Shown here one piece after another: positions 1 to 54,834 of a stretch of 54,834 nt of DNA. The position numbers and the translations under genes were made by a program. A model generated the notes under the pieces. The model was not told the DNA's origin and ran no database searches. It saw only the letters and a program-made list of their open reading frames with translations. This DNA is from Candidatus Poseidonia sp. (GTDB lineage Archaea > Thermoplasmatota > Poseidoniia > Poseidoniales > Poseidoniaceae), in contig JAUREJ010000012.1 of NCBI GenBank assembly GCA_030827475.1, forward strand, positions 1 through 54,834, given 5' to 3'. How positions within the stretch are numbered: the first letter of the stretch is position 1; every line of letters begins with the position of its first letter.

Positions 1-162
1 CTCCACAAGAACAGCATTCCCCGAGTCCAAGTGACCTTGGATGAAGGCCAGATTTCCGCTTGAGAGATTGTCCAGGACGACAACACTGTCCCCACGAGCA
101 ACCAAACGGTCAATCAAGTGGGAACCGATGAAGCCTGCGCCTCCCGTGACCAAGGCTCGCAT
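1..162 (-). CDS. NAD-dependent sugar epimerase/dehydratase, N-terminus (partial)
   Basis: The 54 visible residues start [16 protein letters not shown], the glycine-rich GxxGxxG dinucleotide-binding motif of the extended short-chain dehydrogenases that act on nucleotide sugars (UDP-glucose 4-epimerase and dTDP-glucose dehydratase types). A beta strand ending in [10 protein letters not shown] follows, where the acidic residue usually binds the NAD ribose. The rest runs off the left edge, so the catalytic YxxxK and the substrate cannot be judged. A glycosyltransferase just to the right suggests a role in surface glycan precursors; that is inference. The start is the ATG whose A is at 162, with a TATA-like element about 26 nt upstream. 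Confidence 0.85.
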
Positions 163-184
163 GCACCAACCACCAAAGGCATTC

Positions 185-192
185 GTATAAGG
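185..192 (-). promoter_or_regulatory. TATA-like box for the leftward epimerase
   Basis: On the minus strand this reads CCTTATAC, centred about 26 nt before the epimerase ATG at 162. Archaeal TATA boxes lie about 25 nt before the transcription start, so the message would be leaderless or nearly so. Position and composition are the only evidence. Confidence 0.45.
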
Positions 193-287
193 GAAATGGT
201 TCCACGCCGAACGACCACGATGGGCTTCATAATCGTTAACGGAATCCACACGGGTCCTGAGGAACGGACCTCGGAGGAGGTGAATCT

Positions 288-536
288 ATGAAGAAATCGA
301 AAACCGAAACCCAAACCGAAGTGCAGGACAACAACATTCTGGTGGGCTACGTTCGTCGAAGCAATGCCGGTGGAGCGCTCAAACTCTCCATCAACACGGC
401 TGCCTTTGCCGATTGCAGCACGTACATGACCAGCGACGGCCAAGCCTATGTGCCGTTGGTGATCTCGATGGGGGCGCTTGAAAAAGTGCTCACCGGGGAG
501 CGTGCCGTCACCACCGTGACCCAGTTGCACGACTGA
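288..536 (+). CDS. Small conserved-looking protein of unknown function
   Basis: An 82-residue protein with a charged, probably disordered N-terminus (about 1-15) and then a compact region of alternating hydrophobic and polar residues that suggests a small beta-rich fold. It has no signal peptide, membrane segment or metal-binding cluster. A strong ribosome binding site (GGAGGAGGTG, about 5 nt before the ATG) fixes the start and supports a real gene. It runs away from the epimerase and is followed by a glycosyltransferase with its own promoter. I do not recognise the family and assign no function. Confidence 0.7.
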   Translation: MKKSKTETQTEVQDNNILVGYVRRSNAGGALKLSINTAAFADCSTYMTSDGQAYVPLVISMGALEKVLTGERAVTTVTQLHD

Positions 537-649
537 GGGAGCATGTCAAACGCCTGTCATCCTTCTCACCGAGAAGTACAACGCTTTCTTGATGGCCAAG
601 GCCAACAAGGAAGCCTTTTCCCGTTTCACCCGTTCATAATCAAAAGCCC

Positions 650-658
650 ATATATAGA
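650..658 (+). promoter_or_regulatory. TATA box of the glycosyltransferase gene
   Basis: CATATATAG with an A-rich stretch just upstream (AAAAGCC, possible BRE) is centred 24 nt before the GTG at 678. This spacing predicts transcription starting at or next to that GTG, giving a leaderless mRNA, and argues against the ATG at 543 as the start. Confidence 0.65.
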
Positions 659-677
659 ACATAGTGGACGGGAAATC

Positions 678-1613
678 GTGTCACAGGACACCCGACCCTC
701 AAAACCGTACATCGTCGCAGGCATGCCGATGTACAACGAAGAGGAGACCATCGGCTCGGTTGTTCTCCGCACCCTTCGCCACGTGGATGCCGTGATTTGC
801 ATTGACGACGGCTCCTCCGATGCCAGCGCACGAATCGCTGAGGCTTGCGGTGCAACCGTCATCCGTCACCGCGTGAACAGAGGGTACGGAGGTGCGCTCA
901 AAACCCTCTTTTTGAAGGCATCCGAGATGGACGCCGACGCCATGGTGCTGCTTGATTCAGACGGTCAGCACGAAACCGATGACATCCCGAAAATGCTTGG
1001 GCCGATTCTCTCAGGCGAGGCGGATTTCACCATTGGCTCGCGTTTTGTCGCAGGTGGAGGCGGCACCGATATGCCGGCGTACCGTAAACTCGGCATCAAG
1101 GTCATCACGGCTGCCTCCAACCTCACGAGCGAACTCGGCATCAAGGACACACAATCCGGCTTCCGTGCCTTCTCCAGAACGGCGCTCGAGAGGCTACGAT
1201 TTGATTCAGAAGGCATGGAACTTTCCCTCGAGATGCTTGAAGACGCCCACGAGAAACAGCTTCGAGTTCAAGAGATCCCCACCATCATTCGCTACGATGT
1301 CCCGAAGGGCTCCAGTTTCACCGCCGTGTCCCACGGATTCACGGTGATGACGTGGGCCATGTTGTCGCTTTCCCAAAAGAAACCCTTGCTGGTTCTCGGC
1401 ATCCCTGGATTTGGCCTGCTCGCCGCAAGCGCTGCTATGGGCATGCGTACGGCACAAGAGTTCACGCTGCAAATTGACAGCATCATCGGCCACGGCATCT
1501 CCGCGGTGTGGATTGGCCTCCTCGGACTTTCGTTGATGGCTACAGGGCTGGTTTTGCAAAGCGCACAGCGCTTCCTACGTTTGCTCTTGGTCCGAGAGTT
1601 TGGCTTGGACTAA
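678..1613 (+). CDS. Membrane-associated family 2 glycosyltransferase (DPM1/DolP-sugar synthase type)
   Basis: GT2-fold glycosyltransferase of about 311 residues, likely moving a sugar from a nucleotide donor to a polyprenyl phosphate or glycan. The catalytic domain begins with VAGMPMYNEEETIGSVV, has a nucleotide-binding CIDDGSSD segment and the metal-binding DSD at about residues 93-95 (LLDSDGQHETDD), and ends with a DTQSGFRAF acceptor-side motif. Two hydrophobic helices follow (about 230-300) after a KKPLLVLGIPGF turn. I chose the GTG at 678 because a TATA box lies 24 nt upstream; an in-frame ATG at 543 would add 45 residues that look unlike this family. The C-terminal membrane module recurs in the protein at 25249-26076. 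Donor and acceptor are unknown. Confidence 0.85.
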   Translation: MSQDTRPSKPYIVAGMPMYNEEETIGSVVLRTLRHVDAVICIDDGSSDASARIAEACGATVIRHRVNRGYGGALKTLFLKASEMDADAMVLLDSDGQHETDDIPKMLGPILSGEADFTIGSRFVAGGGGTDMPAYRKLGIKVITAASNLTSELGIKDTQSGFRAFSRTALERLRFDSEGMELSLEMLEDAHEKQLRVQEIPTIIRYDVPKGSSFTAVSHGFTVMTWAMLSLSQKKPLLVLGIPGFGLLAASAAMGMRTAQEFTLQIDSIIGHGISAVWIGLLGLSLMATGLVLQSAQRFLRLLLVREFGLD

Positions 1614-1620
1614 ACCATCA

Positions 1621-1899
1621 TCATCCCATGACCCTCTGCGCGAGAATGAGAATGTAGGGGATGGCGAAGAAACCAAAGAAAACAAACATGGCGATTCGGA
1701 CCGTTTTCTGGTTTTTTTCGTCCTTCTCGTTCTTGTCAAGACAGGTTTGTTCTTTGCAGACTCTCGGTTCGGCGGAGACCGGAATCGGCTCCTGACAGAT
1801 TCGACAGTGTTTGTGGGGAGGGACTTTACCAGAAACATTCCCGATGAATTGATTCGCTTTTTTCGCCGCCATCTCCTTCACTTTCCTTGCATCAACCAC
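1621..1899 (-). CDS. Zinc-ribbon membrane-anchored small protein (DUF2116-like)
   Basis: A 92-residue protein. A basic N-terminal helix is followed by HKHCRICQEPIP and a second Cys pair (VCKEQTC), the arrangement of DUF2116 zinc ribbons seen in euryarchaea. One hydrophobic helix (about residues 66-88) near the C-terminus should anchor it in the membrane with the ribbon in the cytoplasm. It lies 9 nt downstream of the UMP kinase on the same strand, so the two are probably co-transcribed. Its 3' end faces the glycosyltransferase with a 7-nt gap. The function of the family is unknown to me. Confidence 0.75.
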   Translation of the reverse strand: MVDARKVKEMAAKKANQFIGNVSGKVPPHKHCRICQEPIPVSAEPRVCKEQTCLDKNEKDEKNQKTVRIAMFVFFGFFAIPYILILAQRVMG

Positions 1900-1908
1900 G
1901 GTTTCACC

Positions 1909-2616
1909 TCACGCCTTGATGAGCGTCCCCTCAAACAATTCACCGTCCAGTGCTCGATCCAAACGGGAAAGGTCTCTTCCATCCAAAACAGCGAGGTTCA
2001 TGCCCGAATCCGTTGCAACTTGAACAGCGACAGGGTCAACAACGGCTGATGCACCCGGTTCAAGCGACTCTCCGATTCCGGTGATTTCAGCAAGTTCGGC
2101 CAGCGTCAACTCAGTCAACGCTTCGGCGTCTTCGTGTTTGCGAGGGTCTTTTGAGAACACGTGGGAGACATTGGTGGCGATGATGCAGTGACGTGCATGC
2201 ACGGCAGCCGCCAAGCGAACCGCCACAGTATCGGTCGTCTGGCCGGGAACGGTACCTCCCATTACCACAACATGATGGGACTCGAGCGCTTGCCGGGCCT
2301 CATCAACGGTGTGGGGAATGTTGGGTGCAACATCGCAACCGATTTCAAGCAGCACTTGCTGCAAAACCGTGGCGTTGAGACGCGTACCGGCGATACCGAT
2401 TTCGTCCAAACGGCGCGGGTCCCTCACGGTGTCTTTCGCAAGTTCAATGCCTTCCCGAGCTGGCAAACCCCCGCCAACCACAAACGCAATTTTTCGTCCG
2501 TTCCCCTCCAAATGGACAACCATCTGGCGGAACTGACCCATCCACATCGACCGGTCCGCTGCCTCCTCTGGACGGAGCAGACTCCCCCCTAGGGCGACGA
2601 CATGAACGCTGCTCAT
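1909..2616 (-). CDS. pyrH: Uridylate (UMP) kinase, archaeal type
   Basis: Phosphorylates UMP to UDP with ATP in pyrimidine nucleotide synthesis; amino-acid-kinase fold, about 235 residues, the usual size. Visible motifs are VVALGGSLL (phosphate-binding GGS), FVVGGGLPAREGIELA, the LDEIGIAGTRLNATVL helix typical of archaeal PyrH, GGTVPGQTTDTVAV for nucleotide binding, and the ATNVSHVFSKDP substrate loop. I took the ATG at 2616 (MSSVHVVALGG), which puts the first strand at the N-terminus as in relatives. A further in-frame ATG at 2646 is possible. The much longer reading frame beyond it is antisense to the release factor gene and is not protein-like. It is divergent from prf1. Confidence 0.9.
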   Translation of the reverse strand: MSSVHVVALGGSLLRPEEAADRSMWMGQFRQMVVHLEGNGRKIAFVVGGGLPAREGIELAKDTVRDPRRLDEIGIAGTRLNATVLQQVLLEIGCDVAPNIPHTVDEARQALESHHVVVMGGTVPGQTTDTVAVRLAAAVHARHCIIATNVSHVFSKDPRKHEDAEALTELTLAELAEITGIGESLEPGASAVVDPVAVQVATDSGMNLAVLDGRDLSRLDRALDGELFEGTLIKA

Positions 2617-2737
2617 GGACGGATTGCAACGCGGACGAGTTTTCATCCTATCCCCCTGAAATCGCTCATCGGAAAGATTCTGGAAAGTGTGCGAGGTTTG
2701 AAGTGCCTCACCCCGACCCAGCGAACGGGGGAAGTCC

Positions 2738-3997
2738 ATGGCAGATGATGCAAAAGTATCTGCGCGCCGCATGAGGCTGAAACTCGCCCTTGAAGAATTG
2801 CGGGAAATGAAAGGGTTTGGAACCGAACTTGTGACACTGATCATTCCACCAGACCGACAGATCTCCGACGCAAGGTCCATGCTCCAAAATGAACACGGAC
2901 AAGCAGCCAACATCAAGTCGAAAGGCACCCGGAAAAATGTGCAAGGAGCAATTGAGTCGGCCATTTCAACGCTCTCTCGCTTCAAAACACCGGGAGAAAA
3001 CGGACTTGCCATTTTTGTCGGCTCCATCATTATCGGCAACAACAAATCTCGCATGGTCAACGTCGTGGTGCAAGACCCTCCACAACCCTTGATTTCCTTC
3101 AGGTATCGATGCGACTCAAGATTTGAATTGACCCAGCTCGAAGACATGTTGGTGGACAAAAAATCGTACGCCTTGTTTGTGATCGACCGTTCAGAAGCCG
3201 CCTACGGCATTGCCTCAGGGAAACGAATTCACGTTCAGGAACACCTTGTCTCCAACATCATGGGCAAACACCGGCAAGGTGGTCAATCCGCCCAGCGGTT
3301 CGAGCGACTCATCGAAGAGGCAGCTCACAATTTCTTCAAGCGCGCCACCGAGCACGCCTCGGCGTATTGGTTGCCGAATTTGGAGCACATCCAGGCCGTC
3401 ATTATCGGTGGACCCGGGGCAACGAAGGATTTCGTGGTCAAAAACGAATATTTCCATCACGAAATCGCTAAGAAAATCGCTAAAACGACATTTGATGTGG
3501 GGTATTCCAACGAGTCAGGCGTTCGGGAATTGGTCGAAAACGCAGGCCAACTCATGGGCGAAATTGAACTCGATGCTGAGCGGCAAATCATGAACCGTTT
3601 CCTGACCGAACTGATACGAACCCATCCCAAAGCGACATACGGTGAGATGATGATCAAAGAGGCACTGGACAAAGGTGCAGTCGATACACTCCTTCTCTCC
3701 GAAGGACTCCGGGGGAACATCGTTGAATTGGAGTGCAAGAAATGCGGTCATGGCGAGGACGGTTCCTGGGAAGAACGCTTGACACGTCAGCAAGAATTGC
3801 CAGACTGTCCAAGTTGCGAGGCATCCAACGATACCGTTCGGGAACGAGCGAGCATCTCGTTCATCGATTCACTCTCCATCATGGCAGAGGAGAGCAACAC
3901 CGAAGTCGTCTATATTTCTGTGGACACCGAAGAAGGTTCACAACTGATTCAAGGCTTTGGCGGCTTGGCCGCCATTCTCCGATACCCGTTGATGTGA
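2738..3997 (+). CDS. prf1: Peptide chain release factor aRF1
   Basis: Recognises all three stop codons and triggers release of the finished polypeptide on the archaeal ribosome. At 419 residues it has normal aRF1 length. The three family signatures are present: NIKS at residues 58-61 and YRCDSRF (YxCxxxF) in the stop-codon-reading N domain, and GGQ at 181-183 in the catalytic M domain. The C domain carries a small zinc site (CKKCGHG near 330, then CPSC), as in many archaeal aRF1 proteins. It is followed after 9 nt by argS, whose GAGGTGG ribosome binding site overlaps the prf1 stop, so the two probably form one translation operon. Confidence 0.97.
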   Translation: MADDAKVSARRMRLKLALEELREMKGFGTELVTLIIPPDRQISDARSMLQNEHGQAANIKSKGTRKNVQGAIESAISTLSRFKTPGENGLAIFVGSIIIGNNKSRMVNVVVQDPPQPLISFRYRCDSRFELTQLEDMLVDKKSYALFVIDRSEAAYGIASGKRIHVQEHLVSNIMGKHRQGGQSAQRFERLIEEAAHNFFKRATEHASAYWLPNLEHIQAVIIGGPGATKDFVVKNEYFHHEIAKKIAKTTFDVGYSNESGVRELVENAGQLMGEIELDAERQIMNRFLTELIRTHPKATYGEMMIKEALDKGAVDTLLLSEGLRGNIVELECKKCGHGEDGSWEERLTRQQELPDCPSCEASNDTVRERASISFIDSLSIMAEESNTEVVYISVDTEEGSQLIQGFGGLAAILRYPLM

Positions 3998-4006
3998 GGT
4001 GGACCG

Positions 4007-5764
4007 ATGGAACTGCTCAAGGCAAACGTCATCACGCTGGTGGAGGCAGCCTTGGAGGCCATCGGAGGTGACGGGAAACTCGTCAAAAGCGTGCTTCAAC
4101 CCGCACGAGAAGCCGACCAAGGTGACTTGACGCTCCCTTGTTTTCCATTTGCAAAAGCCTTGAGAAAATCGCCGCTGAGCATCGCAGAAGAACTTTGTGC
4201 AACGATGGAGCCCCACGAAAGCATCGGTGAAATACACGCCGTGAACGGCTACCTCAACATCCGAGTGAACCCCGTGTGGCTCGCCAAACACTTGCTCTCG
4301 GTTGGGGTTGACAACGGCATGGAGAAACCCAAACGTAGCGTTTTGATCGAGCACACATCGGCAAACCCCAACGGCCCCTTCCACGTCGGGAGAGCGAGAA
4401 ACGCCATTCTCGGTGATACTTTGGTCCGCTTGCACCGGTTGTGGGGCAACGAGGTCATGGCAGAATATTACGTCGACGATATGGGGAAGCAAGTCGCCGT
4501 CCTGGCGTGGGCATTGAACGCTCTCAGCCGAGAAGAGGTCGAGGCCTTGCTCGAAGGACGGGACCCTCCCAACCCGCTCTGGGCAACCAAGCCCGACCAC
4601 CAACATGTCCGGTGGTACCAAGCCGCACAACTTCTCAGGAAGGAAAGCGAACAATCCACCGAGATTGAGAAAGCCATCGGCGCACTGGTTCACGCAAGTG
4701 AAAACGGTGATGAAGCCGTGCTCAAATCGTTTGAAGCGGCCTATCAACCCGTTCTCGACGGCATGCTCACCACGCTCGGCCGCCTCGGCATCACCTATGA
4801 CCGCTTCACCAAAGAATCGGTGTTTGTAACCAACGGGGATGTCGCCTCTCTGATGGAGGAATTGGGAACCTTACCCATCAGCAAACACGCTGAGAACGGT
4901 GCACAATTCCTTGATTTGGGTGAGCGAGGGCTCAAGGGCAAAACCGAATTTTTCTATCGAAGAGGAGACGGATCCTCGCTTTACGCCACGAGAGACATCG
5001 CCTACCATCGGTGGAAATGGACCCAGAGCAACGAACTCATCAACGTCCTTGGTGAGGACCACAAACTGCAAGCCCAGCAGGTGGGGTTGACGCTTGAAGA
5101 GTTGGGGGAGCGCCGACCGGAAGTCATGTTCTACTCGTTCATCAAACTCCCCGAAGGGAAGATGTCGACCCGTCGAGGGAACGTGGTGTTCATGGACGAC
5201 CTGCTCGAAGAAGCGAAGGCTCAGGCCGCTGCCGTGGTGAACGAACGCCGACCGGATTACGACGAGGAAACCGTGGCGACCATCGCAGAGGCTGTTGGAA
5301 CTTCAGCCGTCCGATTCAACATCGTCAACGTCAGCCCGGAGAAAGGATTCACGTTCAGGTGGGAAGATGCGCTCAGCTTTGAAGCGGGCTCTGCACCCTT
5401 CGTCATGTACAGCCACACCCGTGCATGCTCCATTCTTCGAAACGTCCAGCAACACCTTGGCACGAACCAACAAGCGCCAGAATACACCATCAACACGACC
5501 ATGCCCGACGGGCTGGTTCAACTTCTGCGAACGCTTGCTCTGCACGATGATTGTCTTGAGAAAGTCATTCGCGAACATCGCCCCCACCTCTTTGCAGAGT
5601 ACATCCTCCAACTCTCCAATGCGTACAATGGATTCTATAGAGACTGTCATGTCATAGAGGGCGGTGAGGTCAACGGCTTCTACTTCGCAGTTTCTGAACT
5701 TGCACGTCAAACCCTCAACAGGGGCATGGAAGCCTTGGGGATTGAGCCGCTGGAAACCATGTGA
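4007..5764 (+). CDS. argS: Arginyl-tRNA synthetase (class I)
   Basis: Charges tRNA-Arg. 585 residues, typical length. The N-terminal additive domain (about 1-100) is followed by the Rossmann catalytic domain with the HIGH-type motif NPNGPFHVGRARNAILGD at about 118-135 and the KMSKS-type loop GKMSTRRGNVV at about 384-394. The alpha-helical DALR anticodon-binding domain forms the C-terminus, ending in the family-like ALGIEPLETM. A GAGGTGG ribosome binding site precedes the ATG, 9 nt after prf1. Its TGA abuts the stop codon of the convergent GTPase gene with no spacer (TGATCA at 5762-5767). Confidence 0.97.
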   Translation: MELLKANVITLVEAALEAIGGDGKLVKSVLQPAREADQGDLTLPCFPFAKALRKSPLSIAEELCATMEPHESIGEIHAVNGYLNIRVNPVWLAKHLLSVGVDNGMEKPKRSVLIEHTSANPNGPFHVGRARNAILGDTLVRLHRLWGNEVMAEYYVDDMGKQVAVLAWALNALSREEVEALLEGRDPPNPLWATKPDHQHVRWYQAAQLLRKESEQSTEIEKAIGALVHASENGDEAVLKSFEAAYQPVLDGMLTTLGRLGITYDRFTKESVFVTNGDVASLMEELGTLPISKHAENGAQFLDLGERGLKGKTEFFYRRGDGSSLYATRDIAYHRWKWTQSNELINVLGEDHKLQAQQVGLTLEELGERRPEVMFYSFIKLPEGKMSTRRGNVVFMDDLLEEAKAQAAAVVNERRPDYDEETVATIAEAVGTSAVRFNIVNVSPEKGFTFRWEDALSFEAGSAPFVMYSHTRACSILRNVQQHLGTNQQAPEYTINTTMPDGLVQLLRTLALHDDCLEKVIREHRPHLFAEYILQLSNAYNGFYRDCHVIEGGEVNGFYFAVSELARQTLNRGMEALGIEPLETM

Positions 5765-6880
5765 TCAGATATCTTGTCGGTACCAACCCTCCGGGAGTTC
5801 CATCGGGTTGGTTGGTCGGGCAGCTTTGACTTGCCGCACGATTTCCAAACGCATGGCGTCCAAACCAACATTTTCTGTCGCAGAGATGCACACGCGACCC
5901 GAGGGGTCGAAAAGCAGCGGCAAGGTGGGCTCCCCCATTGAACCGCTGGCCCTCCATTCGGCCTCGGCATGGACAACATCGTCCCACATGGGTGGAAGCG
6001 GGTTCAGCAGGTCAGCTTTTGAACTCACCATCATCAATTTGGTTTCAGGAAGCAGAGCTTTCACTTCTTCAAGCAGATTCATTTGCTCGCCGATTGGTGT
6101 GCCGCAGGATTCGCTTTCATCCACCAAAAACAGGACCAAGGAGCCAATGTGCTCGAGGGCAGCAATGGCCTGCATTTCGATATGGTTTCGCTCGTCCATG
6201 GGACGGTCGAGGAGTCCGGGTGTGTCCACCATTTGATGTTGCACACGGCGATGCGTGAAATGGCCCACGTGAATTTGTTTGGTGGTGAACGGGTAGTGGT
6301 TCACTTCCATTTTCCCGGTACTCAACGCTGAAATGAAGGCTGACTTTCCAACATTTGGAGCACCACAAACCACGATGCATGGGAGAGCCGGGTCAATTTT
6401 CGGGAGCCGTTTGAGCGTTTCACGAGCCTCGCTCAACCAGTCAAGGGCCGGTCCAACCTGGCGCATGATGGACGAGATGCGTCCGTATGCCTCTCGCCGA
6501 GCCTCATGCATCAATTCTGTTCGACCGGTACGGATGATTTTCTTTGCATTTTGCGAAGCGATTCTTTGCACTTGACTTCCGGCCCACTGGAGGGTTGCGA
6601 GGTTCTTTCGGTATTCGTCGCAACCAACACATGCATCGATCATCGCCACGTCGAAAAGGGGCGATTGGTCGAGTGAGGGCCAGGCCGAGACCAAGTCTTG
6701 AAATTCCGTCGCAATGATATCCGCAGCTGTTTGGACCATTCGCGTCATTTGCTTTCTGACGCGGAAAATACGGTCGGGGTCGTCCACGCGGTCGGCTGCT
6801 TTCTTGGCGCGGGAGAACGCTTTGTCGAGGACTTCGTCCGCCAACAAAACGGTTGCTAACGTTCGCCAGGAGACATTCAT
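5765..6880 (-). CDS. NOG1-like GTPase, probable ribosome assembly factor
   Basis: A GTPase of about 371 residues in the Obg/NOG1 superfamily (COG1084 type), which in archaea and eukaryotes is linked to large-subunit biogenesis. A helical N-terminal region (about 1-160, the NOG1 N domain) precedes the G domain: G1 GAPNVGKSAF near 170-180, then NHYPFTTKQIHVGHF containing G2, G3 DTPGLLDRP near 218, and a NOG1-typical RNHIEMQAIAALEHI. The G4 position reads SSKAD instead of NKxD, so the base-contact Asn is replaced by Ser; this may lower guanine specificity. I start at the ATG at 6880 (MNVSWRTLATVL); an ATG 10 codons upstream is less likely. It is convergent with argS. Confidence 0.85.
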   Translation of the reverse strand: MNVSWRTLATVLLADEVLDKAFSRAKKAADRVDDPDRIFRVRKQMTRMVQTAADIIATEFQDLVSAWPSLDQSPLFDVAMIDACVGCDEYRKNLATLQWAGSQVQRIASQNAKKIIRTGRTELMHEARREAYGRISSIMRQVGPALDWLSEARETLKRLPKIDPALPCIVVCGAPNVGKSAFISALSTGKMEVNHYPFTTKQIHVGHFTHRRVQHQMVDTPGLLDRPMDERNHIEMQAIAALEHIGSLVLFLVDESESCGTPIGEQMNLLEEVKALLPETKLMMVSSKADLLNPLPPMWDDVVHAEAEWRASGSMGEPTLPLLFDPSGRVCISATENVGLDAMRLEIVRQVKAARPTNPMELPEGWYRQDI

Positions 6881-6990
6881 GCAGAGACCTCGTCCCCATC
6901 CCGACCTCACCCCTAAAAGAAGTCATCCGTCACGGAACGCCTCACTTCGGCAAAGGGGAGGTTCAAGTACGCTCGCCGGTTCCATCAAAC

Positions 6991-7431
6991 ATGGCGAAGA
7001 AAGGAACCGTCACCTTGCCGGACTGGGCGAAACCAATGTGGAAAGACATGGGCAGTCCAGAACTTGAAGGATTGAACCCGGTTCACAACGGCGACCTTCT
7101 CGAACGGCGCCAAGGCCTTCGCCGGGACGATTTTGTTGAGATCCTGATGAACGTTCAAGCCTTTGCGAACCCGGAAGACGCTGTGCTTCGTGGCCGACTT
7201 ATCGCAAGCGGAAAAAGCAGCCTTGAAATTTTGGATGAAGACGGCAAGAGCCATTTCATCTCAAGAGAAGTCATCGTTCGGGTCCAATTGATTGCTCATA
7301 CCAGGCCTGCTTACATCGACGACAAAGAACTGCTTGCCTTTGAGCGCGAAGACATGAAACGCCGCTCAAAACTGCACGAGAAGGTCGAAAAGGAGACCGC
7401 GGGCAACGACGACTCACACCTTTGGGGGTGA
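6991..7431 (+). CDS. Conserved-looking protein of unknown function, possible small beta-barrel
   Basis: About 146 residues from the ATG at 6991 (MAKKGTVTLPDW); a frame extends 46 codons further upstream, but that part crosses the divergent GTPase promoter and looks random. Residues about 60-110 alternate beta strands (LRGRLIASGKSSLEILDE, then a VIVRVQLIAHTRPAYI strand pair), which recalls a small SH3/Sm-like barrel. The last 35 residues are a charged helix. There is no membrane segment and no cysteine cluster. It is separated by 1 nt from the pterin dehydratase gene, and a third gene overlaps that one, so 6991-8022 is probably one operon. The barrel idea is inference; I do not recognise the family. 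Confidence 0.65.
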   Translation: MAKKGTVTLPDWAKPMWKDMGSPELEGLNPVHNGDLLERRQGLRRDDFVEILMNVQAFANPEDAVLRGRLIASGKSSLEILDEDGKSHFISREVIVRVQLIAHTRPAYIDDKELLAFEREDMKRRSKLHEKVEKETAGNDDSHLWG

Positions 7432-7432
7432 G

Positions 7433-7687
7433 ATGCTGCACGCCCCAGAGAACTGGAGCGTCATCGAAGGCCGCCTCATGCGGGAATTTGCCTTCCCGAA
7501 CTTCGACGAAGCAAAAGCCTTCATCGACCGAGTGAGTGAACTTTGCAACGTGTTGGACCATCACGCAGAGTTGCACTTTGGATGGGGTTACGCCGTGGTT
7601 GAAACGTTCACACACGACACCCAAAGCATCACCAAACGGGATGTTGACCTCGCTCAGGCCATCAACGAGATGGAGGCAGGAGCATGA
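7433..7687 (+). CDS. phhB: Pterin-4a-carbinolamine dehydratase
   Basis: Dehydrates 4a-hydroxytetrahydropterins; in organisms without aromatic hydroxylases, related proteins support pterin or molybdopterin handling. 84 residues, slightly short for the family. The fold signature is complete: W at position 8, FPNFDEAKAFIDRVSEL helix, the active-site DHHAELHFGWGYAVV with paired histidines, then ETFTHDTQSITKRDVDLA, matching the family pattern HH..V....TH....T..D..LA. Its start follows the previous TGA by 1 nt, and its last 4 nt overlap the next start (ATGA), implying translational coupling. A role near the folate genes at 36.6-37.9 kb is possible but not shown. Confidence 0.85.
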   Translation: MLHAPENWSVIEGRLMREFAFPNFDEAKAFIDRVSELCNVLDHHAELHFGWGYAVVETFTHDTQSITKRDVDLAQAINEMEAGA

Positions 7688-8022
7688 CCAGAGACCCAAA
7701 GGGGCGCACCGAACCGGGATTTGAGCGGCACGCTTTCATCTGCGGTCACGAGCGACCTGATGCGGCATCCCGACCCTCCTGTTTTCCCAAAGGTAGCCTC
7801 GACCTCATGAAATCGATAAAACTGGCCATCAACGAAGCAGGCATCGCCTCCGTGAGAATCCAAAAAGCAGGTTGCCTTGATCATTGTGAGTACGGACCTA
7901 CTTGTGTCGTCTATCCGGAAGGGACGTGGTATTCGCTCAGCGATGGAGATACGCTCGAAGCACTTCTCAACCATCTCAAGACCGGTGAGATCGACGAGAC
8001 CAAAACGCTGGTCATGGATTGA
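7684..8022 (+). CDS. Thioredoxin-like [2Fe-2S] ferredoxin
   Basis: 112 residues. It matches the thioredoxin-fold ferredoxin family (COG3411 type): FICGHERP with Cys20, Cys33 in SCFPKGS, then Cys64 and Cys68 in AGCLDHCEYGPTCVVYPEG, which gives the C..C / CxxxC ligand set expected for a 2Fe-2S cluster; the CVVYPEGTWY tail is family-typical. Presumably a soluble one-electron carrier; the partner is unknown. It overlaps the pterin dehydratase gene by 4 nt and is convergent with the aIF2-beta gene, with 2 nt between the stops. Confidence 0.85.
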   Translation: MTRDPKGRTEPGFERHAFICGHERPDAASRPSCFPKGSLDLMKSIKLAINEAGIASVRIQKAGCLDHCEYGPTCVVYPEGTWYSLSDGDTLEALLNHLKTGEIDETKTLVMD

Positions 8023-8024
8023 AA

Positions 8025-8435
8025 TCAGAGTTTGACGGGGCGTGTTGCCCCGCAAGCCTGGCATTTGAGCAGGGTCGTTCGGTCTTCCTTGATGAAGTGC
8101 GTATCGGGGGCCGAGCATTGGCTGCATTTGATGTAGGTGTTCACGTAATTCGCGATGGTCCCTTTGATTCGCTTCGGTGGGATTCGACCCTTGAAACGAG
8201 CACGAGGTCCATCTCTTGAACCTGAAGTACCCAATTCGTTGAGGATGAACTGGTACACGTGGTTTTCATCCCTGTCCATCATCGATACCACCTCGTTAAA
8301 ATTACGAAAAATCGTGTTTGAACCTTCAATCAGGATTTGAGGTGCAGGCAGGCGCCACCGAGACTTCGAGGAGATTTCCTCAGGGATGTTTTCCCGGGCC
8401 CGGTCAAGGAGTGATTCATAGTCAAAGTCGCCCAT
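8025..8435 (-). CDS. eif2b: Translation initiation factor aIF2, beta subunit
   Basis: Part of the aIF2 heterotrimer that brings initiator tRNA to the small ribosomal subunit. 136 residues, the usual archaeal length. The helical N-terminus (gamma-subunit contact) leads to the alpha/beta core (NTIFRNFNEVVSMMDRD, HVYQFILNELGTSG) and a C-terminal zinc ribbon with Cys104, Cys107, Cys125 and Cys128 (CSQC and CQAC). The ATG at 8435 overlaps the far upstream codons of the divergent regulator frame but not its likely true start, leaving about 100 nt for two promoters. Confidence 0.95.
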   Translation of the reverse strand: MGDFDYESLLDRARENIPEEISSKSRWRLPAPQILIEGSNTIFRNFNEVVSMMDRDENHVYQFILNELGTSGSRDGPRARFKGRIPPKRIKGTIANYVNTYIKCSQCSAPDTHFIKEDRTTLLKCQACGATRPVKL

Positions 8436-8532
8436 GATTCACGCCCACGATACCCCCCTTCAAGACTTTCCCTCAGCACATCGGAACAGGAAAGCATTGA
8501 TGAGCGGGCTTCAGCAGGCAAGATTGACGACC

Positions 8533-9117
8533 ATGGTATTGAGTATTGAGGAATTGAAAGTTCTCGCCTCCAACCTTCACAAAGAAGGCTTGAACACCCA
8601 GCAAATTGCCGATGAACTCTCGCTGTCTCAGGACACCATCACGTGGCTGCTCACGGGAACCGGAGAATCCGAACGACCCAGCGATGTGCGAATCGGATGG
8701 CGAACCCTCGGCGTTCGCCCACAGCGCATTGCTGCAGTCGGCAGCATCATGGCTGACGTCGCCGATGAAGAAGTGGGGTTCGACAACATCGACACCGTCG
8801 TCGGCATTTCAATCAATGGCATCGCCTTCGCCTACGAGGTCGCACGAACCTTGGAATCCGATGTGACGGTTTTCAGGACCACCGATGAAGGAGCAGGTAG
8901 CGGCTCGCTCTCCAATAAGTACGGTCAAGTCGCTGGAAAACGAGTCATCATCATCGACGATGTCCTTTCATCGGGCGTGACGATGTCAAAAACGATTCAA
9001 GCCATAAGGGAAGCCGGCGGCGAAGTCGCTCTCGCAGTTGTGCTCGTTAACAAAACCACCCGAAACGAAATTGACAACGTCCCCCTCCGGGGATTGGTTC
9101 GAGCCGTCGCCGTATGA
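8533..9117 (+). CDS. gfcR: HTH-PRTase transcriptional regulator (GfcR / orotate-PRTase-like)
   Basis: About 194 residues. The N-terminal helix-turn-helix (about 4-40, NTQQIADELSLSQDTITWLL) is fused to a phosphoribosyltransferase domain with the PRPP-binding motif VIIIDDVLSSGVTMS at about 140-155. This layout is that of archaeal PyrE-like proteins, one of which (GfcR in haloarchaea) regulates sugar catabolism genes. I chose the ATG at 8533 because it places the HTH at the extreme N-terminus, as in relatives; ATGs at 8500 and 8434 are in frame. It may sense a nucleotide or sugar phosphate. Ten nt before lysS, whose ribosome binding site GAGGTG overlaps the stop. Confidence 0.8.
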   Translation: MVLSIEELKVLASNLHKEGLNTQQIADELSLSQDTITWLLTGTGESERPSDVRIGWRTLGVRPQRIAAVGSIMADVADEEVGFDNIDTVVGISINGIAFAYEVARTLESDVTVFRTTDEGAGSGSLSNKYGQVAGKRVIIIDDVLSSGVTMSKTIQAIREAGGEVALAVVLVNKTTRNEIDNVPLRGLVRAVAV

Positions 9118-9126
9118 GGTGAGTCC

Positions 9127-10749
9127 ATGCACTGGAGCGACGTGATGGCCCAACGCCTCGTAGAACGGGGCCAGAACCATATCGTTGCCACCGGCATCAC
9201 CCCAAGCGGTGAATTCCACATCGGCCACCTGAGAGAGATCCTCACGGGTGACATGATCGTTCGTGCTGCTCGAAAAGCAGGTCTCGACGCAGAGTTGGTG
9301 TTCGTGGTCGACAACGCAGACCCGCTTCGCAAAGTTTACCCCTTCTTGAGCGAGGAATACCAAGCGTTCATCGGCCATCAACTCGGTTCCATACCTGCCC
9401 CCGATGCCAACGGCCATCCCGATTGGAACCGTTTCGAGACCGAAGGGTGGAGTTACGGTGACCACTTTCTGGCGCCTTTCCTCGAGGCTTTGGCTCAAAT
9501 CGGCGTTCAACCAAAATTGCTGCCAAATTTGGCAGCCTACCAATCCGGTAAGTTTGCCCCCGCAAGCAAACGGGCATGCGATGACCCTGGAGCGATTCGA
9601 GAAATTATAGAACGCGTTTCTGGGCGCGAGTTGCCCGAGGATTGGTTTCCCTGGCAGCCCCTTGATTCCAAGGGTTCGCTCGACGGCGTGATCGTGACCG
9701 GATACGAATACCCGATGGTGCATTGGCACGATTCTCACGGTGTTGAAGGGGTTTCGGACATCACCAAAGGTGAAGGAAAATTGCCCTGGCGTCTTGACTG
9801 GCCTGCCAAATGGGGATTCAACGGCATCACCTGCGAACCCTTCGGAAAGGACCACGGTGCGGCTGGAGGTTCTTACGACACCGGAAAAGAAATCGCACGG
9901 TTTTTTGGCCACGAACCCCCTGCGCCTCTAACCTACGAATGGATCAGTCTTCGTGGCCAGGGGGCCATGTCTTCGTCCACGGGGAACACCATCGGACCGA
10001 TCGAAGCACTCGAGCTCGTACCTCCCGAGATTTTGCGATTCCTCATCGCCAATTCAAAGCCAAACAAGGCCATCGAGTTTGACACGGGCATGGGACTGGT
10101 GAACTTGGCCGATGACTTTGAACGCTGGTCGAGCCGTGACTTGCAAGAGGAATTGAGCGATTCGTCGTTGAGCCGACGGCAACGGGTCCAGCTGGAGGAC
10201 ACCGCGACAGCCTTGGCATTGGCATCCCCCACACCCGGGCATGTCGTCTCTGCGACATCGGTGAGTTTTCGTCACTTGGCATTGCTCGCCCAAATCAAGA
10301 CGGAAGATGAGGATGTTTGGACGAGCCTCGCCACCTCTCATGACATCCATGAGCCAACGGTTGAACTCCAGGACCGTCTTCGGCGCATGCGGAGTTGGAT
10401 TGCCTCCCCGCACTTCCCGGAGGAAATGCGAATTTCGGTTCGTCAAACGCCCTCGGAAGAGGCACTTGCGGGTTTGGAGGCTGAACTTCACCAAGTCATC
10501 AGCTGCTTGCATGAGGCATTGAGCGAACATCCGTGGACAAATGATGGCATCACCTCTGCCTTCAAAGCCACGGCTGAATCGTCTTCAACGGGCATGCGCC
10601 AAGTCTACCGAGTTTGTTATGCCGTTTTCATGGGGGAGGAACGTGGTCCACGCCTCGCTCCCATTCTCGCCAATTGCGACCGAACGGAGATGCTGGAACT
10701 GATTTTGGATTGCAGCAACGTGATTGAGCGCAGGCATTCACCCGCTTGA
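9127..10749 (+). CDS. lysS: Lysyl-tRNA synthetase, class I
   Basis: Charges tRNA-Lys; the class I form is the archaeal type. 540 residues, normal length. The catalytic domain contains ATGITPSGEFHIGHLRE (HIGH motif, about 20-36), the strand ELVFVVDNADPLRKVYP, the EPFGKDHGAAGGSYDTG segment, and MSSSTGN at about 280-286 in place of KMSKS. The C-terminal half is the helical anticodon-binding region. A GAGGTGAG ribosome binding site lies just upstream. A tRNA-Lys(CTT) gene is in the same window at 21.1 kb. Confidence 0.95.
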   Translation: MHWSDVMAQRLVERGQNHIVATGITPSGEFHIGHLREILTGDMIVRAARKAGLDAELVFVVDNADPLRKVYPFLSEEYQAFIGHQLGSIPAPDANGHPDWNRFETEGWSYGDHFLAPFLEALAQIGVQPKLLPNLAAYQSGKFAPASKRACDDPGAIREIIERVSGRELPEDWFPWQPLDSKGSLDGVIVTGYEYPMVHWHDSHGVEGVSDITKGEGKLPWRLDWPAKWGFNGITCEPFGKDHGAAGGSYDTGKEIARFFGHEPPAPLTYEWISLRGQGAMSSSTGNTIGPIEALELVPPEILRFLIANSKPNKAIEFDTGMGLVNLADDFERWSSRDLQEELSDSSLSRRQRVQLEDTATALALASPTPGHVVSATSVSFRHLALLAQIKTEDEDVWTSLATSHDIHEPTVELQDRLRRMRSWIASPHFPEEMRISVRQTPSEEALAGLEAELHQVISCLHEALSEHPWTNDGITSAFKATAESSSTGMRQVYRVCYAVFMGEERGPRLAPILANCDRTEMLELILDCSNVIERRHSPA

Positions 10750-10813
10750 GAAATCCGCCCTCAGAAGAAAAAGCGACACACTCTTCAAAAGGTGTCAGCA
10801 CTCTTGACCGCTC

Positions 10814-11995
10814 ATGGGAGGGGTCTATTGCCCAACGTGTGAGGCTGGCGTCGAAGTGACGGCAACCTTCTGTCTTTCATGCGGTCACGACCTGAACGTG
10901 CAAGGACCGATCACCGCAACAGGTCATGACCTCAACCAGTTGAAAGATGTCATCCGACTTCGGGATGACCTCTCAATGGCCGAAAAATTTGACATGATTG
11001 CCCGGGTTGAAACTGGAGCTGACCCCATTGCTCTTGGCATCGCCTCTGCAGGAGAGGAGCATGTGGGTGGTGGAGGAGCAGAGATGACCAACTTGCAGGT
11101 TGAGGTTGCACCCGGCCTCCGTGCCGCCCAATGGAATCACGTGGCTGCAGACGCAGCAATTGACCTCGCTGCAACCGGAACCAAACTCGAGAACTTGAAG
11201 AAATCCGGGGCGTTCAAAGATGATGACGATGTCTTCCGACAAGCCATGGACATCGGCCGGGCTGCCACCCTGCGTCTCCTCGAAGTCACCCAAGGAGCGG
11301 TCCTTCCTGCGAACGAAGCCCTCCAAGCGATTCCGGTCATGCAACCGCCGACCAAGAGCTTTTGTCCAAAATGCGGATCAGACATTCATGCCAACGCCAT
11401 GCTTCAGTGGAAAAAATGGACGGACATGTCGACGGATGCGCTCACCGTGCAACTCGAAGCGGCGATGAGAGCCTCGATGATGCATGTCGCAGCCTCATAC
11501 CAGGAGACAATCCGTGAATTGAAGGACCAACTCAGCGACGCGAAAGAAATGGCGAAAAGCACGCCCTCCCTCGCCTCAAAAGCGAAAACTGAAACGCCCA
11601 AATCCGAATCGAAGGCGGAAGAACAATCAACGAGCCGAGGTAAGGAGGCCGCCATATCCTCTGCAGATGTTGAACCCTCCAAAAAGAAAGAAGAGAAGCC
11701 CAAGCCGAAAGCCGGCGGGTTATTTGGTGCGAAGAAGACAAAGAAAACCTACGAAGGCGAACCTGCGGGCAAAGCGGAATGGTTCCTTGCGGAAGCGCTT
11801 GATACGGTCTACGACCCTCACGGGACCGGGAAGCCCATCAAAGGGGCGATGATTCTCGCTCGGTCATCCGAAGGGAATGTCCGAGTTCGTGATGTCATCC
11901 GAATTTATGCAGCAGAAGGTGAAGCCGGCATCTCCGATTTGGCCTGGACAAGCCCGCTCACCAAATACCTCATCGAAGCCTACGAGGCTTGCTAA
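10814..11995 (+). CDS. Double zinc-ribbon protein of unknown function
   Basis: 393 residues. An N-terminal zinc ribbon (YCPTCEAG, then FCLSCGHD, about 5-25) is followed by a mostly helical region, a second half-ribbon (FCPKCGSD, about 178-186), a helix, a long Lys/Glu/Ser-rich linker (about 245-310) and a compact C-terminal domain (about 315-393, EWFLAEALDTVYDPHGTGKP onward). There is no membrane segment. It looks like an adaptor or nucleic-acid/protein-binding protein, but no family is recognised. It ends 60 nt before the RND exporter gene on the same strand, so the two may be expressed together. Confidence 0.75.
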   Translation: MGGVYCPTCEAGVEVTATFCLSCGHDLNVQGPITATGHDLNQLKDVIRLRDDLSMAEKFDMIARVETGADPIALGIASAGEEHVGGGGAEMTNLQVEVAPGLRAAQWNHVAADAAIDLAATGTKLENLKKSGAFKDDDDVFRQAMDIGRAATLRLLEVTQGAVLPANEALQAIPVMQPPTKSFCPKCGSDIHANAMLQWKKWTDMSTDALTVQLEAAMRASMMHVAASYQETIRELKDQLSDAKEMAKSTPSLASKAKTETPKSESKAEEQSTSRGKEAAISSADVEPSKKKEEKPKPKAGGLFGAKKTKKTYEGEPAGKAEWFLAEALDTVYDPHGTGKPIKGAMILARSSEGNVRVRDVIRIYAAEGEAGISDLAWTSPLTKYLIEAYEAC

Positions 11996-12055
11996 ACCCA
12001 CGTCGGAGCATTTGGCAGCGGAATGCTTCTTGAGCCTGCACCTCCTCAGTAGGGC

Positions 12056-14905
12056 ATGGACAAGGGGGCCTCGCCGCTTGAAGCCCTCCAACTCGCCGCG
12101 GAACGTGCAGCATTCCGGTTCAAACGAGGCGCCCACGATCGTCTTGAGCAACTCTACGGAACCTTGCTCGCCTCCCCGGGGACCGTCTTGCTCCTGTTTG
12201 TGGTGATAAGTGCAGTTTTTGCTCAGCAAGGCATGGCATTCCAGCAACAGATTGACGACGATGTGGAAATCTTCCTCCCCGACGGCGCACCCTCAACCAC
12301 GTTGCTGTTGGAGGTTCGCGAAGAATGGTCGACCGACCTCGCCGTGATTTACATTCGCACCCCAAATGCGTTCAACCCCAACGACAACACGAACATTACC
12401 AACGAAGCGATCCTCAATGAGATCAGTTGGATCGAAGGTGATGACAGAAACATCGGCGGCGATTCTACAGGACGTGGCATGGACTACGACAAAGACGACC
12501 ATGGTCGAAACGATGGCGTCTTGTGGGTCATTTCACCGGCCCAAGTCATTAAGGAAATCAACTCTGCAGACGGCCGGTTTAACAATTCGCTCTGCATCCA
12601 CGGTGTAAACAATCGACTTCCAATCGACATCGATTGTTCCATGCTGCCTCCTGGAGGCGAATATGCCATCCCCAACCAAGACCGCATCGACCAGATCATC
12701 GAGGAATCCAATGGGGCGTTTGATGCCCTCATCAAGGACACCAACGACATGGATCCGACGGTTGACAGCGACGGTGATGGAAATTACACCAACGACATGG
12801 ACGGTGACGGGATTTGGGACACAACCGCCATCGTTGTAGGGCTCCATCACAACCCCGCAGAAACGGGCGATTGGGAAGATTTCTCCGCCTTGTTGAACCA
12901 CTTCCAAGACATCATCGACGACCGGCCAGCAGAATACCGCAGCACCGACATGACCGTGACCGGGCTCACAAAAGTCTTGGAGGACGTATCGGATGCCATC
13001 TACGAAGACTTGCTCATGATTTTGCCTTGGTCGGTCCTGTTCACCATCATTGTGATCACGGCGCTTCACCGTTCCGCCAAAGTGGTGGTGATCACCGGAA
13101 CACCCATCCTCATGGCCCTCGCCATCACCTTTGGTTCTTCGGTTGTGCTTGATGTCACGCTAACCCCGATGATCGTTGCCACCTTTCCAATTCTCATCGG
13201 CTTAGGGGTGGATTACGCTTTGCACATGGTCAACCGTATCGAGGAAGTTCGGAGAAAAGAGCTCGACAAAATGGTGGATGAAAACGAGCGAAGGCGAAAA
13301 CGAGGTCAACCGCCTGAACCCGTTCCCGACCTTTGGGATATGGACTTCTACAAATCCTGTGTTATGGAGATGACACGTTCGACCGGCGTAGCCGTTTTCC
13401 TTTCCGCCTTGACCACGATTGTCGGTTTCTCCGTCCTTATCGCCCCAATGATCGTTCCCGTCAGCCCGATTCGTTCCGTTGGCGTCACCCTGGTCATCGG
13501 CATCACCTCCACGCTGATCCTCAGCATCGTCCTCGTACCGACCTTGGCGTGGATGTTGAGATTCAATAAACGCAGCAACCCTGGGGTTTGGAAAAACATC
13601 GGCAAGGCTCCGGTGAAAGGATTCCTTCTCATCATTTTGCTCGCCTCTGCCGTCACGGCCTACGGCATTGCAAACATGGACGAATTGAACAAACCCATCA
13701 CGGGCTCATCGGAAGCTCCGGACGGCATTGAATCCCTCAATTCCCTCGCCGAATATTCGCGCCAATTCAGCAGCGGTCAAACATCCTTGTACATCTACGA
13801 CGCCTCAAACCGGCCAAATGTCAACGAGACGGACAACATCCGCGATTTGCCGGTCCTCGATGCCATGGACGAAATTGAGCAGGCTGTGGACAACGTTGAC
13901 GAAACCTCCACAACGAGCATCATCACGTTCCTCAAAGCCGTACCTGCTTCAATCACGCTTGCCGAAGGCATCACAATCGGGGACGGTTCGCTTTGGGACC
14001 TCTTGCACGACCCTTGTTGGGAAAGTGAGGCACTTCTCGACCCCGAATGCGCTGGCTGGACGCTCGTTCCTTTGAGTGAACGAGAGGCGCTTCGAAAGGA
14101 CATGGTGAACGTTGCTGTTGACACCTTGTCTCCAGAAGTGCAATCCATGCTTCTCAACGAGGCCGGAACAAAGGCCATCGTCTACGTTGCCCAACCTTAC
14201 ATGAATCTGAACGTGGCAGGAGAATTGAGGGAAGAAATCGATGCTATCCTCGGAAAAGGACCCTCGCTCCTGAACACACAAACCTCCCTCCTCACGGGAG
14301 GGCTTCCCGTTTCGTTGGACATCAACGAAGGCATCCACGATACCCAAACCGTCACCACGCTCTTGACCTTGGTCGTGCTCACGCTGCTCCTCATGGTGGT
14401 GTTCCGTTCAGCCCGGTTGGGCATATATACCATGATTCCAGTGGCCATTGTCATTCTCTGGCAGCCTCTGCTGATGCGAAGCGGAGATGTTAACGTCAAC
14501 ATTTTCACAGCGATGATTGGAACGATCGTGTTCGGCATCGGCGTGGACGATTCAATCCACGTCATGCATCGCATTCGTGAAGAAGGCGAATCCCCAAGCG
14601 GGCTCGCATCGGCGGTTGAGGAAACTGGACAAACCATCTTTGAGACCACCATTACGACGGTTTCGGGAATTGGGGCAGGGTTCCTAGCGGCGTTCCCGGG
14701 ACTGGAGAACTTTTTCATGCTCATGTGTTTGTTGATTTTCTTCGCCTTCATCACAAGCGCCTTCCTGCTTCCAGCCGTCATCACAGCCGAACACGTCGTT
14801 CGCGCAAAAATCAACAACCACCCCTCGTGGATTGATTTCGGTGAAGATGTTGCTGTATCCCAACCAAGCGTGATGAAAACGCTCGATGCCGTCCTCAACG
14901 AATGA
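12056..14905 (+). CDS. RND superfamily exporter (HAE3/MmpL-like)
   Basis: 949-residue transporter of the archaeal RND type. One N-terminal membrane helix (about 40-60) is followed by a large extracytoplasmic domain, a block of five helices (about 320-500), a second large external domain and a second helix block (about 760-920). Both halves carry the family signature in the fourth helix (LIGLGVDYALHMVNRI and VFGIGVDDSIHVMHRI), where the acidic residues carry the proton relay. The first external domain contains an acidic Asp/Gly run (VDSDGDGNYTNDMDGDG, about 240-256) that resembles paired calcium loops. Likely moves lipids, hydrophobic compounds or surface polymers; the substrate is unknown. 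It ends 2 nt before the 3' end of the convergent RNase P RNA. Confidence 0.9.
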   Translation: MDKGASPLEALQLAAERAAFRFKRGAHDRLEQLYGTLLASPGTVLLLFVVISAVFAQQGMAFQQQIDDDVEIFLPDGAPSTTLLLEVREEWSTDLAVIYIRTPNAFNPNDNTNITNEAILNEISWIEGDDRNIGGDSTGRGMDYDKDDHGRNDGVLWVISPAQVIKEINSADGRFNNSLCIHGVNNRLPIDIDCSMLPPGGEYAIPNQDRIDQIIEESNGAFDALIKDTNDMDPTVDSDGDGNYTNDMDGDGIWDTTAIVVGLHHNPAETGDWEDFSALLNHFQDIIDDRPAEYRSTDMTVTGLTKVLEDVSDAIYEDLLMILPWSVLFTIIVITALHRSAKVVVITGTPILMALAITFGSSVVLDVTLTPMIVATFPILIGLGVDYALHMVNRIEEVRRKELDKMVDENERRRKRGQPPEPVPDLWDMDFYKSCVMEMTRSTGVAVFLSALTTIVGFSVLIAPMIVPVSPIRSVGVTLVIGITSTLILSIVLVPTLAWMLRFNKRSNPGVWKNIGKAPVKGFLLIILLASAVTAYGIANMDELNKPITGSSEAPDGIESLNSLAEYSRQFSSGQTSLYIYDASNRPNVNETDNIRDLPVLDAMDEIEQAVDNVDETSTTSIITFLKAVPASITLAEGITIGDGSLWDLLHDPCWESEALLDPECAGWTLVPLSEREALRKDMVNVAVDTLSPEVQSMLLNEAGTKAIVYVAQPYMNLNVAGELREEIDAILGKGPSLLNTQTSLLTGGLPVSLDINEGIHDTQTVTTLLTLVVLTLLLMVVFRSARLGIYTMIPVAIVILWQPLLMRSGDVNVNIFTAMIGTIVFGIGVDDSIHVMHRIREEGESPSGLASAVEETGQTIFETTITTVSGIGAGFLAAFPGLENFFMLMCLLIFFAFITSAFLLPAVITAEHVVRAKINNHPSWIDFGEDVAVSQPSVMKTLDAVLNE

Positions 14906-14907
14906 GT

Positions 14908-15210
14908 GGAGGGAGTAGGGAGTAAGCCCCTTTCTGTTCCCTTTCGGTGACCGCATTCAACTGTGCATCCTACCTGTCCCTCGTCGTGCCGAGTCAACGG
15001 GTCGGTTTGGACTTGCTCCAGCGGGGTGGCTCGTCTCATCGACCACAAGGCAACCTCGGTCTTTCAACGTCATCGTACACACCTTGCATCGTTCGTTTCT
15101 GCAGCCTGAACCCAACCATTTCTGTTTGCTTCCTTTTGGTAGCCGCTCGCACTTTGGAGAGGGGACTTTCCTCAGAGTCGAACTCTGTCAGCGGTCCTCC
15201 TACTCCCTCC
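14908..15210 (-). ncRNA. rnpB: RNase P RNA (archaeal type)
   Basis: About 303 nt on the minus strand, the RNA subunit that removes 5' leaders from pre-tRNAs. Seen directly: a perfect 12-bp P1 helix formed by the two ends (15199-15210 with 14908-14919); P2 GACCGC/GCGGTC (15191-15196 with 14949-14954); a P3 hairpin CAGAG-TTCGA-CTCTG; CR-I GAGGAAAGTCCCC at 15161-15173; and CR-V ACAGAAAGGGGCTTAC at 14922-14937. CR-I and CR-V pair as P4 (AAGTCCCC with GGGGCTT), leaving the universally conserved bulged U. An ACAGGTAGGATGC stretch resembles CR-IV. This gene explains the whole 356-nt gap between the RND and giant surface-protein genes. Exact ends are inferred from P1; no clear TATA box was found. Confidence 0.93.
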
Positions 15211-15261
15211 AAAGCACCGCGGGATTGCTTTGCATTTCAACCAGTCGGCAAGCATCGCGAC

Positions 15262-18200
15262 TTATTGGTAGGGGTTTTCACCGGGCGAAACAGCCGTTTC
15301 AGCCACCCCATAAGGCCCGCTGGGAGGTTGAGCGGCGGGCAGTGCCTCCACAACCTTGGTTGGCGGAAGGCGATTCAGTTGAACTGGAACGGTTGGTTGG
15401 CGCCGTAAACCGAAGACGAGCAAACCAACAAGCGCTAAGACCAGCAAGCCAACAACCGAAATCAAAACGGGATTCACCGACCCGATCGTCCCGAGCACAC
15501 CATCGCTGCGTGCATCATCGACGAAAATGGTAGGGGATTGGGTACCGGGCCCGTTGATGACGCTCAATTCCAACCATTGAGTTCCCACCCGCCCGGGTTT
15601 CCAAAGGTATTGATACAGAACCTGCTCGCCTGATTGGACGTTCATCGTTCGAGCATCAAGACGGGTTCTTGCTCCGCTCGATTCCACCAATTCAAGGACC
15701 ATGTTGGCCTCTCCATCGGCAAGACCAACGTTGCTCAACATGGCGACGACCTCGACGAGGTCGCCTTGGCGAACATCGGATTTCTGCTTCATTTCAACGG
15801 TCGATAGCGTGAACTCGGGAATCCTTTGCTCGAGCGACCACACACGGAGGGGAGCATCGATGTCGTTGAAGACGCTGTTGATGCTCAAGCCGGCTTCGTC
15901 GGAACCCGTGACCCAAACCCGAAGCTCAACAGCACGCGTCCGGAAAGCGGGCAGCATCAATGCGTCAAGATCCAGCGAGCATTGAACGGGAACCGATTCA
16001 CCGTTGAGACGCTCACCCATCAACGTCAACGGTACCGAACCGTTGTCGAACACATAGGAATTCAATCCGAGCCCGGCTTCGTTCAAGGACCAATGCAGCA
16101 TGAGGCTTGCCTCATCCAACTGAGCGTTCTCTGCAAGTCTGAGTTCGAATTTCAAATCCTTCCACTCATCCTCGGCCAAACGGGAATTGAAACCAGGTTG
16201 GTCAACAGCAACAACTCGGGGGGCTTCATTGTCAACGATGAACCAGACAAAGGCTGAGTTTTCACCCCGATAGACTGCACCGTTCGGAGCATCAAATAAG
16301 GCACCAAACAACCCGTACGCACCGTCTTGAAGCGGAGCGAGTAAGGTGCCTTCGAACGAACCGTTCACGGATTCAAGTTCAACCGTGTTTTCTCCCAATG
16401 AGAGTTCAATGCTCAAGTCTTGCTGTGGGACGCTGCCTGTCCGGTACCAGACAAGGTCTCCTGTAACACCAAAGGTGGTTCGGGGTTGAACCCAGTAACC
16501 CAGCGCAGTGGAGACCTCATCGTCGAGGTCGACACGAATCGATGTCGGGTCAATGGCCAATTCACCCGAGAAGCGCCATCCAAGAGGCTCAATGAGGAAC
16601 ATGTTGGATTGGCCCGATTGGTCTTGCATCGTCAGTTGGGGTATTCGGGTCAAGGAGGTGTCCGGGTCGTAACCCCACTCAAAGGTGAAATTCACAACAA
16701 ATTCCCCGTTCCTTGAGAACACATCGCCGGCCTCCAAGGCCACCAATTCACACGAGGAAATTTCGATGTACGCGTGCGAGGATTCACAATTCCCGGTTGT
16801 CTGGTTCCAGGTCACAGCGGAGGACCGCGCGGTATTTGAGGCGAGATCAAGTTCAATTTCAGCCAAATCAAAAATCCCGTTTTGCTCCCAAACGGGGACA
16901 CGGATTTGGTTTTCCTCGCCGGGATGAAACCATGGCTCCACTTGACCGTCTGGCCACCCGAGCGAGCTTGCTCCAAGAGAAGGAGCACCGTTGCTGTTGA
17001 GTTGGACATGGAACATGGGAGCACTCGGAGAGCCGCCGTCCTCCATGAGATGTCCCGCACTGTCGGCGATTTCAAGCCAACCAAGGAGATAGTCACCCTC
17101 CGAAGCTTCGGAGGTGTCAACCGACAAGCCGTAATCACCCATCAAAGCGGTAAGGTTCGCCGGTAATGAGAGGGCACTCATGCGCTCTTCACCGTAGTCA
17201 AACACACCATTCGCGTTTTCATCGTCCATCCAAGAGGTCCAAACATTCGCAACCGCATGCACAGGGAGATGGGGCCGGTCTGCGATGGTGAAGGTGAAGT
17301 CGTTCACCGGCTGAACGTCACGGTTGTCAAAAGCGCCGACGCTACTGAGCATGAGGGTTGGTGCAACGTTATCAAACAGGAAGCGATGTTCCATGGAAAC
17401 ATCGCTGACCACACTTTGACCCCTGAGCGGAACGACTTCGATGCTCAAGTCAATGGATGGACGGCCGGTCGGCACGTTCCATGCAAATTGAGCAACACCG
17501 TTGTTGAGAAGGGTGGTCGTTGCGTATTCCGTTCCGTCCACGAGGAAGCGCACAAGCGCCTGGCCCGAGCGGGGGGTGCCTTCATCGGTTCCTTCAAAAC
17601 CCAACACGACCTCAATTACAACCAACTCGCCAGAACGCAAGTAAGGGAATGCTGGCGATGAACGGATGCCTTCATCGGAGACAACGGACCAAGATTCGAT
17701 TTCGAGGTCGTTCTCAACCCCTTGGTCTGCACCGAGGCCAAGTACGGTTGATACGGGGAGCATTGGACCGCTTGCTGAGATGAGGTGAACGGTCAGCACT
17801 GCAGACGGTTCATCGTCCCAACCGTCTGGGAATTTGAACCGGTGTCCAACCTCAAGATACGTCCCCGAACCTACCGCTGAGATCGACCCTGCAAGACCTT
17901 CGTCAAACCAGAGGAGTGCGGTACCCGATGCCGAACAGCTGGAGATGGTCACCGGCGTCACCGGCAAGCTTTGTACGGGACACCGAAGGAGTGAACGCTG
18001 ACGCTGACCAACAAGTTGCAACTCAACTTCCCATGAGGACTGCTGTGCATGCGTCAATGCATCGGCGACGTTGAGTGGTGAGAAGTCAAACGTGCTTCGA
18101 GTCTCGACCCACTCGTTCCCGGGCACGAGGGTGTCGCTCACGTTCACGAGTTCCAAGGTGAGCGGTTTCACGGAGGTCTGAGTCTCGAGGTTATTCACGG

Positions 18201-20286
18201 CGAGGTAAACCGAACCGGTTCCGTCCATGCGAACCGGCAGCGTCACCGTGCGTTGGCCTTGAACGGAAACGACGTTAGCAAGTGCGTGATTCAACCCCAT
18301 CACGAGCGGGGTTGCTGCGTTCAGGCTCAAATTGAGAGGTGTTGCATACGGTGCAAAAACACCCCCGAAGTGCAGTTGAGAAGTGCTCAAGGAAGAACCG
18401 ATGCGAAGTTCAACCGTTGCCATCGGCAAATCGGGGATACCGAGGGTGTTGCTGGCTTGGACGAGGGCGTCGTTCAGCGTCTGCAATTCGCTTGACGTCA
18501 ATCGCACCTCAACCATGTCGTTGATGTTGGCAAGGTTTCGACTCAAAATGTCTTGGCCGTTCACGGCGACAGCAAGGAAAGGGTTTGCGATGGGCCCCGT
18601 CGGGGAGGCAACTGCAAAGGAAAAAGCATCAACACCCCGGGTGGGCAAAGCCACCTCAAAGGAGGCGGTCGCTGCAGGTGCAATTGAACGCTCCACCCAT
18701 TCTTCCCCAGACACAAGGGTGTGCTGAAGACCGAATGCTCCCATGGCGTTTCGGTCCATTGACCACTCTGCGGTTCCGTCCATGCCGACGTCCATACGAA
18801 GGCCACTAACAACCGAAGTGCGGACCAACTCAACCTCAAACGACTGCCAGGTGAAGGTTCCTCCCGTCGAATCCATTCGAAATTGAACGGAAAAGGCAGG
18901 CTCATCCAACGGCAGCCGCTCTTGGGCCCCGATAGCCTGCCAGCTCATTCCACCGTCCGTGGAAAATTCGAGCACACCAGGCCCCGTATGAACGCTGTTG
19001 GCCTGAAGGGCGGAAAAGCCGCTACGAACATCGTATCTGTTTGAAAGAACAACACCGGAGGAAGAGATCGCCCCGTTGGCCCATGAACCGCCTTGGATTT
19101 GCCAGCCTTCAGCAGTGGGGTCGGTGGTGAAGGATTTTGAAATCAAGCCGTTGTGGGAGAGACTCCGAATCTCGGCCCCTCCGCCGGACGCTGCCTCCTT
19201 CATGTGGATTTTTAGCCGAAGCAGAGGATGTTGTTCTTCGTCGATCATTCCCAAATCCACATACGGCAGGGTCAACCTCTCGAATCCTGGGACCGGCGTG
19301 GATGTCTGGGCGTCCAAGATTTGGTACTCAAACACGGATCCAGGTAGGTCCATCAAGTCCATGTGAAGCAGCCCGTGTTTGGTGGATTCACCTCTTCCAA
19401 GCAACGAGGGGCCGAAGATATCGGAGGTCCAATTCCCTTCGCCGTTCCCTGACCCTGCAGTCGGTGTGATCTGGATGTTGTCCACCCACGCCGTGTCCGA
19501 CCCTGTGTTGACGCTTCCATCCTTGGTGTACTTCCAAGTAAGGGTTTGCGCACTGGCCGGGAAGGAGAAGGTCTGTGTTCCGGAGGTCGTGCCGGACCAT
19601 CGGTTGGCGTAACCGCTCGTGCGGCTGCACCCGGTGTTGTCAATGCAAAAGACAAGGTAGTCAAAACTCGACTCGGAGGAAACTCTGTATTGGAAGGTTC
19701 CCGTGGAGGCAGGGAGTTGGGAGACGTCAAGGGTCATCACGGATTGTTGGTTATGGGAAATGGACCCGGCTCTCGCCCATTGGAGACCCTGCAGGGTGCT
19801 GCCAGTTTGGATCGCCCAATTTGATGACCCGCTCAGCGTCCAATCCGATGAAAATGTTCCTGACTCGAAGTCGTAAACCCAATCTTGAGGAAGCAATTTG
19901 AGTTCGGAGGTGTTGACATCCATCCCGTCGTAAACGGCATTGGCGTCAAAATCCCCGGCATTGGTCATGCTGGAAGCGATTGAGTTGGTGAGGGTGCTCG
20001 CCTCCAACGCGAGGTCCAACGATTTGATAGCGTGTCCATCGGGAACGGTGAGTTGAACACGTTGGTTCGCACCGTCCGGCCAAGAACCAACGGTAAGCTT
20101 GGTCGACTGGCCGATTGGTGTCACCCTGTGAACGGAGGATGAGACTTCCGCCTGAGACGGTGCGATATCAACGGGGAGGGTTGAGATGAACAGCAGAACG
20201 ACGAGCGCGACGCTCATGCTGGCCTTGGACGCCGCTGGACCCATCGTTCCTTGACGGCTTGTTGAAGGTCTAAAGGCTTCGGACAT
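15262..20286 (-). CDS. Very large secreted, membrane-anchored surface protein
   Basis: About 1,674 residues from the ATG at 20286, which has GAGAGGACAGG just upstream; a further in-frame ATG lies 11 codons earlier. An N-terminal signal segment (SVALVVLLFISTLPVDIA, ending near a SQAEV cleavage-like site) leads to a long extracellular region built of beta-rich modules: an early jelly-roll-like module with two cysteines (CIDNTGC), many Ig/CARDB-like strands, and a final CARDB-like module with LVEVVAMLSNVGLADGEANM. One C-terminal helix (VLISVVGLLVLALVGLLVFG) and a short Pro-rich cytoplasmic tail follow. No catalytic motif is evident; adhesion or cell-envelope structure is the plausible role. It lies just upstream of rnpB on the same strand. 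Confidence 0.8.
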   Translation of the reverse strand: MSEAFRPSTSRQGTMGPAASKASMSVALVVLLFISTLPVDIAPSQAEVSSSVHRVTPIGQSTKLTVGSWPDGANQRVQLTVPDGHAIKSLDLALEASTLTNSIASSMTNAGDFDANAVYDGMDVNTSELKLLPQDWVYDFESGTFSSDWTLSGSSNWAIQTGSTLQGLQWARAGSISHNQQSVMTLDVSQLPASTGTFQYRVSSESSFDYLVFCIDNTGCSRTSGYANRWSGTTSGTQTFSFPASAQTLTWKYTKDGSVNTGSDTAWVDNIQITPTAGSGNGEGNWTSDIFGPSLLGRGESTKHGLLHMDLMDLPGSVFEYQILDAQTSTPVPGFERLTLPYVDLGMIDEEQHPLLRLKIHMKEAASGGGAEIRSLSHNGLISKSFTTDPTAEGWQIQGGSWANGAISSSGVVLSNRYDVRSGFSALQANSVHTGPGVLEFSTDGGMSWQAIGAQERLPLDEPAFSVQFRMDSTGGTFTWQSFEVELVRTSVVSGLRMDVGMDGTAEWSMDRNAMGAFGLQHTLVSGEEWVERSIAPAATASFEVALPTRGVDAFSFAVASPTGPIANPFLAVAVNGQDILSRNLANINDMVEVRLTSSELQTLNDALVQASNTLGIPDLPMATVELRIGSSLSTSQLHFGGVFAPYATPLNLSLNAATPLVMGLNHALANVVSVQGQRTVTLPVRMDGTGSVYLAVNNLETQTSVKPLTLELVNVSDTLVPGNEWVETRSTFDFSPLNVADALTHAQQSSWEVELQLVGQRQRSLLRCPVQSLPVTPVTISSCSASGTALLWFDEGLAGSISAVGSGTYLEVGHRFKFPDGWDDEPSAVLTVHLISASGPMLPVSTVLGLGADQGVENDLEIESWSVVSDEGIRSSPAFPYLRSGELVVIEVVLGFEGTDEGTPRSGQALVRFLVDGTEYATTTLLNNGVAQFAWNVPTGRPSIDLSIEVVPLRGQSVVSDVSMEHRFLFDNVAPTLMLSSVGAFDNRDVQPVNDFTFTIADRPHLPVHAVANVWTSWMDDENANGVFDYGEERMSALSLPANLTALMGDYGLSVDTSEASEGDYLLGWLEIADSAGHLMEDGGSPSAPMFHVQLNSNGAPSLGASSLGWPDGQVEPWFHPGEENQIRVPVWEQNGIFDLAEIELDLASNTARSSAVTWNQTTGNCESSHAYIEISSCELVALEAGDVFSRNGEFVVNFTFEWGYDPDTSLTRIPQLTMQDQSGQSNMFLIEPLGWRFSGELAIDPTSIRVDLDDEVSTALGYWVQPRTTFGVTGDLVWYRTGSVPQQDLSIELSLGENTVELESVNGSFEGTLLAPLQDGAYGLFGALFDAPNGAVYRGENSAFVWFIVDNEAPRVVAVDQPGFNSRLAEDEWKDLKFELRLAENAQLDEASLMLHWSLNEAGLGLNSYVFDNGSVPLTLMGERLNGESVPVQCSLDLDALMLPAFRTRAVELRVWVTGSDEAGLSINSVFNDIDAPLRVWSLEQRIPEFTLSTVEMKQKSDVRQGDLVEVVAMLSNVGLADGEANMVLELVESSGARTRLDARTMNVQSGEQVLYQYLWKPGRVGTQWLELSVINGPGTQSPTIFVDDARSDGVLGTIGSVNPVLISVVGLLVLALVGLLVFGLRRQPTVPVQLNRLPPTKVVEALPAAQPPSGPYGVAETAVSPGENPYQ

Positions 20287-20344
20287 CCTGTCCTCTCGGT
20301 GTCTTGAGCGAAAGTCCATAGATGGCGACCCTTGATGACCTCAC

Positions 20345-21034
20345 ATGGATGTGGAATCGCTCAAACAAGAAGCGGGTGTTGCCGCCTGTGCTTACGTCAA
20401 CGACGGGATGAATGTTGGCCTGGGGACCGGCTCTACCGTGAAATACACCATCATTGAACTCGGGCGCCGAGTGACCGAGGAAGGCTTGAGCATCGTCGGC
20501 GTACCGACCTCGCTTGCCACCGAAGAACTCGCCCGCTCCGTCGGCATACCGCTTGCCGAACTTGACACGTTGAACATGCTGGATGTTGTGATCGATGGAA
20601 CCGATGAGTTTGACCCGCAATTCAACCTGATCAAAGGTGGAGGAGCCGCCTTGTTGCGTGAAAAAATCGTCGCCCAAGCGTCAAAAAAGATGGTTGTCGT
20701 GGCCGATGCAAGGAAACAAGTTGAACACCTCGGTGCGTTTCCTTTACCAGTAGAAATCACGTGTTTCTCGTGGGCAACCACCAAGAGAAGTATCGAAAAA
20801 GTCCTGAATTGTTTAACCTCTCGCCGCATGAACGGAGATGAGCCGCTGAAGACCGACAACGGGAATTTCATCATCGATGCACAAACCGGACCAAACATCC
20901 ACGACCCCGCAGAGACCGAACGCCAACTTTTGGCTCTCGCTGGAGTTGTGCAAGTGGGATTGTTCAACGGGATGTGCGATGTCGTCATTCTCGCCAGGGA
21001 CGATGGCGTGGAAATCTTGACAAAAGAAGATTGA
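20345..21034 (+). CDS. rpiA: Ribose-5-phosphate isomerase A
   Basis: Interconverts ribose 5-phosphate and ribulose 5-phosphate, supplying ribose for nucleotide synthesis. 229 residues, typical for RpiA. Signatures: NVGLGTGSTVKYTI (phosphate-binding GTGST), VPTSLATEELARSVGIPL, the catalytic VIDGTDEFDPQFNLIKGGG and ALLREKIVA, and the C-terminal LFNGMCDVVILA matching the family G.F....D. It runs divergently from the giant surface-protein gene (58 nt between starts) and is followed by tRNA-Lys, which has its own TATA-like box. Confidence 0.96.
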   Translation: MDVESLKQEAGVAACAYVNDGMNVGLGTGSTVKYTIIELGRRVTEEGLSIVGVPTSLATEELARSVGIPLAELDTLNMLDVVIDGTDEFDPQFNLIKGGGAALLREKIVAQASKKMVVVADARKQVEHLGAFPLPVEITCFSWATTKRSIEKVLNCLTSRRMNGDEPLKTDNGNFIIDAQTGPNIHDPAETERQLLALAGVVQVGLFNGMCDVVILARDDGVEILTKED

Positions 21035-21062
21035 GGACGCCAACCTCAATCTGCGTCAATGA

Positions 21063-21069
21063 TTAAATA
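21063..21069 (+). promoter_or_regulatory. TATA-like box for tRNA-Lys
   Basis: TTAAATA centred 25 nt before the first base of the tRNA, consistent with transcription starting at or very near the mature 5' end. Confidence 0.55.
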
Positions 21070-21090
21070 GACGAGGCAGGAGCCGAACTC

Positions 21091-21164
21091 GGGCCTGTAG
21101 CTTAGTCAGGTAGAGCGATGGACTCTTAATCCATCGGTCGCGGGTTCGAACCCCGTCAGGCCCG
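21091..21164 (+). tRNA. tRNA-Lys (anticodon CTT)
   Basis: Cloverleaf seen directly: acceptor GGGCCTG pairs with CAGGCCC (21157-21163) with discriminator G at 21164; D arm around GTAGCTTAGTCAGG; anticodon stem ATGGA/TCCAT closing the 7-nt loop CTCTTAA, so the anticodon is CTT; T arm CGGGT-TCGAACC-CCG type with the GGTTCGAACC core. No CCA is encoded. No intron. The last 9 nt overlap, on the opposite strand, the 3' end of the sodX coding region. Confidence 0.96.
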
Positions 21165-21467
21165 CTTCACTTCGCCGGTCCACCTTCCCAGAACCGACCG
21201 TTTGCGCACCGGACCAAAATTATGGGAATCCTCGGTGGCGGTCGGGTCAGGCTGGTCCCCGACAAGGAAAACGTCCCCGCTTTCGAGAATCCGATGAACA
21301 CGCTTCACCACCAACACCTTTGCTTTGAGTGGGTGGTGGGCAAGGACCACATCACCAGGGACCAACGCATCGTTCTCGTCCAACGGGTGGAAGAAAAGCA
21401 CATCTCCGTTACGAAATGTCGGCCACATGCTGTCGCCTTGGAGAACGACCTCCAAAGGCGAGGTCAT
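21156..21467 (-). CDS. sodX: Ni-superoxide dismutase maturation protease (S26/S24-type)
   Basis: 103-residue serine protease of the signal-peptidase/LexA fold. The catalytic Ser13 is in LQGDSMWPTFRNGD and the general-base Lys55 in VLVVKRVHRI; a third conserved piece is FLVGDQPDPTATEDSHNFGPV. There is no membrane segment, as expected of the soluble SodX group that trims the propeptide of Ni-SOD. It follows sodN by 9 nt on the same strand, which is the usual partner arrangement and is the main reason for the specific call. Its last three codons lie inside the 3' end of tRNA-Lys on the other strand. Confidence 0.88.
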   Translation of the reverse strand: MTSPLEVVLQGDSMWPTFRNGDVLFFHPLDENDALVPGDVVLAHHPLKAKVLVVKRVHRILESGDVFLVGDQPDPTATEDSHNFGPVRKRSVLGRWTGEVKRA

Positions 21468-21476
21468 TTGATGACC

Positions 21477-21917
21477 TCAAGATGCTCGGATCCAAGACAC
21501 TTCTCGGCCTTTGACCGACCAGAACATCTCGTGGATGGACTGGCAGGCATCCATCAATTCTTGAGCGTGTTCGGCGGAGACTTCGACTTTGCATGCAGAA
21601 CAAAGTTTAGCAGCGTGCCAGAAGGTTTCGTGAAGGTCAGGAATGGATTCAAGATGCTGGGGTTTGAAGAAATCCGTCCAGAGCACAAGCAGTTCATCCT
21701 TGCAGGTTTGAGCCTCCTCTTCCTTGATGGCGGCGTAGCGGGCCATGGTGTTCAAGTAAGCCGCCATGGCACCGGCATCTTCTGCATTTGGTGGCGTGAG
21801 CGCGAGCATTTTTTTGGTCATGGATTGAACAGCTTCGGCTGCGATTCGGGCACTTGCAGGGTCGTAAACGCCGCAAGGACCGTCGCAGTGGGCTTCAGCA
21901 ACGATGGGGGTCTTCAT
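21477..21917 (-). CDS. sodN: Nickel-type superoxide dismutase
   Basis: Converts superoxide to oxygen and hydrogen peroxide using a single Ni. About 146 residues from the ATG at 21917. A nine-residue propeptide (MKTPIVAEA) precedes HCDGPCGVYDPASARIAAEA: His10, Cys11 and Cys15 become His1, Cys2 and Cys6, the complete Ni hook, once the propeptide is removed. The remainder is the expected four-helix bundle, here with four further residues of interest (CKDEL, LCSAC). HCDGPCG with DPASARI is the form I associate with marine cyanobacteria; the actinobacterial form has HCDLPCG. The next gene encodes the matching protease. A TATA-like box lies 26 nt before the ATG, so the operon probably has its own promoter. 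Confidence 0.93.
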   Translation of the reverse strand: MKTPIVAEAHCDGPCGVYDPASARIAAEAVQSMTKKMLALTPPNAEDAGAMAAYLNTMARYAAIKEEEAQTCKDELLVLWTDFFKPQHLESIPDLHETFWHAAKLCSACKVEVSAEHAQELMDACQSIHEMFWSVKGREVSWIRAS

Positions 21918-21938
21918 GCCCCTACCCAATTCCTCGCA

Positions 21939-21946
21939 CCATATGA
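21939..21946 (-). promoter_or_regulatory. TATA-like box of the sodN-sodX operon
   Basis: Reads TCATATGG on the minus strand, centred about 26 nt before the sodN ATG, predicting a leaderless message. It lies in the 51-nt gap after the carbamate kinase stop, so sodN need not depend on read-through from that gene. Confidence 0.45.
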
Positions 21947-21968
21947 ACATGATTCTTGATTCGTAACC

Positions 21969-22874
21969 TTATGCGGAGGTGACTGTCGTGCCGCTCTCAC
22001 CCCGGAGAGCACGCAGCACCTCTCCTGGGCAGCAGAGTATTGACTTCTTTTCTGACCGGGACACGAACTCCCGCAAAGCCCGTACTTTCGGCCCCATAGA
22101 ACCTGGCGGAAAATGGCCCTCCTTTTCGAGGGCAAGCAGATTCTCGACTGACAGTGTTCGGTGCGCTACTTGATGCTCAGTGCCAAAATTCGAATAGATC
22201 GCATCGGCACCCGTGCTGATGATAAGGGCATCAGCGTTCAGGTCAGAAGCAAGACACGACGAGAACAGGTCCTTGTCCACGACGGCAGGTACGCCGCGAG
22301 CGAATCCATCCCCGGACACGATAGGAATGCCCCCGCCCCCTCCACAGATCACCACCGCTTGCAGTGAAACGAGGTGCCGAATCACATCGATTTCGACCAC
22401 ACGAACCGGGGCCGGGCTTGCTACAACGCGCCGGGCGCCGTGAATCGTTTGGGCAATGTCCCAATCGGCCGACATCACGGTGGCTGCATCCAGCACGGGA
22501 CCAACAGGTTTTGTCGGCAAAGAAAACCCCTCATCGTCGGCGTCAACCTCCGTGTGCGTGAGGACGACAACCGTACGCTCAGGCCGGCGACGTCGCTCGA
22601 GAATGCTCTGAAGGTGAAGAGAGAGTTGGTGACCGATGGTCCCTTGCGTGGCGGCCACCCAAGCATCCAAACCATGAGATCGGTCGCGGTCGAGAGCCAA
22701 AAAGTGACCAACTTGTGGCCCGTTACCGTGTGTCACAACGACGCCCCAATCCATCTCCAGAAGATCGACCACATCGCTCATCACCTTGGCCAAAACGCTG
22801 GCTGTTTCTTCCTTGTCACCGTCCGGCGTTTGAAGCGCGTTTCCCCCCAAGGCGTAAACCGCCAACTTGCTCAT
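21969..22874 (-). CDS. arcC: Carbamate kinase-like amino-acid kinase
   Basis: About 301 residues from the ATG at 22874 (MSKLAVYALGGNALQ). Amino-acid-kinase fold with the carbamate kinase signatures: ALGGNAL at the N-terminus, VVTHGNGPQVGHF, ATQGTIGHQL, VICGGGGGIPIV and a C-terminal GSMGPKVRALREFV. Family members interconvert carbamoyl phosphate and ADP with carbamate and ATP, mostly in arginine, agmatine or purine breakdown. No deiminase or transcarbamylase genes are nearby, so its pathway here is open. It is divergent from asnS and lies upstream of sodN on the same strand. Confidence 0.9.
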   Translation of the reverse strand: MSKLAVYALGGNALQTPDGDKEETASVLAKVMSDVVDLLEMDWGVVVTHGNGPQVGHFLALDRDRSHGLDAWVAATQGTIGHQLSLHLQSILERRRRPERTVVVLTHTEVDADDEGFSLPTKPVGPVLDAATVMSADWDIAQTIHGARRVVASPAPVRVVEIDVIRHLVSLQAVVICGGGGGIPIVSGDGFARGVPAVVDKDLFSSCLASDLNADALIISTGADAIYSNFGTEHQVAHRTLSVENLLALEKEGHFPPGSMGPKVRALREFVSRSEKKSILCCPGEVLRALRGESGTTVTSA

Positions 22875-23000
22875 GTTGTGCTTTCCTTTTCCGTTGGCTT
22901 TGACCCTTTGGACAACTTGAATCAGCGATGACCTCGTTTTGCAACGTATTGGAGGGAGACATTCACATAGGCAAGCGAGGTCCCTTTGAACGGTGCGAAC

Positions 23001-24350
23001 ATGGTCAAGACCGTTTGGATAGGTGATGTGCAAAAAGGCATGCACGATGCCACATCCGTGGAACTCAAGGGGTGGGTCAAGCGCGCCCGAGGAAGCAACA
23101 AAATTCGTTTTGTGGTGCTACGGGACTCCACCGGAACCATCCAGTGCGTCGGCAAGCGAGAGACTCTCGGCGACGAAATGTTTGACTTGTTGAAGAGCAT
23201 GATCATCGAAACCAGCGTTATCTTCCATGGAAGCGTCCGAGTCGACGAGCGGGCAGAGGGCGGCCATGAGCTTGACATCACACAAGTTGAACTCGTCGGA
23301 GCCGTCAATTCCGAGCGTCCATTCCCCATCACTGAGGCGGACATGCTGGTTGAAGACGAAGATGGAGAACTCACCTACGGTGGAACCGAACACACCCTCA
23401 ATCACCGCCATCTCTACTTGCGAACAACCCGAGCGACGACGATGCTCAAATTGAGAAGTTCGGCTTTTGGGGCCATCCATGGCTATTTCAGAGGTCACGA
23501 CTTCCTTGAATACCAAGCCCCAAACTTCGTTGCAGGTGCTGTTGAGGGCGGCTCCACCCTTTTCGAGGTCCCGTACTTCGGGAAACAGGCCTATCTTACC
23601 CAATCATGGCAGTTGTACGCTGAAGCCGCTATGCCCGCCTTGGAACGCTTGTACACGATCGCACCCTCCTTCCGAGCTGAAAAATCGAGAACTCGTCGTC
23701 ATTTGACCGAGTTTTGGCATGCCGAGATGGAGATGGCCTGGGCGACCAACAACGACATCATGCAACACGGTGAAGGCGTGGTCCGACACATTGCTCAAAC
23801 GCTTTTGGAGGAACGTGAGCAAGAACTCACTTATCTCGAACGTGACTTGGAGATGATTGCGAGGTACGCAGATAACCCATACCCGAGAATGCGATACGAT
23901 GAAGCGATTGAGACGTTGCAAGCAAAAGGGTTGAAGGTCGAATGGGGCCAAGATTTGGACTACTCAAAAGAAAAAGTTCTCACTCAAGATTTTGATGTTC
24001 CGCATTTCTTGACCCATTATCCGAAAGTGGCCAAACCCTTCTACCATCGCGTCGACCCAGAAGATGAGAAGTACGTTCTTTGCCATGACTTGCTGGCACC
24101 CGAAGGATACGGAGAAATCATCGGAGGTGGTGAGCGTACGTGGTCTGAAGAAGAAATTCTCAAACGAATCGACGAAGAAGGCACACCCCGTGAACCGTAC
24201 CAGTTCTACATCGATGTCAGGTCCTACGGCGGTGTTCCACACGGTGGATTCGGCTTGGGCGTGGATCGGGTCGTCAGTTGGCTGGCAGGAGCCACGCACA
24301 TCCGCGAAGTGATTCCTTTTCCACGAACCTCCCGCCGCGTAACGCCCTAG
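23001..24350 (+). CDS. asnS: Asparaginyl-tRNA synthetase (class II)
   Basis: About 449 residues from the ATG at 23001; a TTG five codons upstream is possible. An OB-fold anticodon domain (about 1-110, ELKGWVKRARGSNKIRFVVL) precedes the class II core: motif 2 FRAEKSRTRRHLTEFWHAEME, and motif 3 GGFGLGVDRVVSWLAG ending in VIPFPRT. The active-site segment CHDLLAPEGYGEIIGGGER is of the AsnRS type (GEIIGG), not the AspRS GMEISSG type, so direct asparaginylation is expected. The final TAG overlaps the stop of the convergent small zinc-ribbon gene by 3 nt. Confidence 0.93.
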   Translation: MVKTVWIGDVQKGMHDATSVELKGWVKRARGSNKIRFVVLRDSTGTIQCVGKRETLGDEMFDLLKSMIIETSVIFHGSVRVDERAEGGHELDITQVELVGAVNSERPFPITEADMLVEDEDGELTYGGTEHTLNHRHLYLRTTRATTMLKLRSSAFGAIHGYFRGHDFLEYQAPNFVAGAVEGGSTLFEVPYFGKQAYLTQSWQLYAEAAMPALERLYTIAPSFRAEKSRTRRHLTEFWHAEMEMAWATNNDIMQHGEGVVRHIAQTLLEEREQELTYLERDLEMIARYADNPYPRMRYDEAIETLQAKGLKVEWGQDLDYSKEKVLTQDFDVPHFLTHYPKVAKPFYHRVDPEDEKYVLCHDLLAPEGYGEIIGGGERTWSEEEILKRIDEEGTPREPYQFYIDVRSYGGVPHGGFGLGVDRVVSWLAGATHIREVIPFPRTSRRVTP

Positions 24351-24478
24351 AGCAGCGGTTCACCGCAGGAAGGGCACGGCATGCCTGGAACAAAGGCCCC
24401 CAAGAGAAATCCACAGTGAGGACAAATTGAGGTGAACGGGTCATCAAACATGCCCTCCGGCCATCCCAAGAGCGACAT
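24347..24478 (-). CDS. 43-residue zinc-ribbon protein, translationally coupled
   Basis: A short gene missed by length cut-offs. The 43 residues run MSLLGWPEGMFDDPF, then ICPHCGFLLGAFVPGMPCPSCGEPLL, with two CPxC pairs 15 residues apart that should bind one zinc. The ATG shares one base with the TGA of the upstream HAD phosphatase gene (TGATG at 24476-24480), the classic coupling arrangement. Its TAG at 24347-24349 overlaps the asnS stop on the other strand. Coupling, codon phase and intact Cys pairs together support a real gene. It may be a partner subunit or metal-site protein for the phosphatase; no function is known to me. Confidence 0.75.
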   Translation of the reverse strand: MSLLGWPEGMFDDPFTSICPHCGFLLGAFVPGMPCPSCGEPLL

Positions 24479-25239
24479 CAAGGTTTTGGTATCCCAAACG
24501 TCGTGCAAATCAACTCAAGGACCAGACCGAGGTCTCGTTCCTCGATGACATGTTGGGCATGCGCTCTGGGACGGTCGTCCCAAGGGTTGAACAACACCGC
24601 ACAGCCGCTTTCAGCAAACATGCCAACATCGCCCATCGAATCGCCAACCGAAGCGGTGTTGGCTTTGGAGACTCCAAGGCGTCGCTGAAGCATTTTGACC
24701 ACCGCACCCTTGCCGTTCATCTGCACTTGATATCGCCCGTAGTCGCTAATGCCGTAGCCGCCATTCTCGAGAGGGGCGTCCATGAGCCATCCGTTGGTGA
24801 AAACGTGAAGTTTCGTATCGAACCCCTGGCTTCGCTCTCTCGCCGTGTGACGGTCAATACCTCCCCAACGACGGCGCCACGGGTATTTGCTGGGGAATGT
24901 TGCAGCGATGTCACGAGCAGTTTTTTGCAATCCACCGCTGACGATGGCCACCTCAACACCGTGATCGAGGAGATGTTGAATCAACAACCTCCAACCTTTC
25001 ATCATGGGCATACCTTCCATCAACTCACGAAGTTTTTCGTCGGAGACCGGTTGTTTCGAAGAGGATTTGATGAGTTCCAAATCAAGTTTAATCCAAGCCC
25101 ATTCGTCCAGAAGTCCTTGATTGTAAAGGGCGAACGATTCCTCGTTTGATATCCCGAGTTTATCGTACACAAACTGCCATGTTGAGAGGTGGTCGACCAA
25201 GACACGATCCATGTCAAGACAGACCAAGAACGACCCCAT
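24478..25239 (-). CDS. HAD-superfamily phosphatase (SerB-like)
   Basis: 253 residues. HAD motif I is CLDMDRVLVDH with both catalytic Asp residues near position 9; motif II is VAIVSGGL; a Lys in MNGKGAVV and motif III/IV VGDSMGDVGMF complete the site. The helical cap between motifs I and II (WQFVYDKLGISNEESF and onward) is the C1 type found in phosphoserine phosphatases. The substrate cannot be read from sequence. The ribosome binding site GAGGTGG overlaps the stop of the upstream glycosyltransferase-like gene, and the stop overlaps the start of the 43-residue zinc-ribbon gene, so the three form one operon on the minus strand. Confidence 0.85.
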   Translation of the reverse strand: MGSFLVCLDMDRVLVDHLSTWQFVYDKLGISNEESFALYNQGLLDEWAWIKLDLELIKSSSKQPVSDEKLRELMEGMPMMKGWRLLIQHLLDHGVEVAIVSGGLQKTARDIAATFPSKYPWRRRWGGIDRHTARERSQGFDTKLHVFTNGWLMDAPLENGGYGISDYGRYQVQMNGKGAVVKMLQRRLGVSKANTASVGDSMGDVGMFAESGCAVLFNPWDDRPRAHAQHVIEERDLGLVLELICTTFGIPKP

Positions 25240-25248
25240 GCATCCACC

Positions 25249-26076
25249 TCAAGCGTTTCCTTTGGGCCAGTTGTATTGATGTTGAACACGAGCGACTTGT
25301 TTCCCCATGATGTAAAGAATCAGCGCCACCATCATGGCGAAAAGCCCGATGAGTGTCATGGCAATCGTGATGAGCGTAACGCCGATGGAGGTCGAATTGA
25401 GTTCGGTGAACATGCTGGCCAAGTCGCCTGATAGCCTGTAGCCGAGCACGAAGAGAACAACCCCTGGGATGCCGAACAACAAGAGCGGGTGTTTTGATTC
25501 CAGCATCCAATAGAAAAGTTGGGCAAAACGAGACGCTGTGGCGAGCGATTGGCGTTGAGGCAATTGAATCGCTTCGGTTGCTTTGACCAAGCGCACCTTG
25601 AGCGAGGCATCAAGGGAAGCGGAGGTTGTGCCGGTTTCAAGTTCTGCAAGAGCTGAGCATCCAGCTTTGCTTACGATGAGGTGGCCGAGTTCGGTTTCAT
25701 TGAGGACCACTTCTTCCACGTCACCGTTGCCTTCAGTTCGGTACAAGTGATGAATATCCCACCCTTCTCTCGCACGGTTCACGCTGAGCGGCAAGTCGGA
25801 GAGTTTCCATGTCGGAGAGACTGGAATGAAGAGCGTGACGCCTTCCGAGTGGCCTTGGCTTTGGAGAACTCGGCACAACCCGCTGGGTGAGGGGCGCTCA
25901 GCAAAACGGATGATTTCGCAATCAACTTCCCGAGCCAGTGCAAGTGTATCGTCCACCGACCCCGTATCGAAGAGCAGAACATCTTCTGCAACCTCCCTGC
26001 ATCGAACGATCAGCGAAACAATGCGGAGTTCAATGTCTTGCCCAATCAGAACAACACGGCTCAACTGCTGACTCAC
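25249..26076 (-). CDS. Degenerate GT2-like protein with C-terminal membrane module
   Basis: About 275 residues from a GTG at 26076 with GAGGGTG 6 nt upstream; another GTG lies at 26124. The N-terminal half follows the GT2 layout (LSRVVLIGQDIELRIVSLIV, then VLLFDTGSVDDTLALAREV), but no DxD metal motif follows and the strands are short, so it is probably not an active transferase. Two membrane helices (about 205-270) follow the turn KHPLLLFGIPGVVLF, closely resembling KKPLLVLGIPGFG of the glycosyltransferase at 678-1613. It may be a regulatory or scaffold subunit. It precedes the HAD phosphatase by 9 nt and is divergent from another GT2 gene. Confidence 0.7.
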   Translation of the reverse strand: MSQQLSRVVLIGQDIELRIVSLIVRCREVAEDVLLFDTGSVDDTLALAREVDCEIIRFAERPSPSGLCRVLQSQGHSEGVTLFIPVSPTWKLSDLPLSVNRAREGWDIHHLYRTEGNGDVEEVVLNETELGHLIVSKAGCSALAELETGTTSASLDASLKVRLVKATEAIQLPQRQSLATASRFAQLFYWMLESKHPLLLFGIPGVVLFVLGYRLSGDLASMFTELNSTSIGVTLITIAMTLIGLFAMMVALILYIMGKQVARVQHQYNWPKGNA

Positions 26077-26154
26077 ATCAAACACCCTCTTGCCCGAGGC
26101 TATCAAACCTGTTCTTCCAAACACGGTGCAAAGGGGGATTCACGCATAGGTTGA

Positions 26155-27120
26155 ATGCACCCACCCCTACCCGCGAGCATGCTCGAAGGTTGGAGGGTTG
26201 GCGTGGTCATCCCTGCCCGTAACGAAGAGCAATTCATCGCCAACGTTTTGGAAAATCTGCCCGAATGGATTGACCTGGCCGTGGTGGTGAACGACGGGTC
26301 AACCGATTTAACCGAAAAACGAGCACATGAGGCGCATGCAAAGTGTCCCGTGACGGTGCTTGTTGGAGAAGGTGAAGGCGTAGGGGCCTCCATCGACCGT
26401 GGCCATCGCCATCTGCTCCAAAACCTCCCACAACCTTTCGCAAGCGTGGTGATGGCCGGGGACGACCAGATGGATCCAGATGATTTGCCAGATGTGCTTC
26501 TGCCCGTGGTGCGGGGGGAGTGCGACCATGTCAAAGGAAACCGTGGACTGCACTCAAACGGCTATGAGGGTATGCCGAGAATTCGCCGCTGGGCCACCGC
26601 CGTCCTCAGCTGGTTCACCACGCTAGCAGCAGGTCAACCGGTTGGCGATCCCCAATGCGGCTACACGGCCACCTCGTCAACCGTGCTAGCGAGTTGGAAT
26701 TGGGAACGATCATGGAAGGGCTATGGCTATCCAAACCACTGGCTCATTCGGCTTTCGATGCTGGGCTGGAAGTGGAAGGAAGTCCCGGTCAAATCTATCT
26801 ATAGAAACGAAACAAGCGATTTGAAACCACTTCGCTTTTTTTCCACGGTCGGACCAATGATGGCGTTTGAACATCATCGACGAAACATCGCATGGCTCAA
26901 GCCACCTCTTCTGCTTCCGCACACTTGGTTTGCCTTGATGGCCTACGCCATCGGGTGGTCTGCCCTCTTGCCGTTCATCAGCAACGACCTCGAAGAGGCC
27001 TTGACAGGACGAGGTGTTCCCTCATTAGCCATCACCCTCTTCTTTTGGACAATGGCGCATGTTTTTGACCGAACGGCTGCACGAGCACGTCAGGAGTTGC
27101 GTTCCAATGCGAAGGCATGA
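26155..27120 (+). CDS. Family 2 glycosyltransferase with C-terminal membrane helices
   Basis: 321 residues. The GT2 core shows GVVIPARNEEQFIANVL, VVVNDGSTDLTEKRA and VVMAGDDQMDPDDLP, where GDD occupies the DxD metal position, followed by DPQCGYTATSS on the acceptor side. Two hydrophobic segments close to the C-terminus (about 260-305) suggest membrane attachment. Probably uses a nucleotide sugar for glycan or glycolipid synthesis; specificity is unknown. The ATG at 26155 is used; Met9 at 26179 is also plausible. It is divergent from the degenerate GT-like gene, and its 3' end overlaps the parvulin gene by 14 nt. Confidence 0.85.
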   Translation: MHPPLPASMLEGWRVGVVIPARNEEQFIANVLENLPEWIDLAVVVNDGSTDLTEKRAHEAHAKCPVTVLVGEGEGVGASIDRGHRHLLQNLPQPFASVVMAGDDQMDPDDLPDVLLPVVRGECDHVKGNRGLHSNGYEGMPRIRRWATAVLSWFTTLAAGQPVGDPQCGYTATSSTVLASWNWERSWKGYGYPNHWLIRLSMLGWKWKEVPVKSIYRNETSDLKPLRFFSTVGPMMAFEHHRRNIAWLKPPLLLPHTWFALMAYAIGWSALLPFISNDLEEALTGRGVPSLAITLFFWTMAHVFDRTAARARQELRSNAKA

Positions 27121-27436
27121 CCGAAGGAAAAAACCTCGGAAGGCCCATGTTCGCCACATCCTGGTGGCGGGGAAACCCGACGCAAAGATGCTCCTTGAAG
27201 AGATCAAGTCTTCAAAGAAGCCGTTCAAGACCTTCAAAAAACTGGCAAAAAAATATTCCAATTGTTCCTCCGGAAGTAAAGGCGGAGACCTCGGAGAATT
27301 CACGGAAGGTCAAATGGTCCAAGATTTTGAAAATGCTGTATGGCAGTCAGAAGTTGAATCCGCCCCTCTGGAATACATCAAAACGCAATTTGGTTACCAC
27401 GTCTTGTGGGTGCACAGCATCATACTTCCGGATTGA
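27107..27436 (+). CDS. Parvulin-type peptidyl-prolyl isomerase
   Basis: About 109 residues from the ATG at 27107, inside the end of the glycosyltransferase gene. After a basic N-terminus (MRRHDRRKKPRK) comes a complete single parvulin domain: HVRHILVAG, FKTFKKLAKKYSNC, the SGSKGGDLGEF loop, then FENAVWQS and TQFGYHVLWVHS. These match the family pattern of His, Cys/Asp, Gly-Gly-Asp-Leu-G and FGYH. It has no signal peptide, so it is cytoplasmic and may help folding of proline-containing proteins. The TGA is followed directly by the CCA end of a tRNA-Pro gene on the other strand. Confidence 0.9.
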   Translation: MRRHDRRKKPRKAHVRHILVAGKPDAKMLLEEIKSSKKPFKTFKKLAKKYSNCSSGSKGGDLGEFTEGQMVQDFENAVWQSEVESAPLEYIKTQFGYHVLWVHSIILPD

Positions 27437-27514
27437 TGGTGGGCGTACCAAGATTTGAACTTGGGTCCAAGCGTCCCAAACGCCCGAGTATAGGCCAAAC
27501 TAACCCATACGCCC
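27437..27514 (-). tRNA. tRNA-Pro (anticodon TGG), CCA encoded
   Basis: On the minus strand, acceptor GGGCGTA pairs with TACGCCC, followed by A and an encoded CCA (27437-27439). The anticodon loop is TTTGGGA on a GGGCG/CGCTT stem with two G-U pairs, so the anticodon is TGG. The T arm is CCAAG-TTCAAAT-CTTGG. The D stem is weak (GGT/ACT plus a mismatch). There is no intron. A TATA-like TTCATAGG lies roughly 27 nt upstream of the 5' end. The 3' end directly abuts the stop of the convergent parvulin gene. Confidence 0.92.
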
Positions 27515-27547
27515 TTGATGTGTCGCACGCACTCTCACCTATGAACT

Positions 27548-27988
27548 TCACTCAAGCAGCATCCAGCACCCTCGGGCCAAGCGGAGCACCAGTCCCTCGG
27601 TTTCTGCTCGAGTCATCACCTCGTCAACACTTTGTTCAGTCCCTAGGCGTTGCAAAACGCCCATCACAGCAGTGGAGGTCAATTCACCCTCAGCATTTGC
27701 CGCCTCACGAAGGGCCTGGAAAATTGCAGTAGGCGAGGTCTCGTTTGCGGTGTTGGTTTTCTTCAAGTCCCGCTCCATGTGTTTCCGGAGTTCCTTCCGG
27801 AGGGACTCGGGAGTGTTTGCAAGAGCCACTTCCCTTTGGAGGGCGTCTGCATGTGAGACCGTCACCACAACCTCAACATCTCTAGGAAAAGACATGCCGC
27901 AAAGAGGGCAGCGCCCTTTCCCTTGCCGATGACCAGAACAATATCCACAATGTGGACAGCGAATCACCATCCATGTTGTTTCAGACAT
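27548..27988 (-). CDS. Zinc-ribbon plus helical (winged-helix-like) protein
   Basis: About 146 residues from the ATG at 27988 (MSETTWMVIRCPHCG). An N-terminal zinc ribbon with IRCPHCGYCSGH and GRCPLCGMSF is followed by a charged helix and a C-terminal region (about 90-146) containing repeated helices and an LVLRLARGCWMLL strand, which recalls a winged helix. This resembles single-ribbon archaeal proteins of the DUF5817 kind, but I cannot confirm that. Possibly a nucleic-acid-binding protein. It follows the decarboxylase-like gene by 7 nt in the same direction. Confidence 0.7.
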   Translation of the reverse strand: MSETTWMVIRCPHCGYCSGHRQGKGRCPLCGMSFPRDVEVVVTVSHADALQREVALANTPESLRKELRKHMERDLKKTNTANETSPTAIFQALREAANAEGELTSTAVMGVLQRLGTEQSVDEVMTRAETEGLVLRLARGCWMLLE

Positions 27989-27995
27989 GAGAACC

Positions 27996-28637
27996 TCAAA
28001 GAGAAAAGTCATGGTTGTTTTGCTGTTGACCGGGACGACGGGCAGGAGCTGCTGGGGCCTTGGTATCGACGCGTTTCTTCGGTTCCTCTACGGTTCGTGT
28101 CAAGGCACCACGAACGGGTCCGGTCTTGGTTCGCCCACCGAGGGAAAGCGATTCGGGAAGAATGAGCGCCGCGACGGCAACGCCGTGGTGATCAGGACCT
28201 GCCGTGACCTCATCCACGGCAACATCAAATTCAACGACCTCAAGATCTCTGCTGGCGAGACGGCGTTGCAGGTTTCGGCGCAACAACAATACCGTCTCCT
28301 CATAATCACGGTCGGTACTGATGGTGGCCACCACGGCGCATTCATCACCTTCGGGAGTGATGCACATCGCCCAAGCCACCCCAGCAGAAGCGGATGACCC
28401 GTTCCAGGCATAGGCAGTCGCAAGATGACATTCCACAAGGGAACCCATCGGGAGCGGCCTTGGAGGCGTCACACCGAAGCCGAGGGGGAGCATCGCCCCC
28501 TGCGCTTGAATCAGACGAACGTCCCCCAAACCGAGTTCAACAAGACCTTGGTCAAAGGCGTCTTCGGCGTTCTCTCCCCATGGGGCAACGGCCGTCATCA
28601 ACCAACCTGGACACGTTGGACCTCGGGACGCTTGCAT
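27996..28637 (-). CDS. Pyruvoyl-dependent arginine decarboxylase homologue lacking the Ser-Ser site
   Basis: 213 residues. Residues about 12-175 follow the PvlArgDC fold: AFDQGLVELGLGDVRLIQ, LPMGSLVECHLATAY, a SASAGVAWAM strand, the RDYEETVLLLRRNLQRR helix and DHHGVAVAALIL. In active enzymes the strand after the LI continues with SSI.PP and self-cleaves between the two serines to make the pyruvoyl group; here that place reads LIQAQGAMLP, so no serine is available. A conserved catalytic Glu position also looks replaced. I infer a non-cleaving, probably non-decarboxylating relative, perhaps structural. The last 35 residues are a Pro/Lys-rich tail. An ATG at 28598 is an alternative but would cut the first strand. 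Confidence 0.65.
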   Translation of the reverse strand: MQASRGPTCPGWLMTAVAPWGENAEDAFDQGLVELGLGDVRLIQAQGAMLPLGFGVTPPRPLPMGSLVECHLATAYAWNGSSASAGVAWAMCITPEGDECAVVATISTDRDYEETVLLLRRNLQRRLASRDLEVVEFDVAVDEVTAGPDHHGVAVAALILPESLSLGGRTKTGPVRGALTRTVEEPKKRVDTKAPAAPARRPGQQQNNHDFSL

Positions 28638-28689
28638 GGGAGTTCCACGGGCGCAACGGGTTCATGAACACCATGGTCGTGAGCACTTC

Positions 28690-28974
28690 ATGGCTGGAGG
28701 CGCACGTCGATTGTTGACGGTGGCCCTCTTCCTCGGCAGTGGAATCGTTCTCATCGGAGCCTATTCGTTAAGTGAGTTTACGCTTACTTTAATTCTTGGG
28801 ACGCTTTTTGCCACCGCTTTCGGTACGAGCCTCGTGATGAAGGCAGGTTCACAGACAGGAGGTCATCGAGCGGCCCATCTCCACACCAATCCAACGGGAA
28901 TACCAAGCGCACTCCCGGATGAGGACGAGCAATTGCCCGACCCCCTTGCGATGAATTTTGACATCCCGCTCTGA
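28690..28974 (+). CDS. Small two-helix membrane protein
   Basis: About 94 residues from the ATG at 28690 (MAGGARRLLTV). Two adjacent hydrophobic helices (about 8-27 and 30-50) are followed by a hydrophilic tail of about 45 residues. There are no cysteines and no recognisable motif. The frame is open 18 codons further upstream, but the start chosen places a basic residue pair directly before the first helix. It is divergent from the decarboxylase-like gene, and its TGA abuts the stop of the fttA gene without spacing (TGATCA). Confidence 0.55.
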   Translation: MAGGARRLLTVALFLGSGIVLIGAYSLSEFTLTLILGTLFATAFGTSLVMKAGSQTGGHRAAHLHTNPTGIPSALPDEDEQLPDPLAMNFDIPL

Positions 28975-30879
28975 TCAAAACAGGCGAACCGTCTCGAGGT
29001 TGCTGGGAGCGAAGGTCAAACAATTGTACCGTTCACGGAGCGTGAGTCCCAATTCGTTGCACTTCTGGTAGTCGCCGTGGTGGCAGATGATGTTCTTGGG
29101 TGCAGGGTCGATTCGGTCGACGAAATCCAAGAGTTGCCGTCGGTCGGAATGCCCTGAAAATCCGTCAATGGTCACCATCTCGCAGCCGATTTTGACGATC
29201 TCCGTCTTTCCGTTGATGAGCATCGGAACTTCACCAAAGCCTTTCTGCAAACGGCGACCCAGGGTGCCTTCTGCCTGATAACCAACAAAGCAAAGCGAAT
29301 TTCGCTCTTCATGTGCCCAGTTCTTGAAGTACTCCATCACGGGCCCACCATTCAGCATTCCTGACGTCGCCAAAACGATGCATGGTGAGCTGTCCATCAC
29401 GATGCTTTCACGAAGTTCACGTCCCTTGACGGGGCGGAACCATTCGCTGGTGAACGGGTTTGCACCGTCGTCTTGAAGCAACGACTTTGCGAGGGCTTTC
29501 GTCAGGTAGTTCGGATGGGATGCGTGGATGGCGGTGGCCTCCTGAATCATGCCATCAAGCCACACTGGAACGGGTTTGACGGTCCCTGAACGGAACAATT
29601 CATCGATGGCGATCATCACTTCCTGACTTCGTCCGACGGCAAAGACCGGACAGATCATTTTTCCACCGCGCAAGAGCGTTCTGGAAACGATGTCCTGGAG
29701 TTCTTGATTGGCCTCCTGTCGAGACGGCTGATAATCACCGGATGCGCCGTAGGTGGATTCGATAACCAACGTCTCGACCCGAGGGAAACGGGTGTTGGCG
29801 GCGTCGAAAAGCCAGGATTTCTCGTATTTTTGGTCACCGCTGAACACGATGTTGTGCTTCCCGTCGGCGATGTTCAAGTGAACCGCCGATGAACCGAGGA
29901 TGTGGCCAGCGTTTGAGAAGGTCAATTTGACGTCAGGAGCGATATCGGTGGTGGAATCCCAATCCACATCAACGACGTGTTTCATGCACATGCGGATGTC
30001 TTCCATGTCGTATGGGGTGCGCTTTCCTTCGGCACCGCCGACTTTCAAGTAATCCGTCTGGAGAAGGAGCATGAGATCCCGTGTCGGGGGTGTGCAATAG
30101 ACCGGCCCTCTGTAGCCGTACTTGAACAGCACCGGAAGCATACCGGCGTGGTCAAGATGCGAGTGGGTCAGGACCACGGCGTCCAACTTTTCGAGCGGCA
30201 AGGCCTCAGGGGCATTGAAAAACGGCATCGGGTCCGTGTCTGAAGCGATGTTCACGCCGACATCGATCATGATACGAGATTCGTTGGTGGTGACATAATG
30301 GCAGGCGCGCCCCACTTCCCGGTATGACCCCAATGCTGTCACTCGAGCCCAGGTCCCTCCGGGACGGGTTGGGCGGTGGATGTTCAATCCAAAGTCCTTC
30401 AAGAGCTTGCGACGCTCTTCACCGTTCGCTTGCCGGTACATTCTGATGTCGTGAACCGTCTTGGAGAACAAGGGAGGCGTGCGCTCAATTTTCACCGACC
30501 AGCCGGTTTCGTCCCGGATTCGGATGTTGTTCTCTCCACGGCGGCCCACGGCGCTTCCGGGGTTTTTGCATTGAATGGTGACCTCACGGTAGCATGAATC
30601 AAAATACATCTCCGTGACTTCTGCGTCTTCAGGCAGAATCGCCTCGATGTGACTCCTCGCATCGTCCATGTCCATCATGGATTCGAGAGGGGTTCGCAGG
30701 ACAATCTTCCGCTTGACGCGCTTGCTGATTTTCCCGATCAAGCCGTTTTGCCCGGTAAATGCACTCACCTCGCTGGTGATGATTGCAATGTTCCCCGCTT
30801 CGAGGTCAAGTTCGTATTCAATTGAGCGTGGAATGATTTTCGCAATCTCGTCTTTGAGTTCTCTGTAGGTCATTTGCAT
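28975..30879 (-). CDS. fttA: KH/beta-CASP ribonuclease FttA (aCPSF1), transcription termination factor
   Basis: 634 residues, the normal length. Two N-terminal KH domains (about 1-140, with SAVGRRGENN as a GxxG-type loop) precede the metallo-beta-lactamase core (VLTHSHLDHAG near 238, the HxHxDH motif; FSNAGHILGSSA; FSGDQKY) and the beta-CASP insertion (FAVGRSQEVM, LATSGMLNGGP), ending in GFSGHSD and CHHGDYQKC. In archaea this protein cleaves nascent RNA at 3' ends and terminates transcription, the counterpart of eukaryotic CPSF73. The start at 30879 has a good GAGGTGA site; psmB lies 77 nt upstream on the same strand. Confidence 0.96.
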   Translation of the reverse strand: MQMTYRELKDEIAKIIPRSIEYELDLEAGNIAIITSEVSAFTGQNGLIGKISKRVKRKIVLRTPLESMMDMDDARSHIEAILPEDAEVTEMYFDSCYREVTIQCKNPGSAVGRRGENNIRIRDETGWSVKIERTPPLFSKTVHDIRMYRQANGEERRKLLKDFGLNIHRPTRPGGTWARVTALGSYREVGRACHYVTTNESRIMIDVGVNIASDTDPMPFFNAPEALPLEKLDAVVLTHSHLDHAGMLPVLFKYGYRGPVYCTPPTRDLMLLLQTDYLKVGGAEGKRTPYDMEDIRMCMKHVVDVDWDSTTDIAPDVKLTFSNAGHILGSSAVHLNIADGKHNIVFSGDQKYEKSWLFDAANTRFPRVETLVIESTYGASGDYQPSRQEANQELQDIVSRTLLRGGKMICPVFAVGRSQEVMIAIDELFRSGTVKPVPVWLDGMIQEATAIHASHPNYLTKALAKSLLQDDGANPFTSEWFRPVKGRELRESIVMDSSPCIVLATSGMLNGGPVMEYFKNWAHEERNSLCFVGYQAEGTLGRRLQKGFGEVPMLINGKTEIVKIGCEMVTIDGFSGHSDRRQLLDFVDRIDPAPKNIICHHGDYQKCNELGLTLRERYNCLTFAPSNLETVRLF

Positions 30880-30956
30880 GATTTCACCTCAAGCTCCCGC
30901 AGTCGCTGGTGGGTTGTGCCGGAGCACAGTGCGGTAGAACCGCGGGAATGTTTTGC

Positions 30957-31577
30957 TCACTTGAGGAGTTTTGCAATCTCGTCTTGTGAGACCTGTTGGT
31001 AGCCCGAACCGGGCGTGATGACGGCGAGGTCCATGCCGTTGCCGGAGGCCGCATCCCGCTGTCCTGATGCGTGGAGTGCCCGGGCTGCCAACTTTAAGGC
31101 CTCCGCTTGAGACATGTTTTCTCTAAAGCCGTCCTCAAGCACACCGTACATGTAAGGCGAGCCGGAACCCGTTGCACAATAGACATCAGGAATTGAACCT
31201 CCAGCTGAATCGATGGAATAGACGTGACCGCCATCTGCGTCGACCCCGACGATCAGCAGTTGAACCCAATGGGGCCGTCCTGAGAGAATATTTGCCGTCA
31301 GGGTTGCAGCGCCCTTCACCGTCATGGGTTGTTGTCGGCGAAGTTCAAAAAGAGCAACTTCGGCGGTCAGTGTCCTCGAGAGCGATTGAGCGTGACCGAC
31401 CAAACCGGCCGTTGTAAGGGCGAGGTTATCACCGATTTTGAAGAGTTTCTGAACGCTCTTGTTGGCGATGAAATGGCCCATGGTGGCCCGGTGGTCTGCA
31501 CCAACGACAACGCCGCCCTTGAAGGTGATGCCGACCGTGCTCGTTCCCGTCTTCATGACATGTTGCTGTTCTGACAT
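30957..31577 (-). CDS. psmB: Proteasome beta subunit
   Basis: Catalytic subunit of the archaeal 20S proteasome. About 206 residues from the ATG at 31577, preceded by GGAGGAGGT. A short 11-residue propeptide (MSEQQHVMKTG) is removed to expose Thr12 as the N-terminal nucleophile (TSTVGITFKGG). Asp in VVGADHRAT and Lys in NKSVQKLFKI complete the catalytic set. The later GSGSPYMYGVLEDG segment matches family members that end near the substrate pocket. A longer frame reaching 31625 lacks a ribosome binding site. It may be co-transcribed with fttA. Confidence 0.96.
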   Translation of the reverse strand: MSEQQHVMKTGTSTVGITFKGGVVVGADHRATMGHFIANKSVQKLFKIGDNLALTTAGLVGHAQSLSRTLTAEVALFELRRQQPMTVKGAATLTANILSGRPHWVQLLIVGVDADGGHVYSIDSAGGSIPDVYCATGSGSPYMYGVLEDGFRENMSQAEALKLAARALHASGQRDAASGNGMDLAVITPGSGYQQVSQDEIAKLLK

Positions 31578-31709
31578 GATACCTCCTCCGCCCCGACACT
31601 TCTTGAACCTTGAGGCTTTGAACACTCGGTCAAGTCGGACCGGTTCGCAATTGGACGACCGTCGGCAAATTCAACCAACTCGGAGAACCGGAGGGGGAGT
31701 GTTGAAGAA

Positions 31710-32357
31710 ATGCACCGAGGTTGCTCCTGCATGCGACGGCGACGGCGACGGCAGATGGACGAGGCCCAATCCTCTCTGGACCGGTTCACACAAGGTGCTG
31801 AGGCCGAGCGGCCAGCACCCGCTGAACCCCATGTTCCGCCCATGCCGGACTTGGACGTTCTCGAAGCTGCGGAGGCAAAAATTGACGGAAACGCCCACGT
31901 CATCCAAAGCGAAAGGGTACCACAAGAAGACGGGCCAAGAAGTTTCCAGATGCCGAGCGAACATCGCCATCAGGTGACACCGCTCCCTTCAACTTCCGTG
32001 ACCTACCACGACATGGGCGTTCTCTACCCATACGCCCCCGTACCCCTCTTTGAGGGAGAGATGGTGCTGCACAATGCAACCCTCGTCGACATCACGGGTT
32101 GTGGAGCCTTGATGGATTGGGTCGCTGAGGGCCACGGATGTGTTGTTGAGATGAAACGGATGATGGCCCAAAAGACCGAATTCAACCTCAGTTTAAGCAC
32201 CCTCACCGAGTTTATCGAAGGCGATGTCCAAGGCCAAATCATCCGAATTACGGACACACGCCTCCTCCTCCTCCCTCAAGGGTGCAGAGGAATCCGAGGA
32301 ACGGAGATGGAAGGGTTCGCCGTTTCCCCTGATGACCTCAAGGACGTGTACCGATGA
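31710..32357 (+). CDS. Protein of unknown function with Arg-rich N-terminus
   Basis: 215 residues. The start is ambiguous: ATG 31710 has GGAGGGGGAG 10 nt upstream; ATG 31731 and ATG 31755 (MDEAQSSL) are also in frame. The first two would include six consecutive Arg codons from a GACGGC triplet-of-repeats. After a Pro/Glu-rich, probably disordered region (about 30-95), the C-terminal 115 residues form a compact alpha/beta domain containing LYPYAPVPLFEGEMVLHNA and DVQGQIIRITDTRLLLL. No cysteine cluster or membrane helix. It overlaps the ZPR1-type gene by 4 nt (ATGA), so the two are coupled. Family not recognised. Confidence 0.65.
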   Translation: MHRGCSCMRRRRRRQMDEAQSSLDRFTQGAEAERPAPAEPHVPPMPDLDVLEAAEAKIDGNAHVIQSERVPQEDGPRSFQMPSEHRHQVTPLPSTSVTYHDMGVLYPYAPVPLFEGEMVLHNATLVDITGCGALMDWVAEGHGCVVEMKRMMAQKTEFNLSLSTLTEFIEGDVQGQIIRITDTRLLLLPQGCRGIRGTEMEGFAVSPDDLKDVYR

Positions 32358-32995
32358 ATGAACAAAACATCGAGATTCCGTGTCCGGTTTGTTTTGAATC
32401 GGGCAAGGTCAAGATGATTTCCCATGTCGATGAAATCCCGTACTTTGGTGAGCACACGCAAGTGACGTTGCTTTGCGATTCCTGCGGGTGGCGCCAAACG
32501 GATTTTATCCCGGCTGAGGGAAAGAAGGCGGGTGCATGGTCCATGGTCATTGACTCCGAGGAAAAGCTCACTGCTCGTGTCGTTCGGTCATCATCCTGCA
32601 CCGTCGTCCTGCCCGAGTTGGACCTTCAGGTCAATCCGGGCTCGAACGCAACTGGGTATGTTTCAAACATCGAGGGGGTCATGCAACGCTTTCTTGATGT
32701 TATACGGGTGATTGAACGGGATCTTGTTTTCGATTTTGACACCCTTGAAGAGGACAAAAGAACCACCGCAACCGAGCACATGGCGACGCTTCAAAACATG
32801 AAACTCGCCATTGGACAACTTGGTGAGCCAAAAGCCAACCCACTGACCATCATCCTTCTTGACCCCCACGGCCATTCCATGATCCTGCATCCCGATGCAA
32901 GCGAAAGGGACCTCACCGATGAAGAATTGGCCACGTTGCCGATTGGTCCTGACCCAGCGGTGTTCTCTACCGATGATGTTGAGCCGTCAGCGTGA
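32354..32995 (+). CDS. ZPR1-type zinc finger protein
   Basis: 213 residues with one ZPR1 module: a four-Cys zinc finger (PCPVCFESG and LCDSCGWRQ) flanking the signature IPYFGEHTQVTLL, followed by the beta-rich domain with NATGYVSNIEGVMQRFLDV, matching the family's G.iTT.EG segment. Eukaryotic ZPR1 binds elongation factor eEF1A as a chaperone; archaeal single-module versions are less studied, so a link to translation is inference. The 5' end is coupled to the upstream gene, and the 3' end overlaps the convergent trpS gene by 9 nt. Confidence 0.88.
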   Translation: MNEQNIEIPCPVCFESGKVKMISHVDEIPYFGEHTQVTLLCDSCGWRQTDFIPAEGKKAGAWSMVIDSEEKLTARVVRSSSCTVVLPELDLQVNPGSNATGYVSNIEGVMQRFLDVIRVIERDLVFDFDTLEEDKRTTATEHMATLQNMKLAIGQLGEPKANPLTIILLDPHGHSMILHPDASERDLTDEELATLPIGPDPAVFSTDDVEPSA

Positions 32996-34378
32996 ATCTT
33001 CTGCGAGGAAGGTGTCCACGAGGTGAGCGGTTTCGTCCCGCTTTTCCTGGAGTTCGCTCATCCACCGTGTGGCGGCTTCGATGCAGTGTTGTTTCATCTC
33101 ACCGGCAAGCAACGCCCCTGAACGGAACGAAGCGTTGAGTTCTGCCAAGAACGCATCGTCTTCCTCGAAGAAATACATCATGTACTGGTAAGCCACGTCG
33201 ACATCTGGATTTCCGCCCAGTCGCCGATGTTCTTCAACCGTGGATTGGCCACCGGAAAAAGCCCGCTTGATTTTCTTCTCAACCGTGGCCAAGTCGTCGC
33301 GTAAAAACAAGGTGGTTTTGGGTTGACTGCTGCTCATTTTATCGCCGGTCATGCCGACCGCAAAATGATGGTACGTCGACGAAGGTGCGAGCAAACCCAT
33401 CCCGCCCAGGGAGCGTTCAAGGTGGAGCAGGGCCGTCCTGATGCCGTGGGTGTCTCGTCGTGTTGCCGATGGAACGCGAACATGACCCTGCTTTGGGCTC
33501 GACATGATATCGGAGAAACCAAGGGAGGCGACCGCATCAACCACCTTATCAAAGACCGATGTGACCTTTTCTTGGTCGACCCTCCCGTTTGGCAGTTGGC
33601 CAAAGACGGTTGCGTTTTCATCGTGGATCGATAGGCTGATCATAACGCCTCCCGAAGCGGATTCTTTCAGATTGAACCAATTTGTCTTTGAGGCCAAGCC
33701 CCGGGTGAGCCGAAGATGCGGGTCCTGGTCAACACCGACGGGGACGACGACCGGCCGAAGTCCACCGTACGCATCAAGTTGAGGATGTAAGATATCCCCG
33801 ACCTGGACCAAAGGGGCTTGGACATGAGCGAGATTGGTCTCTCCAGTAAAACCGTAAATCGCTTCAAATTCGTTAAGGTTCGTGCGCTTTCCGAGTTGAA
33901 ATCCGAGGCGTTGAACCACGGGCCGCGTGGATTGAAAGTACACGTTGGTTTTCTCGGGATCCAAACCAAGAGCAGCGTAATGAGAGAGGTATTCCTGAAG
34001 TGCAATTGAGCGCCCCTTCTCGAGTGAAACACCTCGTGTGGCTTGGCTTTCTAAATCGGCTACAGCGATGGTGACGTCGCCACCCAGCCCCTGGAACCAT
34101 TTGGCTTGTTCGATCACCATGGAGTGGCCAAGGTGCATTTGACCGCTTGGCATCAATCCGGTAAGTACACCAAAGGGTTGAGCGGTTCGATGAGCTTCCA
34201 AAATCTGATCCACATCACGGTGCGCAAACACAATTCCACGACGGTGGAGTTTGGTGGCGTTCGGCATCTGAGCACCGTTGAGTGGCGTCAAACCAAATTG
34301 CGTAATGATTCGGTCGTAATCCGTCGACTGGGCGCTCCCCCAGGGGTCCATGACCAGTTCGTCCTCACCCACGGTCAT
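32987..34378 (-). CDS. trpS: Tryptophanyl-tRNA synthetase
   Basis: Charges tRNA-Trp. About 463 residues from the ATG at 34378 (MTVGEDELVMDPWG), preceded by GTTGGAGG; a start 12 codons earlier would overlap the upstream gene. Class I motifs: LTGLMPSGQMHLGHSM (HIGH) near 75-90, the Trp-pocket region VPVGVDQDPHLRLTR, and GDKMSSSQPKT (KMSKS) near 345-355. The archaeal/eukaryotic type with N-terminal DPWG element, not the shorter bacterial type. Convergent with the ZPR1 gene. Confidence 0.95.
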   Translation of the reverse strand: MTVGEDELVMDPWGSAQSTDYDRIITQFGLTPLNGAQMPNATKLHRRGIVFAHRDVDQILEAHRTAQPFGVLTGLMPSGQMHLGHSMVIEQAKWFQGLGGDVTIAVADLESQATRGVSLEKGRSIALQEYLSHYAALGLDPEKTNVYFQSTRPVVQRLGFQLGKRTNLNEFEAIYGFTGETNLAHVQAPLVQVGDILHPQLDAYGGLRPVVVPVGVDQDPHLRLTRGLASKTNWFNLKESASGGVMISLSIHDENATVFGQLPNGRVDQEKVTSVFDKVVDAVASLGFSDIMSSPKQGHVRVPSATRRDTHGIRTALLHLERSLGGMGLLAPSSTYHHFAVGMTGDKMSSSQPKTTLFLRDDLATVEKKIKRAFSGGQSTVEEHRRLGGNPDVDVAYQYMMYFFEEDDAFLAELNASFRSGALLAGEMKQHCIEAATRWMSELQEKRDETAHLVDTFLAEDSR

Positions 34379-34391
34379 GCCTCCAACACGT

Positions 34392-35687
34392 CTAGTCTTC
34401 CTCTTCAACATCAAGGCTTTGCTTCATCTCTTGACCGAAATGTGATTTTGGGGCCTTGGTAAAAGCGGCCATGCTTGAGAACGGTCCAAGGCCTTCCCGG
34501 CCCAAGACACCAAGCATGGCGACCACCGTCGCAAACGTGACCCCCAAAACTGCGTAAGGAATCCAAGCGTGGCCGTCCTCAACTGCTCGGGGTTGCACCA
34601 GCCAAGTAAATTTCACCTGCGTATCCTCGAGGAAACGCTTTGACCATGCAAATAAATCGGTGGTTTCATGGCCTGCAACGGTCACTGCAGAGGAAAGATT
34701 GTTGAAAAATCGGGTCTGCCCGAGAACATCGTAGCTGGCGTTCTCATCCGACAGGAGAATCTCCACAGGATGTCCATTCACAAGAGCGATGACCAACGTT
34801 CCGTCTTCTTGGACCCTCCACCCCTCCAAAAGGCGCTTTTCCCCTTCTATAGAACTCAACTCTTCGGTGCCATCGCTGACCGAAACGACCTGTGCCCCAC
34901 CTGTATCGATAAGCCATGTGAGCGGCACGTTCCATGGCAGGCCATCGTTCACGCCAGTACACGCTGGAGTGATGAGCGGTTCGAACGAAAGAATCGTCCC
35001 GTTCGTCGCCGGTTGCGTTTCATGTGAAAACTCATAGCAGCGCTTTCCGGACCAGACGGACCAAGCCTCGCCCCATGTCGTCAGCCAAACATCCGGATGC
35101 TCGTCAAGCAATGCAAGGACCTCACGGTCGTGGCGCACGGTGGCATCGTTTACGCGTCCAATCCAATACATGTTGAACAGACCGCCATCGTCAATCGCTT
35201 GTTCAACTGCAGCAAGCGATGCGAGGCCTTTTTCGAGACTCCCCCCCCGTCGTCCAAGGTTGTACCATTCCCAAATATCTCTGGGTTCGTCCTCTGCAGA
35301 ATGCCACGCAGTATCGAGAAGTCCCGTCTCATCGCCGTGAATCACGAACCCTTGGGAGGCTACTTTTTGATGGTCGGCCATGCTGAGGCCGTCTGGTGTG
35401 TAGGTGGAAAGAGGGTGAACCCCCCATAAACTCGCATTGAGGCGGTCTTCAAGATAATCTCTGCAGGCGGAGGCCACCGCACCCGGGTCGTTCTGCCACG
35501 ACAACCCAGGAACGCCGTAGCAACCAAATTCGTCACCGGCTTCGAGCCGGTCCTGCGCGTAGGAGGTTCGGAGCCAACCGTCTTCTTCCCATGCGGACTG
35601 GGCAAGCACCACCGGATGAAAAATGACGAGCAGAAGGGTTGAGGACAGTAAGACAACAGGGAGGGTCGATATCGCCCGGTGTCGCAT
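34392..35687 (-). CDS. Secreted, C-terminally membrane-anchored protein, unknown function
   Basis: About 431 residues from the ATG at 35687 (MRHRAISTLPVVLLSSTLLL), a clear signal peptide ending near VLAQSAW. The mature part has five or more cysteines, several Trp-rich segments (DIWEWYNLGRRGG, LFNMYWIGRVND, VWLTTWGEAWSVW) and reads like a secreted alpha/beta-barrel enzyme, possibly a polysaccharide deacetylase or glycosidase-like fold; no catalytic signature is certain. One C-terminal helix (YAVLGVTFATVVAMLGVLG) and a charged tail anchor it. It precedes trpS by 13 nt and is divergent from plsC. Confidence 0.65.
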   Translation of the reverse strand: MRHRAISTLPVVLLSSTLLLVIFHPVVLAQSAWEEDGWLRTSYAQDRLEAGDEFGCYGVPGLSWQNDPGAVASACRDYLEDRLNASLWGVHPLSTYTPDGLSMADHQKVASQGFVIHGDETGLLDTAWHSAEDEPRDIWEWYNLGRRGGSLEKGLASLAAVEQAIDDGGLFNMYWIGRVNDATVRHDREVLALLDEHPDVWLTTWGEAWSVWSGKRCYEFSHETQPATNGTILSFEPLITPACTGVNDGLPWNVPLTWLIDTGGAQVVSVSDGTEELSSIEGEKRLLEGWRVQEDGTLVIALVNGHPVEILLSDENASYDVLGQTRFFNNLSSAVTVAGHETTDLFAWSKRFLEDTQVKFTWLVQPRAVEDGHAWIPYAVLGVTFATVVAMLGVLGREGLGPFSSMAAFTKAPKSHFGQEMKQSLDVEEED

Positions 35688-35811
35688 GATTGACCCTCCA
35701 ATCACCGCCCTTTGACGCTTGTCCTCCGCCCAAGGCAAGAACGATGGAAACGAGCCTTTGGTCTGAACCGTTTGAAAAAACATCAAAACCTCTTCACATA
35801 AGCCGGTCAGC

Positions 35812-36597
35812 ATGGTCGAAGAAACATCCCTCGCCGCTGAATGGGAAAAACTGAGACCGCATTGGAACATCGCACCCAACGATGAACCGCTTCCTTCAAC
35901 ACCGGTCTACACCGGCCTTCGGATGTTCCTCTCGCCGCTTCTCAGACCGCTGTTGCGGTGGAAGATCAGAGGCGCCCACAACATTCCCCGCACCGGCGCC
36001 ACCATACTTGCAGCGAACCACCTTTCGCATGTCGACCCTATCGTGGTCATTGCAGCCGCACGACGCACCACCCACTACCTCGCAAAAGACGGGCATTTTC
36101 GCAATCCGATCACACGGTTTTTGATGCGCTCAACCGGTCAAATCGAAACACAACGTGAGCAAGGGGGGAACGATGCTCTTTCGAGTGCGGCCAACATTCT
36201 CCTGGAAGGGAAAGCGCTCGGAATCTTCCCCGAGGGAACTCGTTCCAAGCGGCACGAGGCCCCTTTTCTGTTGCCGGGCAAAACGGGTGTTGCCCGCCTC
36301 GCTGCAGCCCATCCCGAAGCGGTGGTGGTCCCGATAGCCCTCGCAGGCACCCGCAACGTCATGCAACCACAGCACCACAAATGGCCTCGGCTTTGGCGCA
36401 GGTTCAATGTCAACGCCGGCGTAGGCATCACGTGGTTGACGTGGTTGGGCCACGCTGATGGCGGCGGTTTGAACGCCGCCGATTTGCAGACTTTGGCCGA
36501 AAAGGACACGCACGAGATTCGGGCGGAATTGGCTTCGTTGTTCCGCCTGTTTACGGACCAACTTATGGGAAGTCTCCGCTCACTTGGAGCGCCTTGA
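35812..36597 (+). CDS. plsC: 1-acyl-glycerol-3-phosphate acyltransferase (PlsC/LPLAT family)
   Basis: 261 residues. Acyltransferase motif I NHLSHVDP (HX4D) is at about 68-75 after ATILAAN; motif III is LGIFPEGTRSKRH; motif IV is VVVPIALAGTRN. A short hydrophobic stretch near 40-60 suggests membrane association. In bacteria this enzyme adds the second fatty acyl chain to lysophosphatidic acid. Canonical archaeal lipids are isoprenoid ethers, so its presence is notable. It is divergent from the secreted protein, and 62 nt upstream of thyA on the same strand. Confidence 0.9.
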   Translation: MVEETSLAAEWEKLRPHWNIAPNDEPLPSTPVYTGLRMFLSPLLRPLLRWKIRGAHNIPRTGATILAANHLSHVDPIVVIAAARRTTHYLAKDGHFRNPITRFLMRSTGQIETQREQGGNDALSSAANILLEGKALGIFPEGTRSKRHEAPFLLPGKTGVARLAAAHPEAVVVPIALAGTRNVMQPQHHKWPRLWRRFNVNAGVGITWLTWLGHADGGGLNAADLQTLAEKDTHEIRAELASLFRLFTDQLMGSLRSLGAP

Positions 36598-36659
36598 GCG
36601 CGTACGACAAGTGAAGAAGGCCTAAGTGCTTCCTTCGTTGCCCACAAACAGGTGACTGG

Positions 36660-37454
36660 ATGGAGACCTATCTTGACCTCATGCGCCACATCTTGAAGGA
36701 AGGGGTTGTCAAAAGTGACCGGACCGGAACCGGCACCAAATCGGTGTTCGGTTACCAAATGCGTTTTGACCTTACCCAAGGCTTCCCAATGGTGACGACC
36801 AAAAAACTGCATCTACCGTCCATCGTTCACGAGTTGCTGTGGTTCCTCAAGGGCGACACCAACGTCAGATACCTCCAGGAACACGGCGTCCGTATTTGGA
36901 ACGAATGGGCCGACGAGCAGGGAAATTTGGGTCCTGTCTACGGCAAGCAATGGCGGCGTTGGGAAGCCAAAGACGGCCGAGTTATCGACCAAATCCAGCA
37001 AGCCATTGAGGCCATCAAAACCAACCCCGACAGCCGCAGAATCATCGTTTCTGCTTGGAATGTTGGTGAATTGGACGAGATGGCTTTGATGCCGTGTCAC
37101 GCCTTCTTTCAATTTCACGTGGCCGAGGGGAAGCTGAACTGCCAACTTTACCAGCGGAGCGCCGATGTCTTCCTCGGGGTACCGTTTAACATCGCATCCT
37201 ATGCCTTGTTGACCCACATGATGGCGCAGGTTTGTGATCTTGAGGCTGGGACATTCGTTCATACGTTGGGAGATGCGCATTTGTACAACAACCATCTTGA
37301 ACAAGCCGCCTTGCAAGTCACCAGAGACCCTCTTCCACTCCCCACCTTGCGGTTGAATCCAAACATACGGGACATCGATGCGTTCACCCATGAAGACATC
37401 GAGATCATTGGCTATGAGCACCACCCTCACATCAAAGCGCCCATCTCGGTTTGA
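36660..37454 (+). CDS. thyA: Thymidylate synthase (ThyA, folate-dependent)
   Basis: Methylates dUMP to dTMP using methylene-tetrahydrofolate. 264 residues, the exact length of bacterial ThyA, and similar throughout: [19 protein letters not shown] at the N-terminus, the [19 protein letters not shown] dUMP-binding region, catalytic Cys146 in [28 protein letters not shown], and the C-terminal PHIKAPISV. This is the bacterial enzyme, not ThyX. folA follows after 9 nt, so methylene-THF use and dihydrofolate recycling are coupled. Confidence 0.97.
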
Positions 37455-37463
37455 GGGAATCTC

Positions 37464-37934
37464 ATGTTGTCGATGATCTTTGCATGCGATGAAGATGGGG
37501 CCATCGGAAAAGACGGGGACCTCCCTTGGCGACAATCAAGCGACCTCCAATTCTTCAAACAAACCACACTCAACAAAACCGTTGTGATGGGTCGAAAAAC
37601 CTGGCAGAGCATTGGTCGCCCCTTACCGAATCGGCGGAACATCGTGATGACGCGGGACGACGAGTTTGCAGAGACGGAGCGGATGGGCTTCGAACAGGTG
37701 CTTGAATTGGCTCAAAACGAAGAGGTGGTCATCATCGGAGGAGGTGAAATTTACGCCCTCTTTTTGGAACACACCAAAGAATTGTACCGGACGGTGGTTC
37801 ACACCCGAGTAGAAGATGCTGATACCTTTGCCCCAGAGTTTGCACACCTTGGTTTCCATCTCCTCACAGAACGTTTTGTCGCCGCAGGTCCGAAAGATGA
37901 CCACGCCATGACGTTTCAACATTGGATTGTCTGA
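37464..37934 (+). CDS. folA: Dihydrofolate reductase
   Basis: Reduces the dihydrofolate that ThyA produces. 156 residues, typical. Motifs: MIFACDEDGAIGKDGDLPW (substrate Asp/Glu and NADPH contacts), VVMGRKTWQSIGRPLPNRRN (GRKTxxSIGRPLP family signature), and VVIIGGGEIYALFL (cofactor-binding GG). It forms an operon with thyA. Its TGA abuts the stop of the convergent MazG-like gene with no spacer (TGATCA at 37932-37937). Confidence 0.96.
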   Translation: MLSMIFACDEDGAIGKDGDLPWRQSSDLQFFKQTTLNKTVVMGRKTWQSIGRPLPNRRNIVMTRDDEFAETERMGFEQVLELAQNEEVVIIGGGEIYALFLEHTKELYRTVVHTRVEDADTFAPEFAHLGFHLLTERFVAAGPKDDHAMTFQHWIV

Positions 37935-38303
37935 TCATTCGGGTCGGTATTCGGTGACGCGAACCCCTAAGCGGCCTTGGAGGGCCTCTCGTTGCATGAT
38001 TCGAGCGTATTTCTTTTCAAACGCGGCCTTGAGATCGACTTCCATCGCAAGACTGTGGCCCATCAGAAGGATGAGAATGTCCGCCATTTCCTCTGCGCAT
38101 TCCTCCACCGGTTTTCCTTTGGTCACCGCTGCAGCAAGTTCCCCAAGTTCCTCGACCGTTAAGGCGATTCTGTACCCCATGTCATGACCGTTTTGCCCTG
38201 CAAAGTCGTGTTTTGCATGAAAAGCGGCGACCTTTTTCATCATCAATTCCCATTCATCATGCGCCTCGTGCGCCATCCACTGCTCAACACTTCGGCCTTC
38301 CAT
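37935..38303 (-). CDS. MazG-like nucleotide pyrophosphohydrolase
   Basis: About 122 residues from the ATG at 38303 (MEGRSVEQWM). All-alpha NTP pyrophosphatase fold: the metal-binding EExxE..ExxD set is seen as TVEELGELAAAV and EECAEEMADILILLMGH. Such single-domain proteins hydrolyse non-canonical or excess nucleoside triphosphates, often dUTP/dCTP. Facing thyA-folA, a role in keeping dUTP low or producing dUMP is plausible but not shown. Convergent with folA. Confidence 0.8.
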   Translation of the reverse strand: MEGRSVEQWMAHEAHDEWELMMKKVAAFHAKHDFAGQNGHDMGYRIALTVEELGELAAAVTKGKPVEECAEEMADILILLMGHSLAMEVDLKAAFEKKYARIMQREALQGRLGVRVTEYRPE

Positions 38304-38339
38304 GCACCGAATGCAACCGAGGAGCACATGAGGTTTGGC

Positions 38340-39119
38340 TTAGACCAACAAGCCAAGAATGCACGCCCAAACCGGTTTGAGACGCTCGTTGGCCTGAGCT
38401 GAGACCTCTTGGTGATCAAGGTCTTTCCCGGAGTCACCAGGCTCTCGACCTGCTGCCCAATTCGATGAAATACAAAGCGCAGCGTAGGGAAGGCCTACTT
38501 CCTTGGCCAACTTGGCCTCACGAGGCATGGTCATCCCCACCATATCTCCACCGAGTCGCTCAATGGCATCGACTTCCGCAACGGTTTCGAATTGAGGGCC
38601 TTGGGTGAGCCAGTAGGTGTAGCGCAGACGCTCCCCTGCGCTGAAGCCTTGCGCCTCGGCGAGAATCGGTTCAATGGATGCATTCAATCCTTCATCAAAC
38701 GGGAGCGTGACGGAAGTGAACCGAGCCTCTTCGTCATGAAAAGTGGTTGAGATGCCCGTGAAGTCGATGTATTGGCCTGCAAGAGCGATTTTTCCGGGAG
38801 GAAAATCCGACGCAATTGCACCTACTGAGCACACCGATACGAGGGCGTCAACGTTCGCTTCCTGCATGGCCTTGATGTTGGCACGATGGTTGATGGCGTG
38901 AGGTGGGCAACCGTGACCTTCGTTGCGGTGATGCCGTTGCAAGAAAACCAATTCGTGAGATTGACCGTTTGATTCGATCGAAAAACAACGAAGTGGAACG
39001 GGCCCATACGTTGTTTCAGCCGTGAGCCGGTCATCGCGAATCAACTTGAAGCCCTCGCTCAGACGGTCCTCGAGGCTCATGTCCACCAAGCCCGTCCCGC
39101 CGATGACACCGAGTCGCAT
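38340..39119 (-). CDS. Methylthionucleoside / purine nucleoside phosphorylase (MTAP/MTIP family)
   Basis: About 259 residues from the ATG at 39119 (MRLGVIGGTGLVD), correct length for the family. Phosphate-binding GGTG at the N-terminus, LQRHHRNEGHGCPPHAINHR with the RHG-type phosphate contacts, VSVCSVGAIA, the methylthioribose side TQGPQFETVAEVDAI, and MVGMTMPREAKLAKEVGLPYA. The base-recognition segment reads CISSNWAAG; MTA phosphorylases have Asp residues here (TDYDxW), whereas 6-oxopurine enzymes (methylthioinosine phosphorylase, PNP) carry Asn. I therefore lean towards a 6-oxopurine substrate. Works in the purine/methylthio salvage pathway. Same strand as the MazG-like gene, 36 nt apart. 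Confidence 0.88.
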   Translation of the reverse strand: MRLGVIGGTGLVDMSLEDRLSEGFKLIRDDRLTAETTYGPVPLRCFSIESNGQSHELVFLQRHHRNEGHGCPPHAINHRANIKAMQEANVDALVSVCSVGAIASDFPPGKIALAGQYIDFTGISTTFHDEEARFTSVTLPFDEGLNASIEPILAEAQGFSAGERLRYTYWLTQGPQFETVAEVDAIERLGGDMVGMTMPREAKLAKEVGLPYAALCISSNWAAGREPGDSGKDLDHQEVSAQANERLKPVWACILGLLV

Positions 39120-39186
39120 GCGCAGAGATGGTGGGCACGCCCATGTCAAACCTGCGGCGGTCAACACCGCTCATCGAAGGTTGCCT

Positions 39187-40167
39187 TCACTCGTTCAAGC
39201 GAGCGATGAGGTCGGACTTCTTCCCGGAAACGGGCTTACCCGCTGCTTTCAGCAACTCCTTCAGTTCACCGACCGTCATGGATTCGTAGTCGGCTGCAGC
39301 TTCGGCAGATTCAACCTCAGCAGGTGCTTCAACAACCGCCTCTTCCACAGGTTCCTGTTCGGCCTCAACGGTCGATTCTTGGACCGCTTCTGCTTCCTCA
39401 ACCTCGGGTTCTCCAGCCTCGTCTTCGGCAGCCGCTTGTTCTGCATCTTCTTCGGCCATAGCAGCCGCAAGAGCGGCAGCTTTCTTGGCCTTGAGTTCGG
39501 CAGCCGCACGTTGTTCATCGGCATGGATGTCGTCCAACGTGGGACCGAAGGAAGCGACTGCACCTTCCTGCAAGAGTTGACTCTTTTTCACGACGACAGA
39601 ACGCACGGGATAGATCGACTTGACGCCTTTCTCAATGGCTTCTTCAAGCGAGCCGTCCAAAAGTGAATTCTGCAAATCTGCATAGGTGCTCTTGGAAGCC
39701 TGCCCGATGATGATTTCTCGGGTTCGAGTGCGCATGTCTTGCTTTACCGAGGTTTGCACGCGCTGTTGCGTGATGATCAACGGTTTCATGCGAACCAAGT
39801 ATCCGTCGGCGGTCACGACATCGACCACATCGTCCACTTTGCCACGATAGCGGCGAACCTGTCGTCGAATGTGGTCGTCTTGGTGGTAATGGCCGATAAA
39901 GGTCGTGAGGGCGTCTTGGCCAACGCATTCTGAAACCCTGAAACGGAGAACAACTTGCATTTTTGAGAAGTTGCCATCAAATTCTTGCTGCGTCATTTCG
40001 TAGACGCGGCCGATGATGTGGTCTTCAGACTCACCGAGGGTTTCGCCAATTCGCTTGAAATTGTGGGGGTGGCGGGGTGCACGAATGGTGAACCACCGCT
40101 TTGTCTTCCACTTGTCACGTTGTTTACGCGCTGCTGCGCGTGCCTTTGCACTTACTTTCTTCGCCAT
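39187..40167 (-). CDS. rps3ae: Ribosomal protein eS1 (S3Ae) with C-terminal acidic linker and SAP domain
   Basis: 326 residues, far beyond the usual 200 or so. Residues about 1-215 are a complete eS1: DKWKTKRWFTIRAP, RIGETLGES, DFDG-type QQEFDGNFSKMQVVLRFRV, the basic RRQVRRYRGKVDD and ASKSTYADLQN, ending in SIYPVRSVVVKKSQLLQ. A long Ala/Glu-rich, strongly acidic linker follows (about 216-290). The last 33 residues, YESMTVGELKELLKAAGKPV then GKKSDLIARL, form a SAP motif (two amphipathic helices), a DNA/RNA-binding module. The ribosomal role is established for the family; what the extension does is unknown. Confidence 0.93.
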   Translation of the reverse strand: MAKKVSAKARAAARKQRDKWKTKRWFTIRAPRHPHNFKRIGETLGESEDHIIGRVYEMTQQEFDGNFSKMQVVLRFRVSECVGQDALTTFIGHYHQDDHIRRQVRRYRGKVDDVVDVVTADGYLVRMKPLIITQQRVQTSVKQDMRTRTREIIIGQASKSTYADLQNSLLDGSLEEAIEKGVKSIYPVRSVVVKKSQLLQEGAVASFGPTLDDIHADEQRAAAELKAKKAAALAAAMAEEDAEQAAAEDEAGEPEVEEAEAVQESTVEAEQEPVEEAVVEAPAEVESAEAAADYESMTVGELKELLKAAGKPVSGKKSDLIARLNE

Positions 40168-40228
40168 ATCAGTCCCTCAGTGTGTCTTGCGGGGGCTACC
40201 CCACATGCAACTTTGCGACAGACATCCC

Positions 40229-40236
40229 CTATTTGA
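40229..40236 (-). promoter_or_regulatory. Possible TATA box for rps3ae
   Basis: TCAAATAG on the minus strand, about 65 nt before the rps3ae ATG, which would give a leader of roughly 40 nt. Supported by sequence and by the lack of a closer candidate only. Confidence 0.35.
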
Positions 40237-40328
40237 AGGAGCCTCATGCGGTCTGCGCCCTTGAGGAACGAGCATTCGGTAACCTCTTGAGGACGAGCCG
40301 TTTCAAGGTCTTCGTGGGCCTCCATCGG

Positions 40329-40772
40329 ATGACTTGGCGGACAACATGCACCGCTTTGTGCAACATCGATGCGGTCGCTGAGGCCGTTGCTTGGCTCATC
40401 GGTGATGAAGAAGCGGTCACGTTCGACCGCAGCACTTCGTACCACGGCCCAGAGATGGTGCTCCTCGAAGCGACCACCTCAAAGAAACGGCCCGCCATGG
40501 ATTCGTTGGCTCGGCTGGGTGAACAGGGCCTCTCTACCCTCAGAACATCGTATCACGAACGGTACGACGATGCTCATGTGCTCCATTTCCGGTTGGAGTT
40601 GCATGCATTGCTCAACGGCGAAGTCCGAGTTGCCGACCGACCCGGAACCGGCCAGGTCAAAGGTGAAATCAAAGTTGAGGTGTATCCCGGACAATCTCCT
40701 GAACAACAACTCCTTGCGACGATCGATGAAGCAATCGAACGAGCCAACCGGCCTGAGGTGGTGGTTAATTGA
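40329..40772 (+). CDS. Exosome-associated RNA-binding protein (COG1325 type)
   Basis: About 147 residues from the ATG at 40329 (MTWRTTCTALCNIDAVAEAV). The layout fits the small archaeal RNA-binding proteins encoded near exosome or ribosomal genes: a first strand-helix unit, a YHGPEMVLLEATTSKKRPAMDSL stretch equivalent to the family's HGNP.......TK, then ERYDDAHVLHFRLELHALLNGE with the Arg/Leu/Asp-rich centre, and a KVEVYPGQSP end. Family members bind RNA, some with the exosome; the exact role here is inference. The reading frame is open much further upstream, but that part is antisense to the rps3ae promoter and start. The TGA overlaps the TTG start of the next gene. Confidence 0.75.
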   Translation: MTWRTTCTALCNIDAVAEAVAWLIGDEEAVTFDRSTSYHGPEMVLLEATTSKKRPAMDSLARLGEQGLSTLRTSYHERYDDAHVLHFRLELHALLNGEVRVADRPGTGQVKGEIKVEVYPGQSPEQQLLATIDEAIERANRPEVVVN

Positions 40773-42934
40773 GCCAAAGTTCGAAGCGACGTTCCGCCGT
40801 TTCCATCGTGTTTATGTTTGCTTTCGCCTCTCTCTCTGCCATCGCCCAGACCGAACCACCCGTGAACCCGACCCCTCTCTGCAACGCTGAGCGAACCAAT
40901 TGGACGGTTGGCCTGGTGTTCTGCGACGAGCGAGCGAGCGAAGGTTACACGCTGTTTGCACCCATACCGTCAAACACGACCTACCTCATTGACCACGAAG
41001 GTCGCCTCGTGCACACCTGGACCTCACCGGGGGAACACCGGCCAGCCCTCTCAGCGTATTTGCTTCCCGACGGTGATCTGCTGAGAACAGCCAACATAGC
41101 AGCCTCTTCCCCGGGTAATTTTTCGGGAGGGGGCACCGGTGGCAAACTCGAACGCATCTCTTGGGGCGGGGAACTTGAATGGTCATGGGAATACTCCTCA
41201 GAGACCTTCATTTCCCATCATGATATCGAACCCATGCCAAACGGAAACATCCTGATGATCGCATGGGAAGAACGGACAGAAGCCGAGGCCCTCCAAGCAG
41301 GAAGGAACCCCGAAATCGCAAGCGATTCACCCGGTGGCCAGAACAACGTTTGGCCCGATCACATCATCGAGGTTGAGCCGGTGGGCAACGACAGCGCCAA
41401 CATCGTGTGGAGATGGCATGCATGGGATCACCTCATCCAAGATTACGACCCCACCAAAGACAACTACGGGGTGGTCGCTGACCATCCCGAACGCATCAAC
41501 ATCAATTATGCTGGAGGCACAGGAAACGCTGCTGGCCGCGCCGATTGGATGCATTGCAACGGCATCGACTACAACCCTGTGCTCGACCAAATCGCCATCT
41601 CGTGCCGAAGCATGCATGAAATTTACATCATCGACCACAGCACCACCACGGAAGAAGCGGCCGGGAGCACCGGAGGAAATTCAGGAAAAGGCGGCGACAT
41701 TCTCTACCGTTGGGGCAATCCCCAAGTTTACCACCAAGGCCTGTCCTCCGACCAGCAACTCTTCGGACAACATGATGTGAATTGGATCCCAGAAGGCCAT
41801 CCCCACGCAGGGTCCCTGTCCTTATTCAACAACGGAAACGACCGATACCCTTCGTATTCTTCGGTCGAAATCCTGTCACCCCCAACGGACGAATCGGGAA
41901 ACTACACCATCCAAAGCAACGGAACCTACGGACCCAATGCACCCGACTGGTCCTGGAACCTCGGTGAGGTGATGTATTCAGGGTCCATTTCAGGGGTTGA
42001 CATGCTGCCGAACGGAAACATGGTGGTGACGCACGGCACCAAAGGGACCTTGCTCGAAGTTGATTCAAGCGGTGAAGTTGTTTGGACCTACATCAATCCT
42101 GTCGGGCCGAACGGTCCGTACAACCAAAGCGAACCGGTTCCCCCAGGGCAACGTGCTGGCACAACAGCCAACGCCGTGTTCAAAGCACACCATATCTCGG
42201 CCACACACCCCGCTCTGCTCAACCGAACACTCACCCCTCTGGAGTATGTGGAAAACTGGCAGGACCTCTGTCCCACGGAGGTGGCTTGGGGGTGGGATCG
42301 AAACGGCGACGGTTGCGTTGACGACACCGACGCAGACGGGGTCACCGACCCCTACGACCGATGCCCAACGGGTGACGATACCGTCGATGTTGACCTGGAT
42401 GATGTCCCGGATGCGTGTGACGCCTTTGTCGACAGCGATGACGACGGCGTACCAGACGAGGAAGATGCTTGCCAGGGGCACGACGACAGCGTTGATGCAG
42501 ACGTTGACGGGGTTCCCGAGCCGTGCGATGATTTGGTTGACAGCGATAACGACGGCGTTGCAGACGACCTGGACCAATGCAACGGGGAAGACGACAAGGT
42601 GGATGTGGACAGCGACGGCGTCCCCGATAGATGCGATGAACGAATCGACAGCGACAACGACGGAGTTCCCGACGAAAGCGATGCATGCCCCGATGGTGAC
42701 GACACCGTCGACGATGATGAGGACGGTACTCCCAACGCTTGCGACGAATCACCCCACGGGACAGATGAGACAAACCTTGGGAGCAACGACACGTTGGATG
42801 GAAACACGAGCATCGAAAGAAACACTGTGGGCACTGGAGAAGGCCTTGGTACCAGCCTTACCTTCTGGACGACCCTCGTGCTCATCGTCGGTCTTGGAGT
42901 CGCTCTAGCATCCCGTTCTCGACGACATCTCTAA
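40769..42934 (+). CDS. Arylsulfotransferase-like secreted protein with calcium-binding repeats
   Basis: 721 residues from a TTG start that overlaps the previous stop by 4 nt (TTGA). A signal peptide (KRRSAVSIVFMFAFASLSAIA) precedes a beta-propeller-like domain of about 470 residues similar to ASST (arylsulfotransferase) proteins: GYTLFAPIPSNTTYLIDHEG, ISHHDIEPMPNGNILMIAWE, GQHDVNWIPEG and VDMLPNGNMVVTHG are the repeated HD....NGN blades. The C-terminal part is four 36-residue Asp-rich repeats, then a short linker and one membrane helix (TTLVLIVGLGVALA) with a basic end. Probably displayed on the outside of the cell; enzymatic sulfotransfer is not proven because the key His residues cannot be aligned here. 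Confidence 0.85.
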   Translation: MSQSSKRRSAVSIVFMFAFASLSAIAQTEPPVNPTPLCNAERTNWTVGLVFCDERASEGYTLFAPIPSNTTYLIDHEGRLVHTWTSPGEHRPALSAYLLPDGDLLRTANIAASSPGNFSGGGTGGKLERISWGGELEWSWEYSSETFISHHDIEPMPNGNILMIAWEERTEAEALQAGRNPEIASDSPGGQNNVWPDHIIEVEPVGNDSANIVWRWHAWDHLIQDYDPTKDNYGVVADHPERININYAGGTGNAAGRADWMHCNGIDYNPVLDQIAISCRSMHEIYIIDHSTTTEEAAGSTGGNSGKGGDILYRWGNPQVYHQGLSSDQQLFGQHDVNWIPEGHPHAGSLSLFNNGNDRYPSYSSVEILSPPTDESGNYTIQSNGTYGPNAPDWSWNLGEVMYSGSISGVDMLPNGNMVVTHGTKGTLLEVDSSGEVVWTYINPVGPNGPYNQSEPVPPGQRAGTTANAVFKAHHISATHPALLNRTLTPLEYVENWQDLCPTEVAWGWDRNGDGCVDDTDADGVTDPYDRCPTGDDTVDVDLDDVPDACDAFVDSDDDGVPDEEDACQGHDDSVDADVDGVPEPCDDLVDSDNDGVADDLDQCNGEDDKVDVDSDGVPDRCDERIDSDNDGVPDESDACPDGDDTVDDDEDGTPNACDESPHGTDETNLGSNDTLDGNTSIERNTVGTGEGLGTSLTFWTTLVLIVGLGVALASRSRRHL
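42320..42751 (+). repeat. Four tandem 108-bp units encoding thrombospondin-3-like calcium loops
   Basis: Each 36-residue unit contains two Asp-rich loops and one or two cysteines, for example VDSDNDGVADDLDQC followed by VDSDGVPDRCDE. The DxDxDG pattern resembles thrombospondin type 3 and EF-hand-like calcium-binding loops. The units are similar in protein but diverged in DNA, which suggests selection on the protein. Confidence 0.85.
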
Positions 42935-42979
42935 CCAACTACAAGCAGACTCAAGACGAAGCATTGCCTTGACAAGAGG

Positions 42980-42988
42980 TTAAGTAGA
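42980..42988 (+). promoter_or_regulatory. Possible TATA box for the ferredoxin gene
   Basis: TTAAGTAGA about 36 nt before the ferredoxin ATG, giving a short leader of roughly 10-14 nt that includes CGAGGAACC, a weak ribosome binding site. Confidence 0.4.
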
Positions 42989-43019
42989 GCATCCAGTGTC
43001 GTCGTCACGAGGAACCACC

Positions 43020-43298
43020 ATGCCCCACGTTGTCACTTCTGCCTGCGTTGATCATAAGTACCAAGAATGCGTTGCTGTCTGCCCTGTGGAAGCTTTCAGG
43101 GAAGCAGAAACTTATCTCGTCATTGACCCAGATGAATGCATCGATTGTGGCGCATGTATTCCCGAGTGTCCTGTTGAGGCCATTTTCGCCGACACCGATG
43201 TGCCCGATGGCGAGGAAGCCTGGATTGACCGCAACGCTGAGGAATCCGTCGGCGCTGAAATCGCCGAAGGCGACTCTCCGGTTCTTGCTTCGGATTGA
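43020..43298 (+). CDS. Two-cluster ferredoxin (3Fe-4S/4Fe-4S or 2[4Fe-4S])
   Basis: About 92 residues from the ATG at 43020 (MPHVVTSACVDHKY). The first cluster motif is C-x7-C-x3-CP (ACVDHKYQECVAVCPVE), the spacing of the 3Fe-4S-type site in seven-iron ferredoxins. The second is CIDCGACIPECPVEAI, a standard [4Fe-4S] site. The acidic C-terminal tail of about 35 residues is typical of the seven-iron group. Soluble low-potential electron carrier; partners unknown. It precedes pdxS by 67 nt, with an inverted repeat in between, so they are probably separate units. Confidence 0.93.
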   Translation: MPHVVTSACVDHKYQECVAVCPVEAFREAETYLVIDPDECIDCGACIPECPVEAIFADTDVPDGEEAWIDRNAEESVGAEIAEGDSPVLASD

Positions 43299-43323
43299 AG
43301 ATTGCACGTTACGGGGAAGAACC

Positions 43324-43343
43324 AAGCGTCTTAAGAGACGCTT
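43324..43343 (+). promoter_or_regulatory. Perfect inverted repeat upstream of pdxS
   Basis: AAGCGTCT and AGACGCTT flank TAAG: an 8-bp perfect stem with a 4-nt loop, 22 nt before the pdxS ATG and 25 nt after the ferredoxin stop. It overlaps a TTAAG element that could act as the TATA box. Either an operator at the pdxS promoter or a 3'-end hairpin for the ferredoxin message; no U-tract follows, which favours the operator reading. Confidence 0.5.
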
Positions 43344-43365
43344 GAAATTAAGGATTTGAATCAAC

Positions 43366-44355
43366 ATGAACACCGACATCTCCCAATTTCGAAAAGGCAG
43401 CGATTTGGTGAAGCGCGGCTTCGCCCGGATGCAGCAAGGAGGCGTCATTATGGACGTCGTCAACCCCGAACAAGCCGCCGTTGCTGAAGACGCCGGTGCA
43501 GTTGCCGTCATGGCCCTTGAGCGAGTCCCTGCGGACATCAGAAAGGCCGGCGGTGTTGCACGAATGAGCCACCCTGACATGATTCAGGGCATCCTCGACT
43601 GCACGTCCATCCCGGTCATGGCTAAATCTCGAATTGGGCATGACGGCGAGGCACGCATCCTTGAAGCGATGGGTGTCGACATGGTCGATGAAAGCGAAGT
43701 GCTCACACCCGCAGACCCGTTCTTCCACATCAATAAACACGATTACGCCATTCCTTTCGTGTGCGGTGCTACCGGACTTGGTGAAGCGGTTCGGCGCATT
43801 TGGGAAGGCGCCGCCATGATACGAACCAAGGGCGAAGCTGGGACGGGGAATGTCGTCGCAGCCGTCACGCATGCTCGGCTCATTGACCAAGAAATCCACC
43901 AAATCCAATCGCTTGACGACCATGGCCTCGATTTGGCGACCGAGAAGATCATGGACCGTTACCGAGTTCTTGCCTCAACCTCCGAACTCCCCGGCACTTA
44001 CGACGTCACACCCTTTGGGGCCATCGATGATGACATGCACGCTGGGGTACGATCTGTTTTGGACGACGTCCACCGGTTGGGCCGACTTCCTGTCGTGACG
44101 TTTTCAGCGGGCGGTATCGCAACACCCGCCGACGCCTCCTTGATGATGCAAATGGGCATGGACGGGATCTTCGTTGGATCCGGGATTTTCAAGTCCTCCG
44201 ACCCCAAGACCATGGCGGACGCTATCGTCATGGCGACGGCTCACTATGAAGATGCGAGCAAAGTGGCTGAAGCCATGGCCATGATGCAAGGCGAACCGAT
44301 GAAGGGGGATGAATTGGAAACCCTCGAAGTTCGCTTGGACCAGCGCGGCTGGTGA
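43366..44355 (+). CDS. pdxS: Pyridoxal 5'-phosphate synthase, PdxS (Pdx1) subunit
   Basis: 329 residues, somewhat longer than the bacterial 290 or so. Makes PLP from ribose 5-phosphate, glyceraldehyde 3-phosphate and ammonia from PdxT. Motifs: the N-terminal [17 protein letters not shown] strand, [34 protein letters not shown] with the catalytic Lys, [17 protein letters not shown], and the phosphate-binding [18 protein letters not shown]. Its partner pdxT is not in the window. The ribose 5-phosphate isomerase at 20.3 kb supplies one substrate. Its TGA abuts the convergent stop at 44356 (TGATCA). Confidence 0.97.
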
Positions 44356-44589
44356 TCAGTTCAACGGATCGCTGATGTCTTCCTCACCCAGTGTCCACTT
44401 CAGCGTCTTCACCACGCCTTCCAGCGCCTTGTGATTTCGTGCGGCTTCTTTCATACCTTCTTTATCTCCTTCGTCCTTGCACGCATTGTACCATTCTTTC
44501 CACTGGTTCATCTTGACCGTGGCCTGGTTGAGCATGTCTTCAATTTCTTCCCAAGTTCGGTCATAACTGCGCTTTGGCGAATCAGTCAT
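44356..44589 (-). CDS. Small helical protein of unknown function
   Basis: About 77 residues from the ATG at 44589 (MTDSPKRSYDRTW). The whole protein is predicted helical and strongly charged (EEIEDMLNQATVKMNQWKEW, then GDKEGMKEAARNHKALEGV), like a two-helix coiled coil. No cysteines besides one, no membrane segment, family not recognised. It is the first of a run of leftward genes (sugar nucleotidyltransferase, coiled-coil protein upstream of it). Convergent with pdxS. Confidence 0.6.
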   Translation of the reverse strand: MTDSPKRSYDRTWEEIEDMLNQATVKMNQWKEWYNACKDEGDKEGMKEAARNHKALEGVVKTLKWTLGEEDISDPLN

Positions 44590-44650
44590 CAAAATCAAGG
44601 TGGGGCGAACGCCCTTCCTTTATGAGCCTCACTCTTGCGACCTCATCATC

Positions 44651-45706
44651 TCAGCGGATTTTTGAGTCGGTAAGAATTTCACCAGCGCCAATGCTTGCAC
44701 CGTCGCCAACCACGCATCGTTCAAGGCGAGCATTGGCTTGAACTTGAACACCTCGACCAAGGACCGAGTCAATAACAACGGCGCCCTCGTCAAGCACACA
44801 ACCGTCCATGACCAGAGAACCTTCGAGGACCGAGGTCAAGCCGAGGTTCACGTTCTTACCGACCACCGAATCCGAAACTCGACCGGCAACGGCTGCCGTG
44901 TTGGAAACCAAACACCCGTCCCTTAGCACATAGGTTTCGGGGAGGGTGTAAGGCAATTCATGGCCGTTGGTGAGCAGGGTGGTTTGGGCCCTCAACAGTT
45001 CGGAGGGAAGGCCGACATCGAACCAAACACCATCGATGGTGCTGGCGTACATGGGCCAATCCAATTCCAACAGTTTCGGAAAAAGTTGTTTGCTAAAGTC
45101 AAATTTCTCACCCGATGGAATGTGATCAAAAACTTCGGGTTCAAGGATGTACAAACCTGCATTGATGACGTTGCTGAAGGCTTCTTCAACGGTCGGCTTT
45201 TCCTTGAACCGGCGAATGAAACCCGAGCGAAGCGAACTGTCTACCGTACCGTTGGGCGTTGAACCGAGTCCAACGATTCCAAATTCAGTAGGGTCCTCAA
45301 CTTCCCACAACGCCATGGTCACCTTTGCACCGTTGTCCCGATGAGCTTGCAGCAATGCAGCGATGTCGAAGGAGGCGATTCCATCTCCGGAACCAACGAT
45401 GCAGGTGTCGGTGATGTGTTCCCGCAGCAATCCCACACTCCCAGCGGTTCCCATCGGCACCGCCTCTTGGTTGATGCGTGCTTGGATGCCGTTTGCGGGG
45501 TCGTTCCATCCGTCCACGTGTTGGCCGAGTTGTTCTCCTCGATAACCTGTGGTCACAACGATTTCGGTGATGCCTGCGGCGAGCATGGCCTCTTTGACAA
45601 AATCAATCACCGGCCTCCCAAGGACCTCAACCATGGGTTTGGGGCGGGTATCGGTGAGGGGTTGAAGGCGTGTTCCTTGGCCACCGGCCATGATGATGCC
45701 CAACAT
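44651..45706 (-). CDS. Sugar-1-phosphate nucleotidyltransferase with left-handed beta-helix tail
   Basis: 351 residues. The GT-A-like pyrophosphorylase domain begins with MLGIIMAGGQGTRLQPLTDTR then PKPMVEVLGRPV (NTP-binding signature), and includes GSGDGIASFDI, FKEKPTVEEA and DVGLPSEL. The last 90 or so residues are hexapeptide-like repeats (VVGKNVNLGLTSVLEGSLV and on), the beta-helix seen in GlmU-like and mannose-1-phosphate guanylyltransferase-like enzymes. It activates a sugar phosphate to an NDP-sugar for glycans; the base and sugar are not readable. It may provide donors for the GT2 enzymes in this window. Nine nt downstream of the coiled-coil gene. Confidence 0.92.
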   Translation of the reverse strand: MLGIIMAGGQGTRLQPLTDTRPKPMVEVLGRPVIDFVKEAMLAAGITEIVVTTGYRGEQLGQHVDGWNDPANGIQARINQEAVPMGTAGSVGLLREHITDTCIVGSGDGIASFDIAALLQAHRDNGAKVTMALWEVEDPTEFGIVGLGSTPNGTVDSSLRSGFIRRFKEKPTVEEAFSNVINAGLYILEPEVFDHIPSGEKFDFSKQLFPKLLELDWPMYASTIDGVWFDVGLPSELLRAQTTLLTNGHELPYTLPETYVLRDGCLVSNTAAVAGRVSDSVVGKNVNLGLTSVLEGSLVMDGCVLDEGAVVIDSVLGRGVQVQANARLERCVVGDGASIGAGEILTDSKIR

Positions 45707-45715
45707 TGGACTTCC

Positions 45716-46720
45716 TCATTTGCGGCGAATCGGTCCCATCCGGCGCATGTTCTTCTTTTTGGAAGAACCAGCCTGTCGGGCCGTCGGGTTGTTTGACGCA
45801 TCATCGCGACCAACACCACCGAACACAAGTTCACCGTTGTTCAGAAGGGTATTCACCAGCATATCGGCGACTTCATCGGATTCCGCACCGGATTTCATTT
45901 GAGCTTTGACGGCCTGGTTGTGATCGGTCAGCCAGGATTTTCGCTCCTCTATGGCCATGTTCAACTGCTCTCGAACTTTGTTGACATCGACCATCAACTG
46001 GTCAATTTTATCGTGGATCGCGTTGGCTTTCTCGTGGAACTCAACGGATTCGGAATGATGCCGGTCGCCTTCTGCCTTAAGGAAATCACGATGGTTGAGG
46101 AGCTCCTTGAACTCGTTCCACTTTTCATCGGCACGCTTGAGAGCGTCAACGAAATTGTTGTGGGCATCGTCCGATTCAGCCTTGAGGGTGTTGATGGCCT
46201 CGTCGATGTTGGAGAGGTCAACGGCAACCATCTCGAATTTCTCAACTTCAGGCTCCAATTCCCGAACACGGTTCTTCATCCGCTTGATTCGCTCCATGGT
46301 TTCCTTTTCCTTCTTCGTGCTTGAGGAGGTGGTCTCAAATTGCTCCTCGAGGTTGTTGATTTGGCTCATGAGCTGGGAGTATTCTGCCGTCGCAGATTTC
46401 CGCTCGCCGTGCTCACCTCTTCGGCCTTTTGCTTGCGAAAATAAATCTTTGAGTTGAGCGTTGATGGCGTCACGCTTCGCCCGAAACATGTTGCGTTCAG
46501 CTTGGATCGCTTCAAGTTCAGCTTTCATCTCCTGAATTTTTTCCCGATGTTCTCGGTATTGTTCTTGAACAGCATCGCGTTTCTTTGCGAGCGCCTTTCC
46601 TTGTTCTCGGAGCGAATTGCGATTATCGCGCATTTTTCGAACCCTTGCTTCCATGGACCGGAGTTCTTCGAGTTGGTCCGCGTCGGGGTTCTTCTCACCG
46701 TCGTTGGGGAATCCGCGCAT
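45716..46720 (-). CDS. Long coiled-coil protein (COG1340-like), paralogue A
   Basis: About 334 residues from the ATG at 46720; a GTG 5 codons upstream is an alternative. Almost the whole protein (about 15-270) is heptad-rich charged helix (LRSMEARVRKMRDNRNSLRE and onward), the pattern of archaeal COG1340-type coiled coils. The C-terminal segment is short and non-helical, NNGELVFGGVG, then a basic Lys/Arg end (KKKNMRRMGPIRRK). Compare the C-terminal AGNSLSIEEF of 52038-52880 and AGETLSTEEV of 53831-54709. Likely a cytoplasmic structural or scaffold protein; function unknown. Upstream of the nucleotidyltransferase gene by 9 nt. Confidence 0.8.
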   Translation of the reverse strand: MRGFPNDGEKNPDADQLEELRSMEARVRKMRDNRNSLREQGKALAKKRDAVQEQYREHREKIQEMKAELEAIQAERNMFRAKRDAINAQLKDLFSQAKGRRGEHGERKSATAEYSQLMSQINNLEEQFETTSSSTKKEKETMERIKRMKNRVRELEPEVEKFEMVAVDLSNIDEAINTLKAESDDAHNNFVDALKRADEKWNEFKELLNHRDFLKAEGDRHHSESVEFHEKANAIHDKIDQLMVDVNKVREQLNMAIEERKSWLTDHNQAVKAQMKSGAESDEVADMLVNTLLNNGELVFGGVGRDDASNNPTARQAGSSKKKNMRRMGPIRRK

Positions 46721-46776
46721 GTCCTTGTCCACCACCTACACCATTTCAAGTCTATGGCTCAGAGGTGAAGCGGACA

Positions 46777-48303
46777 TCAGGCGGCTATGCCGCCAAAGAC
46801 CTCGACAAGAAGGAATGTAAAAGCGAGGAAGACCCCGAATCCACCAAAGAGATAGGCGACGTATGAACCGGTCGTGCGAAGCCACTGTCGGAATTCAGAC
46901 CGAACGCGAACGTTGATTTGACGACCGAGCAGGAGTTCACCGTTCGTCTCCTCGAGGCGGACGGAAACGGTTGCATCCCCGTTGGTGGTGGGGATCAACG
47001 TCTGCCAGGACACCGTGCTGTCCTTGAGCAAACCTGACATTTTCCCCAACACGTCTTCGTCGCCTTTCGCAGCTAACGGGAGCGCTTCGCTCGACCACCA
47101 GTGCTTTTCACCCGGTTCCAGTCGATACGTCAAAGCCAAATCCTTCGGTTCGAAATTGGGAGTTTGAACTCGGAAAACCACGGTTTTGGTCTCGTTTGAA
47201 AGGTTGTGGAACAACGTGAAAAGGTTCGCTTTCTCCGTTACGACGTTTTCCATGTCAACTTCAAAAATCAGGTCTTTCATTGCTGGCCTTCTCCCGCTTT
47301 CCATGTCTTGCTTGAGGCGGTCAACCATTCGGAAAAACGCAGGGCAACGCTGACTGATGGTTCCAATCAACACCAACCATGCCTCGAGCGTGAAGACTTC
47401 GTGGTTGAAGACGAAATCCATACCCTCTTTTTCCAAGATTTCACTCAACTCGGACTCGAGGGTTTTTCGGTCCAACCCTGTCGCATGCCGGTAGAGGGTC
47501 ATCAGGAATTTTTCATGGGCGAAATGACGGTTCACGGTGTGTTTGAAACCGACTTCAAGATGCTTGACGTAATCGTCATATTCCGCCCGAAGCAGGGGGT
47601 CCATGTGTGTCTTGATGAGGTCATTGAACACCATGTTGAGGGTTGAAGGGTGCACAGGTGGATTGTAGGCGGAGAGAAGTCCGGTTTGTTCAACCATGTT
47701 GAACGGGGTGGAACGCGTTGGCAGGTGCTGGCCGACTGAGAGAATAAGGAACGATACGGAAGCCAAGAGGAACAACGCACCGTAATCCGAACTCGTCCCG
47801 TACCATAGGACTGCGACCAACATCAACGCAGCGAGAAGGGCGAAAATCAGCGATTTGGTGTGATGAGCCATGGACGTCTGCAGTTGATACAACAAACCGT
47901 CGTAGCCCTGAAGGGATTGGACCGAACGGTGTTCATCGTTTGATTGTTCGACCCTCTGATGGAAGGTGCCGAGGGATATGCCAACCCGATAACGGTGAAA
48001 TCCAACGGCGAGGATGTAACCGAGGACCACCACGAACGTCAGGCTCGCATTGAACGTCGAGAAGGTCATGCCGAGGTTTGGTTCAATGTTGTCAAGCCAA
48101 AACGATGGTGAGGTTGCTGAAAACGCCCAACTTGAGAAATACGTCAGCGTGGCAAACGCTGGCAGAAACATGATCAGCCGCAAGCCTGAACTGACAATTT
48201 GTCGGTCGATAGCGTGAACGATGGATTCCGAAAGACGGAAACCAAATCCAGAGGCTTGTTCGGCAGGTGTGGGTTCTTCCACCCCAGGTTCATCCCCAGC
48301 CAT
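46777..48303 (-). CDS. Multi-helix membrane protein of unknown function
   Basis: 508 residues. Four hydrophobic helices lie in the N-terminal half (about 40-65, 80-105, 150-170, 175-195), then a soluble region of about 290 residues rich in helices and, from about 350, beta strands that recall an Ig-like or CARDB-type module (ETKTVVFRVQTPNFEPKDLA and on). A final helix (YVAYLFGGFGVFLAFTFLLV) closes the protein. Cytoplasmic or external placement of the soluble part is unclear. No enzyme motif. It follows the DtxR-type regulator by 33 nt in the same direction, as part of a leftward run. Confidence 0.7.
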   Translation of the reverse strand: MAGDEPGVEEPTPAEQASGFGFRLSESIVHAIDRQIVSSGLRLIMFLPAFATLTYFSSWAFSATSPSFWLDNIEPNLGMTFSTFNASLTFVVVLGYILAVGFHRYRVGISLGTFHQRVEQSNDEHRSVQSLQGYDGLLYQLQTSMAHHTKSLIFALLAALMLVAVLWYGTSSDYGALFLLASVSFLILSVGQHLPTRSTPFNMVEQTGLLSAYNPPVHPSTLNMVFNDLIKTHMDPLLRAEYDDYVKHLEVGFKHTVNRHFAHEKFLMTLYRHATGLDRKTLESELSEILEKEGMDFVFNHEVFTLEAWLVLIGTISQRCPAFFRMVDRLKQDMESGRRPAMKDLIFEVDMENVVTEKANLFTLFHNLSNETKTVVFRVQTPNFEPKDLALTYRLEPGEKHWWSSEALPLAAKGDEDVLGKMSGLLKDSTVSWQTLIPTTNGDATVSVRLEETNGELLLGRQINVRVRSEFRQWLRTTGSYVAYLFGGFGVFLAFTFLLVEVFGGIAA

Positions 48304-48336
48304 GATACCGGGATGATTTCCTCACACCTAAAGGGT

Positions 48337-49005
48337 TCACGTTGTATTTTCTTCCACGCTGATAAAAACGGCCCGAAGCCAATCGTCCGATATGGACAAG
48401 ACATCACCGGCGGATGTCAAAAGGTGCTCACCGCTCTTGGAAAGGTGCGACCCGAGCGTGCATCCTGCAGCATCCAACCCTTCCTTCGCATCAACTGGCA
48501 GGAGCATGCCAACCAGATGACCCGATTCACCGTCTTGCATTTCCAGAAGCGAAACCGTTCGACCGCTTCCCTTGAGTCTTGTTTCGATGTCTTCTGTGGG
48601 TGGCGGAATTGGACGGCCGCTGGGGTCAAGGGCATCCGCACCGACCAGCCGAGAGAGGGCCACCTCCATGTCGTCGTCGATCGCATGTTCAAGTCGGCAC
48701 GCGGTCTCGTGAGCGTTGCCTTCGTAGGGAAGATGTTCAAGAAGCACTTCTGCTAAGCGATGGCGGCGCTTCATTTTCTGTCCGTGAACCAGACCTTCGT
48801 CGGTCAGCCGTGCACCTTTGTAGGGAATGTATTCCAAGAGCCCTCTCGAAGCAAGACGCTGGACCATTTCAGTCGCTGAAGCAGGGCTGACACGAAGTCG
48901 GGCAGCAAGGTCACCCGTCCGAACAATTCCCAACGGTTCGACTTCGTGAAATTCGTACATCGTCTCAAGGTATTCATCTTCAAACTCTTGAAAATGACCG
49001 ACCAT
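48337..49005 (-). CDS. DtxR/MntR-family metal-dependent transcriptional regulator
   Basis: 222 residues. The N-terminal winged helix (about 1-65: YLETMYEFHEVEPLGIVRTG, then LRVSPASATEMVQRLASRGLL) matches DtxR, followed by the metal-binding/dimerisation helices with MKRRHRLAEVLLEHL, HETACRLEHAIDDDMEVAL and a FeoA/SH3-like C-terminal domain of about 75 residues. Relatives repress iron or manganese uptake genes when loaded with Fe2+ or Mn2+. The target genes here are unknown. It lies 8 nt after the surface protein gene upstream, so it may be autoregulated with it. Confidence 0.92.
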   Translation of the reverse strand: MVGHFQEFEDEYLETMYEFHEVEPLGIVRTGDLAARLRVSPASATEMVQRLASRGLLEYIPYKGARLTDEGLVHGQKMKRRHRLAEVLLEHLPYEGNAHETACRLEHAIDDDMEVALSRLVGADALDPSGRPIPPPTEDIETRLKGSGRTVSLLEMQDGESGHLVGMLLPVDAKEGLDAAGCTLGSHLSKSGEHLLTSAGDVLSISDDWLRAVFISVEENTT

Positions 49006-49013
49006 GGCGCCAC

Positions 49014-51551
49014 CTACTCAATCAAAGTGAAACCCTCACCTGCTTTGAAGATTTTTGTGCAGGCTGGACAACGAACCGAACCGCGATACGACGCCGGTAT
49101 GCGAAGGGTTTGGTCGCAATCCGGACAACTGAGTTCGACTTTCCCGTCGTTTTTTTCCTTCTTCGTCGCGGGTACCTCCTCTTCATTCACCTCATCGGAG
49201 GTCGACTCAAAGGTGGTGTTTTGAGCCGGCTCAGGGGGCGTTGGTTCGGCGGAAACAGGGAACTTCGTTGAACAATCTGGACAACCCACTGAACCGCTGT
49301 AAGCGACAGGAACGCGGAGCCTCCGATCACAAGAAGGGCAGGAGATTTCCCGTTTCTCGTCCTTCGTCGCTGGCGTGGGAGGTACCCGAGAAGAGGCAGA
49401 GGGTGATTTTTGGGGTTTCGTGGATGGCTCAGACCTGAAGCGAAGACGGGCGCCCAAAACCAAAGCCGCACCCAATGCGATGCCCAAAGCCATGGCTCCA
49501 ATCGGCCATTGAACCTCGGATTCGACGACAGGTTGACCCGAGATGTAGCTCACCTCCTCAGTCACGCTTTCTCCATCGATGCTCCAAACAGCGCGAAGAG
49601 CAACGGTTGAGCCTTTTGGCCAGGTCACATCCAGCGTCATGGAAGTTTCAGAACCCCCTCCCCAAACCGGCGAAGTTGTTCTCGACAGCAGCGAACCGTA
49701 GGCGTCCACCAGCCAAAGTTCACCTCGTTCTTCGCTCTGTGGTCCGGATTGAGAGAACGTCACCTTGACGGAGACAAGATCGCCCACCAAGGGTCGCAAC
49801 GGATCGGTAACGGGGTCGAACGTCATCCAAAATTCCGTCATTTCCGAAGGCACCGTTGAGGTGACCGACAACCGGCCCGGGCCGATGCTCCAGTCAACTG
49901 CCGTCACAGAAGCGACGAGTTGTTCGCCATTTATTTCACCAAACGACAGGGATTGATTCAAAATTCCCGGCTCCAACATCACGACTTGTTCGCGCAGGAA
50001 AACCGTGGCATCCCCGGTTTCGTAGCCCGTGCGAAGCAACACTTCACGAGCCCGGCCTTCATCGAGTTCAACGGTGAGGAATGCTTCAACACTTCCATCG
50101 TTGCTTCGTTTGACGTCGGTGATGGTGAGCGTCACGGATTGCTTTGGAGCAATGGAGAAACTTGCGTCACCGGATGAGATTCCTTCAATGAGACCATCAT
50201 CACTTTCCAACCACCAAAGAACTTCTGTCTCGCCGACATCAAGAAACGGTGCAATCGCACTGACTTCTCCGGCAGCGCCTTCAGCAAGGTTGACCCACTC
50301 GCCGGAATAAGCAATGCCATCGATGGTAAAACCAAGACGAACCTTGCCGTCAAGAGCGCCCGTGTTTCGGAGCAACATGTTTCCGTGCAAATTGTCACCG
50401 TTATGCCACGGGCCTCCAGAAAATGAAGGTGAAGGAGACCCTGCTGCCTCAAAGATCGCTGAGGGAAGATCGATGATGAGTGAGGAAGGCAACATGGAGA
50501 GTTCGCTGACCCGTTGACCTTCGGTGTCACACTGCAAAACCATGGGCTTGGCCGTGAGGAGCAGACTCGAGGTCCGGTTTTCTCCGACCAAGACTTCCAT
50601 TGACGCGTTCAGTCGTTGGTTGCCGTCTTCAAAACAAACGATGCGCCCGTTAAAATCGTCCGTACCGTTGTTCCAAACCGTGAGAACGACGGTTAACTCA
50701 TCACCGGATGCAACGTCATCAACGTTGGAGGCGAAAGCAATTGAGAGCTCCGGGAGCGGGGGTGGACCGACCGGAAATGAACCGGAGAGAGCATGAACCC
50801 CTCCTGCCGAGCTGAGATTTCCGGAGAGGCTGAGTTCCCACGAGAGAGTTCCCTCAACCAGCGTGATGTTCGGATAGAACACCATCTGAACGGAATCGCT
50901 TGCAGCCACCGAGACATCAAAATTCGTGAGGTTTGCTTCAAATCCCCCGTTGACAAGGTGAAGGGAAACTTGGCCGCTCCAATTCACATCGCCTTGGTTG
51001 ATGATAGGGGATTCAAACCGAACGAAGTCGCCGTCTGAAAGCGTGGTGTTCCCCACCAAGGTTCCGTTTTCATGAACTGCATCGGCGAAAACGCTGGAAC
51101 TGCCTCCAAACGAGACGTTCAGCGGACGCAAGCGTTGAATGATCCGTGTGAAGGAGGTTACATGGGACGATGTGTTTTCGCCAACATCCCCTGTGAGCGT
51201 CACCGTGATGTGGCTAAAACCAAAGGGCAAACCGTCGATGCTGGCGGTCAAGTTTGCCTGCTCAAAGCCGCTCAAAGTTGGAACGTTCATCGTAGAGTTG
51301 GAAAGGACAACACCTTCAGGCGATTGAAGCAGAACCTCGGCCGAGACATTGCTGCTTTGTCCGCTCAACTCGTGGACTTCAAAAGTAAAATTGAGGCTGC
51401 TGTTGAGGTGGGTAGAATAGTTCTCCAAACCAACAGACGCATCCTGAATCAGGACGTTCCCCCCCTGTGCATGCGCAGTGGGAAGCGGGGTCAGCAAAAG
51501 CACGAGGACGAGCAAGGAAATTACCGATTTCCGGCGCTTTCCGTCCCGCAT
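49014..51551 (-). CDS. Surface protein with CARDB-like modules and cytoplasmic zinc ribbons
   Basis: 845 residues. A signal peptide (SVISLLVLVLLLTPLPTAHA) leads to about 650 residues of beta-rich extracellular repeats in which Asn-X-Ser/Thr sequons are abundant (SLNFTFEVHELSGQSSNV style) and CARDB-like modules such as LTVVLTVWNNGTDDFNG occur. One membrane helix (WPIGAMALGIALGAALVLGA, about 690) is followed by a cytoplasmic tail of about 140 residues with two zinc ribbons: ISCPSCDRRLRV..VGCPDC and LSCPDCDQTLRI..VRCPAC. This outside-sensor/inside-zinc-ribbon layout suggests signalling or docking across the membrane; no ligand is known. It is followed by the DtxR regulator after 8 nt and is divergent from the helical-protein operon. 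Confidence 0.8.
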   Translation of the reverse strand: MRDGKRRKSVISLLVLVLLLTPLPTAHAQGGNVLIQDASVGLENYSTHLNSSLNFTFEVHELSGQSSNVSAEVLLQSPEGVVLSNSTMNVPTLSGFEQANLTASIDGLPFGFSHITVTLTGDVGENTSSHVTSFTRIIQRLRPLNVSFGGSSSVFADAVHENGTLVGNTTLSDGDFVRFESPIINQGDVNWSGQVSLHLVNGGFEANLTNFDVSVAASDSVQMVFYPNITLVEGTLSWELSLSGNLSSAGGVHALSGSFPVGPPPLPELSIAFASNVDDVASGDELTVVLTVWNNGTDDFNGRIVCFEDGNQRLNASMEVLVGENRTSSLLLTAKPMVLQCDTEGQRVSELSMLPSSLIIDLPSAIFEAAGSPSPSFSGGPWHNGDNLHGNMLLRNTGALDGKVRLGFTIDGIAYSGEWVNLAEGAAGEVSAIAPFLDVGETEVLWWLESDDGLIEGISSGDASFSIAPKQSVTLTITDVKRSNDGSVEAFLTVELDEGRAREVLLRTGYETGDATVFLREQVVMLEPGILNQSLSFGEINGEQLVASVTAVDWSIGPGRLSVTSTVPSEMTEFWMTFDPVTDPLRPLVGDLVSVKVTFSQSGPQSEERGELWLVDAYGSLLSRTTSPVWGGGSETSMTLDVTWPKGSTVALRAVWSIDGESVTEEVSYISGQPVVESEVQWPIGAMALGIALGAALVLGARLRFRSEPSTKPQKSPSASSRVPPTPATKDEKREISCPSCDRRLRVPVAYSGSVGCPDCSTKFPVSAEPTPPEPAQNTTFESTSDEVNEEEVPATKKEKNDGKVELSCPDCDQTLRIPASYRGSVRCPACTKIFKAGEGFTLIE

Positions 51552-51642
51552 GCTACTGCGTGTGTCCCGTGGTTCTTCACCTTCTCGTTACCAGCCCCGG
51601 CGAGGGTTTGGTTCTTTTACGTTGAAGAACACCGCCGAGACG

Positions 51643-52041
51643 ATGCAAACCGAGGACCTCTTGAACGTCACCCCGGAAGCCTTGGTCAAGGCGATTGTCC
51701 GACGACGTCAAACGCTCGCATCTTCCCTTCCAAAAGAGCTCGAACGTCGCTCAGAAGAAAACGACCGAGCCTATTCACTTGCAAAAGCCGTGAATGAAAA
51801 GAGCGAAGCGGATGAAGACCTCTCCGATCAACTCGATGAAAACGAGACCTTTCGCCGAAGAACCGTATCCCGCTTATGGTCGGTTCGACATGCCGTGGAG
51901 GATACCGAAGAAGCCCTCGCATTTTGGAAAGAAATGGAAGCAGGTGGGTGGGGCCACCTCCTTGAGGACGCTCAACGTGTCGAACAAGGAGGAGCATCCA
52001 GTTATGCACTCCGAAAGAAGACTGAGGTGGACGACGTATGA
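51643..52041 (+). CDS. Helical protein of unknown function, first gene of a coupled run
   Basis: About 132 residues from the ATG at 51643 (MQTEDLLNVTPEAL); the frame is open upstream but that part is antisense to the surface protein gene. Predicted almost wholly helical with strongly charged heptads (RRQTLASSLPKELERRSEEN, AVEDTEEALAFWKEMEAGG). No cysteine cluster, membrane helix or signal peptide. Its end overlaps the next gene by 4 nt (ATGA), so the two are translated together. Family not recognised. Confidence 0.7.
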   Translation: MQTEDLLNVTPEALVKAIVRRRQTLASSLPKELERRSEENDRAYSLAKAVNEKSEADEDLSDQLDENETFRRRTVSRLWSVRHAVEDTEEALAFWKEMEAGGWGHLLEDAQRVEQGGASSYALRKKTEVDDV

Positions 52042-52880
52042 CAAACCGGTTCCACCAAGACCTCGCAGGCCAACCACGTGAAACGGTTGAGGCGACCTAT
52101 GCATCCACCATTGCAGAAGTCAACCGGCTTGACGCGGAACGACAACAAATGTACATCGACAAAAAAATCCGGTCAGAGGTCATCAAATTCGCAGTGAACA
52201 AAATCCAGCAGCCTCCGGTCATTGAGCAGCCAGAAGCGTACGCCAATTTAATTCAGGCAATTGCAGAAAAAAACGAATTTGATCGCCTGCTCTTGTTGCG
52301 TGACGAACTTGCTTCAAGACTCGCCGTCCCTCGTCACCGCTTGGTGCAAGCCATGCAATCTTTTCACCAACGACTCACTGCACCTGCACAAGCCTCCGAA
52401 TCCCCCCACCTCGCAGCGGAGATCGAAATGTTTTCGAGATTTTTTGAAATGCAAGCCATGGTCAAGGTATACGACGAACACCGAGGCCTTCACCGCGAAT
52501 TGGATGAAGCTCGCAAATCCCTTTTGGAAACCGTGAAAGCCATCAATCGAGAGGACCGGAAATTCAGCCAACGACTCACGAAAAACAGTGAGGAAAGTCA
52601 TCCTCTTCGACGTGAAGCAGGTCGTTTGCGGGCGTTTCTGAAAGGGATTCCGGGGGCCAATCCACAGCCCGTCCCCGAACAGGTGGAGGAATTCACGCTT
52701 CGGTTGGCGGCAGGAAATTCCCTTTCTATAGAAGAATTTGCTGCAATGCTGGAGCACGGCGGACTTACCAATTTCGAGGACACAAAATCGCCGACACCCG
52801 CCCGAAAAAAGCGCCGAACTTCCTCCATGCGCAGAGCCGAGCCGATGCGTGGTAGGCGGCGACAGAACAACGTCGACTAA
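52038..52880 (+). CDS. Coiled-coil protein, paralogue B
   Basis: 280 residues. Helical throughout, with two coiled-coil stretches (about 20-60 and 145-200), a middle region of helices (YANLIQAIAEKNEFDRLLLL) and, before a basic C-terminal tail (RKKRRTSSMRRAEPMRGRRR), the short segment LAAGNSLSIEEFAAMLEHGG. That segment resembles the LLAGETLSTEEVMQL end of 53831-54709, and the basic tail resembles that of 45716-46720. It overlaps the upstream gene by 4 nt and lies 14 nt before the GNAT gene. Probably a partner in a common assembly; inference. Confidence 0.75.
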   Translation: MTNRFHQDLAGQPRETVEATYASTIAEVNRLDAERQQMYIDKKIRSEVIKFAVNKIQQPPVIEQPEAYANLIQAIAEKNEFDRLLLLRDELASRLAVPRHRLVQAMQSFHQRLTAPAQASESPHLAAEIEMFSRFFEMQAMVKVYDEHRGLHRELDEARKSLLETVKAINREDRKFSQRLTKNSEESHPLRREAGRLRAFLKGIPGANPQPVPEQVEEFTLRLAAGNSLSIEEFAAMLEHGGLTNFEDTKSPTPARKKRRTSSMRRAEPMRGRRRQNNVD

Positions 52881-52894
52881 CCGGAGAGGTCAAC

Positions 52895-53419
52895 ATGTTG
52901 CAATGGGAGAAAGGGACAACCCCTCTTGACCTGAGCCCCACGGCCGTTGAGCGCGTCTTGGCGCTGTTTCTCAACGAAACCGGAGAGCGGTACAGTGAGG
53001 CCTCGGTTCGCCACCTCCCCATCCCAGCGTGGGGAGGAAACTTGGTCCTGGTGGACCCTGCATCCTCGCATCCGAACCGAATTCAGGGACTGCTTTGGGC
53101 GACCCACTTCAAAGATGACATCGTTCGCGTAGCCGCGTTCGCCATTGACAAAGCTGTTCAAGGACAAGGTTGGGGGGGGGAAGCCTGGGGATTGTTTACA
53201 CGCGCCGCTTGGGAAAACGGCTACCGAAGGGTCCAACTGGAAGTCAAAGCCGAAAACGTTGGAGCCCAACGCTTCTACAAAGCGAGAGGGTTGACCATCC
53301 AGACCGCCCTTGAGGGGTACTATCAATCGGGTTTGGGTTACATGATGCAAGGCCCGCTTCCTTCACCGGCAGAGCCCAAGCCTTATGCACCCCAACGGGC
53401 GAGTTTTCTTCATGATTGA
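52895..53419 (+). CDS. GNAT-family N-acetyltransferase
   Basis: 174 residues. The GNAT fold is seen in the order beta4 (VRVAAFAIDKAVQGQGWGGEA), where the Q/RxxGxG/A acetyl-CoA pyrophosphate loop is QGQGWGGEAW, then RRVQLEVKAENVGAQRFYKARG, the beta5-helix with the family NxxAQRFYxxxGL, and a short beta6/7. The size fits RimI-like or antibiotic-type acetyltransferases; substrate unknown. It may modify a partner encoded beside it. It overlaps the Roadblock gene by 8 nt (ATGATTGA). Confidence 0.85.
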   Translation: MLQWEKGTTPLDLSPTAVERVLALFLNETGERYSEASVRHLPIPAWGGNLVLVDPASSHPNRIQGLLWATHFKDDIVRVAAFAIDKAVQGQGWGGEAWGLFTRAAWENGYRRVQLEVKAENVGAQRFYKARGLTIQTALEGYYQSGLGYMMQGPLPSPAEPKPYAPQRASFLHD

Positions 53420-53735
53420 GCGTTTGCTTGCAGGGGTGGTCTCGCAGCGCGGCATCACGGACGCGTGGTTGGTCGAAAAGGACGGTTTTGTCCTCTACAG
53501 CAAGCAATCGGCCAACTCACAACCGGCAAGCCATGCCGTCCAAGATTGGCTCGCCCTCGCCCGAAACGCCAGCGAGGTACAAACCGTAACGCTCGTTCAG
53601 GAACAGGGATTCGTTCTCCTCCGTACGCTCCAGATTGGGGTTTTGATCCTCAAAGCCCAGCGAGAGACCAATCTAGGATCCCTGCGCATAGCCCTGAACA
53701 AATTAAGCGCCGACGAGGCAAATATGGATGCTTGA
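53412..53735 (+). CDS. Roadblock/LC7-like domain protein
   Basis: About 107 residues from the ATG at 53412, overlapping the GNAT gene by 8 nt. The layout helix (MIERLLAGVVSQRGITDAWL), strands (VEKDGFVLYSKQ), helix (AVQDWLALARNA), strands (EVQTVTLVQEQGFVLLRTLQ, IGVLILKAQ), helix (LGSLRIALNKLS) is the Roadblock/longin-like topology; the GVVSQRGITDAWLVEKDG strand is the family hallmark. Roadblock proteins in prokaryotes regulate small GTPases or motility and polarity modules. No GTPase is adjacent in the window. Reasonable fold call; the role is inference. Confidence 0.7.
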   Translation: MIERLLAGVVSQRGITDAWLVEKDGFVLYSKQSANSQPASHAVQDWLALARNASEVQTVTLVQEQGFVLLRTLQIGVLILKAQRETNLGSLRIALNKLSADEANMDA

Positions 53736-53830
53736 AGCACGCAATGACGCCCATGAAGGATTAAATGGGGGAGGTTGGTCGGTTGCATGCGGGTGGATGG
53801 GAATCCTCCCCAGACCAGGTGAGATGAAGA

Positions 53831-54709
53831 ATGGCAGAACTCAAAGATCTTCTCGAAGAACGGCGCAAGATGGTTGACAAAAAGGCAACGCAGCATCGTG
53901 AACAGCGGGACGATTGGAACGAGAAAACCAAAGAATTCACCACCACTCGAAACGAACTCAACAACGAAGTTCGCGAACTCATCGTCCAGGTTCGTGAGCA
54001 ACGCGATCTCCGTGACCAAATGAACGAAATGGTGCGCGAGGCGAAGAAGCAACGAGACGAGGCGAATCAAGAGGTGAAGGAGGCCAAGGAGTCCATCCGC
54101 TCAACCCTTCCCGAAAAGACGCCCGAACTCGACAAACGAGGCCGCCCCATCCGACCAAAGACCGTTCAATCGGTCACCCGAACCATGGAACGCCTGGAGC
54201 GAGAATTCAACGAAGGCAAACACTCCGGTAAGAAGGCCGAACCTGCCTATTTCAAGAAAATGAAGGAACTCAGCGCAGACCTCAAGCGATTGAAGGCTGA
54301 AGAAAAAAACGTCGAAGCCGCTGAGGGAAGCACGGAACTGCGAACCGCTGTCGCTGCTCAAGAAGCGGCCCACAACGCAGTGAAGGAAGCCGCTGAAGCG
54401 GCACAGAGTGCTCACGACTTGATGATCGAGTGGAATGCGGAGGTTGACAAGCAACGAGAGAAGGCCGAGGCTGCTCATCGCCGCTTGCGAACCTCGAAGA
54501 AGGAAGCGGACAAGGAGCACAGCATGTACATCGTTTCGCTCCGTTGCCTTCACTCGATTCAGGATATTCTTCGCGCCATGCGCAGTGCAAGTGCCGGTGA
54601 CGGTCAGCGACCAGCTGCAAGCGACGAAACGCAGGACTTGATGGCAAAATTATTGGCCGGAGAGACGCTTTCTACGGAAGAAGTCATGCAACTTCAGCGG
54701 TTTGATTGA
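53831..54709 (+). CDS. Long coiled-coil protein (COG1340-like), paralogue C
   Basis: 292 residues. Nearly continuous charged heptads from residue 3 to about 90 (LKDLLEERRKMVDKKATQHR and onward), a short Pro-containing break near 95-110 (RGRPIRPKTV), more coiled coil to about 245, then a linker and the closing motif LLAGETLSTEEVMQLQRFD. Like paralogue A it fits the COG1340-type coiled coils. Basic tail is absent here. The 95-nt gap after the Roadblock gene holds no other gene. Likely a structural partner of the neighbouring proteins; function unknown. Confidence 0.8.
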   Translation: MAELKDLLEERRKMVDKKATQHREQRDDWNEKTKEFTTTRNELNNEVRELIVQVREQRDLRDQMNEMVREAKKQRDEANQEVKEAKESIRSTLPEKTPELDKRGRPIRPKTVQSVTRTMERLEREFNEGKHSGKKAEPAYFKKMKELSADLKRLKAEEKNVEAAEGSTELRTAVAAQEAAHNAVKEAAEAAQSAHDLMIEWNAEVDKQREKAEAAHRRLRTSKKEADKEHSMYIVSLRCLHSIQDILRAMRSASAGDGQRPAASDETQDLMAKLLAGETLSTEEVMQLQRFD

Positions 54710-54769
54710 TTCGCACCGTGCGAACACATCAAAGACCCTCATGACGGAGCGAAGACTGGAAGTGAACCC

Positions 54770-54834
54770 ATGATTGGAAAAGCGGACATCGCTGCCATCG
54801 TTGAAAACTACGACCGACTCAAGCTTCGCATTGG
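54770..54834 (+). CDS. purP: Partial gene, probable start of formate-dependent IMP-pathway ligase PurP
   Basis: Only 21 codons are visible from the ATG at 54770: MIGKADIAAIVENYDRLKLR and one more. The pattern MI...I..I...YD...L.I matches the N-terminus of PurP (formate-AICAR ligase, ATP-grasp), which in archaea makes FAICAR in purine synthesis. This rests on a very short stretch and on memory of the family, so the call is tentative. It starts a new unit, 60 nt after paralogue C. Confidence 0.4.
   Translation, partial: MIGKADIAAIVENYDRLKLRI

Follow-up and report, generated by a model that had tools for sequence, protein, structure and literature searches.

Nickel and iron/manganese superoxide dismutase genes were found to take turns at shared intergenic slots in marine archaea of the class Poseidoniia, where the Ni superoxide dismutase (NiSOD) gene sodN travels with sodX, the predicted gene of its maturation protease. 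This pattern of Ni versus Fe/Mn succession between the same neighbors is well supported. Taken as a whole, the explanation that we consider probable is a cyanobacterial-type NiSOD pair that forms a mobile two-gene cassette and stands in succession with Fe/MnSOD. We also lean, by a small measure, to the wider reading that fixed SOD slots have been used independently by marine archaea and picocyanobacteria, with Ni/Fe-Mn succession after lateral transfer within each group, and with the metal of SOD being switched locally and repeatedly. The analysis started from one such pair in the window, which is the whole stretch of 54,834 nucleotides under study.

Both genes of the pair in the window are on the minus strand. 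The sodN gene (21477-21917, with its ATG at 21917) encodes a precursor of 146 aa, which showed 154.8 bits against PF09055 in the profile search and 185 bits against the NCBIfam equivalog TIGR02753, whose cut-off is 90. The sodX gene (21156-21467) encodes an S26-type protease of 103 aa, with 35.2 bits against PF10502 and 70.8 bits against the equivalog TIGR02754 (sod_Ni_protease; cut-off, 63.25). Homology predicts that SodN is a NiSOD and SodX its propeptide protease. The nickel hook, His10-Cys11-Asp-Gly-Pro-Cys15 (21873-21890), matches the start of the solved NiSOD chains: the alignment of the Streptomyces enzymes (1q0d and 1t6u) with SodN starts at the hook His, with a best phmmer E-value of 3.5e-23. 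The complete set of ligands (His10, Cys11, and Cys15) described in the initial annotation is thus present. The propeptide of nine residues given there (21891-21917, the putatively cleaved part) is obtained from the nearest ATG, but there are three in-frame start codons before the hook His, and the propeptide may consist of 9, 13, or 20 residues. A fold model of SodN was all-helical but had a pLDDT of 55 and a TM of 0.37; its best Foldseek matches in the PDB were NiSODs. Ser13 (21429-21431) and Lys55 (21303-21305) of SodX are the protease Ser/Lys. The most hydrophobic stretch of 19 residues in SodX has a Kyte-Doolittle mean of only 1.03, so that a soluble SodX is reasonable, and the earlier description of a soluble S26-type protease 9 nt after sodN agrees with these values. 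The 9-nt gap (21468-21476) suggests that sodN and sodX are read as one transcription unit. By homology with known systems, SodX would remove the short propeptide of the SodN precursor, after which the freed N-terminal His and the two Cys residues would bind Ni and dismute superoxide.

The contig that carries the pair is archaeal, with genes for aCPSF1 (TIGR03675, 806 bits), an archaeal LysRS (TIGR00467), and ribosomal protein S3Ae. As both proteins passed their NCBIfam cut-offs, the first reading of the window, a NiSOD gene with a dedicated protease in an archaeon, is confirmed. One border of the pair is a tRNA-Lys(CTT) gene (21091-21165, plus strand), which adjoins the ribose-5-phosphate isomerase A gene rpiA (20345-21034, plus strand; PF06026, 206.2 bits). 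The other border is a carbamate-kinase-like gene (21969-22904, minus strand; PF00696), whose 265.9 bits against TIGR00746 are below the cut-off of 358. An asparagine--tRNA ligase gene (22995-24350, plus strand; NF003037, 435.8 bits versus 414) is a further conserved flank. Beyond rpiA, the window encodes a 1685-aa protein without a Pfam match (15262-20319), a relative of which is found there in some loci of two genera, g1 and g2. The insertion abuts the tRNA gene: sodX and tRNA-Lys, which lie on opposite strands, share 10 nt (21156-21165) at their 3′ ends.

The location between the carbamate-kinase-like gene and tRNA-Lys/rpiA is that of sodNX in g1 and g2. The kinase flanks sodNX in 24 of the 71 class loci, all of which belong to one of these two genera. 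Fifteen other genomes have the kinase gene; ten of them (from g3, g4, g7, g8, g9, g11, and g17) show the kinase, tRNA-Lys, and rpiA genes as neighbors without sodNX, and in the remaining five, at least one of tRNA-Lys and rpiA was not observed. Since the same neighbors occur elsewhere without sodNX, the window pair is an insertion that is common to two genera. Genes for tRNA were also observed near sodNX in g4 (tRNA-Met) and in g5 and g6 (tRNA-Ala) at L117, L201, L202, and L205-L207.

Next, the distribution of SOD genes in the class was analyzed. The window genome (87% complete) has one sodN, and neither an Fe/MnSOD nor a Cu/Zn SOD match was found in it. NiSOD is therefore the only SOD found in this genome. 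A scan of other genomes of the class, which had been recommended for the pair, detected SodN (PF09055) in 176 of 292 genomes, comprising 15 of 25 genera in two families, a spread that points to a long presence of the gene in the class. In all 71 class loci read, sodX is directly downstream of sodN on the same strand. The hook is HCDGPCG in 70 of them and HCDAPCG in one, such that loss of the His/Cys ligands, which would have spoken against the annotation, was seen in none of these relatives. The catalytic Ser of SodX is conserved in 71/71 loci and the Lys in 70/71, with the alignment of the last one being unreadable at this residue. Fe/MnSOD was found in 74/292 genomes, and both SOD types occur in both families. 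However, only one genome of 292 (G233) contains both SodN and Fe/MnSOD, versus 44.6 expected under independence, an illustrative number that ignores the kinship of the genomes. On the tree of flanking genes, the Fe contig of G233 groups with genus g14, pointing to a mixed bin. Most of the sampled class genomes are incomplete bins; two SOD contigs in one bin were observed for G233 (L251 and L252), G262 (L282 and L283), and G285 (L302 and L303). No SodT was found beside the archaeal pair or in any of the 30 class genomes tested (E-value of 0.001), while the two cyanobacterial genomes searched alongside did match. NicO, as a candidate Ni importer, was above the cut-off in 0/30 class genomes.

The SodN of the class has the cyanobacterial form of the hook and not the actinobacterial HCDLPCG, as proposed initially: HCDGPCG is shared with 116/116 cyanobacterial loci, a count from which one divergent second cyanobacterial copy (HCQLPCG) was set aside. 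A CSAC motif is present in 112/116 cyanobacterial loci, and class SodN likewise contains CSAC and a C-terminal AS. In other families of the phylum, SodN reads HCD(I/Y/V)PCGIY in 13/13 cases, all without CSAC. An S26-type protease gene was observed near these other-family sodN genes (L173-L185); in 10 of the 13 loci, the two genes are on different strands. The mean identity of class SodN was 0.66 to large-genome cyanobacteria, 0.63 to picocyanobacteria, 0.37-0.38 to Actinobacteria, and 0.28 to the other families of the phylum.

Trees were calculated from an SodN alignment with 137 usable columns, in which few other bacterial phyla were represented and Deltaproteobacteria were absent. The 101-row tree was obtained by identity thinning from 205 SodN sequences; the 94-row tree left out L192, a long branch, and 6 of the 13 other-family rows; a third tree contained 57 rows. 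As shown, class SodN formed one clade in all three (97/81 with 101 rows, 100/99 with 94 rows, and 93/99 with 57 rows). SodN as one old archaeal family, with class SodN and the other SodN of the phylum in one clade, was rejected on the 57 thinned rows (p-AU 0.0155). Class SodN and the remaining SodN of the phylum are separate lineages, and a position of class SodN deep among archaeal sequences, which the initial annotation had named as contrary evidence, was not obtained. On the 94 rows, two groupings of class SodN were not rejected: with the large-genome cyanobacteria (p 0.56) and with Actinobacteria (p 0.305). The main basis for the suggested cyanobacterial affinity of class SodN is accordingly its identity values and shared motifs, with the tree tests contributing less. 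The SodX tree, calculated without L205 and with rows longer than 75 residues only, was weak: the class was recovered at 72/57, a union of archaeal SodX was not rejected (p 0.323), and the tree is too weak to show co-transfer of sodX with sodN. As for a carrier of the pair, no relative was found in viral contigs by tblastn and none in phage records, and the only plasmid records with an SodN relative were from Nonomuraea and Novosphingobium. Interdomain transfer of sodN has reportedly been discussed by Sutherland et al. in 2021.

The two SOD types alternate at slot 1, which lies between F7, a divergent 2-hydroxyacid dehydrogenase gene (PF02826/PF00389), and F6, a membrane protein gene. In family f2, Fe/MnSOD is between F7 and F6 in 52/52 loci; these represent 51 of 53 f2 genomes having Fe/MnSOD. 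At the same place, sodN-sodX is found in 12 genomes of g15, 3 of g17, and 4 of g19, as well as in 3 genomes of g9, which belongs to family f1. The pair is inverted in the slot in 2 bins of g13, and it is beside F7 in 8 genomes of g20; of these, G065 alone showed F6, at a distance of 2.8 kb. Five genera hold both slot states, Ni and Fe/MnSOD. Unlike the tRNA-side sites in g1, g2, g4, g5, and g6, slot 1 has no tRNA gene. The F6 product (L239, 8311-9414; 368 aa) is conserved beside the slot and has no Pfam or NCBIfam match. Of the 48 f2 genomes with sodN in the sample, 41 were examined, and 12 of these 41 carry the pair, as far as seen, outside slot 1, with neither flank there; in 8 of the 12, the F7-F6 pair was found elsewhere and was empty. 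A further sodNX site outside slot 1 is common to g13 (G054) and g20 (G073), at L227 and L236. When 25 chosen genomes were searched, F6 was found in 22. Slot 1 was empty in 19 of the 22, including the window genome, with F7 and F6 as neighbors less than 180 nt apart and the SOD gene elsewhere. The other three were G149, with a Ni-filled slot, and G065 and G022, with no F7 in the stretch.

To count the changes at slot 1, an F7+F6 tree of 81 loci, including 30 of the 52 f2 Fe loci, was calculated under the LG+G4 model. Frame families such as F0, F14, and F21, some of whose frames are antisense, were not counted as genes. Genera with at least two rows were recovered except for g13 and g14, which were broken only by the G233 Fe contig falling in g14. 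On this tree, a minimum of 11 changes among four states is needed to account for slot content, and a minimum of 7 for Fe versus not-Fe within f2. A comparison within g17 of L231 (Ni) and L240 (Fe) showed that DNA similarity stops at 7577/8389 and resumes at 8466/7623, with the breakpoints each within ~100 nt of the SOD genes. The g17 Fe alleles nest inside the Ni alleles on the flank tree.

A second shared slot was found in g5. Here, Fe/MnSOD (G022 and G047) or sodNX (G151 and G264) lies between a conserved block on one side and tRNA-Ala(CGC) on the other, and the two occupants have opposite reading directions. Between G022 and G151, the block shows ~70% DNA identity over 6.3 kb and the tRNA-Ala gene 98.8%. 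In the SodN+SodX tree (62 rows), the in-slot pair of g17, a genus of f2, groups with genera of f1 at 97/98. A single clade of the f2 sodNX located in the slot was rejected (p-AU 0.00016), and so was one clade of all f2 sodNX (p-AU 0.019); both tests were chosen after the tree was seen. The rejection of one f2 clade, together with the position of g17, favors more than one lateral entry over the sorting of an ancestral tandem; the in-slot sodNX entered more than once. Among the f1 relatives of the g17 pair, sodNX occupies other sites, and no direct donor with matching flanks was identified.

Picocyanobacteria, a second and distant group, show the same alternation of Ni and Fe/Mn. An FKBP gene (PF00254) is directly upstream of sodN in 80/80 picocyanobacterial loci, the best 80 among the matches listed. 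In the family of a marine Synechococcus, Fe/MnSOD is present in 44 of the 121 genomes searched. This FKBP gene and queA flank one of its copies in 40 of these genomes; of the remaining four, two have FKBP alone in the stretch, and two have queA alone. The sodNX pair has queA downstream in L056, L065, and L082, and in the other 77 of the 80 loci queA is not in the stretch. Two loci, L033 (Synechococcus sp. UW140) and L053 (Synechococcus sp. UW105), have partial Fe/MnSOD matches just beyond sodN-sodX-sodT (4618-4912 and 4663-5025, respectively), at the place where relatives carry Fe/MnSOD. One of these pieces lacks its first half and is in two frames, and one lacks its last third; in both loci, the resident Fe/MnSOD apparently decayed next to the incoming pair. 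The large-genome cyanobacterium L189 has an almost complete Fe/MnSOD match in the vicinity of sodN. SodN was present in 44/292 cyanobacterial genomes sampled, small-genome and large-genome alike. In the small-genome loci, of which some may be from the same species, sodX is directly downstream of sodN on the same strand (107/107), and it is not beside sodN in 4/9 large-genome loci. As far as the available text goes, replacement of FeSOD by NiSOD in picocyanobacteria was described without its place being given (PMC4890579), and sodT was described with sodN and sodX (PMC4284471). An account of the shared Fe/MnSOD-sodNX locus was not found in the literature searched, which consisted largely of papers outside subscription.

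From these observations, we propose that sodN-sodX would act as a self-sufficient two-gene SOD cassette, which takes several intergenic sites and may move laterally between lineages, and that at two sites sodNX and the non-homologous Fe/MnSOD probably succeeded one another between the same neighbors. Succession at one site implies that a genome keeps one SOD. A likely route would be that the newcomer inserted beside the resident SOD, which was then lost, and this fits the broken Fe/MnSOD pieces beside sodNX in the two cyanobacteria; metal supply may have been the selective cause. A long-lived ancestral tandem of sodNX and Fe/MnSOD in the slot, of which descendants lost either member, would explain the shared slot without repeated targeting and the presence of both SODs in both families, and side-by-side states do exist in cyanobacteria (nearly full-length in L189, pieces in L033 and L053). 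Such differential loss is nevertheless unlikely, given that both SODs co-occur only in the apparently mixed bin, that the orientation varies (inverted in g13), that the g17 Fe alleles are nested in Ni alleles while the g17 pair goes with the other family, and that a single origin of in-slot f2 sodNX was rejected. Moreover, a search for remnants at an E-value of 0.01 detected none of Fe/MnSOD in 130 archaeal loci that are Ni-filled or empty and none of SodN or SodX in 55 Fe loci. That the alternation is an artefact of binning or assembly is hardly credible: the bins are incomplete and G233 looks like real mixing, but SOD and flanks are on one contig of up to 191 kb (G043), the flank genes cluster by genus with similarity on both sides of SOD, and the same pattern is seen in picocyanobacteria, including the one-long-contig genomes G856 and G848.

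Concerning the source of the pair, we propose that it entered the class ancestor from, or in common with, a cyanobacterial lineage. The initial annotation favored transfer from marine picocyanobacteria, and a recent transfer of this kind would account for the same hook form, the CSAC motif, and the C-terminal AS, which most picocyanobacteria have; the 94-row tree also joins the class with picocyanobacteria (32/91). This join is not a supported one, however, and class SodN fell inside picocyanobacteria in none of the three trees. Picocyanobacterial SodN formed its own clade in the 101-row tree (99/97), did so weakly in the 94-row tree (33/95), and was open in the 57-row tree. As the identity is also no higher than to large-genome cyanobacteria, the gene is spread over 15/25 class genera, and SodT was not found, this part of the annotation was not supported, and a recent picocyanobacterial donor is very improbable. 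A reversed direction, from archaea to cyanobacteria, or a third bacterial donor to both is a possibility of more weight, though still doubtful. Cyanobacteria alone as a clade were not rejected (p-AU 0.286, 94 rows), the text available from Qu et al. (2023; PMC10783094) states that the reverse direction cannot be excluded, and that of PMC8346466 links most cyanobacterial NiSOD to Deltaproteobacteria, naming them as relatives of the cyanobacterial form. On the other side, the occurrence of the form in small- and large-genome cyanobacteria suggests a long history there, which does not by itself set the root.

The enzyme in the window is a known one, and it is the pattern around the pair that would matter. 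If unrelated SOD genes repeatedly succeeded one another at fixed loci, individual loci would record the metal history of ocean microbes, and more events, of a more local kind, would have to be assumed when the SOD history of these archaea is reconstructed. The empty, Ni, inverted Ni, and Fe/Mn states between the same two genes make the exchange route directly testable.

NiSOD in Marine Group II (MGII) and its cyanobacterial affinity are already published. The accessible text of PMC10783094 reports NiSOD in MGII with Cyanobacteria as the sister group and only one of NiSOD and Fe/MnSOD in most MGII clades, which is the same enzyme, the same sister group, and the same one-SOD pattern as described here; it makes no mention of gene neighborhood, synteny, flanks, or signal peptidase, and the shared slots and the changes of site are added by the present analysis. 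The multi-site sodNX cassette and the succession of Ni and Fe/Mn at shared slots are apparently undescribed for these archaea. Compared with cyanobacterial NiSOD and SodX, the archaeal proteins share HCDGPCG, CSAC, the C-terminal AS, the sodN-sodX order, and the protease Ser/Lys, whereas the host is an archaeon and the sodT of the cyanobacterial sodN-sodX-sodT cassette was not found in the 30 class genomes. The Streptomyces NiSOD is homologous, but it has HCDLPCG, lacks CSAC, and shows a mean identity of 0.37 to the class. Finally, the slots resemble gene displacement in situ, in which a gene is likewise replaced within conserved neighbors. To our knowledge, cases of such displacement concern homologues. 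In contrast, the alternatives at these slots are unrelated proteins of one function, with more than one change between them and with an empty state as well.
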